Origin: Acetobacteraceae bacterium
GTDB lineage: Bacteria; Pseudomonadota; Alphaproteobacteria; Acetobacterales; Acetobacteraceae
Assembly (NCBI GenBank): GCA_027483125.1
Contig: JAIXVH010000444.1
Coordinates: 1 to 34,860 of the forward strand
DNA: 34,860 nucleotides
Direction of reading: 5' to 3'
The translations under genes and the position numbers were made by a program. The notes under the pieces are model-generated. The model made no database searches and was not told the origin of the DNA. It worked only from the letters and a program-made list of their open reading frames with translations. Positions 1 through 34,860 of the stretch are shown here, one piece after another. Each line of letters opens with the position of its first letter. Within the stretch, counting starts at the first letter, position 1.

Positions 1-251
1 GGGGCGAGGATCAGCGCCGGGCGCTGCAGCGCCTCCACCACCTTGGCCATGGTGAAGGTCTTGCCCGAACCGGTGACACCCAGCAGCACCTGGTCGCGCT
101 CACCGGCCTCCAGCCCCGCGATCAATTCGCGGATCGCGTTGGGCTGGTCGCCATTCGGCTCGAAGGGGCTTTCCACGCGCAAGCTGTGCGTGCGCGGCAG
201 CGGCGCCTGGCGGATCGGCTTGAAGGTGACCGGGGTGAAGAGCGAATTCAT
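1..251 (-). CDS. uvrB: Excinuclease ABC subunit B (UvrB), N-terminal part, cut by window edge
   Basis: UvrB is the DNA-damage verification helicase of nucleotide excision repair and acts with UvrA and UvrC in the cytoplasm. Only the first 83 codons are present, reading leftward from an ATG at 251. The translation contains the family's N-terminal [11 protein letters not shown] block and then the Walker A region [16 protein letters not shown], which is diagnostic of UvrB. The start is supported by a G-run directly upstream and by the family's usual distance of about 30 residues from the start to the FEP.GDQ block. The rest of the gene lies beyond position 1. The EAL gene is divergent, with about 120 bases between the two starts. 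Confidence 0.95.
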
Positions 252-371
252 CCCCCCAATCTAGGCCCGATGCGCCCGTGGCGGGAGGGCGCGCCCGCAT
301 TCACGCGCTTGTGCAGCCGCGCCGCTTTTCGTGTTGATGGTCCGCCCCATGGCTTGAGGCATGTTCGCGCC

Positions 372-1175
372 ATGAAAATGCGAGCCCAGCCGGGCCTCTA
401 TCCACGAAGTGCGGATGCGCTGATGGCCGGCGCCGGCGCGCTGCGCATCGCCCTGCAACCCATCGTCAGCGCCGATGACGGCCGGGTGATGGGGCATGAG
501 GCATTGCTGCGCGGCCATGCCCTCTTGGGCTTCGACACACCGCTTGAACTGCTCGACCAAGCCGCGGCGCTTCACTGCCTGCCTGCGCTGGAGGCGCAAC
601 TGCATGTTCGCGCGCTGGAGGCCTTTGCCGATATCGCCCCGCCCTCGGCCACGCTGTTCCTGAACCTTGATGGCCGTTCAGTGGCGATGGCCGGGCTCGG
701 GGTGCTGGCACCGGCGCTAGAGGCCGCGAAGCGCCTGGGCATCGGCTATGGGCGCATCTGCATCGAACTGGGCGAGACGCATCGTGGCCTGCTGGCGCCG
801 GACACCGCGGGGCTGCTGCGCGCCATGGGTCTGCGCGTGGCGCTGGATGATCTGGGCAGCGGCTTTTCGGAAATCCGCAGCCTGGCCGGTGGCGCGATCG
901 ACGTGGTGAAGCTTGACCGCGTGCTGGTGTTTGAATCCGGGCGTGACCCGCGCCGGCAGGATTTCCTGGCCGGCCTGGTGCGTTTCGCCCATGGCTTGGG
1001 CGCCCAGGTGGTGGCCGAGGGTGTGGAAACCGCCGCCGATTGCGCCGCCTGCCGCGCCGCCGGCGTGGACCTGCTGCAAGGCTGGTTCATCGCCCGCCCC
1101 GAGGAGGACCACCCGAGCCTGGCGCGGCACTACCCGCAGGTGGCGCCGCGCCCGGCCGCCTTCGCGCGGCATTGA
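372..1175 (+). CDS. EAL-domain c-di-GMP phosphodiesterase (stand-alone)
   Basis: This 267-residue protein is essentially one EAL domain, which hydrolyses cyclic di-GMP to pGpG. All the catalytic positions I can place are kept: EAL at residues 43-45, N98 in FLNLD, E132 in IELGE, the DD pair at 159-160 in LDDLGSGFS, K180 in VVKLD, E216 in VVAEGVET and Q236 in LLQGW. It therefore looks active. No sensory domain, signal peptide or membrane segment is visible. The same frame is open further upstream, into uvrB. I chose the ATG at 372 because it precedes the domain by a short leader and has a weak GAGG about 13 bases upstream; the exact start is uncertain. A hairpin follows the stop codon. Confidence 0.88.
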   Translation: MKMRAQPGLYPRSADALMAGAGALRIALQPIVSADDGRVMGHEALLRGHALLGFDTPLELLDQAAALHCLPALEAQLHVRALEAFADIAPPSATLFLNLDGRSVAMAGLGVLAPALEAAKRLGIGYGRICIELGETHRGLLAPDTAGLLRAMGLRVALDDLGSGFSEIRSLAGGAIDVVKLDRVLVFESGRDPRRQDFLAGLVRFAHGLGAQVVAEGVETAADCAACRAAGVDLLQGWFIARPEEDHPSLARHYPQVAPRPAAFARH

Positions 1176-1193
1176 CCGCGGCCCGCGGGCGGC

Positions 1194-1212
1194 CCCAGGC
1201 TCGCCGCCTGGG
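1194..1212 (+). promoter_or_regulatory. Hairpin touching the acyl-CoA dehydrogenase ribosome binding site
   Basis: CCCAGGC (1194-1200) and GCCTGGG (1206-1212) form a perfect 7-bp stem with a 5-base loop. The 3' arm includes the first two bases of the GGAGG ribosome binding site (1211-1215) of the gene starting at 1224. It may end EAL transcription or mask the binding site. No U-run follows, so terminator activity is doubtful. Confidence 0.4.
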
Positions 1213-1223
1213 AGGAACCAACA

Positions 1224-2393
1224 ATGCCAGACGCGCTGCTGCCCACAGCCGCCGAGTTCGACACGTACCTGGACAGCATCCGCCGCCTGGTGCGTGACGC
1301 GCTGATCCCCGCCGAGCCCCGGCTGGACGGCCAGGAAACCCTGCCCGAGGACCTGACCCAGCGCTTGGCGGAGATCGGCCTGTTCGGCATCTCCATCCCC
1401 ACGCGCTGGGGCGGCCTGGGGCTGACCATGGAACAGCAGGTGCGCGTGATGTTCGAGGTGACCTACGCCTCGGCCGTCTATCGCGCGCGGTTTTCCACCA
1501 CGATCGGGCTGGGCAGCCAGCCCATCCTGTACAACGGCACCGATGCGCAGCGCGCCGAATGGCTGCCGCGCATGGCCAGTGGTGAAGCCACGGCGGCGTT
1601 TGCGCTCACCGAACCCGAGGCCGGCTCGGACGCCGGCGGCGTGCGCACCCATGCCCGGCGCGATGGCGATGACTTCGTCATCAACGGCTCCAAGCGCTAC
1701 ATCACCAATGCCCGCCAGGCGGATGTGTTCATCGTGATGGCCCGCACCGAGGCCGGCACGCGCGATGCAGCCGGCATCTCGGCCTTCATCGTGCCGGCGG
1801 GCACGCCCGGCCTGTCCTGCGGGCCGGCCGATCGCAAGATGGGCCAGGATGGCAGCGCGACGTCGGAGGTGTTCTTCGATGATGTGCGCGTGCCGGCATC
1901 GGCACTGATTGGCGGGCGTGAGGGCGGCGGCTTCAAGACCGCCATGCGGGGCATCAACCATGCCCGGCTGCATGTGGCCGTCACCTGCGTGGGCCAGGCG
2001 CAGCGCCTGCTGGACGAGACGCTGGCCTATGTGAAACAGCGCAACCAGTTCGGCCAGCCGTTGGCGGAATTCCAGCTGGTCCAGGCGCATCTGGCCGATA
2101 GCCGCGCCGATGTGCTGGCAGCCCGCAGCATGATCCTGGAAACCGCCCGCGCCTTCGATGCGGCGGGCGAAGCACAGGGCGGCATCATCGCCGACATCGC
2201 CTGCTGCAAATTGTTCGCCTCCGAGATGCTGGGCCGCGTGGCCGACCGTGCGGTGCAGCTGCATGGGGGGGCGGGCTATATGCGCGGCATGGTGGTCGAG
2301 CAGCTGTTCCGCGACGCACGCCTGTTCCGCATCTTCGAAGGCGCGTCCGACATCCAGCGCCTGCTGATCGGCAAGACGATGGTGCGGTCATGA
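1224..2393 (+). CDS. Acyl-CoA dehydrogenase family protein
   Basis: This 389-residue flavoprotein belongs to the acyl-CoA dehydrogenase family, which introduces an alpha,beta double bond into acyl-CoA thioesters with FAD and passes electrons to ETF. It has the usual family length and order: a helical N-terminal domain, the FAD/substrate signature AFALTEPEAGSDAG near residue 130, a central beta domain, and a C-terminal helical domain with KQRNQFGQPLAEFQ and LHGGAGYMRGMVVEQLFRDA. The catalytic base is expected at E372 in RIFEGASDIQR, the position used by short-chain and related members. A GGAGG at 1211-1215 lies 8 bases before the ATG. The stop overlaps the next gene's start (ATGA), so the dehydrogenase and the binding protein are probably made together. 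The acyl substrate cannot be told from sequence. Confidence 0.93.
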   Translation: MPDALLPTAAEFDTYLDSIRRLVRDALIPAEPRLDGQETLPEDLTQRLAEIGLFGISIPTRWGGLGLTMEQQVRVMFEVTYASAVYRARFSTTIGLGSQPILYNGTDAQRAEWLPRMASGEATAAFALTEPEAGSDAGGVRTHARRDGDDFVINGSKRYITNARQADVFIVMARTEAGTRDAAGISAFIVPAGTPGLSCGPADRKMGQDGSATSEVFFDDVRVPASALIGGREGGGFKTAMRGINHARLHVAVTCVGQAQRLLDETLAYVKQRNQFGQPLAEFQLVQAHLADSRADVLAARSMILETARAFDAAGEAQGGIIADIACCKLFASEMLGRVADRAVQLHGGAGYMRGMVVEQLFRDARLFRIFEGASDIQRLLIGKTMVRS

Positions 2394-3325
2394 AGCGCCG
2401 TCTTTTCCTCGCAGCACCCGCGCTCGCGCTGCCCGCGGCCGCGCAGCCGCAATCCTTGCGCATCATCAGCCCCTATGCGCCCGGCGGCGCGTCGGACACG
2501 CTGTCGCGCTTCGCCGCGCAAGCCCTGAACGAAGCGCTGGGCGTGACCGCGGTGGTGGAAAACCGGCCGGGCGCGGGCGGCAATCTGGGGGCGGAAATGG
2601 TCGCGCGCGCGGCACCCGATGGCGCCACCTGGCTGACCATCGCCGCGGCGCACGCCGCCAATGTCACGCTCTATCGGCGCCTGCCCTTCGACATCCTGCG
2701 CGACTTCGTCCCCGTGGCGGTGCTCGGCATGGTGCCCAATATCCTCTGCGTGCACCCTGGCGTGCCCGCGCGCAGCTTCCCCGAATTCATCGCCTGGGCG
2801 CGCACGCAGCCGCAGGGCATCAATTACGGCAGCGCCGGTATTGGCACGTTGCCGCATCTGATCATGGAACTGGTCCGCCATCGCGCGGGCTTCCAGGCGG
2901 TGCATGTGCCCTTCCGCGGCAGTGCGCCGGCCATCACCGAACTGGTCTCCGGCCGCATCCAGGCGACCTTCGAGAACCTGCCACCCTCGGCCGCGCAGGC
3001 GCGCGCCGGCGGCATCCGTGCCATCGCCATGTCCACCGCGCAGCGCCTGCCTGACTGGCCGGATGTGCCCACCGTCGCCGAGACCTGGCCGGGCTTCGAG
3101 GCCGTGGCCTGGCAGGCTTTGATGGCACCGGCCGGCACGCCACCTGCCATGGTCCAGCGCGTGGCCGACACCGTGCTCACCGCCGCACGCAACCAGGCCA
3201 CACGCCTGCGCGGCATGGGGATCGAACCCGGCACGATCGGGCCCGACACCTTCCCCGCCTTCCTGCGCGCCGAGGTGGAGAAATGGGCCGAGGCGGTGCG
3301 GATTTCCGGGGCGACGGCGGAGTAG
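2390..3325 (+). CDS. Bug/TctC-family tripartite tricarboxylate transporter substrate-binding protein
   Basis: This 311-residue periplasmic solute-binding protein is of the Bug (TctC) type, which captures carboxylates for tripartite tricarboxylate transporters. It begins with a short exported leader (MKRRLFLAAPALALPAAAQ, with an RR pair) that probably ends near residue 18. The family blocks follow: PYAPGGASDTLSRF, VVENRPGAGGNLGAEMVA and the later INYGSAGIGTLPHL. It overlaps the acyl-CoA dehydrogenase by four bases, suggesting the captured acid is activated and oxidised by that enzyme; this is inference. No TctA or TctB membrane subunit lies in the window, as is usual for expanded Bug families. 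A strong hairpin follows the stop. Confidence 0.92.
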   Translation: MKRRLFLAAPALALPAAAQPQSLRIISPYAPGGASDTLSRFAAQALNEALGVTAVVENRPGAGGNLGAEMVARAAPDGATWLTIAAAHAANVTLYRRLPFDILRDFVPVAVLGMVPNILCVHPGVPARSFPEFIAWARTQPQGINYGSAGIGTLPHLIMELVRHRAGFQAVHVPFRGSAPAITELVSGRIQATFENLPPSAAQARAGGIRAIAMSTAQRLPDWPDVPTVAETWPGFEAVAWQALMAPAGTPPAMVQRVADTVLTAARNQATRLRGMGIEPGTIGPDTFPAFLRAEVEKWAEAVRISGATAE

Positions 3326-3330
3326 CGCCC

Positions 3331-3357
3331 TGGGGGAGGGACGCTGTCCCTTCCCCA
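3331..3357. terminator. Terminator-like palindrome between convergent genes
   Basis: A 12-bp stem (TGGGGGAGGGAC with GTCCCTTCCCCA, one G:U pair) closes a 3-base loop. It sits in the 41-base gap between two convergent Bug-protein genes, where a bidirectional terminator would be expected. No clear T-tract follows on either side. A closely similar palindrome occurs at 28756-28782. Confidence 0.6.
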
Positions 3358-3366
3358 ATGCGTACC

Positions 3367-4305
3367 CTACCGTCGCCAGGGACTGCGCTGCCACATCGCC
3401 CCATACTCCGCCGCCTGGGCTTGCACGAAGGCGGTCATGGTTGCGCGGTCCATGTGGCGCACCACGACGAAGTCGCGTTCGGCCATGGCGCGGAATTCGG
3501 GGTTGTGTGCGACCTCGCGGATTGCGTCTTCCCAGCGGCGCAGTGCGGGTTCGGGCGTGCCGGCAGGCAGGGCGATGCCGCGGGCGGAGCCGGCGGCGAG
3601 TGGGAAGCCGTTCTCGGCGAAGGTGGCGATGTCCGGTGCGCGGTCCCAGCGTTCGCGCTCCATCAGCGCCAGCACGCGCAATGCGCCCTGGTTGTGCGCG
3701 CGCACCGTCAGCGACACGGTGGAGACACTGCCCGCCACATGCCCGCCTTGCACCAGCTGCACCGCCTGCGCGGCACCCGGCGTGGGCACCCAGGTGAAGC
3801 GCACGCCGGCCGCGGCTTCCAGCTGCATGGTGGCCAGATGTGGCGCGCTGCCGGCGCCGGCACCGGCGATGGTGATTTCCTCGGGGCGTGCGCGGGCATC
3901 CTCGACCAGCTCGCGCAATGTGCGCCAGCGGGCGTTGGGTGCCACGAACAGCGTGTAGGGTTCGTCGGTCAGCAGGCCGGCATAGGCGAAGCTGTCCAGC
4001 CGATAGCGCGGCGTGTTGTCGAACAGCGCCGTGACCAGTGCTGGGAAGGAGACGAGGGCGGCGTGGCGGCCATCGGCGGGGGCCTGCGCCATGTCGTTCA
4101 GCATGATCATGCCACCCGCGCCGGGGCGGTTCACAACGATGATCTGCGCCCCCAGCAGCCGTTCCAGGAAGGGGGCGGCCATCCGCGCGGCGAGGTCGAT
4201 ATTGCCGCCGGCGGCGAAGCCCACGAAGAGCTGGATGGGCCTTTCCTGCGCCCGGGCGATGGCGGGCAGGGCAAGGGCGGTGAGGAGGGTGCGGCGATGC
4301 GGCAT
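3367..4305 (-). CDS. Second Bug/TctC-family substrate-binding protein
   Basis: This 312-residue exported binding protein is of the same Bug family as its convergent neighbour but clearly diverged from it. The leader MPHRRTLLTALALPAIARA carries an RR pair and an AxA-type cleavage site near residue 19. The family signature appears as LFVGFAAGGNIDLAARMAAP and VVNRPGAGGMIMLNDMAQ; the first block has FAAGGNID where PYAPGGxxD is usual, which may reflect a different ligand. It is transcribed away from the LLM monooxygenase gene at 4402, with 96 bases between the starts that could hold both promoters. No transporter membrane components are nearby. The ligand is unknown. Confidence 0.9.
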   Translation of the reverse strand: MPHRRTLLTALALPAIARAQERPIQLFVGFAAGGNIDLAARMAAPFLERLLGAQIIVVNRPGAGGMIMLNDMAQAPADGRHAALVSFPALVTALFDNTPRYRLDSFAYAGLLTDEPYTLFVAPNARWRTLRELVEDARARPEEITIAGAGAGSAPHLATMQLEAAAGVRFTWVPTPGAAQAVQLVQGGHVAGSVSTVSLTVRAHNQGALRVLALMERERWDRAPDIATFAENGFPLAAGSARGIALPAGTPEPALRRWEDAIREVAHNPEFRAMAERDFVVVRHMDRATMTAFVQAQAAEYGAMWQRSPWRR

Positions 4306-4401
4306 AGCGCCACGCTACCATTGCCGACCGGGCGCGGCGCAAGTTTGCAGGTGGACGGGCGGCACGTTCCATCGCAGGCTCTGCCCAGTCGGAGGGCACC
4401 C

Positions 4402-5466
4402 ATGCTGCGATTCAGCAACTTCCTGTTTCCCGAAAGCCGCGATCCGGCGCACGACCAGGATGTGATCCAGGAATCGCTGGAGGAAGCCCGCCTGTGCGAC
4501 GAGCTGGGCGTGGAGGTGCTGTGGCTCGCCGAGCACCATTTCGACGGCAATTGCGCCTATGTGGACCCGGTCACCTTTGCTGCCGCCGTGCTGTCCTGCA
4601 CGAAGCGCATCAAGGTGGGTTTCGCTGTGGCGCAAGTCTCGCTGCATCACCCCACGCGGCTCGCCGAGCAGATGTCGCTGCTCGACAATATCGGGCGCGG
4701 CCGCGTGATCGTGGGGTTGGGGCGCGGCACGGCTTACAACGTCTACGAATACCAGGGCTATGGCATCCCGGCCGAGGAGGCGCTGGAGCGCTACGAGGAG
4801 GCCGAGCAGATCATGCTGCGCGCCTGGACCAGCCCCGATGGCTTCGAGCACCAGGGCAAGTTCTGGCAGATCCGCATGCCGCATTTCCGCCCGCAGCCCT
4901 TCACCCAGCCGCACCCCTATCTGATCCGCGCGGCGAGCAGCGAGGATGGCGCGCTGCACCTGGCACGCCGCGGCGTGCCCTTCCTGATGAATGTGCAGTC
5001 GCTGGAGACCACGGCCACGCGGCTTTCCGCCTATCAGCGCGCGATGGCCGAGAGCGGCTTCGACGCGGCCCATATCGCCCGCTGCATGGATGAGAGCTGG
5101 GTCTGGCGCAATGTCGTGGTGGCCGAGACGGATGCGCAGGCGCGTGAGATCGCCATCCCGGCCTTCGAGGCGATGCAGGCGCATCGCAAGGCCCTGCGCG
5201 AGCGCATCTATGCCGAGCAGGGCGTGATCATGAAGAAGGAAACCGCGCCGCCCGCCCGCGTGAATCCCGACCACGCGCTGATCTGCGGCAGCCCCGAGAC
5301 GGTGGCCGCCCGGATGGCCGAGATCGACGCGACCGGCGTGGGCGGCGTGATCTGCGCCTTCCGCCTGGGCCCGATGGATGCGGCGGTGACGCAGCGCAGC
5401 ATCCGCCTGTTCATGGAGCGCGTGGCGCCGCGCTTCCAGGCGCCGGTGGCCGCGGCCGCCGAGTGA
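4402..5466 (+). CDS. LLM-class (luciferase-like) flavin-dependent monooxygenase
   Basis: This 354-residue protein is of the bacterial luciferase-like superfamily, a TIM-barrel flavoenzyme group that uses reduced FMN and oxygen. Visible family blocks are EARLCDELGVEVLWLAEHHF near residues 32-52, VGFAVAQVSLHHPTRLAEQ near 74-92, and GRGRVIVGLGRGTAYNVYEY near 99-118. The AEHHF motif is typical of the alkanal-monooxygenase-like branch. The frame is open for more than 1 kb upstream, but the ATG at 4402 is chosen because GGAGGG (4391-4396) precedes it at good spacing and the family's N-terminal strand starts here. A flavin reductase partner is not adjacent. Its stop codon abuts the stop of the convergent cupin gene with no gap. 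The substrate is unknown. Confidence 0.92.
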   Translation: MLRFSNFLFPESRDPAHDQDVIQESLEEARLCDELGVEVLWLAEHHFDGNCAYVDPVTFAAAVLSCTKRIKVGFAVAQVSLHHPTRLAEQMSLLDNIGRGRVIVGLGRGTAYNVYEYQGYGIPAEEALERYEEAEQIMLRAWTSPDGFEHQGKFWQIRMPHFRPQPFTQPHPYLIRAASSEDGALHLARRGVPFLMNVQSLETTATRLSAYQRAMAESGFDAAHIARCMDESWVWRNVVVAETDAQAREIAIPAFEAMQAHRKALRERIYAEQGVIMKKETAPPARVNPDHALICGSPETVAARMAEIDATGVGGVICAFRLGPMDAAVTQRSIRLFMERVAPRFQAPVAAAAE

Positions 5467-5799
5467 TCAATCCACGATGAACAGCGTCGCACCGGTGGCG
5501 GTGCGGCTGCGATGCGGCGCGTCCCCGAAATCGGAGACGTGATAGCTGGTGCCGGGTTTCATCACGAATTCCCGGCCATCCTTCAATTCGCTGATCATCT
5601 CGCCCGTCAGCACCAGCAGCACATGGCCGCGGTCGCACCAATGGTCGGCCAGGTAGCCGGGCGAGTATTCCACCATGCGGATGCGCGCATCGCCCATCAT
5701 CACCGTGCGCCAGGTGGCGTGGCCGGTCTCACCGGGGTGCTGCGTGGCGGGCACGGCGGACCAATCGGTGACGGTGAAGGCATGGGCGGGAAGTTGCAT
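5467..5799 (-). CDS. Small cupin-fold protein (DHCW-cupin-like)
   Basis: This protein of about 110 residues has a single-cupin pattern: VEYSPGYLADHWCDRGHVLL followed by LTGEMISELKDGREF, PGTSYHVSDFG and PHRSRTATGATLFIVD. It resembles the small 'DHCW motif' cupins, whose function is not established. Histidines in DHWCDRGH and a late PHRS could bind a metal. The frame extends further upstream, but the ATG at 5799 directly precedes conserved-looking sequence and leaves 108 bases to the flavoprotein gene. It is the last gene of the minus-strand creatininase/flavoprotein group, so a supporting role in that pathway is possible but unproven. Confidence 0.75.
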   Translation of the reverse strand: MQLPAHAFTVTDWSAVPATQHPGETGHATWRTVMMGDARIRMVEYSPGYLADHWCDRGHVLLVLTGEMISELKDGREFVMKPGTSYHVSDFGDAPHRSRTATGATLFIVD

Positions 5800-5907
5800 G
5801 CGGCAGGCTCCGTGGAGTTGGCGGTCAGCGCACAAGAAAACGCTGCGCTGTGCAAGCATGGCTGTCATTCCTGGGCCAGCCGCGCGCCCACCCATGGGCA
5901 GCGCCAC

Positions 5908-7314
5908 TCACTCCAGGATTTCTTCCACCTCGCCCAGCGTGCCGAACAGGTAATGCGGGCGCGGCTTGGCGGGCGTCCAATCCGGATCCTCGAAGCCCAA
6001 CATTTTGCCGGGGTTCATCAGCCCCTTGGGGTCGGCCTCGCGCTTGAAGGCTGCCTGGCCGGCATCCACGCGCTTCATCCCGCCTTCCTCCAGCGTGAAG
6101 ACATGCGGGTTGAAGATCGGCGCGCCGGCGGCGTCGTGGATGGCGATGATCTCCGCCAGGCGCTCTTCGGTGGTGTATTTCACCAATTGCAGGCCGAAGC
6201 ACACCACATCGCCGCCATAGCGCACGAATTCGAGGTGCATCGGCACCTCGTCGCCGAACTGCGCCACCATCTGTTCGATCAGCGCGAAATGGTTCGGCGG
6301 CGGGAACAGCGTCTGCAGATAGGTATAGGAACGGTCGGTCTTCAGCACCTGCAGCGTGGTGTGGTTCCAGCTGTGTTCGTAGAGCGGCACCGCAGCCTGT
6401 TCCGTCTCGCAGCGATAGAGTTCGCGCCCGCCCATGCGCGTGACCATGGGCGCCACCACCTCGATATATTCGGGGGCCAGCATGCCCAGCACCACATGCA
6501 TCCCCTCCGGGATCACGCCCTCGAGCGCCTTGAAATGCCGCTGCGGGATGGGTGCGGCCACGACGCAGGCCAGCTTCTTCACCACGCCGTCGCTCGCCAC
6601 CAGGGCTTCGGCGAAACGCGCGGCTTCCAGCAACGTCGGGAAGGCCCAGAGCAGGTCCACCCAGTCATGCGCGGGTGCCAGCGGCATCTCCAATTCGGTG
6701 ATGACGCCATTGGTGCCATAGGCGTGGTTCACGCGCGCAATGTCATCGCCGCGCAGTTCCAGCACGCGGGGCTCGGCCTCCATGGTCAGCACGCGCAGGC
6801 CCAGCACGTTCCCGGCCTCGCGCAGCATGCCATAGGTGCAGCTGCCGATGCCCGAGGAACCGCCGGCGATGAAGCCGCCGATCGTCGCGGTGCGCTTGGT
6901 GCTGGGGTGGAAGCGCAACTCGCCGCCCACGGCCGCGCGGGTGTGGCGGTCGATGTCGATCAGCTTGGCACCGGCCTGGATGCGCGCGCGGCCGGGCTTG
7001 CACCACAGCACCTGGTCCAGCCGCGACAGGTCCAGCACCACGCCGCCCTTCAGCGGCATGGCTTGCCCGTAATTGCCGGTGCCCGCGCCGCGCGGCGTGA
7101 GCGGGATGTCGCGCGCGAAGCAGGCGCGCATCACTGCGCGCACCTCCTCCTCATTGCGGGGCAGGGCGATGACATCGGCGCAGGCATTGTTCAGCTGCGC
7201 CTTCAGCACCGGCGAATACCAGAAGAAGTCGCGCGATTTCTGCCGCACCATGGCCGGATCGGTGATCCATTCGATCTGCGGCAGTTCGGCCATCAGGCCG
7301 GCGATGTCGTGCAT
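5908..7314 (-). CDS. FAD-binding oxidoreductase (VAO/PCMH family), copy A
   Basis: This 468-residue flavoprotein is of the vanillyl-alcohol-oxidase/GlcD type. The PCMH FAD-binding domain shows PLTPRGAGTGNYGQAMPLKG at residues 71-90, then RFHPSTKRTATIGGFIAGG and a glycine-rich stretch leading to GLRVLTM. The C-terminal half ends with the FAD-oxidase signature LMNPGKM. Members oxidise alpha-hydroxy acids, alcohols or aldehydes; the substrate here is unknown. An N-terminal KSRDFFWYSPVLKAQL motif and a later SWNHTTLQVLK motif are shared with the gene directly upstream, with which it is co-linear. The two genes join through TGATG, so translation is coupled. The pair may be a duplication or may form a hetero-oligomer. 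Confidence 0.9.
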   Translation of the reverse strand: MHDIAGLMAELPQIEWITDPAMVRQKSRDFFWYSPVLKAQLNNACADVIALPRNEEEVRAVMRACFARDIPLTPRGAGTGNYGQAMPLKGGVVLDLSRLDQVLWCKPGRARIQAGAKLIDIDRHTRAAVGGELRFHPSTKRTATIGGFIAGGSSGIGSCTYGMLREAGNVLGLRVLTMEAEPRVLELRGDDIARVNHAYGTNGVITELEMPLAPAHDWVDLLWAFPTLLEAARFAEALVASDGVVKKLACVVAAPIPQRHFKALEGVIPEGMHVVLGMLAPEYIEVVAPMVTRMGGRELYRCETEQAAVPLYEHSWNHTTLQVLKTDRSYTYLQTLFPPPNHFALIEQMVAQFGDEVPMHLEFVRYGGDVVCFGLQLVKYTTEERLAEIIAIHDAAGAPIFNPHVFTLEEGGMKRVDAGQAAFKREADPKGLMNPGKMLGFEDPDWTPAKPRPHYLFGTLGEVEEILE

Positions 7315-8714
7315 CAGGCGGCCCCCGATGATGGGAGCGCGCTTGTCGCGCGGACATCTGAATCGGTGGCGTTCATCTCAAAATCTCGCATCTTGCCGGG
7401 GTTCAACAGGCCGAGCGGGTCCACCCGCTGCTTGAACCCCAATTGGTCGCCAGGCACGCGGCGATAACCGCTGCCTTCCTCGATCGTGAAGACATGCGGG
7501 TTGGCGATGCCGATGCCGATGGCCTCGAAGCCGGCCATGATCTCCGTCAGGCGTGCCGCGTCGCGCCAGCGGATGACGGGCAGCGCTGTCATCGTCGTGC
7601 GGCCGCCGAAGCGCACGCATTCGGTGTGCATCCAGACCTCGTCGGGGAACAGCGCGGTCGCGGCCTCCACCGCTTCCACCGTGCCGTCGAAGGGAAAGCG
7701 CATCTGCAGATAGGTGACGCCGCGATCCTGCTTCAGCACCTGCAAGGTCGTGTGGTTCCAGCAGTATTCGTAGAAGGGCGTCGCATCCGGATCGCGCTCG
7801 GCGGCCACCGTATCCTGCTCGGCGACCAGCGCGCCGCCATGCTCACGCGCCAGGTCGCGCAGCGCCACCATGCCCGCGGGCGTGACCATGGCCAGCACCA
7901 GCGCGGCGCCTTCCGGCACGGCGGGCGCGATCGCCTTGAAGAAGGGCACGAGGACGGGCTGGAAGGTCGCGCACATCTTCTTCGCGATGCCATCGGCGAA
8001 GGAGAGCGCATGCGCGAAACGCAGCGCCGCGCCGTATTCGGCGAAGGCCAGCGCCACATCGCGCCAGGGCTGCGCGGGGGTCAGTGGTATCCGCACCTCG
8101 GTGATGACGCCGGTGGTGCCATAGGTGCGGTTGACGGGCGCTGCTTCGTCACCGGCGATCTCCAGCACCACGGGCGGGTCCTGCATGGTGGCCACCCGCA
8201 CGCCGAGCAGATTGCCGCGCTCGCGCATCGTGCCATGCGCGATGCCGCCAACGCCTGCGCCACCGCCGGCCACGAAGCCGCCGATGGTCGCGCTGCGCTT
8301 GGTGCTGGGCCACAGGCGCAATTCCCAGCCGCGTTCGCGCGCCCAGAGATCGAGGTCGATCATGCGCGCGCCAGCCTGCGCGTGCAGCACGCCATCCGCC
8401 AGGCCCAGCGGCGCGGTCATCGCCGTGGTGTCCAGCACCAGCCCGCCATCCAGCGGCACGCATTGGCCGTAATTGCCGGTGGCCCCGCCGCGCACCGTCA
8501 CCGGCACGCCGCGCGCACGCGCCGCGCGCAGCGCGGCCAGCACTTCGGCCTCGTCGCGCGGCTGCGCCCAGAGCTCGGCGGAGAGTCCATCCAGCCGCGC
8601 CTTCAGGATCGGCGAATACCAATAGAAATCGCGCGACTTCTGGCGCAGCAATGCGCGATCATCGGACAGCGTGATGCCATCCAGCGCCGCCTTCAGGCCT
8701 GCGATGTCACGCAT
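7314..8714 (-). CDS. FAD-binding oxidoreductase (VAO/PCMH family), copy B
   Basis: This is a 466-residue paralogue of the adjacent downstream flavoprotein. The two proteins align without gaps over roughly the first 90 residues: M-DIAGL at the start, then RQKSRDFYWYSPILKARL at 24-41 and PVTVRGGATGNYGQCVPLDG at 71-90. It keeps RLWPSTKRSATIGGFVAGGG, CWNHTTLQVLKQDRG and the C-terminal LLNPGKM signature, but then has a different tail (DATSALPSSGAA-like). A longer reading frame exists upstream, but the ATG at 8714 is chosen because it matches the copy A start and overlaps the creatininase-like gene by 8 bases, a normal coupling geometry. Same likely chemistry as copy A; substrate unknown. Confidence 0.9.
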   Translation of the reverse strand: MRDIAGLKAALDGITLSDDRALLRQKSRDFYWYSPILKARLDGLSAELWAQPRDEAEVLAALRAARARGVPVTVRGGATGNYGQCVPLDGGLVLDTTAMTAPLGLADGVLHAQAGARMIDLDLWARERGWELRLWPSTKRSATIGGFVAGGGAGVGGIAHGTMRERGNLLGVRVATMQDPPVVLEIAGDEAAPVNRTYGTTGVITEVRIPLTPAQPWRDVALAFAEYGAALRFAHALSFADGIAKKMCATFQPVLVPFFKAIAPAVPEGAALVLAMVTPAGMVALRDLAREHGGALVAEQDTVAAERDPDATPFYEYCWNHTTLQVLKQDRGVTYLQMRFPFDGTVEAVEAATALFPDEVWMHTECVRFGGRTTMTALPVIRWRDAARLTEIMAGFEAIGIGIANPHVFTIEEGSGYRRVPGDQLGFKQRVDPLGLLNPGKMRDFEMNATDSDVRATSALPSSGAA

Positions 8715-9519
8715 CGGGATCGGGCGCGCGCGCCACCCAGCCAGCGGCGTCAAAGCGGCGAACCTCGTCCAGCAATGCGGCGATCTTGTCGGCTGCGAAA
8801 TCCAGGATCGCATCGCCATCCGCGGCCGTCGCCAATGATGCATCGCCCGCGGCACCCGCCGCGTTCAAATCCTGCGCCTGCCATGCCAGCGCGGCACCTC
8901 CGGGCACCAGATGCGGGAATTCATTTTCCGCCACCATCCAGTTGCTGCGGAAATTGCGCGCCTTGGACATGTCCACGCGGTCCGGCTGCAAGGCCAGCAT
9001 CACCGCGGTTTCCATCTGCCCGGCATGGATGCCATAGCGCTGCTCCAGGGGCGCGATCATGCCAGCCGGCATGCCCATGCGTGACCAGGACAGCGGCACC
9101 ACCAGCATGTCGTGCTTGATGCGCAGGCGGCGCGCGACGATCTCCATCACCTGCACCTGGCCACCATGCGAATTGACCATGACCAGCCGCTTTACGCCGG
9201 CGCGGGCCACGCTGTCACCGATTTCGGTCCACAGCGCGATCAGCGTTTCCGGCGTGCTGGTCAGCGTGCCGGGGAAGCGCAGATGCTCGACCGAACAGCC
9301 AATCGTCTGCGTGGGCAGAACCAGCACCGGAAATTCGGGCGCGAGCTTGTCCAGCACGCGCGCCATCACGCCCTGGTTGATGGTCGCATCCACCGACACG
9401 GGCAGATGCGGCCCGTGCTGTTCGATGGAACCCAAGGGCAGCACCGCGACCGTATCGGCCGGCAGTGCGCGGAAGGCGGGCCAGGGCAGGTCCACCCAGT
9501 ATCGGGACGGAAGGGTCAT
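8707..9519 (-). CDS. Creatininase-family amidohydrolase
   Basis: This 270-residue cytoplasmic metal-dependent hydrolase is of the creatininase/MftE superfamily, whose members hydrolyse cyclic amides or cleave small peptides. The signature LPLGSIEQHGPHLPVSVD gives predicted metal ligands E33, H35 and D44. MVNSHGGQ supplies H118 and IHAGQMETA supplies E170. True creatininase has an HYE triad where this protein has HGG, so it is a relative and not creatininase itself. It heads the minus-strand run creatininase-like, flavoprotein B, flavoprotein A, cupin, and overlaps flavoprotein B by 8 bases. Conversion of a cyclic amide or lactam linked to the flavoprotein oxidation is a reasonable guess only. 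Confidence 0.92.
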   Translation of the reverse strand: MTLPSRYWVDLPWPAFRALPADTVAVLPLGSIEQHGPHLPVSVDATINQGVMARVLDKLAPEFPVLVLPTQTIGCSVEHLRFPGTLTSTPETLIALWTEIGDSVARAGVKRLVMVNSHGGQVQVMEIVARRLRIKHDMLVVPLSWSRMGMPAGMIAPLEQRYGIHAGQMETAVMLALQPDRVDMSKARNFRSNWMVAENEFPHLVPGGAALAWQAQDLNAAGAAGDASLATAADGDAILDFAADKIAALLDEVRRFDAAGWVARAPDPDA

Positions 9520-9541
9520 GTGCTGATGCCCTCAGGCGCCG

Positions 9542-9560
9542 GGCGGCGGCATCCGCCGCC
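9542..9560. repeat. Perfect hairpin upstream of the creatininase-like gene
   Basis: GGCGGCGG and CCGCCGCC form a perfect 8-bp stem with a 3-base loop, 22 bases upstream of the creatininase-like start codon. It lies in a 138-base spacer that carries further inverted repeats. It could be part of a dispersed palindromic element, or a terminator for the binding-protein gene upstream. No T-run is present. Confidence 0.5.
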
Positions 9561-9601
9561 TTGGCTGCGCGGCACTGGCCGCGGCGGCCATCGGGTCGCT
9601 T

Positions 9602-9619
9602 CGCCCGCCGATGCGGGCG
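9602..9619. terminator. Hairpin downstream of the NMT1-like binding-protein gene
   Basis: CGCCCGC and GCGGGCG form a 7-bp stem with a 4-base CGAT loop, about 40 bases beyond the stop of the minus-strand gene ending at 9658. Position suggests it ends that transcript, but there is no T-tract after it in that direction, so a repeat-element origin is equally possible. Confidence 0.35.
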
Positions 9620-9657
9620 CCTGTTGTGTCGGTAATGATGGTTGGCGCATGCCGCGA

Positions 9658-10662
9658 TTATGCGCGCAAATCGCCCGCCGGCGGAAGGAAGCGCGGGTCA
9701 TAGATGTCGGACCAGGGCATCGGGCGGTCGATGCTGAAGGCGGCGCGGATCATGTCGATCGTGCTTTGCAGCCGTGTCGTGTTCACCTGTCCGAAGCCAT
9801 TGGCGCGCACATGCGGCGTGAAGGTCAGTTGTTCCAAAGCCATGCGCAGGCGCTCGGTTTCCAGCGGCAGGTCGGTCAGCGGTTCGCGGGCGCGCAGCAG
9901 AGAGGCAGCGGCGGTGGGGTCGGCCAGTGTCTCGTATTGGGCGCGGACCAAAGCGCGGATCAGGCCGGTCATGCCGGCAGGATTGGCATTGGCCCAGCGG
10001 CGCGAGGTGATGACGGAAGTGGCGAAGAAATTCGCACCCACATCGCTGTAGCGCATCACCACCTGGTCCGCATCCGCGATGCCCAGTTGCCGCAGCGAGA
10101 AGATGCCCGAGGTGATGAAGCCCGTGATCGCCTGCGCCTGGCCTCGCGCCAGCATGGATTCGCGCAATTGCGGCGTGACGGAAAGCCAGCGGACCGAGGC
10201 GGCATCAATCCCCGCCGCGCGCGCGAAGGCGGGGAAGAGCTGCCGCCCGGCATCGGAATCCGGCGCCGCGATGGTCTTGCCCACCAGGTCCTGCGGCGTG
10301 CGCACGCCTACGGCCCGCGTGGACATCACCGCCAGCGCCGTCGAATCATAGACGATGAAGGGCGTGAAGACATCCGCGTCCGGCCGCTCCAGGCGCAGGC
10401 GGATGGTCGGGTTGATGTCGGCCACACCCACATCATGCGTGCCTTGCAGGATGCGCAAGGGCACATCGCCCGAGCCGGTGCCGCGATCCATCGTGACGTT
10501 CAGGCCCTCGCGCCGGAAATGGCCGCGCTCCAATGCCAGCAGGAAGGCGGCTTGCGGGCCTTGGAAGGCCCAGTCCAGCGTGAAGCGGACATTGATGAGA
10601 GACTGCGCATGCACCGCGGGTGCGGCGAGCACGGGCAGGGCGAATAGCGTACGACGATGCAT
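9658..10662 (-). CDS. NMT1/SsuA-type ABC transporter substrate-binding protein
   Basis: This 334-residue periplasmic binding protein is of the NMT1/THI5-like (SsuA/TauA/ThiY) type, used by ABC importers for sulfonates, nitriles, pyrimidine precursors and similar compounds. A leader MHRRTLFALPVLAAPAVHA ends in an AxA-like site. The mature part opens with the family pattern VRFTLDWAFQGPQAAFLLAL, followed by GHFRREGLNVTMDRGTGSG and ILQGTHDVGVADINP. The open frame reaches further upstream, but the ATG at 10662 sits directly before the signal peptide. No permease or ATPase gene is near, so it is an orphan. It precedes the creatininase/flavoprotein group on the same strand and may bring in that pathway's substrate, but a hairpin-rich 138-base spacer separates them. 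Confidence 0.88.
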   Translation of the reverse strand: MHRRTLFALPVLAAPAVHAQSLINVRFTLDWAFQGPQAAFLLALERGHFRREGLNVTMDRGTGSGDVPLRILQGTHDVGVADINPTIRLRLERPDADVFTPFIVYDSTALAVMSTRAVGVRTPQDLVGKTIAAPDSDAGRQLFPAFARAAGIDAASVRWLSVTPQLRESMLARGQAQAITGFITSGIFSLRQLGIADADQVVMRYSDVGANFFATSVITSRRWANANPAGMTGLIRALVRAQYETLADPTAAASLLRAREPLTDLPLETERLRMALEQLTFTPHVRANGFGQVNTTRLQSTIDMIRAAFSIDRPMPWSDIYDPRFLPPAGDLRA

Positions 10663-10889
10663 GGCGGACCTCCGATGTCGATGCGCATGTCTAGCGGTGC
10701 GGCGGGCCTGCGGCGATGCGCGATGCGCAGCGTTGCATGGCGGCAGCGCATTGCGTGCCGCAAGGACTGGCGGCGCAGGCGCGGAGTGCCGCCTGTTTGG
10801 GCAGGCACGGCTGTGGTACCGGGGCAGATGGCGCAGGCATGGGGCGCGCGCCGCCCGCGTCGCGCTATGGTGCTGTCCAGGAGGCCCCG
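10663..10889. promoter_or_regulatory. Divergent intergenic region between binding protein and Rieske oxygenase
   Basis: This 227-base gap is the longest in the window and lies between divergently transcribed starts, so it should hold both promoters. Visible structure includes a CGATGCG tandem direct repeat at 10713-10726 and an inverted repeat GCGGCA/TGCCGC (10740-10745 and 10756-10761) enclosing CGCATTGCG, which could be a regulator site. A Shine-Dalgarno-like CCAGGAGG (10877-10884) serves the rightward gene. I find no convincing -35/-10 pair. Confidence 0.4.
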
Positions 10890-11894
10890 ATGCTCGCGAC
10901 CCAAACCCCATTGCTGCGCCATGTCTGGTACCCGTTGATGCCGCTGGCGATGCTGGCCGATGGGCCGAAGCCATTTCGCCTGCTGGGGCAGGATCTGGTG
11001 CTGTGGGTGGATGGCGATGGCCAGCCTTCCGCGCTGGATGACCGCTGCTGCCATCGCACCGCGAAACTCTCCAAGGGTTTCTATGAGAATGGGCGGCTGG
11101 CCTGCGGCTATCACGGTTGGGAATATGACCGCGAAGGGCGCGTGGTGCGCATTCCGCAGAACCCGGTGGAGCGGCAATCGGGTGGCCGCATGGCGACGCC
11201 TGGCTATCGCACCGAAGCACGCTACGGATATCTCTGGTGCGCGCTGGCCGAACCCTTCGCGCCCATCCCGGAATTCGAGGAGGAGGCCGAGGGCTTTCGC
11301 CGCATCGACGAATTCTACGAAGTGTGGAACTGCGCCGGCCTGCGCGTGATGGAAAACAGCTTCGACAACGCGCATTTCAGCTTCGTGCATCGCGCATCGT
11401 TCGGGGACCAGGGGCACCCCGAACCGGCCAAGCTGGAGATCGATGAATTCGACGACGGTTTCCTGATGAAGACCGAAGTGCCCGTCCGCAACCCCGAGAT
11501 CCAGAAGAAGGTGCTGCGGATGGAGAATGACGAGACGGTGCGCTCGATGCGTGGCCGCTGGTATCTGCCCTTCCTGCGCAAGCTGCGCATCCGCTACCCG
11601 AACGGGCTGTCGCACAGCATCATCACCGCGGCGACGCCGATCGATGATCGGTCCAGCCAGATCGTGCAATTCGTCTACAGGAACGACACCGAGGAAGATG
11701 CGAAGGCGGAGGACATCATCGCCTTCGACCGCATGGTCACGAATGAGGCTCGCGACATCCTGGAACGCACCGACCACGATGTGCCGCTGGACCAGACGGG
11801 CCTTGAATACAACATGGTCTCCGACCGGCCCGGCGTGCTGATGCGGCGGATGATGCTCGCGGCGCTGGCGCGGCACAGGGCTTTGGCGGCGTAG
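10890..11894 (+). CDS. Rieske [2Fe-2S] aromatic ring-hydroxylating oxygenase subunit
   Basis: This 334-residue oxygenase component is of the Rieske non-heme iron family (vanillate O-demethylase/phthalate oxygenase-like). The Rieske cluster ligands are C53-C-H55 in RCCHRTAKL and C72-x-x-H75 in ACGYHGWEYD. The mononuclear iron site is D159, H162 and H167 in NSFDNAHFSFVH. Such enzymes hydroxylate or demethylate aromatic or heterocyclic substrates using electrons from a separate reductase, which is not in the window. The start at 10890 follows an AGGAGG at 10879-10884, and upstream in-frame sequence has no domain content. It ends 6 bases before the stop of the convergent flavoprotein gene. Its position opposite the binding-protein and creatininase genes hints at a catabolic role. 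Confidence 0.92.
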   Translation: MLATQTPLLRHVWYPLMPLAMLADGPKPFRLLGQDLVLWVDGDGQPSALDDRCCHRTAKLSKGFYENGRLACGYHGWEYDREGRVVRIPQNPVERQSGGRMATPGYRTEARYGYLWCALAEPFAPIPEFEEEAEGFRRIDEFYEVWNCAGLRVMENSFDNAHFSFVHRASFGDQGHPEPAKLEIDEFDDGFLMKTEVPVRNPEIQKKVLRMENDETVRSMRGRWYLPFLRKLRIRYPNGLSHSIITAATPIDDRSSQIVQFVYRNDTEEDAKAEDIIAFDRMVTNEARDILERTDHDVPLDQTGLEYNMVSDRPGVLMRRMMLAALARHRALAA

Positions 11895-11900
11895 CGGCTT

Positions 11901-13058
11901 TCAGGCCGCCGCCGCCGCTGCCCCTGCGGTGCGGCCCAGCGCGAGGCAGGCGGTCAGCAGCCAGCCGCCGGTCGGTGCTTCCCAATCCAGCATCTCGCCC
12001 GCCACGAACACGCCGGGGCGCGCGCGCAGCATCAGCCGCGCATCCACCGCCGCCCAGCGCAGCCCGCCCGCCGAGGAGATCGCGCGCTCCAGCCCCATCA
12101 TCCCGGGCACATGCAAGGGCAGCGCCTTGATGCGCGCGGCGATGTCGGTATGTGGCGCGGCCTCGCGCAGCAGCGCGATCGCCACCGGCGGCAGCCCGCC
12201 GCGCTTGCGCAACCAGTTGGAGCGCGACATTGCGCCCTGCTCGCCCAGCCGCGCGCGCAGCGTGGCCAGGTCCAGATCCGGCCGCAGATCGATCGTGATC
12301 TCGCCCGGCAGATGTGCCCGCAATGCGGCGCTGGCGGCATAGACCAGACCGCCCTCAAGCCCCGTCGCGGTCACCATCGCTTCGCCCATCCGGGCAAAGC
12401 CGGGGAAGCTCAGCGCCACGCGCTTCAGCGGCTGGCCCGCGAAGCGCTCGGCAAAGGCCGGCGACCACTCCACGCGCAGCCCGGCATTGGCCGGCGCGAA
12501 GGGCGCGACATCGGGCAGCCAGGCGGCCCAGGCGCCGTCCGAACCCAGTCGCGGCCATGACGCGCCGCCGAGTGCGAGCACCGTCGCATCCGCGCGCCAT
12601 TGCACAGGCCCCGCGGGCGTCGCGAAGTGCTGCGCGCCGTCATCCCCGAAACCCTGCCAGCGGTGGCGCGTGCGCAGTTCCACGCCCAGCCCCGCCAACC
12701 GCGCGAGCCAGGCGCGCAGCAGCGGCGAGGCCTTCATCGCGCGCGGAAACACCCGCCCAGAACTGCCGGTGAAGACCGGCTGGCCCAGCCCCTCGCACCA
12801 GGCCATCTGCGCCTCGGGCGGGAAGGCCGCGATATGCGGTGCCAGCTGCGGCGCGGCGTCGCCATAGGCATCCAGGAAGCGCGGCATGGGCGTGCTGTGC
12901 GTCAGGTTCAGCCCACCGCGACCGGCCATCAGGAATTTGCGCGCGGGGCTCGGCATGGCGTCGAACAGCGTCACGCTGGCGCCGGCGCGGGCGGCGGTCT
13001 CTGCCGCCATCAACCCGGCGGGGCCGGCGCCGATCACGGCGATCCGCGGGCCGGTCAT
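11901..13058 (-). CDS. BaiN/HI0933-like NAD(P)/FAD-dependent oxidoreductase (TIGR03862-type flavoprotein)
   Basis: This 385-residue flavoprotein opens with a dinucleotide-binding motif, AVIGAGPAGLMAAETAARAG, after a short MTGPRI leader. It continues with FDAMPSPARKFLMAGRGGLN, a block typical of the HI0933/BaiN-like family, and ends with VFVAGEMLDWEAPTGGWLL, the second FAD-binding signature. The PP_4765 subgroup fits best by length and tail. The physiological reaction of this subgroup is not established. The ATG at 13058 overlaps the stop of the spermidine-synthase-like gene (ATGA), so the two are translationally coupled. It converges on the Rieske gene with 6 bases between stops. Confidence 0.88.
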   Translation of the reverse strand: MTGPRIAVIGAGPAGLMAAETAARAGASVTLFDAMPSPARKFLMAGRGGLNLTHSTPMPRFLDAYGDAAPQLAPHIAAFPPEAQMAWCEGLGQPVFTGSSGRVFPRAMKASPLLRAWLARLAGLGVELRTRHRWQGFGDDGAQHFATPAGPVQWRADATVLALGGASWPRLGSDGAWAAWLPDVAPFAPANAGLRVEWSPAFAERFAGQPLKRVALSFPGFARMGEAMVTATGLEGGLVYAASAALRAHLPGEITIDLRPDLDLATLRARLGEQGAMSRSNWLRKRGGLPPVAIALLREAAPHTDIAARIKALPLHVPGMMGLERAISSAGGLRWAAVDARLMLRARPGVFVAGEMLDWEAPTGGWLLTACLALGRTAGAAAAAA

Positions 13059-15307
13059 CGCAGCGGCGGCGTTTCCGGCGCGGGGCGCGGTTGCCAGCTG
13101 AAGGTGGTGGGGTTGTTCAGGAAGAATTCGTCGCGCGGGAACATGTCGGTCAGCGGTGGTTGCACGCGCGGGGTGTCGGGCGTCCAGACCTGCAGCGGCT
13201 CGGCGATCATCGCGCCGAGGTCGGTGGCGGCGGCATTGCCGTGCAGCACGAATGCGCGGGCCTCGGGCCCGCGCAGGCGGGCCATCAGCGCCGCCTGGTC
13301 CAGCGGGATCGGGCGGTCGGAGCCGATCATCACGCTGCCCGGGCGCAGCAGCACCGCGTGCGGGAAGGATGCGGCGAAGGTCTCGATCACCCGCCATGTC
13401 GGCGCCCATTGCACATAGAGCCCGCCCGGCGCCAGGCGTGTGCGCACCGCGGCCAGGAATTCGGCGCTGTAGAGCAGGCCGGATTGCGAGGATTCCGGCA
13501 GGATCGCGTCCGCCTGGATCACCTGGTATTGCGCGCCGCCGCGCGTCAGCCAGCGCCGGCCATCGCCATATTCCAGGCGCACGCGCGGGTCGCGCAGCAG
13601 CGTGGCCACCGGGCCTTGCGGTTGCGTGCGGGCAATGTCGCGCAGCGCGTCCAACACCGGGTTGATCAGCTCGATCGAATGCACCTCACGCGTGGCCGGA
13701 TTGAAGGTCGCGCCATAGGGCGTGCCGCCGGAGCCGATGCCCACCGTCAACACGCGCAGCGGTTCGGGGTGGAGCATGGGGCCCAGCATGCCCAGCAGCA
13801 CATGCACATCCAGGAATGGCACGAAGCCCTGGCCATGCCCCATGATGAAGAAGCGGCCATTCTGGCGTTCCGGGTTGGCGGGCTGCGCGCGGTAGAAGGC
13901 GACGCCCGAGCGGTCCTCCGCCCAGGCGGCGTAGCTGCCCGGCGCCTGGCCATGCATGCGCTGCCAGAAGGCGGCGTTGCCGGGCAGCAGCGCGGCCAGC
14001 GCGGCGGTGGCGGCAGCCAGCCCCAGCGTGACGCGACGCCCCGGCCCCATCTGCTGCGTGTACCAGCCCACCAGCAACAGGATGGACAGCGCCGAGAGCA
14101 GCAACAGCGTGCCCATGCTGCCCAGCACATGCAGCGTCACGAGGCCGGTGAAGATCGACCCCGCCGCATTGCCCAGGATATTCGCAAGCTGCACCCAACC
14201 CACCCGCGCGCCGACACTGGCCAGGTCCTGCTGCACCGCGCGCTGCACGAAGGGAAATGTCATGCCGACCAGGAAGGCCGGCGGGGCCACGACCAGCACG
14301 ATGAGGATGGTGCTGGCGGCCATCGAGGCCGGGTTGAAGCGGATGAAATCGACCGCCAGGTAGGTGTCGATCGGCCAGCGATCGATGCCCGCATAGACCA
14401 GCAGGATCAGGATGGTGGCCAGCACGAAGCCAGCACCTTGCGTGTAGAAGAAGGCGGGCCGTGGGTCCTTCATGCGGCGCACCATGCGCGCGGCCAGCGC
14501 CATGCCCAGGCCATCGGCCAGCAGGAACACACCGAGCACGGTGGGGAACAGATATGCGTGGTATTGCCCGACCTGGCCGAGCAGCCGCACCCACAGAATC
14601 TCCAGCGCCACGATCACATAGCCCGAGAGAAACACCAGCACGCACCACAACGGCAAAGAGCCGAAACCGGTGGCAGGCACGGCATGCGCGGGCGTCGGCT
14701 CGGGCTTGGCGCGCGACATCATCGGCAGCAGCGACAACGCCAGCACCACCGCGATGATATCGAGGCCGGCGGCGAACCACAGCGCGCCCGGGAAGCCCAG
14801 ATTGCCCAGGATGAACCAGCCGCCCAGCAATGCGCCCAAGCCCGCGCCCAGCGTGTTCAGGCCGTACAGTGCGCCGATCCGGCTGGCCGCAGTCTCCAGG
14901 CTGATCGTCACCGCGCGCGCCAGCAGCGGCAGCGACGCGCCCATCAGCGTCGTGGGAATCACCAGGCCTGCGAAGCAGATGGCGAAGATCGCCAAGGGCG
15001 ACTGGATGTCATCCGCCAGGCCGATCGCCAGGAAGTCATAGAGGAAGGGCTTGGACACGATGGCGCACAGCGCCACACCCGCTTCGCAGGCCGCGAACCA
15101 CAGCAAGGCGCGATGCGGCGACATGCGGTCCGCGACCTTTGCGCCGATGATGGAACCAAGCCCCAGCCCGGACAGAAACGCACCCACCACGAGCGCGGCC
15201 GATACGGTGTCGCCACCAGCGAAGACGCCCAGCATCCGCTGCCATGCGATCTGGCAGAGCAGGGCGGCGAAGCCCGAACAGAAGAACGCCACCATCAACC
15301 TGGGCAT
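13055..15307 (-). CDS. Membrane protein with C-terminal spermidine-synthase-like domain (fused MFS/SpeE type)
   Basis: This 750-residue protein has many hydrophobic segments over roughly the first 440 residues, beginning with FFCSGFAALLCQIAWQRML, and then a soluble Rossmann-like methyltransferase/aminopropyltransferase-fold domain. The latter shows VLTVGIGSGGTPYGAT, HSIELINPVLDALR and VRLEYGDGRRWL, then ADAILPESSQSGLLYSAEF, where canonical spermidine synthases have a D-S-D-P-type active-site loop. Only part of the catalytic pattern is kept, so aminopropyl transfer is uncertain. The family is widespread in proteobacteria and poorly characterised. It is coupled by ATGA overlap to the downstream flavoprotein and lies 70 bases after the phosphatase gene. 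Confidence 0.88.
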   Translation of the reverse strand: MPRLMVAFFCSGFAALLCQIAWQRMLGVFAGGDTVSAALVVGAFLSGLGLGSIIGAKVADRMSPHRALLWFAACEAGVALCAIVSKPFLYDFLAIGLADDIQSPLAIFAICFAGLVIPTTLMGASLPLLARAVTISLETAASRIGALYGLNTLGAGLGALLGGWFILGNLGFPGALWFAAGLDIIAVVLALSLLPMMSRAKPEPTPAHAVPATGFGSLPLWCVLVFLSGYVIVALEILWVRLLGQVGQYHAYLFPTVLGVFLLADGLGMALAARMVRRMKDPRPAFFYTQGAGFVLATILILLVYAGIDRWPIDTYLAVDFIRFNPASMAASTILIVLVVAPPAFLVGMTFPFVQRAVQQDLASVGARVGWVQLANILGNAAGSIFTGLVTLHVLGSMGTLLLLSALSILLLVGWYTQQMGPGRRVTLGLAAATAALAALLPGNAAFWQRMHGQAPGSYAAWAEDRSGVAFYRAQPANPERQNGRFFIMGHGQGFVPFLDVHVLLGMLGPMLHPEPLRVLTVGIGSGGTPYGATFNPATREVHSIELINPVLDALRDIARTQPQGPVATLLRDPRVRLEYGDGRRWLTRGGAQYQVIQADAILPESSQSGLLYSAEFLAAVRTRLAPGGLYVQWAPTWRVIETFAASFPHAVLLRPGSVMIGSDRPIPLDQAALMARLRGPEARAFVLHGNAAATDLGAMIAEPLQVWTPDTPRVQPPLTDMFPRDEFFLNNPTTFSWQPRPAPETPPLR

Positions 15308-15377
15308 ACGCGCATGGTCCTTTGCGATGGGGGGGATGTGCCCCGCGCCTGTGGCCGGATCATGGCCACGCCGCGCG

Positions 15378-16025
15378 CTATTCGCGGCGAAGCACCTTCT
15401 GCGTCAAGGCATCCGCCCAGCGCCGCGATGTGAAGCGGTGCCGCAGCGATTCCGGGTCGTAGTCATGGCGCAGCCATTCCAGAAAGGGCTTGGGCCAGGC
15501 GCGTGCGTAATCGGCCAGGAACATGTCCAATATGCCGGTGCGGCTGGCCTTGATGTGGCCGTAGCGCAGCGAGAGTTCGCGCAGTGCGACCGAAGGCTCG
15601 CGCCCCTGCATCAGCAGCCAGATCGCGGCCACCAGGCCGGTGCGGTCAGCGCCGGATTTGCAATGGATGAGCATGGGTTGCGGCAGGGTCGGCAGGGTGG
15701 CGATCAGGCGTTCGATCCGCTCGCGATCCGGCACGCCGCCGGCGGCCAGACGCAGATGGAATTGCGTCAGGCCCAGGCGCGTGGCTTCCGCATGCGTGAG
15801 GCCTGAGGCGCTGGTCTCATGCGGTTCGCCGCGCAGGTTGACGATGCTGCGGATGCCATGGCGCTTGACCAGCCGCCGCAGCCCGCCGGGCAGCGGGTGG
15901 TTGGAGCGATAGACGCGCCCCTCCTCCACCACGCCCCAATTGCGCCAGACCGTGCGCAGGAAGGCATGGTCCATGAACAGGGTGTCGAGCCAGGGTTTGA
16001 TCACCGGCTGGCGCCCGGCACCCAT
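15378..16025 (-). CDS. Dual-specificity/tyrosine-type protein phosphatase
   Basis: This protein of about 215 residues has the cysteine-dependent phosphatase loop HCKSGADRTG at residues 121-130 (nucleophile C122, R128), preceded by VEEGRVYRSNHPLPGGLRRL and IRSIVNLRGEP, the usual N-terminal strands of this group. It probably dephosphorylates proteins or small phosphoesters in the cytoplasm. Two starts are plausible: the ATG at 16025, giving a 25-base overlap with the adenosyltransferase gene, or a GTG at 16004, giving a GTGA overlap with its stop. Neither has a good ribosome binding site, and translational coupling is likely either way. No partner kinase is seen nearby. Confidence 0.85.
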   Translation of the reverse strand: MGAGRQPVIKPWLDTLFMDHAFLRTVWRNWGVVEEGRVYRSNHPLPGGLRRLVKRHGIRSIVNLRGEPHETSASGLTHAEATRLGLTQFHLRLAAGGVPDRERIERLIATLPTLPQPMLIHCKSGADRTGLVAAIWLLMQGREPSVALRELSLRYGHIKASRTGILDMFLADYARAWPKPFLEWLRHDYDPESLRHRFTSRRWADALTQKVLRRE

Positions 16026-16555
16026 TTCACATCGGCGCGGCCATTGTCGTTCAGCCGCCGCCCCAGCACGAACATGTGGTCCGACAGGCGGTTGAGATAC
16101 TTTACCGCGTCCGGGTTCACCGGCTCGGCGGCGGCCAGCGCCACCACCAGGCGTTCCGCCCGACGCGAGATGGTGCGCACGAGATGCGCATGGGCCGCAC
16201 CCGGCGTGCCGGCGGGCAGGATGAAGGAATTCAGCGGTTCGATCTCGGCGTTCATCGCCGCCACTTCCTGTTCCAGCCGCAGGCACTGCCCTTCGGTGAT
16301 GCGCAGCCGGTCGGGGCCGGTGCCTGGCACGCAGAGGTCAGCGCCCAGATCGAACAGGTCGTTCTGGATGCGCGCCAGCATCGCGTCGGCCTCAGCGTCC
16401 ACATGCAGGCGCAGCATGCCGATCGCGGCGTTCGCCTCATCGACCGTGCCATAGGCCTCCACGCGCAGCGCATCCTTGCGCACGCGGCTGCCATCGCCGA
16501 GCGAGGTTTCCCCGCCATCGCCACCGCGGGTGGTGATGACATCCAGCTTGACCAT
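16001..16555 (-). CDS. PduO-type ATP:cob(I)alamin adenosyltransferase
   Basis: This 184-residue enzyme transfers the adenosyl group of ATP to cob(I)alamin, making coenzyme B12. It has the PduO family's three conserved regions: TRGGDGGETSLGDGSRVRKD at residues 9-28, which binds ATP; RIQNDLFDLGADLC in the middle; and RTISRRAERLVVAL with YLNRLSDHMFVLGRRL towards the C-terminus. Length is normal for the family. It is encoded between tonB and the phosphatase; a link between TonB-dependent cobalamin uptake and adenosylation is suggestive but not shown. The ATG at 16555 has a GGGGA-type site upstream. Gene names used in this family are pduO or cobO, and I leave the symbol open. Confidence 0.93.
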   Translation of the reverse strand: MVKLDVITTRGGDGGETSLGDGSRVRKDALRVEAYGTVDEANAAIGMLRLHVDAEADAMLARIQNDLFDLGADLCVPGTGPDRLRITEGQCLRLEQEVAAMNAEIEPLNSFILPAGTPGAAHAHLVRTISRRAERLVVALAAAEPVNPDAVKYLNRLSDHMFVLGRRLNDNGRADVKWVPGASR

Positions 16556-16607
16556 GCGTGGTTCCCCTCACGTTGAGAGGGCGATTCACACCTACGGTGA
16601 TCGCACT

Positions 16608-17522
16608 CTATTGCAGCCTGAAGACGTAGCCGGTGGTGATCTGGCCTTGCACCGGCTCCCCATTTCGCAGGGCGGGGCGAAAGCGCAAGCCCAGGGCGGC
16701 GCGGCGGGCCGCGTCCTCCAGCGCGGAGAAGCCCGGTGATTGCAGGATATCGACCGTCTGCACGCGCCCATCGGGCCCGACCGTAATGCGCACCGTGACC
16801 GTGCCCTGCTGCCCCATCAGCCGCGCGGATTCCGGATAGGGCGGCTGCGCGTTGCGGAAACTGGGGTCGAGGCTCGGCGCACTGGTCACGCCTTGCGCCA
16901 CCACGCCACCGCCTGAGGTCGCGGCGGGCGGTGCCTCGGGCGCCGCGGGGCGCGCGGCGGGGCGCGGCGGCGCCGGGCGGGCGGGCGGGCGTTGCGGCGC
17001 GGCCTGTTGCGGCTCGGGCCGCGTGGGCGTGGGCGTTGGCGGTTCCGGTTGCGCGATTTGCGGCGTGGCGGGTTCAGGCTCGGGCCGGCGCGGCTCGGGT
17101 GGCGCCGGCACGGTTGCGGGCGGTGCTGGTGTCGCCAGCAGCGGCGCGGGCGCCTCGACCGGCGGCGGCAGCGTCACCGGCGCGGGGCCTGGCGGCAGGG
17201 CCAGTGGTGCCGGTGCGGGCGGCGGCGGTGGCATTGCGGCCATGGGCGGTGGCGGGGGCGGCGGTGGCGGGGGCGAGACACTGGGCGGCGCCGGAGGTTC
17301 CTCCGGCGTGTCCGATGGCGTTTCCGGCTCGCTCACCAGGCCGGCGTCGCTGGGCTGTTCCCACATCAACTCCACGCTGGTCTGCGGCGGGCGCGGCCGG
17401 TCACGCGTGGCGTTCCAGGCCAGCAGCCCGGCCAGCACTGCGGCATGCGCCAGCAGCGACATGGCAAGCCCCAGCCGCACCGGCCCGGCCGGGGGGCGCG
17501 CACGCAGCGCCGGCGGCTTCAC
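16608..17522 (-). CDS. tonB: TonB family energy-transducing protein
   Basis: This 304-residue protein has one N-terminal membrane anchor (LAMSLLAHAAVLAGLLAW, about residues 19-36), a long proline- and alanine-rich periplasmic linker (about residues 68-200, with a run of ten prolines), and a C-terminal TonB domain. That domain shows ARLMGQQGTVTVRITVGPDG, then LQSPGFSALEDAA and ALGLRFRPALRNGEPVQG. TonB couples the inner-membrane proton gradient to outer-membrane receptors. The start is a GTG at 17522 that overlaps the stop of the metal-transporter gene (GTGA); the next ATG lies inside the anchor. ExbB and ExbD genes are absent here. The extreme base bias of the linker reflects its Pro/Ala content. 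Confidence 0.9.
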   Translation of the reverse strand: MKPPALRARPPAGPVRLGLAMSLLAHAAVLAGLLAWNATRDRPRPPQTSVELMWEQPSDAGLVSEPETPSDTPEEPPAPPSVSPPPPPPPPPPMAAMPPPPPAPAPLALPPGPAPVTLPPPVEAPAPLLATPAPPATVPAPPEPRRPEPEPATPQIAQPEPPTPTPTRPEPQQAAPQRPPARPAPPRPAARPAAPEAPPAATSGGGVVAQGVTSAPSLDPSFRNAQPPYPESARLMGQQGTVTVRITVGPDGRVQTVDILQSPGFSALEDAARRAALGLRFRPALRNGEPVQGQITTGYVFRLQ

Positions 17523-18406
17523 AGCACCAGCACCCCGCTATGCTTCGCCTTGCCCTCGGGCTCCACATGGATGGTGATGGTGGCCTCGCCCAACTCGGCA
17601 CGCAGTGCGGCCTCGATGCGGTCGCAGATGTCATGCGCATCGGCCACGCGCATATCCTCGGGCACCACCAGGTGGAATTCCACGAAGCTGCGGCGGCCGG
17701 CCTGACGCATGCGCAGGTCATGCGCCTCGATCGCGCCTTCGGCGTTGGTGGCGACGGCGGCGCGGATGCGGGCCTGGATATCGGCCGGCGGCGCTTCGTC
17801 CATCAGCCCGGCCAGGCTGTCGCGCATCAGCCGCATGCCGGACCACAGCACATTGCCGGCGGTCGCGGCCGCCAGCGCAGGGTCCAGCCATGCCTGGCCG
17901 GTGGCATACGCCGCCATGATGCCCGCCAGCACGCCGAGCGAGGAGACGACATCGGCCAGCAGATGCCGCGCATCGGCCAGCAGGGCAGGGGATTTCAGCG
18001 CGCGGCCGCGGCGGAACAGCCACCAGCACCAGCCGCCATTGATGGCGCTGGCCAGGAGCGAGACGGCAACCGCCGCCCAGGGCAGCACCACCTCGCGCGG
18101 GTTGATGAACGCCGCCCAGGCCTCGTGCAGGATGATGAAGGCGGCTGCCAGGATCAGCGCGCCCTCCAGCACCGCCGAGAGGTATTCCGCCTTGTGATGC
18201 CCGTAAGGGTGGTTGTGGTCCGCCGGCATCGCGGCGTAGCGCACTGCGACCAGCGCGGCGCCGGCCGCGGCGACATTCACCACGCTTTCCGCCGCATCGG
18301 CGAACAGCGCGACGCTGCCGGTCAGCTGCCAGGCCACGGCCTTCAGCGCCAGCACGGCGACCGCGACCGCAACGCTCCCCCAGGCTACGGAAACCGCGCC
18401 GCTCAC
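17519..18406 (-). CDS. Cation diffusion facilitator (CDF) metal efflux transporter
   Basis: This protein of about 295 residues belongs to the CDF family, which exports Zn2+, Fe2+, Co2+ or similar ions by proton antiport. Hydrophobic helices start at residue 6; the loop HPYGHHKAEYLSA is diagnostic, and a soluble C-terminal domain follows (RSFVEFHLVVPEDMRVADAH). The transport-site half in helix 5 is normal (RHLLADVVSS, H and D four apart), but the helix 2 half reads ADAAESVVN, with E and N where D-D or H-D is usual. The chosen start is a GTG at 18406 with GGAGGA seven bases upstream. An inverted repeat lies just before that site. It is the first gene of a minus-strand run and overlaps tonB by four bases. 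Confidence 0.88.
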   Translation of the reverse strand: MSGAVSVAWGSVAVAVAVLALKAVAWQLTGSVALFADAAESVVNVAAAGAALVAVRYAAMPADHNHPYGHHKAEYLSAVLEGALILAAAFIILHEAWAAFINPREVVLPWAAVAVSLLASAINGGWCWWLFRRGRALKSPALLADARHLLADVVSSLGVLAGIMAAYATGQAWLDPALAAATAGNVLWSGMRLMRDSLAGLMDEAPPADIQARIRAAVATNAEGAIEAHDLRMRQAGRRSFVEFHLVVPEDMRVADAHDICDRIEAALRAELGEATITIHVEPEGKAKHSGVLVL

Positions 18407-18418
18407 TCTCTGTCCTCC

Positions 18419-18440
18419 GGTATGGCGGCCGGACCATACC
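18419..18440. promoter_or_regulatory. Inverted repeat upstream of the CDF transporter gene (operator candidate)
   Basis: GGTATGG (18419-18425) and CCATACC (18434-18440) are perfect 7-bp inverted repeats with an 8-base spacer. They end 12 bases before the GTG start and directly beside the GGAGGA ribosome binding site. The element could be an operator for a metal-responsive regulator or, in RNA, a hairpin controlling translation. It lies in the divergent gap shared with the ABC importer operon. Confidence 0.5.
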
Positions 18441-18552
18441 CCAGGGGCGGGCGGGCTGCACATCCGCGTGCCGTCATCGAAGCGTCGTGGCCCTGTCACC
18501 CGCTTGCCATCGGCGGCGCCTAGACACGCGCCGGGTCGGAGCGGGGTGATTC

Positions 18553-19668
18553 GTGCGGGGTTTGTTGCTGGATGGGCTCGACAAATCCTTCGGCGCCACG
18601 CGGGTGCTGCGCAATGTCCGGCTGGCCGTGCCGCCAGGAGAATTCGTGGCGCTGCTGGGGCCTTCGGGCTGCGGCAAATCCACCCTGTTGCGGATCGTGG
18701 CCGGGATCGAGGCGCCCGATGCCGGTCGCGTCACCATTGACGGGCGGGATGTGACGCGGGCGCATCCCGGTGCCCGCGATGTCGCGATGGTGTTCCAGAA
18801 CTACGCGCTCTATCCGCATCTGACGGTGCGGCAGAACATCGCCGTGCCGCTGATGATGCGCAGGCTCTCGGCGTGGCGACGGGTGCCGGTGCTGGGTGGG
18901 CTGCTGCCCGGCACTGCCGCGCAGCGTCGAGACATCCAGGCGGATGTCACGCGCATCGCCGAACCCCTGGGCCTGGCGCCGCTGCTGGACCGCAGGCCCG
19001 CGCAGCTCTCCGGCGGGCAGCGCCAGCGCGTGGCTTTGGCGCGCGCGGTGGTGCGCAGTCCGCATGTGTTCCTGCTGGACGAGCCATTGTCGAACCTGGA
19101 CGCCGCGCTGCGCGTGACCACCCGGCGTGAGATCGTGGACATCCATCGCCGCGTCGGGGCGGCGACCCTCTACGTCACGCATGACCAGGCCGAGGCGCTG
19201 ACCATGGCCGACCGTGTGGCGGTGATGCTGGGCGGCGAGATCGTGCAGGTCGGCACGCCCACCGAGATCTACGAGAACCCCGTAGACCTGCGCGTGGCGA
19301 GCTTCATCGGCAGCCCGCGCATCAACCTGCTGCCCGCCCATGCCGGTGAGGACGGTGCGGTGCGCTTGCAGGGCGTGGCCACCGGCCTGGTGACCACCGC
19401 GCGCGGCAAACTGACCCTGGCCATCCGCCCCGAGGCGCTCGAACCCGCGCATAGCGGCTGGCCCGCGCTGGTCGAGCACACGGAATACCTGGGCGAGACC
19501 ACGCTGCTGCATGCGCGGCTGGACACGACGGCCGTGGTGCTGCGTGCGCCTGTCTCGCAGGGCTTCGCGCCGGGCCAACCGGTCATGCTGCGCTTCGACC
19601 CTGCCCGCGCCCTGCTGTTCGGCGAAGACGGCCACCGCCTGCCCGCGCATGAGGCACAGCATGCGTGA
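18553..19668 (+). CDS. ABC transporter ATP-binding protein (UgpC/MalK type)
   Basis: This 371-residue ATPase energises the importer encoded downstream. It shows Walker A GPSGCGKST at 36-44, Q-loop Q82, signature LSGGQ at 152-156, Walker B VFLLDEP at 172-178 and switch H210, plus a C-terminal regulatory (TOBE-like) domain after about residue 240. Between the Q-loop and the signature it has about 15 extra residues (around 105-122, LSAWRRVPVLGGLLPG) compared with E. coli MalK/UgpC. The start is a GTG at 18553 after GGAGCGGGGTGA. It is the first of five genes; its last 8 bases overlap the first permease gene (ATGCGTGA). Confidence 0.93.
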   Translation: MRGLLLDGLDKSFGATRVLRNVRLAVPPGEFVALLGPSGCGKSTLLRIVAGIEAPDAGRVTIDGRDVTRAHPGARDVAMVFQNYALYPHLTVRQNIAVPLMMRRLSAWRRVPVLGGLLPGTAAQRRDIQADVTRIAEPLGLAPLLDRRPAQLSGGQRQRVALARAVVRSPHVFLLDEPLSNLDAALRVTTRREIVDIHRRVGAATLYVTHDQAEALTMADRVAVMLGGEIVQVGTPTEIYENPVDLRVASFIGSPRINLLPAHAGEDGAVRLQGVATGLVTTARGKLTLAIRPEALEPAHSGWPALVEHTEYLGETTLLHARLDTTAVVLRAPVSQGFAPGQPVMLRFDPARALLFGEDGHRLPAHEAQHA

Positions 19669-20551
19669 CGCGCGGGGCCGCCGCGGTGAGGCGCTGGCCG
19701 CCTGGCTGCTGACGCTGCCGGCCGGGCTGGCCTTCCTGCTGCTGCTGCTGGCGCCCACGCTGGCCGCCATCGCGCTGGCCTTTTCCGACTACGAGCTCGG
19801 CAATTGGCCACCGCACTGGATCGGCTTCGACAATTTCCGCGAAATGTGGACCGATCGCGGCTTCCGCATCTCCCTGGTCAATACGCTGGTCTATGTGGCG
19901 ATCGTGGCGCCGCTGTCGGTCGCCGGCGGCCTGGCGTTGGCGCTGCTGATCGAAAGCGTCACCACCGGGCGCACGCTGTTCCGCGCGATCTTCTTTCTGC
20001 CGGTGGTGTCGCTGACGGTGGCCATGGCGGCCTCCTGGCAATATCTGCTGCACCCGACCATCGGGCCGGTGAACGCCATGCTGCGCGCGGTCGGCATCGC
20101 CGGCCCCGCCTGGTTGTCGTCATCGGATACGGTGCTGCTCTCGCTTGCCGCCATCGGCATCTGGGAGAGCGTGGGCTTCAACATGGTGCTGTTCATGGCG
20201 GGGCTGACCGCCATCCCGCGCGAATTGCGCGAGGCAGCCGCGGTGGATGGCGCGCAGGCCGCCTGGGACCGCTTCCGTCTGGTGACCTGGCCGCTGCTGG
20301 GGCCGACCACGCTGTTCGTGGTGGTGATCAGCCTGATCCGCTCGGTGCGCGTCTTTGACACGGTGGCGGTGCTGACGCGCGGCGGGCCGAACAAGGCCTC
20401 CGAAGTGCTGCTCTACACCATGTACACCGAGGGCTTCACCTTCCTGCGGCTGGGCTATTCCGCGGCCATCACGCTGGTCTTCCTGGTGATCGTGCTGGCC
20501 CTGATGCTGGTGCAGACGCGGCTGCTGGATCGGCGGGTGCATTATGGGTAA
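19661..20551 (+). CDS. ABC transporter permease, UgpA type
   Basis: This 296-residue inner-membrane permease is of the MalF/UgpA family. About six membrane segments are visible, starting with LLTLPAGLAFLLLLLAPTLA near residues 16-35. The cytoplasmic EAA coupling motif is REAAAVDGAQAAWDRFRLVT in the expected place before the last helices. The start at 19661 is set by an 8-base overlap with the ATPase gene; the upstream frame is within that gene and is not credible. The end overlaps the second permease gene by 8 bases (ATGGGTAA). Together with its partner it should form the translocation pore. Confidence 0.92.
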   Translation: MRDARGRRGEALAAWLLTLPAGLAFLLLLLAPTLAAIALAFSDYELGNWPPHWIGFDNFREMWTDRGFRISLVNTLVYVAIVAPLSVAGGLALALLIESVTTGRTLFRAIFFLPVVSLTVAMAASWQYLLHPTIGPVNAMLRAVGIAGPAWLSSSDTVLLSLAAIGIWESVGFNMVLFMAGLTAIPRELREAAAVDGAQAAWDRFRLVTWPLLGPTTLFVVVISLIRSVRVFDTVAVLTRGGPNKASEVLLYTMYTEGFTFLRLGYSAAITLVFLVIVLALMLVQTRLLDRRVHYG

Positions 20552-21359
20552 CGCCGCCCGCCTGGCCGTGCTGGGCCTGCTCGCACTGCTGTTCATGGCG
20601 CCCTACATCTGGATGATCTCGGCCAGCCTGAAGCCAACGGATGAGCTGTTCCGCGCGCATATGGCGCTGATCCCCGAACGCTTCGCGGCCATCGAAAACT
20701 ATGGCCGCGTGCTGCGCGAAGTGCCGGTGGCGCAATACCTGTGGAACGGCGTGGTGATGTGCGGCGGTATCCTGGTGTTCCAGTTGCTGTTTGCGATCCC
20801 CGCCGGCTATGCGCTGGCCAAGCTGCGCTTTGCCGGCCGCGACTGGGTGTTCGGCGCGGTGATGCTGGGCCTGCTGGTGCCCGCGCATGTGCCCGCCCTG
20901 CCGCTCTATGTGGCCTTCTCCGGCATGGGGCTGCTGAACAGCTTCGCCGCGCTGATCATCCCTTCCACCATCAGCGTCTTCGGCATCTTCCTGTTCCGGC
21001 AATTCTTCAAATCGCTGCCCGATGAGCTGATCCACGCAGCCCGCATCGACGGCATGGGCGAGGCCGCGATCGTCTGGCGCGTCGTGCTGCCCAATGCCTG
21101 GCCGGCGGCCACCGCCTTCGCGATCTTTTCCGTGGTCGCGCATTGGAATGACCTGTTCTGGCCGCTGATCGTCACGACCGGCCAGGCCTACGCCACGCCC
21201 GCACTTGGCGTGCTGCATTTCCGCACCGAGGAGGCTGGCGATGACTTCGCCGCCCTGATGGCCGCCTGCGTGATCATGACGGCCCCCCTCGTGCTCGCTT
21301 TCCTCCTGGCGCAGCGGCGCTTCGTGGAGGGGATTGCCACCACCGGATTGAAAGGATGA
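20544..21359 (+). CDS. ABC transporter permease, UgpE type
   Basis: This 271-residue permease is of the MalG/UgpE family. It has about six membrane segments from LGLLALLFMAPYIWMIS onward and the EAA coupling motif IHAARIDGMGEAAIVWRVVL. It begins inside the last codons of the UgpA-like gene and ends with an ATGA overlap to the binding-protein gene, so the four transporter proteins are likely translated in a coupled way. Closest functional class is uptake of sugars, polyols or sn-glycerol-3-phosphate; the phosphoesterase at the end of the operon favours a phosphorylated substrate, but this is inference. Confidence 0.92.
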   Translation: MGNAARLAVLGLLALLFMAPYIWMISASLKPTDELFRAHMALIPERFAAIENYGRVLREVPVAQYLWNGVVMCGGILVFQLLFAIPAGYALAKLRFAGRDWVFGAVMLGLLVPAHVPALPLYVAFSGMGLLNSFAALIIPSTISVFGIFLFRQFFKSLPDELIHAARIDGMGEAAIVWRVVLPNAWPAATAFAIFSVVAHWNDLFWPLIVTTGQAYATPALGVLHFRTEEAGDDFAALMAACVIMTAPLVLAFLLAQRRFVEGIATTGLKG

Positions 21360-22642
21360 CACCCATGAGCCTGCAACGCAGAACCCTGGCGGCCGCCACC
21401 ACGGCGTCGCTCTTCGCGCCGCATGTGCTGCGCGCGCAAGCGCCGGTCGAGATCACCGTGCACTACGCGCAGCCCTTCATCTTCAAGGAAAGCTACGACG
21501 CGATCGCCGCTGAATTCGCGCGCCGCGAACCCAATATCCGCATCACCTGGGTGACCACGCCGAACTACGAGGAGGGCATGCAGCTCATCCTGCGCCAGGC
21601 GGCGACGCAGATGCAGGTGGACCTGTCCTACCAGGGCTTCAACCGCCTGCGCATCTTTGCCGAACGCGGCATCGCGCAGGACCTGCTGCCGCTGCTGCAG
21701 CGTGAGGGCGATCCGGCGCGCCATGGCTATTCCGCCAACATCCTGTCGCTCGGGCATTTCGGCGGCATGCAGGCGGGGCTCGCCTATGCGGCCTCCAACC
21801 CGATCACCTACTACAATGCTGATCTGGTGCGCCGCGCAGGTGGCAATCCCGATGCGATGCCGACCGACTGGGCCGGCACGCTGGCGCTGTCGGCGCGCAT
21901 CAAGGCACTCGGCGGCGGCACCGAGGGCATGTTCTACACCTGGCCCGGCGATGACTGGATGTTCTCCGCGCTGCTGTTCGGCCATGGCGGCCGCATGCTG
22001 AGCGAGGATGAGCGCGACATCGCCTTCGCCGGCCCCGAGGGGCTGGGCGCGCTGCGCCTGCTGGACCGCATGGTCAAGGAAGGCGGCATGCCGAACCTGA
22101 CGCGCGAGGCAGCCCAACAGGCCTTCGCCGCCGGCCGCCTGGGCATGTTCTTCTGGACCACGGCCGCGCTGCGCGGGACCATCCAGCAGGTCGGCCGCAA
22201 TTTCGACCTGCGCACCACGGTGATGCCGGTGATCGATCCGGTGCGCGGCCGCCTGCCCACCGGCGGCGCCGCCGGCATGCTGACCAGCCGCGACGCCGCC
22301 AAGCGCGAGGCCGCCTGGAAGTTCCTGCGCTTCTCCACCAGTGTCGAAGGCACGACGCTGATGGTGCAGAACACCGGCTATGTGCCGACCAACCAGCTGG
22401 CGATCGACGAGCCGCGCTGGCTGAGCGAATTCTACCGCCAGAACCCCCTGTTCCAGGCGGCGACGCGGCAGGCCAATATCATGATCCCCTGGTACGCCTT
22501 CCCGGGCGCCAACAGCGTGCGCGTGACGCAGACCATGGTGGACCAGCAGGCGCGCATCGTCGAACAGCGCGCCACGCCCGAAGCGGTGCTGGCCGACATG
22601 GCGGCCGAAGTGCGCCGCCTGCTGCCGCGCCCGCGCGGCTGA
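21356..22642 (+). CDS. ABC transporter extracellular solute-binding protein, UgpB/MalE type
   Basis: This protein of about 425-428 residues is a periplasmic family 1 solute-binding protein. The signal peptide SLQRRTLAAATTASLFAPHV with RR fits a Tat-type leader, cut near HVLRAQ-A. The mature chain starts with VEITVHYAQPFIFKESYDAI and has features such as AYAASNPITYYNADLVRRAG and a DDWMFSALLFGHGG block, typical of the class. Two starts are possible: ATG at 21356, overlapping the permease stop, or ATG at 21365, three codons later. The substrate is not clear from sequence; glycerol-3-phosphate or a related phosphodiester is suggested by the phosphoesterase gene 12 bases downstream. Confidence 0.9.
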   Translation: MTPMSLQRRTLAAATTASLFAPHVLRAQAPVEITVHYAQPFIFKESYDAIAAEFARREPNIRITWVTTPNYEEGMQLILRQAATQMQVDLSYQGFNRLRIFAERGIAQDLLPLLQREGDPARHGYSANILSLGHFGGMQAGLAYAASNPITYYNADLVRRAGGNPDAMPTDWAGTLALSARIKALGGGTEGMFYTWPGDDWMFSALLFGHGGRMLSEDERDIAFAGPEGLGALRLLDRMVKEGGMPNLTREAAQQAFAAGRLGMFFWTTAALRGTIQQVGRNFDLRTTVMPVIDPVRGRLPTGGAAGMLTSRDAAKREAAWKFLRFSTSVEGTTLMVQNTGYVPTNQLAIDEPRWLSEFYRQNPLFQAATRQANIMIPWYAFPGANSVRVTQTMVDQQARIVEQRATPEAVLADMAAEVRRLLPRPRG

Positions 22643-22654
22643 GAGGAGACGAGC

Positions 22655-23470
22655 ATGCTGCGCATCGCGCAGGTGAGTGATGCGCATCTCTCCGCGGCGA
22701 GGCCCGTCTTCGCCGCGAATTTCGCGCGTGTGGCCGAGGCGGTGCGCGCCGCCCGGCCCGACCTGATGCTGGCCACCGGCGACCTCTCGCTGGATGGCGC
22801 CGACAGCGACGAGGACCTGGCGCATGCGCGCGATGCGCATGCCGCGATCGGCGTGGAATGGCGCGCCGTGCCGGGCAATCATGATGTCGGCGATGAGGCG
22901 GCGCTGGGCGGCAGGCAGCCCTGGAACGCGGCGCGCGGCGCGCGTTGGGCAGGGCTGATGGGCCCGGCGGCCTGGGTGCATGACGTGCCGGGCTGGCGCC
23001 TGGTGGGGCTGGATACGCAATCGCTGATCAGTGACGAAGCGCAGTGGGAGGTCATCGCACGCGCGTTGCGCGATGCCGGCCCGCGCCGCGTCGCGCTGGT
23101 GCAGCACAAGCCGCTGGCGGAGGAAACGCTCGCTGATACGGCGGTGAACTATTGGCCCGTGCTGCCGGCGCCGCGCGCGCGGCTGCTGGCGCTTGGGCGG
23201 CCGGCGCTGGTGCTGTCAGGCCATGTGCATATGTGGCGCGACCGGGTGGCCGATGGCATCGCGCAGTGCTGGGCGCCGTCGACCGGCTTCATCGTGGGCG
23301 ATCGGTGGCAGGAGCCGACCGGCGCCAAGCTGCTGGGCTGGGTGGAGCATGTGCTGCACGCCGACGGCACGCATGAGACGCGGCTGCATGAGGTACCGGG
23401 CCTGCAACTGCACGATATCGGCCTGCTGCCCGAGATCTATGGACCGATGACGCCGCTAACTGGCGGTTAA
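22655..23470 (+). CDS. Metallophosphoesterase (CpdA/calcineurin-like)
   Basis: This 271-residue protein is of the calcineurin-like phosphoesterase superfamily, which uses two metal ions to hydrolyse phosphodiesters or monoesters. All metal motifs are visible in order: VSDAHLS near residue 8, TGDLSLDG near 42, VPGNHDVGD near 71, VQHKPL near 150 and SGHVHMW near 189. The pattern resembles cAMP phosphodiesterase CpdA and GpdQ-type glycerophosphodiesterases. No signal peptide is seen, so it acts in the cytoplasm. A GAGGAG precedes the ATG. As last gene of the Ugp-like importer operon it probably processes the imported compound. Confidence 0.9.
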   Translation: MLRIAQVSDAHLSAARPVFAANFARVAEAVRAARPDLMLATGDLSLDGADSDEDLAHARDAHAAIGVEWRAVPGNHDVGDEAALGGRQPWNAARGARWAGLMGPAAWVHDVPGWRLVGLDTQSLISDEAQWEVIARALRDAGPRRVALVQHKPLAEETLADTAVNYWPVLPAPRARLLALGRPALVLSGHVHMWRDRVADGIAQCWAPSTGFIVGDRWQEPTGAKLLGWVEHVLHADGTHETRLHEVPGLQLHDIGLLPEIYGPMTPLTGG

Positions 23471-23494
23471 CCACCCCCCGGTATTTCCTGCCGG

Positions 23495-24211
23495 GTGAGC
23501 ACCGTCAGCGCCATCGCGCCCAGCACCTCCAACCCTGTTCCGCGCGCCCAGCCCGGCGCCCGGCAGGATTTCGCGGCCCTGCTGCACCAGCGCGGCGTGC
23601 CCGAAGCGCCGCGTGGCCGCGCCTGGGAAAGCGTGCCGAACAGCGCCTTCCGCCAGCGCATCGCCCAGGCCGAGCGCAGCGCCGAACATGCACAGGGCGG
23701 CTATGCTGTGCGCAACCCGCACTCCGGCGCGCTGGGCCGCTATCAGTTCACGCCGGTCACCTTGCAGGATCTCGGCTGGCGCAATGCCCAGGGCGCCTGG
23801 ACGCAGTTGGCCGAGCGCCATGGCGTGCGCTCCGAACAGGATTTCCTGGGCAATCACGCGGCGCAGGAAAGCGCCATGACCATGTTCTTGCGCCGGGTGG
23901 AGGTGCAGTTGGACCGCAACGGCGCGGCTGCCCAGCAGGGCGCCACGCTGCGCGGCATTGGCGGGCAGGAGATCACGCTGACCGAATCCGGCCTGATGGG
24001 CGCGGCGCATCGCCGCGGCGCGGGCATGGTCGCGCGCTGGATCAACCACCGCACCCACACACCGGACGCCCCGCTGAGCGCAGCCCAGCGCGCCGCCTTC
24101 GCGCAGGTCGAACGCCGCCTGCAGGATTTCAGCGCCGTCGCCTACGCGCCCACGCGCGCTGTGCCCCCGGCGCGTGCCATCGCCGCCACCACAGGAACCC
24201 CCGCATCATGA
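23495..24211 (+). CDS. Uncharacterised protein with lysozyme/transglycosylase-like motif
   Basis: This 238-residue protein is not firmly recognised. The central part, RIAQAERSAEHAQGGYAVRN (about 55-74) followed by NPHSGALGRYQFT (74-86), resembles lysozyme-fold peptidoglycan hydrolases, where a glutamate (E60 or E64 here) is followed by a G-x-YQF segment. The later part (HAAQESAMTMFLRRVEVQL) is helical. The first 50 residues are low-complexity and proline/alanine-rich with no classical signal peptide. The start is a GTG at 23495 without a good ribosome binding site, 24 bases after the phosphoesterase stop. It overlaps the degenerate GGDEF gene (ATGA), which links it to the c-di-GMP genes that follow. 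A peptidoglycan-cleaving role is a tentative inference. Confidence 0.6.
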   Translation: MSTVSAIAPSTSNPVPRAQPGARQDFAALLHQRGVPEAPRGRAWESVPNSAFRQRIAQAERSAEHAQGGYAVRNPHSGALGRYQFTPVTLQDLGWRNAQGAWTQLAERHGVRSEQDFLGNHAAQESAMTMFLRRVEVQLDRNGAAAQQGATLRGIGGQEITLTESGLMGAAHRRGAGMVARWINHRTHTPDAPLSAAQRAAFAQVERRLQDFSAVAYAPTRAVPPARAIAATTGTPAS

Positions 24212-24873
24212 CCCTGACCGATACGCCCCCGCCGATGCTGCTCGCCGGCACTGGCCTGCTCGCCGCGAGCCTCGCCATGCTCTTCCCTGGCCCATGGCAG
24301 ATGGTGTTGCTGCTGGCCGGTGCCGCGCTGTGCGCGCCGGTGCTGGCGATGGCGCTGCGCCCTGCCACCGCCGAGGCACCGGCACTGCGTGACACCCGGA
24401 CCGGCCTTTATGCCCCTGCGGTCATGACCGCCGCCGCACCCGCCATGCTGCGGATGGCCGAGCGTCACACCACTGGCTCCTGCCTGGCATTGCTGCTGCT
24501 GGACCAACCCCGCGCGTCCATGGCTGAAGTGGCCTGGACCATCACCGCCGGCCTCCGCGCGACCGACATGGTCTGCCGCCATGGCGATGAAGGCTTCCTG
24601 ATTCTGATGCCCGATTGCGACCTGGGCGGCGCGTTCGAACGCCTGGACGAATTGCGCGCGCGCATCGCGACGCTCGATGGCGTGCGCCGGCTTTCCGCCA
24701 GTGTCGGCCTGGCCCCCGTCCTGGCCGGCGCGCCTGATCTGCATGAGGCGACGCGCAGCGCCACTGCCGCCGCCCGGACCGCGATCGCAGGCGGGCGCAA
24801 CCGCGTTGTGACCGCACCGATGGTTGAGCGCCTGCAGGTGATGCAGGGCGCGCTTCCTGAGGTGACGAGTTAG
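24208..24873 (+). CDS. Degenerate GGDEF-domain protein, membrane-anchored, I-site retained
   Basis: This 221-residue protein has two likely membrane segments (about 9-26 and 30-50) and then a shortened GGDEF-like domain. The active-site loop is GDEGF (126-130) instead of GG[DE]EF. The usual D-x-D-x-FK-x-x-ND metal/substrate segment is missing, replaced by LLLDQPRASMAEVAW. The inhibitory-site motif RATD (117-120) is intact and correctly spaced, five residues before the loop. A block from [11 protein letters not shown] to FERL (131-146) is almost identical to that of the intact cyclase downstream, as is GGRNRVVTA near 195. It is probably a catalytically dead paralogue that could still bind c-di-GMP. 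Confidence 0.8.
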   Translation: MTLTDTPPPMLLAGTGLLAASLAMLFPGPWQMVLLLAGAALCAPVLAMALRPATAEAPALRDTRTGLYAPAVMTAAAPAMLRMAERHTTGSCLALLLLDQPRASMAEVAWTITAGLRATDMVCRHGDEGFLILMPDCDLGGAFERLDELRARIATLDGVRRLSASVGLAPVLAGAPDLHEATRSATAAARTAIAGGRNRVVTAPMVERLQVMQGALPEVTS

Positions 24874-24936
24874 TTGCGCCCCGGCCCGGCACCCCGTTCA
24901 TCGAATCTTTACAATTCCGGGAGGAGGTTCGCATGC

Positions 24937-26610
24937 ATGATGACTGCCTTCCCCCGCGCCCGAAGTTATTTGTTGCCGATCCTGTTCCTGATGGGCATCG
25001 CCCTGGTGGGCATGGTCGGCACCGCGGCCGCCGTGCAGGGCTATCTGGCAGGCTTGCGGCTGCAGGCCGCCATCCTGGAGCAGGAGCAGGACCAGAACGC
25101 CGCCAATCGTCTGCGCGTCTCCCTGCTTGAGGCGGAGAGTGCGCTGCGTGGGCTGACCATCCACCAGCAGCCCGAACATATCGAACGCTTCCACCAGGCA
25201 TTGCAGTATATCGAAGGCGCTGAGGCACGACGGATCATCCAGCGCATGGATGCGATCCCGACAGCGCCCGCGGCGGCGCTGATCGAGCGCGCTGTGGCGA
25301 CGCATCGCAGCGTGGTTGGAATGCTGCTGGAGGGCCAGCGGGATCTCGCGATCGCCCCTGGCGCCGCGGCCGATGCCAATCGCGACATGGACAGCATTCG
25401 CGAGACCTTGTCGCAGTTCATCATCCTGCGCCGAAACTCCATCGCGGCGATGACCAACCAGCTGCGTCGCCAGCAGGCTCGGGTCCTGGCCCTTGTGGCC
25501 GGCAGCGCCGGCATCTCGGCCCTTGGCGTTTTGCTGGCCGTGGTGACGCTGCGCGTGCGGATGCGCGCCACCGCCGCCGTGCAGTCCGAACTGGCCGGGC
25601 GCAGTGCGGAGATGGGCGCGCTGTTGCAGATGAACGAGCTGCTGCAGGCCTGCGAGACCCGCGCCGATATCGAATGTGTCGCGGGCCACGCAGCCCAGGC
25701 GCTGGTCCCGGGCATGCCGGCCACGCTGTACATCTTCTCCAGCAGCCGTGACCGGCTCGATCGCGGACAGAACTGGCCCGGCGAAGGGCCGGAGCACATC
25801 ACCCCCACCTCCTGCTGGGCGCTGAAGCGCGGCCGGCCGAACCTGTGCGGCCAGGGTGTCACCTGCGACAGCGGCGGTTGCGCCGGCACCGCATTATGCG
25901 TGCCGATGGCCGCCCGCGGTGAGGTATACGGCCTGTTGCGCTTCAACAGCGATGACATCGCAGCCCTGGACCGGTTGCGCGAACACCGCAGCGCTGATGC
26001 GATGGCCGATGGGATGTCCATGGCACTGGCCAATCTGCAGCTGCGCGACAAGCTGCGCGGCGAGGCGCTGCGCGATGCCCTGACCGGTCTGCACAACCGC
26101 CGCTTCCTGGAGGAGGTGGGCCCCACCATCCTTCGCCAGGGTGAACGCCGCCAATCGCCCACCTGCATTGCCGTGCTGGATGCCGATCATTTCAAGCGCG
26201 TCAACGACAACTTCGGCCATGCGACCGGTGACGCGCTGTTGCGCGCCATCGCCGGCTGCATGACAGGCATGATGCGCGGCACCGATATCTGCGTGCGGTA
26301 TGGCGGCGAGGAATTCGTGATCTTGATGCCTGATTGCGACCTCGGCGGCGCCTTCGAGCGGCTGGAAACGCTGCGCGAGAGCATCGCCACAATGCATGCC
26401 GAAGGCGGCGCCTCGCCGGCGATCACCGTCTCCATCGGTGTGGCGATCGTGTCCCAGGGCTCACACACGCTCGATGATGCGATCCGCCAGGCCGATGAGG
26501 CGCTCTACGCCGCCAAGCAGGATGGCCGGAACCGCGTGGTGACCGCCGCCATGCTCGCGCGGATCAATGCGCTGGCGGCACCAGAAGCACGAGATCATCC
26601 CGGTGAATGA
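24937..26610 (+). CDS. Membrane diguanylate cyclase with GAF-like and GGDEF domains
   Basis: This 557-residue protein makes cyclic di-GMP from two GTP. Order: membrane segment about 9-32; helical periplasmic region about 35-180; second membrane segment about 183-205; GAF-like region about 225-375 with five cysteines (C293, C304, C310, C315, C321); GGDEF domain about 385-550. The catalytic motif is GGEEF (456-460), with the I-site RGTD at 447-450 for product inhibition, and [18 protein letters not shown] upstream is complete, so it looks active. A GGAGGAGG at 24920-24927 precedes the ATG at 24937. Its 3' end overlaps the convergent proB gene by 47 bases. The degenerate GGDEF gene ends 63 bases upstream. 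Confidence 0.92.
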
Positions 26611-27691
26611 CCTCGTCGCGGCCACGCCAGCCCAGGATGGCCTCGATCTCGCCGCTGCGATGGCCCGCGATGCGCGCCGCATCCTCGGCATCATAGGCTG
26701 ACAGGCCGCGCGCCAACTCGGCGCCGGCCGCATCCCGCACGCTGACCGCATCGCCGCGCTGGAACGCGCCCTGCACCTGGCGCACGCCAGCGGGCAGCAG
26801 CGAACGCCCTTGGCGCAAGGCGCGCGCCGCACCCTCATCGACCACCAGCGTGCCGGCCGGCGCCAGGCTGCCAGCGATCCAGGATTTGCGTGCGGCCCGG
26901 CCTTCGGGCGCGGGCAGGAACCAGCTGCAGCGTCCGCCAGCCAGAAGTGCCGCGATCGGATTCGCCACATCGCCGCGCGCGATCGCCATGGCGCAGCCCG
27001 CCCCGGTCGCGACCTTCGCCGCCAGCAGCTTGGTGCGCATGCCGCCAGAGGAATAGCCAGGCGGCGGCTCGCCGCCCATCGCCATGATGCCGTCCGTGAT
27101 CTCCTGCACCACGGGCAGATGCTGCGCGGCCGGATCCTTGCGCGGATCGGCCGTGTACAGCCCGTCGATATCCGACAGCAGGATCAAGGCATCGGCGGCC
27201 AGCATCTCCGCGACACGCGCGGCGAGCCGGTCATTGTCGCCGAAGCGGATTTCGGTGGTCGCCACCGTGTCGTTCTCGTTGATGACCGGCACGCAGCCCA
27301 GTTCCAGCAGTGTGTTCAGCGTGGCGCGCGCATTGAGGTAACGGCGGCGATCCTCGGATTCGGCCAGTGTCAGCAGCACCTGGGCCGCGTTCATGCCATG
27401 GCCCGCCAGCGCCTCCTGCCACGCACCTGCCAGGCGGATCTGGCCGACCGCGGCCGCGGCCTGCTTTTCCTCCAGCTTCAGCACGCGCTTGGTCAGTCCC
27501 AGGGCGCGACGCGCCAACGCCACCGCGCCGGAGGAGACCAGCACCACCTCCCGCCCTTCGGCGCGCAGCGCTGCGACATCGGCGGCCACGCCCGCCATCC
27601 AGCCGGTGCGGGGCGTGGCCGTACGCGGGTCCACGACCAGCGCCGAGCCAATCTTGATGACGATGCGCCTGGCGGTCGAAAGCGGTTGCAT
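26564..27691 (-). CDS. proB: Glutamate 5-kinase
   Basis: This 375-residue cytoplasmic enzyme phosphorylates L-glutamate to gamma-glutamyl phosphate, the first step of proline synthesis. The amino-acid-kinase domain shows [12 protein letters not shown] near residue 9, [16 protein letters not shown] near 48 and [20 protein letters not shown] near 135, then a [18 protein letters not shown] block. A C-terminal PUA domain (about 280-370) is present, as in full-length ProB. It is the last gene of the rplU-rpmA-obgE-proB group, 35 bases after obgE. Its last codons overlap the 3' end of the convergent cyclase gene by 47 bases. Confidence 0.96.
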
Positions 27692-27726
27692 GCGCGCCTG
27701 TTACTGATGCAGCCGGCGCCGCACAA

Positions 27727-28734
<1,008 letters not shown>

Positions 28735-28746
28735 TCAGGTTGGCGC

Positions 28747-28800
28747 GGGTGGCCCCTGGGGGAGGGCAAAGCCTTTCCCCAGAATCAACCGGCGCCACCC
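28747..28800. repeat. Extended palindrome between rpmA and obgE
   Basis: An inner hairpin (28756-28782, CTGGGGGAGGGC/GCCTTTCCCCAG, AAA loop) with two G:U pairs on the plus strand (so two mismatched A-C pairs in the minus-strand RNA) is flanked by a second perfect stem, GGGTGGC (28747-28753) with GCCACCC (28794-28800). The inner part closely resembles the palindrome at 3331-3357. It lies in the leader of obgE and could modulate read-through from rpmA. Confidence 0.55.
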
Positions 28801-28824
28801 AACACTACCGGCCCAGAAACACCA

Positions 28825-28845
28825 ACGGCGGGCCAGGCCCGCCGT
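28825..28845 (-). terminator. Terminator-like hairpin after rpmA
   Basis: ACGGCGGGC and GCCCGCCGT form a perfect stem (28825-28845) with a 3-base loop, 26 bases beyond the rpmA stop codon. Reading on the minus strand, TGGTGTTTCT follows, which is moderately T-rich. It probably lowers transcription from the ribosomal protein genes into obgE and proB. Confidence 0.6.
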
Positions 28846-28870
28846 GGAAAGTCACGCGATAGGGCGGCGA

Positions 28871-29140
28871 TTACTCCGCCGCCATCGCCACCGGCGCGAC
28901 CGAGATATACAGCCGCCCGCCGGCCTTGCGCTGGAACGCCACCTTGCCGTCCACCAGGGCGAACAGCGTATGGTCGCGGCCCATGCCGACATTCTCACCG
29001 GCGCGCATCACGGTGCCGCGCTGGCGGACCAGGATATTGCCGGCGATCACCGCCTGGCCGCCGAAGCGCTTCACGCCGAGGCGCTGACCCGGGCTGTCGC
29101 GACCGTTGCGCGAGGAACCACCAGCCTTTTTATGTGCCAT
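28871..29140 (-). CDS. rpmA: 50S ribosomal protein L27
   Basis: This 89-residue ribosomal protein of the large subunit sits near the peptidyl transferase centre. The N-terminus [20 protein letters not shown] and the following [20 protein letters not shown] are characteristic, and [20 protein letters not shown] completes the family pattern. It starts 12 bases after rplU, as is almost universal. A short VAPVAMAAE tail is a lineage-specific feature. A stable hairpin follows the gene. Confidence 0.98.
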
Positions 29141-29152
29141 GTCTCGAAATCC

Positions 29153-29467
29153 TTAGGCTGCGATGGCCGTGATGCGCAGCACGGTTTCGTGCTGGCGATG
29201 GCCATTCTTGCGGCGGCTGTTCTGCCGGCGGCGCTTCTTGAAGATGATGATCTTGTCGCCGCGGCGCTGTTCCAGCACCGTTGCGGTCACGGTCGCGCCC
29301 GGGACCAGCGGCGCGCCCAGCACCAGGCCGGCCTCGGTGGACAGGGCCAGCACGTCATGGAAGGTGATGCTGGCGCCGGGTTCGGCTTCCAGCTTTTCCA
29401 CGGCGATCACGCCGTTGGGGGCCACGCGGTACTGCTTCCCGCCGGTGCGGATCACTGCGAAAGACAT
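29153..29467 (-). CDS. rplU: 50S ribosomal protein L21
   Basis: This 104-residue ribosomal protein of the large subunit is the first gene of the rplU-rpmA-obgE-proB group. [20 protein letters not shown] at the start, [20 protein letters not shown] in the middle and [20 protein letters not shown] near the end are diagnostic of L21. A GAGG (29475-29478) lies before the ATG at 29467. A promoter candidate and the hpnH terminator are both packed in the 77 bases upstream. Confidence 0.98.
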
Positions 29468-29507
29468 TGGAAACCTCGAAAGCGGGCCATCGCCCGAACA
29501 ACGACAA

Positions 29508-29530
29508 GGCGCGGCTTCTAGCGCCGCGCC
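29508..29530 (-). terminator. Rho-independent-type terminator after hpnH
   Basis: GGCGCGGC and GCCGCGCC form a perfect 8-bp stem with a 7-base loop, about 15 bases past the hpnH stop. In the hpnH direction it is followed by TTGTCGTTGTT, a T-rich stretch. It separates hpnH from rplU on the same strand. Confidence 0.7.
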
Positions 29531-29544
29531 CCAACCAGAGTCAA
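29515..29544 (-). promoter_or_regulatory. Candidate sigma-70 promoter of rplU
   Basis: On the minus strand, TTGACT (29544-29539) and TAGAAG (29520-29515) are separated by 18 bases, a fair match to -35 and -10 boxes. The -10 box lies in the loop of the hpnH terminator, giving a leader of about 40 bases to the rplU ATG. The -35 box starts right after the hpnH stop codon. Confidence 0.45.
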
Positions 29545-30729
29545 CTACTCGGCCGCAACCTGCGGCTTGGAATCGCCCGAACCGCCATGCTTGGCGCCGC
29601 GCTTGGGCTCATGCGTCATCTCGCTCATGGCCTTCTGGACATGGGCGCTGAAGACATATTCGGCCGGGCGCTGCTTCGACAGGTCGATTTCCGGCGCCAT
29701 CGGGCCTTCGGTGCGCGGCCCGCGCAGCTGCGCGGCCACGGCCTTCCAGGGCTTGGCGAAGGCATCCAGGGCGGCGGTGGCCTCGAAGCCGGAATGGACC
29801 ATGCAATCGGCGCATTTCTCGTAATTGCCGACGCCGTATTTGTCCCAGTCGGTGGTGTCCATCAGCTCCTGGAAGGACTTCGCATAGCCCTCACCCAGCA
29901 GGTAGCAGGGGCGCTGCCAGCCGAAGATGTTGCGCGTCGGGTTGCCCCAGGGCGTGCAGCCATAGGACTGATTGCCGGCCAGGAAGTCCAGGAACAACGG
30001 GCTGTTGCCCATGCGCCACTTGGTCTTGCCGCCCTTGCCGTCATTCTGACGGAACACGTTGCGGAACAGCTCCTTCGTGTTCTGGCGGTTCAGGAAGTGC
30101 TGCTGGTCCGGTGCGCGCTCATAGGCATAGCCCGGGCTGAGCATGATGTTGTCCACGCCCATTGCCGTCACATCGTCAAAGAACTTGGCGGTGCGGTCGG
30201 CATCGGCATTGTTGAACAGCGTGCAGTTGATCGCCGTGCGGAAGCCCTTGTCGCGCGCCAGCTTCAGCGCGGCCACGGCCTTTTCGTAGACACCTTCTTG
30301 GCTCACGGCCCAGTCATGCTGCGCCTTGTCGCCATCCAGGTGGATGTCCCAGATGAAGCGTTCATGCGGCTGGTAGGCGTCGATCTTCTTCTCCAGCAGC
30401 AGCGCATTGGTGCACAGGATCACGATGCGGCCCTGGTCCAGCAGGCCCTGCACGATGGTCGGCATTTCCTTGTGCAGCAGCGGCTCGCCGCCGGCGATCG
30501 CCACCACCGGCGCGCCGCATTCCTGCGCCGCACCCAGGCATTCCTCGATCGAGAGGCGCTTGTTCAGGATCTCGTCCGGATAGTCGATCTTGCCGCAGCC
30601 TGCGCAGGCCAGGTTGCAGCGAAACAAGGGTTCCAGCATCAGGACCAGCGGGAAGCGCTTCCGCCCCGCCATTTTCTGCTTCAGGACATAGGCAGCAACC
30701 TGCGCCTGCTGCTTGAGCGGAATACCCAT
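29545..30729 (-). CDS. hpnH: Hopanoid biosynthesis radical SAM protein HpnH (adenosyl-hopene transferase)
   Basis: This protein of about 394 residues joins the adenosyl radical of SAM to diploptene (hopene), the first committed step towards C35 bacteriohopanepolyols. The radical-SAM cluster is C38-x3-C42-x2-C45 in [17 protein letters not shown], followed by [15 protein letters not shown] and the [12 protein letters not shown] block typical of HpnH. An ATG also exists at 30786, but the ATG at 30729 is preferred. It begins with the family's [19 protein letters not shown], has AGGGGAC upstream, and a promoter candidate lies over the 30786 codon. The C-terminal tail is lysine- and glycine-rich. 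It is divergent from hpnN; other hpn genes are not in this window. Confidence 0.95.
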
Positions 30730-30781
30730 TTCGATGCTGTCCCCTGCGGGCGGCGCATCATGTTGCACCGCGAAGAGCCGG

Positions 30782-30811
30782 CTCATAACACAATCGCAAT
30801 CCGAATCCCAA
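30782..30811 (-). promoter_or_regulatory. Weak promoter candidate of hpnH
   Basis: On the minus strand, TTGGGA (30811-30806) and TATGAG (30787-30782) are 18 bases apart and match four of six consensus bases each. If used, transcription would start near 30775, inside the longer reading frame, which favours the translation start at 30729. Evidence is pattern-based only. Confidence 0.3.
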
Positions 30812-30875
30812 GGGGGTATCGCGCCCCGGCCCCATCCGCCCTACACGCCTGCCATGTTTGCAGCGCAACACGACG

Positions 30876-33464
30876 ATGCAGCCTGAGGGCTGGGTCAGCC
30901 GCGCAGTGGCCTGGCTGGTGGGCCTGTCGCTGGCGCATGCGCGGCTGGTGCTGCTGATCTATGCCGCCCTGACGGCGGCGGCCGTGCAGGTCACCATCAC
31001 GCGTTTCGAGTTGACCTCGGATGTCACGCTGCTCTTCCCGCAGGATCTGCCCTGGCGCGCGACCGAACGGCAATTGGCCGCGGCCTTCCCGCAGCGCGAG
31101 GATATCATCGCCATCGTGGTCGATGGCCGCACCGCAGCCCAGGCCGACCGCGTGGCCGCGGCGCTCGCCGAATCGCTCGCCGCGACGCAGGGCCTGTTCC
31201 GCCGCGTGGCGCGCCCTGATGCCGGCCCCTTCTTCGAACGCCACGCCGCCCTGTATTTGACCCTGCCTGAGGTGCAGTCGCTGACCGAGCGGCTGATCGA
31301 GGCGCAGCCTTTGCTCGGCGCGCTGGCTGTCGACCCCAGCCTGCGCGGCCTGGCCGAATTGCTGCGCAACGCGATGCAGGGTGTGGCGCGCGGCGATACC
31401 ACCCTGGCGCCGCTGGAAGTCCCGCTGACCGCATTCGCCGATGCTGCCGAGGCCGCTGTCGCCGGTCGCATCCTGGAGCCGGATTGGGCGCAGATGATCA
31501 CCGGCCGCGTGCCGCATCCGCTGGAGACGCGCCGCTTCGTGCTGGCCCAGCCGCGCCTGGATTTCGCGGCGCTCGCCGCCGGCGCCGCCGCTACGGACGC
31601 GATCCGCGCCACCGCCAGCGGCCTGTCCGAACCCGGCATCCGCATCCGCCTGACCGGCCCCATCCCGATGGCCGATGAGGAATTCGGCACGCTGGCCGAT
31701 GGTGCCGTGCAGAACATCATCCTCTCGATGGTGCTGACGGGGCTGCTGCTCTGGATGGCGCTGCGCTCCTGGCGGCTGATCATCCCGCTGCTGGTGCTGG
31801 TGGTGGCGGGCCTGGCCTGGACCGCGGCCTTCGGCCTGCTGGCGGTGGGGCGCTTCAATCCGCTCTCGATCGCCTTCGCCGTGCTGTTCATCGGCCTCGG
31901 CGTGGATTTCGGCATCCAGTACGCGGTGCAGTACCGTGCCGAGCGCCGGGCGGCGGGCGCGCTGCAGCCCGCCCTGCTGCGCGCGGGGCTGGTCGCTGGT
32001 CCCGGCATGACCTTGGCCGCCATGGCCTGCATGCTGTCCTTCTTCGCCTTCATTCCGACCGAGTATCTCGGCGTCTCCGAACTGGGGTTGATCTCGGGCG
32101 CGGGCATGCTGATCGGCTGGGTCATGGCGATGACGCTGCTGCCCGCGCTGATGCTGGTGGCCCGTCCGCGCGCCGAGGCGCGGGAGGTGGGATATCCAGG
32201 CCTCGCGCCGCTGGACGCCTGGCTGGTGCGCCGCGCGGGCTGGGTGGCGGGTGGGGCGGCGCTGCTGGGCGTGGCCTGCATCGCCCTGCTGCCGGCGCTG
32301 CGCTTCGACACCGACCCGATCAACCTGCGCGACAAATCCAGCGAGGCCGTGGCCACCTATATCGAGTTGATGGGCGCGATGGAGACCACGCCCAACACGC
32401 TCGACATGGTGGCCCCAGACCTGGCCGCGGCACAGGCCCTGGCCGCCCGCCTGGCGCAATTGCCAGAGGTAGGCCGGGCGCTGAGCCTGGCCGATTTCAT
32501 CCCCGCCGCGCAGCCCGAGAAACTGGCGCTGCTGGAAGACGCCAACATGCTGCTGGCGCCGGCATTCCTGGCGCAGCCGGCCATGCCGCCCTCGGATTCA
32601 GCCGTGGCAGCGGCGCTGGCGCAGGCGGGCCTGGTGTTGCGCGGCGCCTTGGGCGAGGACCGCGCGGCGCGGCAGGCCCGCCGCCTTGGCCAGGCGTTCC
32701 TGATCCTGGCCGCGGCCCAGCCCGCGGATCGCGAGCGCCTGGCTCAAGCCCTGCTGCCGGGCCTTGCCACCGTGCTGCGCCAGGTGCAGGCCATGCTTTC
32801 GGCCGAGACCGTCGCGCTCGAAACCCTGCCCGCCGAACTGCGCGCCGATTGGCTGACCGCCGATGGCCGCGCGCGGGTGGAGGTGGCGCCGGCGACGCTC
32901 GGCCATGATGGCGCCGCACTGGCCCGCTTCGCCGCTGCCGTGCAGGCGGTGGCGCCGCAGGCCAGCGGGGCTGCGATTTCCACGCGCGACAGTTCAGCCA
33001 CGGTGCAGCGCGCCTTCCTGGTGGCCGGCGTCATCGCCACCGTGCTGGTGCTGGCGCTGCTGCTGATCAACCTGCGCAGCCTGCGGCTGTCATTGCTGGC
33101 GCTGGCGCCGCTGGCACTCGCCGCGCTGCTGACGGCGGCGCATTGCATCCTGTTCGGGCCGGAATTGAACCTGGCCAATATCATCGCGCTGCCGCTGCTG
33201 TTCGGCATGGGCGTGGCCTATGACATCTACTACGTGGCGGCCTGGGCGCGGGGTGAGCGGCAATTGCTGGCGAGCCCGATGAACCGGGCGGTCATCTATT
33301 CGGCGGTGACCAATGCGGCGGCGTTCGGGGCGCTGGCGGTCTCGCCGCATCCGGGCACGGCGAGCATGGGCGTCGTGCTGAGCGTGTCGCTGGTCTATTC
33401 GCTGCTCTGCGTGATGCTGGTGTTGCCGCCATTGCTGAAGGTGTTTGCGACGAAGCGGGATTAG
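30876..33464 (+). CDS. hpnN: Hopanoid-associated RND transporter HpnN
   Basis: This inner-membrane RND/MMPL-type protein of about 862 residues moves hopanoids towards the outer membrane. The two-repeat architecture is visible. An N-terminal membrane helix (VLLIYAALTAAAVQVTIT) is followed by a periplasmic domain opening with FELTSDVTLLFPQDLPWR, then a helix bundle with VLFIGLGVDFGIQYAVQYRA. A second periplasmic domain precedes a second bundle ending in LPLLFGMGVAYDIYYVAAW and LPPLLKVF. An in-frame TTG lies 18 bases upstream of the chosen ATG, and neither has a strong ribosome binding site. Divergent pairing with hpnH, and length, support HpnN. Its stop overlaps that of the hydantoinase gene by four bases. 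Confidence 0.93.
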   Translation: MQPEGWVSRAVAWLVGLSLAHARLVLLIYAALTAAAVQVTITRFELTSDVTLLFPQDLPWRATERQLAAAFPQREDIIAIVVDGRTAAQADRVAAALAESLAATQGLFRRVARPDAGPFFERHAALYLTLPEVQSLTERLIEAQPLLGALAVDPSLRGLAELLRNAMQGVARGDTTLAPLEVPLTAFADAAEAAVAGRILEPDWAQMITGRVPHPLETRRFVLAQPRLDFAALAAGAAATDAIRATASGLSEPGIRIRLTGPIPMADEEFGTLADGAVQNIILSMVLTGLLLWMALRSWRLIIPLLVLVVAGLAWTAAFGLLAVGRFNPLSIAFAVLFIGLGVDFGIQYAVQYRAERRAAGALQPALLRAGLVAGPGMTLAAMACMLSFFAFIPTEYLGVSELGLISGAGMLIGWVMAMTLLPALMLVARPRAEAREVGYPGLAPLDAWLVRRAGWVAGGAALLGVACIALLPALRFDTDPINLRDKSSEAVATYIELMGAMETTPNTLDMVAPDLAAAQALAARLAQLPEVGRALSLADFIPAAQPEKLALLEDANMLLAPAFLAQPAMPPSDSAVAAALAQAGLVLRGALGEDRAARQARRLGQAFLILAAAQPADRERLAQALLPGLATVLRQVQAMLSAETVALETLPAELRADWLTADGRARVEVAPATLGHDGAALARFAAAVQAVAPQASGAAISTRDSSATVQRAFLVAGVIATVLVLALLLINLRSLRLSLLALAPLALAALLTAAHCILFGPELNLANIIALPLLFGMGVAYDIYYVAAWARGERQLLASPMNRAVIYSAVTNAAAFGALAVSPHPGTASMGVVLSVSLVYSLLCVMLVLPPLLKVFATKRD

Positions 33465-34860
33465 ACCCCCGCCCCAAACCCATTCGCCGTCACCCCACGC
33501 GGCCTGACCATGTCATAGGCCGCGCGCGGCAAATACCGCCCCGTACCGGGCTCCGCCTGCACCTGCCCATCGCGCATCACCACCTCCCCGCGGCGGATGG
33601 TCATGAAGGGCCAGCCCGTCACCTCCATCCCCTCGAAGGGCGTGTTATCCACCACATGCTGCATCAGCGCATTGGTGATGCGCACCTGGCGGCGCGGGTC
33701 CCACAGCACCATATCCGCATCGCTGCCCGGCTGGATCACGCCCTTCTTCGGGTAAAGCCCCATCAGCTTCGCCGGGTTGGTGCTGGTCAGCCGCACGAAA
33801 TCCTCGATGCCGATGCGCCCCTTGGAGACACCCTCGCTGAACACCAGCGGCATGCGCGCGGCCAGCCCCGGAATGCCGTTCGGAATCTGGGAGAAATCAT
33901 CCCCCCGCTTGGCCGCGACCGAAAACGCGCAATGGTCCGAGCTCACCACATCCAGCGTGCCCTGGCGGATCACCTCCCAGATGCGCGCATGCTCATCCGC
34001 GCCGCGCGGGGCGGGGCTGCACATGAACAGCGCGCCGTCGGGCCGCGCCATGTGCTCGGCGGTCAGGGTGAAGTATTGCGGGCAGGTCTCGCCCCACACC
34101 TTGATGCCGCGCGCCTGGGCGCGGGCAATCTCCTCCGCGGCTTCGGCGCAGCTCACATGGAAGATCTGGATCGGCTGGTCCACCAGCTCGGCCAGGGCGA
34201 TGGCGCGGTGCGTCGCCTCGCGCTCCACCACCGAAGGCCGCGACCAGGCATGGTAGCGCGGGCCGATCATGCCCGCTTCCAGCAGGCGTTGGGTGCGCCA
34301 GCGGATGGCGTCGTAATTCTCGCAATGCACGGTCACCAGGCAGCCCAGTTTGCGGGCCGTCTCCAGCACGCGGATGTACTGCACGTCGTTCACATGCAGC
34401 GGCTCATAGGTCAGGAACACCTTCAGGCTGCGCACGCCCTCGGCCACCAGGCGCGGCACCTCCTGCTCCATCACCGCATCCGTCGGGTCGCTGATGATCT
34501 GGTGGAAGGCGTGGTCCAGCATGCCGCGCGCCGCGCGCGCCCGCTGGTCCTGGTAGCGGTCCCAAACGCCATGGCCCTTCCATTGCGGGATGAAGCACAC
34601 GACCGAGGTGGTGCCGCCGGCAAACGCGGCGCGCGAGGCGGTGATGAAGCTCTCCTCCATCACGCCGCCATCCTCGCGCGGTTCTTCGATGTGGCAATGA
34701 CTGTCCACGCCGCCGGGCAGCACCAGCAGGCCGCCGGCATCGATGACATTCTCGCCGCCGGGGATGTGCTCGGCCAGCGTCGCGATGCGCCCCTGCGCCA
34801 CACCCACATCGCAGCGCACCGCGCCGAAGGCGGTGGCCACCAGGCCGCCGCGGATTACCA
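33461..34860 (-). CDS. Dihydropyrimidinase/D-hydantoinase-family amidohydrolase, 5' end at window edge
   Basis: This cyclic-amide hydrolase uses a two-metal centre bridged by a carbamylated lysine; typical substrates are dihydropyrimidines, hydantoins or allantoin. Metal motifs seen: DSHCHIEEP (HxH), SLKVFLTYE (lysine), VTVHCEN, FHVSCAEA and SSDHCAFS (aspartate). A GTG at 34840 could serve as start, but the frame stays open to the edge and reads VIRGGLVATAFGAV, the usual N-terminal strand. The real start is therefore probably at or just beyond 34860. About 466 residues are visible, the normal size. It converges on hpnN with a four-base overlap (TTAG). Substrate specificity is not determined. 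Confidence 0.93.
   Translation of the reverse strand, partial: VIRGGLVATAFGAVRCDVGVAQGRIATLAEHIPGGENVIDAGGLLVLPGGVDSHCHIEEPREDGGVMEESFITASRAAFAGGTTSVVCFIPQWKGHGVWDRYQDQRARAARGMLDHAFHQIISDPTDAVMEQEVPRLVAEGVRSLKVFLTYEPLHVNDVQYIRVLETARKLGCLVTVHCENYDAIRWRTQRLLEAGMIGPRYHAWSRPSVVEREATHRAIALAELVDQPIQIFHVSCAEAAEEIARAQARGIKVWGETCPQYFTLTAEHMARPDGALFMCSPAPRGADEHARIWEVIRQGTLDVVSSDHCAFSVAAKRGDDFSQIPNGIPGLAARMPLVFSEGVSKGRIGIEDFVRLTSTNPAKLMGLYPKKGVIQPGSDADMVLWDPRRQVRITNALMQHVVDNTPFEGMEVTGWPFMTIRRGEVVMRDGQVQAEPGTGRYLPRAAYDMVRPRGVTANGFGAGV

Follow-up and report, generated by a model that had tools for sequence, protein, structure and literature searches.

Gene organisation at the P1-P2 locus

The window, that is the whole stretch of DNA analysed, is an entire contig of 34,860 bases from the draft genome of an Acetobacteraceae bacterium (G000; 4.0 Mb in 487 contigs). 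On its forward strand, a gene of unassigned family is followed by the gene for a degenerate GGDEF protein, here called P1, and by that for a diguanylate cyclase, P2. Table 1 lists these genes and the features discussed below. The ATG of P1 and the stop codon of the upstream gene share bases (ATGA), and the same ATGA is found in two further genomes of the genus (G252 and G249); the two genes are probably translationally coupled. No match to the upstream gene was found in Pfam, NCBIfam or PHROG, and a lysozyme-like motif in it was seen by eye alone. Of 397 family genomes, 48 had a match to this gene at E ≤ 1e-15, and in this same set the 1.5 kb flanks of 24 upstream-gene loci outside the genus contained no GGDEF frame. 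For P2, the list of open reading frames gives a TTG start at 24874, an ATG at 24937 or 24940 behind GGAGGAGG being likelier by eye, and the 3' end overlaps proB. Matches of P2 to CHASE3, GAF_3 and GAF were all below the Pfam cut-off, a weak CHASE3-/GAF-like resemblance.

Table 1. Positions in the window of the three genes and of the parts of P1
Feature	Position	Strand	Basis
Upstream gene, family unassigned	23495..24211	+	Probably coupled to P1 (ATGA)
P1, pseudo-GGDEF protein, 221 aa	24208..24873	+	ORF, Pfam GGDEF, dN/dS 0.11-0.25
P1 residues 9-50, probable membrane hairpin, helices 9-23 and 29-50	24232..24357	+	Model helices, hydropathy
P1 Arg86, aligned with WspR R198 (secondary I-site arginine)	24463..24465	+	Three MAFFT modes concordant
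P1 residues 99-103, junction where the 12-residue metal/substrate segment of P2 is missing	24502..24516	+	P1-P2 alignment
P1 Arg117-Ala-Thr-Asp120, primary I-site RxxD	24556..24567	+	Sequence, alignments
P1 residues 126-130, GDEGF, degenerate catalytic loop	24583..24597	+	Sequence, four-protein comparison
18-residue segment common to P1 and P2 (P1 codons 130-147)	24595..24648	+	45/54 nt identical to P2
P2, diguanylate cyclase, probably membrane	24937..26610	+	Pfam GGDEF 143.5 bits; GGEEF and RxxD (RGTD) intact

P1 scores 28.8 bits against the Pfam GGDEF family (PF00990), above the cut-off of 23.8; the likeness is one of homology. Within the putative N-terminal hairpin, 19-residue windows reach hydropathy values of at least 1.6 in G000 and in no window of the weakly hydrophobic G249 hairpin, so that membrane insertion is likely only; the hairpin is absent from the orthologue in a fourth genome (G188). 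As judged by hydropathy and modelled helices, P1 is probably membrane-anchored.

Distribution of P1 and P2

We surveyed nine genomes of the genus, some of which are incomplete (G251 69%, G249 82%), so that a single absence is weak. P1-type genes were found in four: G000, G252 (locus L065), G249 (locus L066) and G188, the last three proteins being 98%, 67-68% and 39% identical to that of G000. The G188 protein, read from its likeliest ATG, has 165 residues. P2 was found in seven (G000, G252, G249, G251, G072, G225 and G250, where it is split over two frames), and neither gene was found in G141. In G000 and G252 the genes run upstream gene-P1-P2-proB; in G249 they run upstream gene-P1-P2, after which the contig ends. 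Among the genomes with a single one of the two genes, the order is upstream gene-P2-proB in G251, upstream gene-P2 in G225 (proB lies elsewhere), P2-proB in G072 and G250, and upstream gene-P1-proB in G188. That the two genes might recur as a pair in other Acetobacteraceae, a point raised in the initial annotation, holds for three genomes of this genus (G000, G252 and G249), in all of which P1 and P2 are adjacent, but the two do not always occur together. Since P1 stands alone in one genome and P2 in four, pairing of the two proteins is possible and not obligate.

Outside the genus, P1 was searched for in 249 sampled family genomes (best 12 candidates per genome scored) and, with a profile of four rows, in 395 sampled order genomes (best 7 candidates per genome scored). 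These gave 5 and 15 matches, respectively, partly the same genes. All of these matches lie in open frames of at least 508 residues, and GGEE is read at all 15 order-level loci matched by the profile. A search with the N-terminal part of P2 covered 397 family genomes (best 5 candidates per genome scored). Since a capped number of candidates was scored and the genomes are a sample of the species, we regard the absence of P1 outside the genus as provisional.

Loss of the catalytic site and retention of the I-site

Residues 117-130 of P1 read RATD-MVCRH-GDEGF, the RxxD motif ending five residues before the loop, and the P1-P2 alignment shows a deletion of the 12 P2 residues over the metal/substrate segment. 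What had been read from this one sequence, namely GDEGF in place of GGEEF, the missing segment and the position of RxxD, is thus borne out, as is the near match to P2 after the loop (45 of 54 bases identical at 24595-24648). A sequencing error is an unlikely source of the altered loop: GDEGF is also present in the 98% identical protein of G252, and the 67-68% identical orthologue of G249 has GEDGF (GPDRM in G188). Five of seven catalytic-site positions are lost in all four P1-type proteins, in agreement with the loss of catalysis first proposed. In the order G000, G252, G249 and G188, the metal Asp is replaced by L, L, V and R, the substrate Asn is deleted throughout, the Asp of the GD pair is deleted or replaced by Ala, the second Gly of the loop is D, D, E and P, and its second acidic residue is G, G, G and R. 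The first acidic residue of the loop stays acidic (E, E, D and D), and the Phe at its fifth position is kept in three of the four. P1 therefore lacks the metal Asp, the substrate Asn/Asp and the GG(D/E)EF of an active diguanylate cyclase and, on these residues, is most likely catalytically dead.

The primary I-site is retained. R117 and D120 are present in all four P1-type proteins, and the random loss of RxxD among orthologues that would have spoken against a binding role is not seen. R86, the arginine of a putative secondary I-site, is likewise present in all four. In WspR, a neighbouring domain is reported to contribute R198 as a second arginine of the I-site (PMC2270323), and R198, with the WspR letters taken from PDB, aligned with P1 R86 identically in three MAFFT modes. 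The R86-equivalent is Arg in 14 of 14 aligned P2-type rows (of 18 in the 27-domain tree described below) and, of the three unrelated genus cyclases in the WspR alignment, two do not have it. At the position of R390, the other arginine of PleD (+31 from RxxD), the proteins of G000, G252 and G249 (the P1 trio) have Glu and that of G188 has Leu, and this residue is not matched.

We compared the fate of R86, R117 and D120 with that of other columns that are invariant in P2. All three are kept in the four P1-type proteins, compared with 7 of 35 other invariant polar columns (Fisher p=0.014) or, when all invariant columns are counted, 27 of 76 others (p=0.051). For the P1 trio alone the values are p=0.066 (polar) and 0.135 (all). 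G250, in which the domain is partly out of frame, was excluded from this three-residue test and included in the counts for RxxD only; retention of RxxD by itself gives p=0.053 among the polar columns. Of the 33 columns from RxxD onward that are invariant in P2, 17 are unchanged in every P1-type protein. Since the test was framed post hoc and the four sequences represent about two lineages, we take the retention of the I-site including R86 as supporting evidence only, and RxxD alone would be weak evidence for binding. An RxxD motif is reported in 44% of 28,254 GGDEF proteins in connection with an XG(D/E)EF motif (PMC3974145), suggesting that the fold apparently does not force its retention.

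Predicted structure of P1

An AlphaFold2 model of P1 was built on an alignment of seven rows, a small alignment that limits the trust to be placed in its scores (pLDDT 80, pTM 0.66). The model is a GGDEF core in which the first core strand (91-98) leads to the helix at 105-115 with no other helix on the way. The best solved matches to the model were the GGDEF domains of DosC, SadC, Dcsbis, PleD and WspR (Z 19.8-20.9), DosC being the closest (Z 20.9, rmsd 1.6, 144 aligned residues). Neither PelD nor BcsE appeared among the best 60 of 62 sequence matches or the best 50 of each of two fold searches, a similarity to them being possible all the same.

Selection on P1

P1 is under purifying selection. 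Its dN/dS is 0.11 between G000 and G252, and 0.25 and 0.23 for these two against G249; P2 gives 0.15-0.17. By part, the G000-G249 comparison gives 0.16 and 0.15 for the two halves of the domain and 0.70 for the membrane part. The P1 genes of G000 and G252 differ by 26 base changes in 663, of which 20 are synonymous and 6 non-synonymous (binomial p=3e-7), which speaks against recent neutral decay. The reading frame is open in all four P1-type genes, the TGA in G249 being its own stop; no relative of the G188 gene is close enough for a dN/dS estimate.

Origin of P1

A tree built from 27 GGDEF domains unites the P1 trio with the G188 protein in one clade (98/98), nested in the P2 clade of the genus (100/100); the P2 proteins of these genomes are separate from it (100/99). 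The tree was repeated with 26 rows, one unrelated cyclase being dropped, and support for the P1 clade over both trees is 98-99/98. AU tests on the repeat tree rejected a grouping of P1 and P2 of G000/G252 as one clade (p=3e-5), ruling out a recent duplication of the whole P2 domain, and also a grouping of the trio P1 with the trio P2 that excludes G188 (p=0.023). A duplication in the ancestor of a sub-clade of the genus was not rejected (p=0.13).

The short G188 gene was also considered as a decayed P2. The AU test did not reject its protein as a P2 orthologue (p=0.08), but the alignment of this protein with P1 is gap-free over the deleted metal/substrate segment, and the protein joins P1 in the trees, a placement for which long-branch attraction is possible. 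The C-terminal tail of the G188 protein is P2-like and may merely reflect the overlap with the convergent proB gene. In a tree of proB and obg, G188 stands beside G000/G252 with moderate support (85/95; the G249 assembly lacks both genes), in keeping with one duplication. The upstream gene gives a tree in which G188 is paired with a genome of another genus (G294; 81/83), and the reading of a single duplication therefore rests on proB/obg and the P1 tree.

The 54-base segment common to P1 and P2 is 0.83, 0.87 and 0.85 identical within genomes and 0.80-0.87 identical between genomes, in nine comparisons over three genomes. Its PDCD(L/I) block is common to six of seven P2 proteins of the genus (TDCDL in G250). 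As the segment is about as alike between as within genomes and the block is widespread, the similarity fits shared constraint and not recent exchange; an older local conversion of these 54 bases is possible. We suggest that P1 would have been born by duplication of the P2 GGDEF domain in the ancestor of one sub-clade of the genus, and that both the catalytic loop and the metal/substrate segment would have been lost while R117, D120 and R86 were kept.

Possible functions of P1

The initial annotation offered a receptor or a partner of the cyclase as possible roles for P1. On the residues that it has lost and kept, P1 is most likely a c-di-GMP-binding pseudo-cyclase of the PelD, BcsE, PopA and CdgI kind. 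The fuller reading, which we consider reasonably probable, is that P1 is a catalytically dead GGDEF protein, probably anchored in the membrane, which selection has maintained for I-site binding of c-di-GMP. Here, c-di-GMP made nearby, by P2 where this is present, would bind R117 and D120 of P1, and the R86-equivalent arginine of a second GGDEF domain would close the site. The ligand would thereby clamp P1 to itself or to another GGDEF domain, and P1 would read out or damp local cyclase activity at the membrane. In WspR and PleD, an intercalated c-di-GMP dimer links one GGDEF domain to its neighbour. As both P1 and P2 have primary and secondary I-site residues, such a dimer could bridge the dead P1 to the live P2, by analogy making P1 a trans-acting product-feedback subunit, a proposal that is conceivable and, in our view, rather unlikely. 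If true, P2 would be shut down via a separately encoded partner and its product inhibition would be tunable by the level of P1.

A role in pairing is also conceivable with no part for the nucleotide: P1 may pair with P2 or other cyclases independently of c-di-GMP, the dead heterodimers blocking the shared active site and the I-site being an inherited passenger. The adjacency of P1 and P2 in the three genomes that have both and the retention in P1 of the block from RATD through the post-loop segment are in keeping with this, as is the report of specific heteromers among E. coli GGDEF domains, including the degenerate CdgI (PMC5635695). However, each of the two genes occurs without the other (P1 in G188; P2 in G251, G072, G225 and G250), and PDCD(L/I) is also present in P2 proteins that have no P1 partner, so that the block need not be an interface; we judge this pairing to be improbable, if worth weighing. 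P1 may instead be a membrane protein unrelated to c-di-GMP, its GGDEF domain a scaffold in which RxxD and R86 are kept for folding. The 27 of 76 non-I-site invariant columns that are also kept in all four proteins would agree with this, and degenerate GGDEF proteins with other roles, such as YybT and CdpA, have been described (PMC3974145), but 28 of the 35 other polar invariant positions are lost and we find a scaffold role unlikely.

The long branch of the P1 clade and of G188, the varied loops and the lack of a membrane part in the G188 form could suggest a decaying duplicate heading for loss. The dN/dS of the trio, the four open frames and the ATGA coupling in three genomes argue against decay, which the pattern of substitutions disfavours and which we consider very improbable. 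The initial annotation took the near-identical 18-residue segment (45 of 54 bases) to point to a recent duplication or gene conversion. This did not hold up, since the P1 clade is separate from P2, the AU test is against joining P1 and P2 of G000/G252, and there is no clear within-genome excess of identity in the segment, though this is a matter of 54 bases only; we give practically no credence to P1 as a recent copy of P2.

Comparison with known degenerate GGDEF proteins

Dead GGDEF receptors with intact I-sites, among them PelD, PopA, BcsE and CdgI, are already well known; what is new here is that the secondary I-site arginine, placed by alignment at R86, is also kept in P1. The GGDEF* domains of BcsE and PelD are reported to lack the P-loop and α1 and still to bind c-di-GMP at the I-site (PMC7439463). 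The deletion in P1 resembles this loss, which sets a precedent for I-site binding by P1. The likeness to the GGDEF* (GIL) domain of BcsE, as described in the same source, extends to the diverged loop and the kept I-site, but BcsE is a cytosolic multidomain subunit of cellulose secretion and P1 a single-domain protein of 221 residues. PelD of Pseudomonas and Bacillus is, like P1, a membrane protein with a degenerate GGDEF domain, and is reported to bind c-di-GMP by RxxD and a further arginine (PMC7112168). This third arginine lies at +35 relative to the Arg of RxxD (R402; +32 in B. cereus) and does not correspond to R86 of P1; R152 of P1, at +35 and kept in all four P1-type proteins, is by position a candidate counterpart. 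PelD is described as 3xTM-GAF-dGGDEF (PMC10333796), whereas P1 has a probable two-helix hairpin as the only part before its GGDEF core, and no GAF match was found in P1 at E ≤ 1 in Pfam. PopA of Caulobacter is likewise an alphaproteobacterial dead GGDEF receptor with RxxD in the account of PMC10333796, but its architecture is REC-REC-GGDEF, and no receiver match was found in P1 in Pfam at E ≤ 1. P1 is thus a further example of the kind, and neither a PelD nor a PopA.

CdgI of E. coli, a degenerate GGDEF protein with an intact I-site, is reported to bind c-di-GMP and to contact other GGDEF domains (PMC5635695). Its N-terminal part differs from that of P1 and is common to DgcT and DgcX, and that account, as far as it goes, describes no neighbouring parental cyclase, whereas P1 adjoins P2. 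Among the titles listed in literature searches on degenerate or inactive GGDEF domains, we found none on this P1-P2 gene pair. Close homologues of PelD that are predicted to be active are said not to be readily found (PMC10333796); P1, unlike PelD, adjoins its living parent cyclase. The parent, the dead derivative and genomes with a single one of the two genes all lie within one genus, making the transition from cyclase to probable receptor traceable, and the P1-P2 pair offers a clean way to test if the product inhibition of a parent enzyme can be tuned by the dead cyclase derived from it.

The gene upstream and the cyclase 3′ end

Searches of Pfam, NCBIfam and PHROG returned no match for the gene preceding that of the pseudo-GGDEF protein (P1); by eye its product carries a lysozyme-like GGYAVRNPHSGALGRYQFT motif, and 48 of 397 family genomes contain matches to the gene. 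In the tree of this gene, the copy of G188, a genome of the same genus (L073, G188:C32:26000-43369), groups with that of G294, from another genus (81/83), a placement that differs from proB/obg and possibly reflects transfer or weak signal.

The orthologue of the probable membrane diguanylate cyclase (P2) in the congeneric G250 (L072, G250:C130, about 5170-6785) lies in two reading frames (open frames of 464 and 190 aa), reflecting either a frameshift or an assembly error. The block common to P1 and P2 is unusually constant in both, and also in P2 proteins lacking a P1 partner. The pseudo-GGDEF protein of G188 has a C-terminal tail similar to those of P2 proteins, perhaps for no other reason than that these tails are antisense to proB.

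Coordinates of features in the window
Feature	Position	Strand	Remark
Gene preceding P1	23495-24211	+	238 aa; no family match
Constant block in P1 and P2	24595-24648 and 26314-26367		
P2 3′ end over 3′ end of proB	26564-26610		proB convergent
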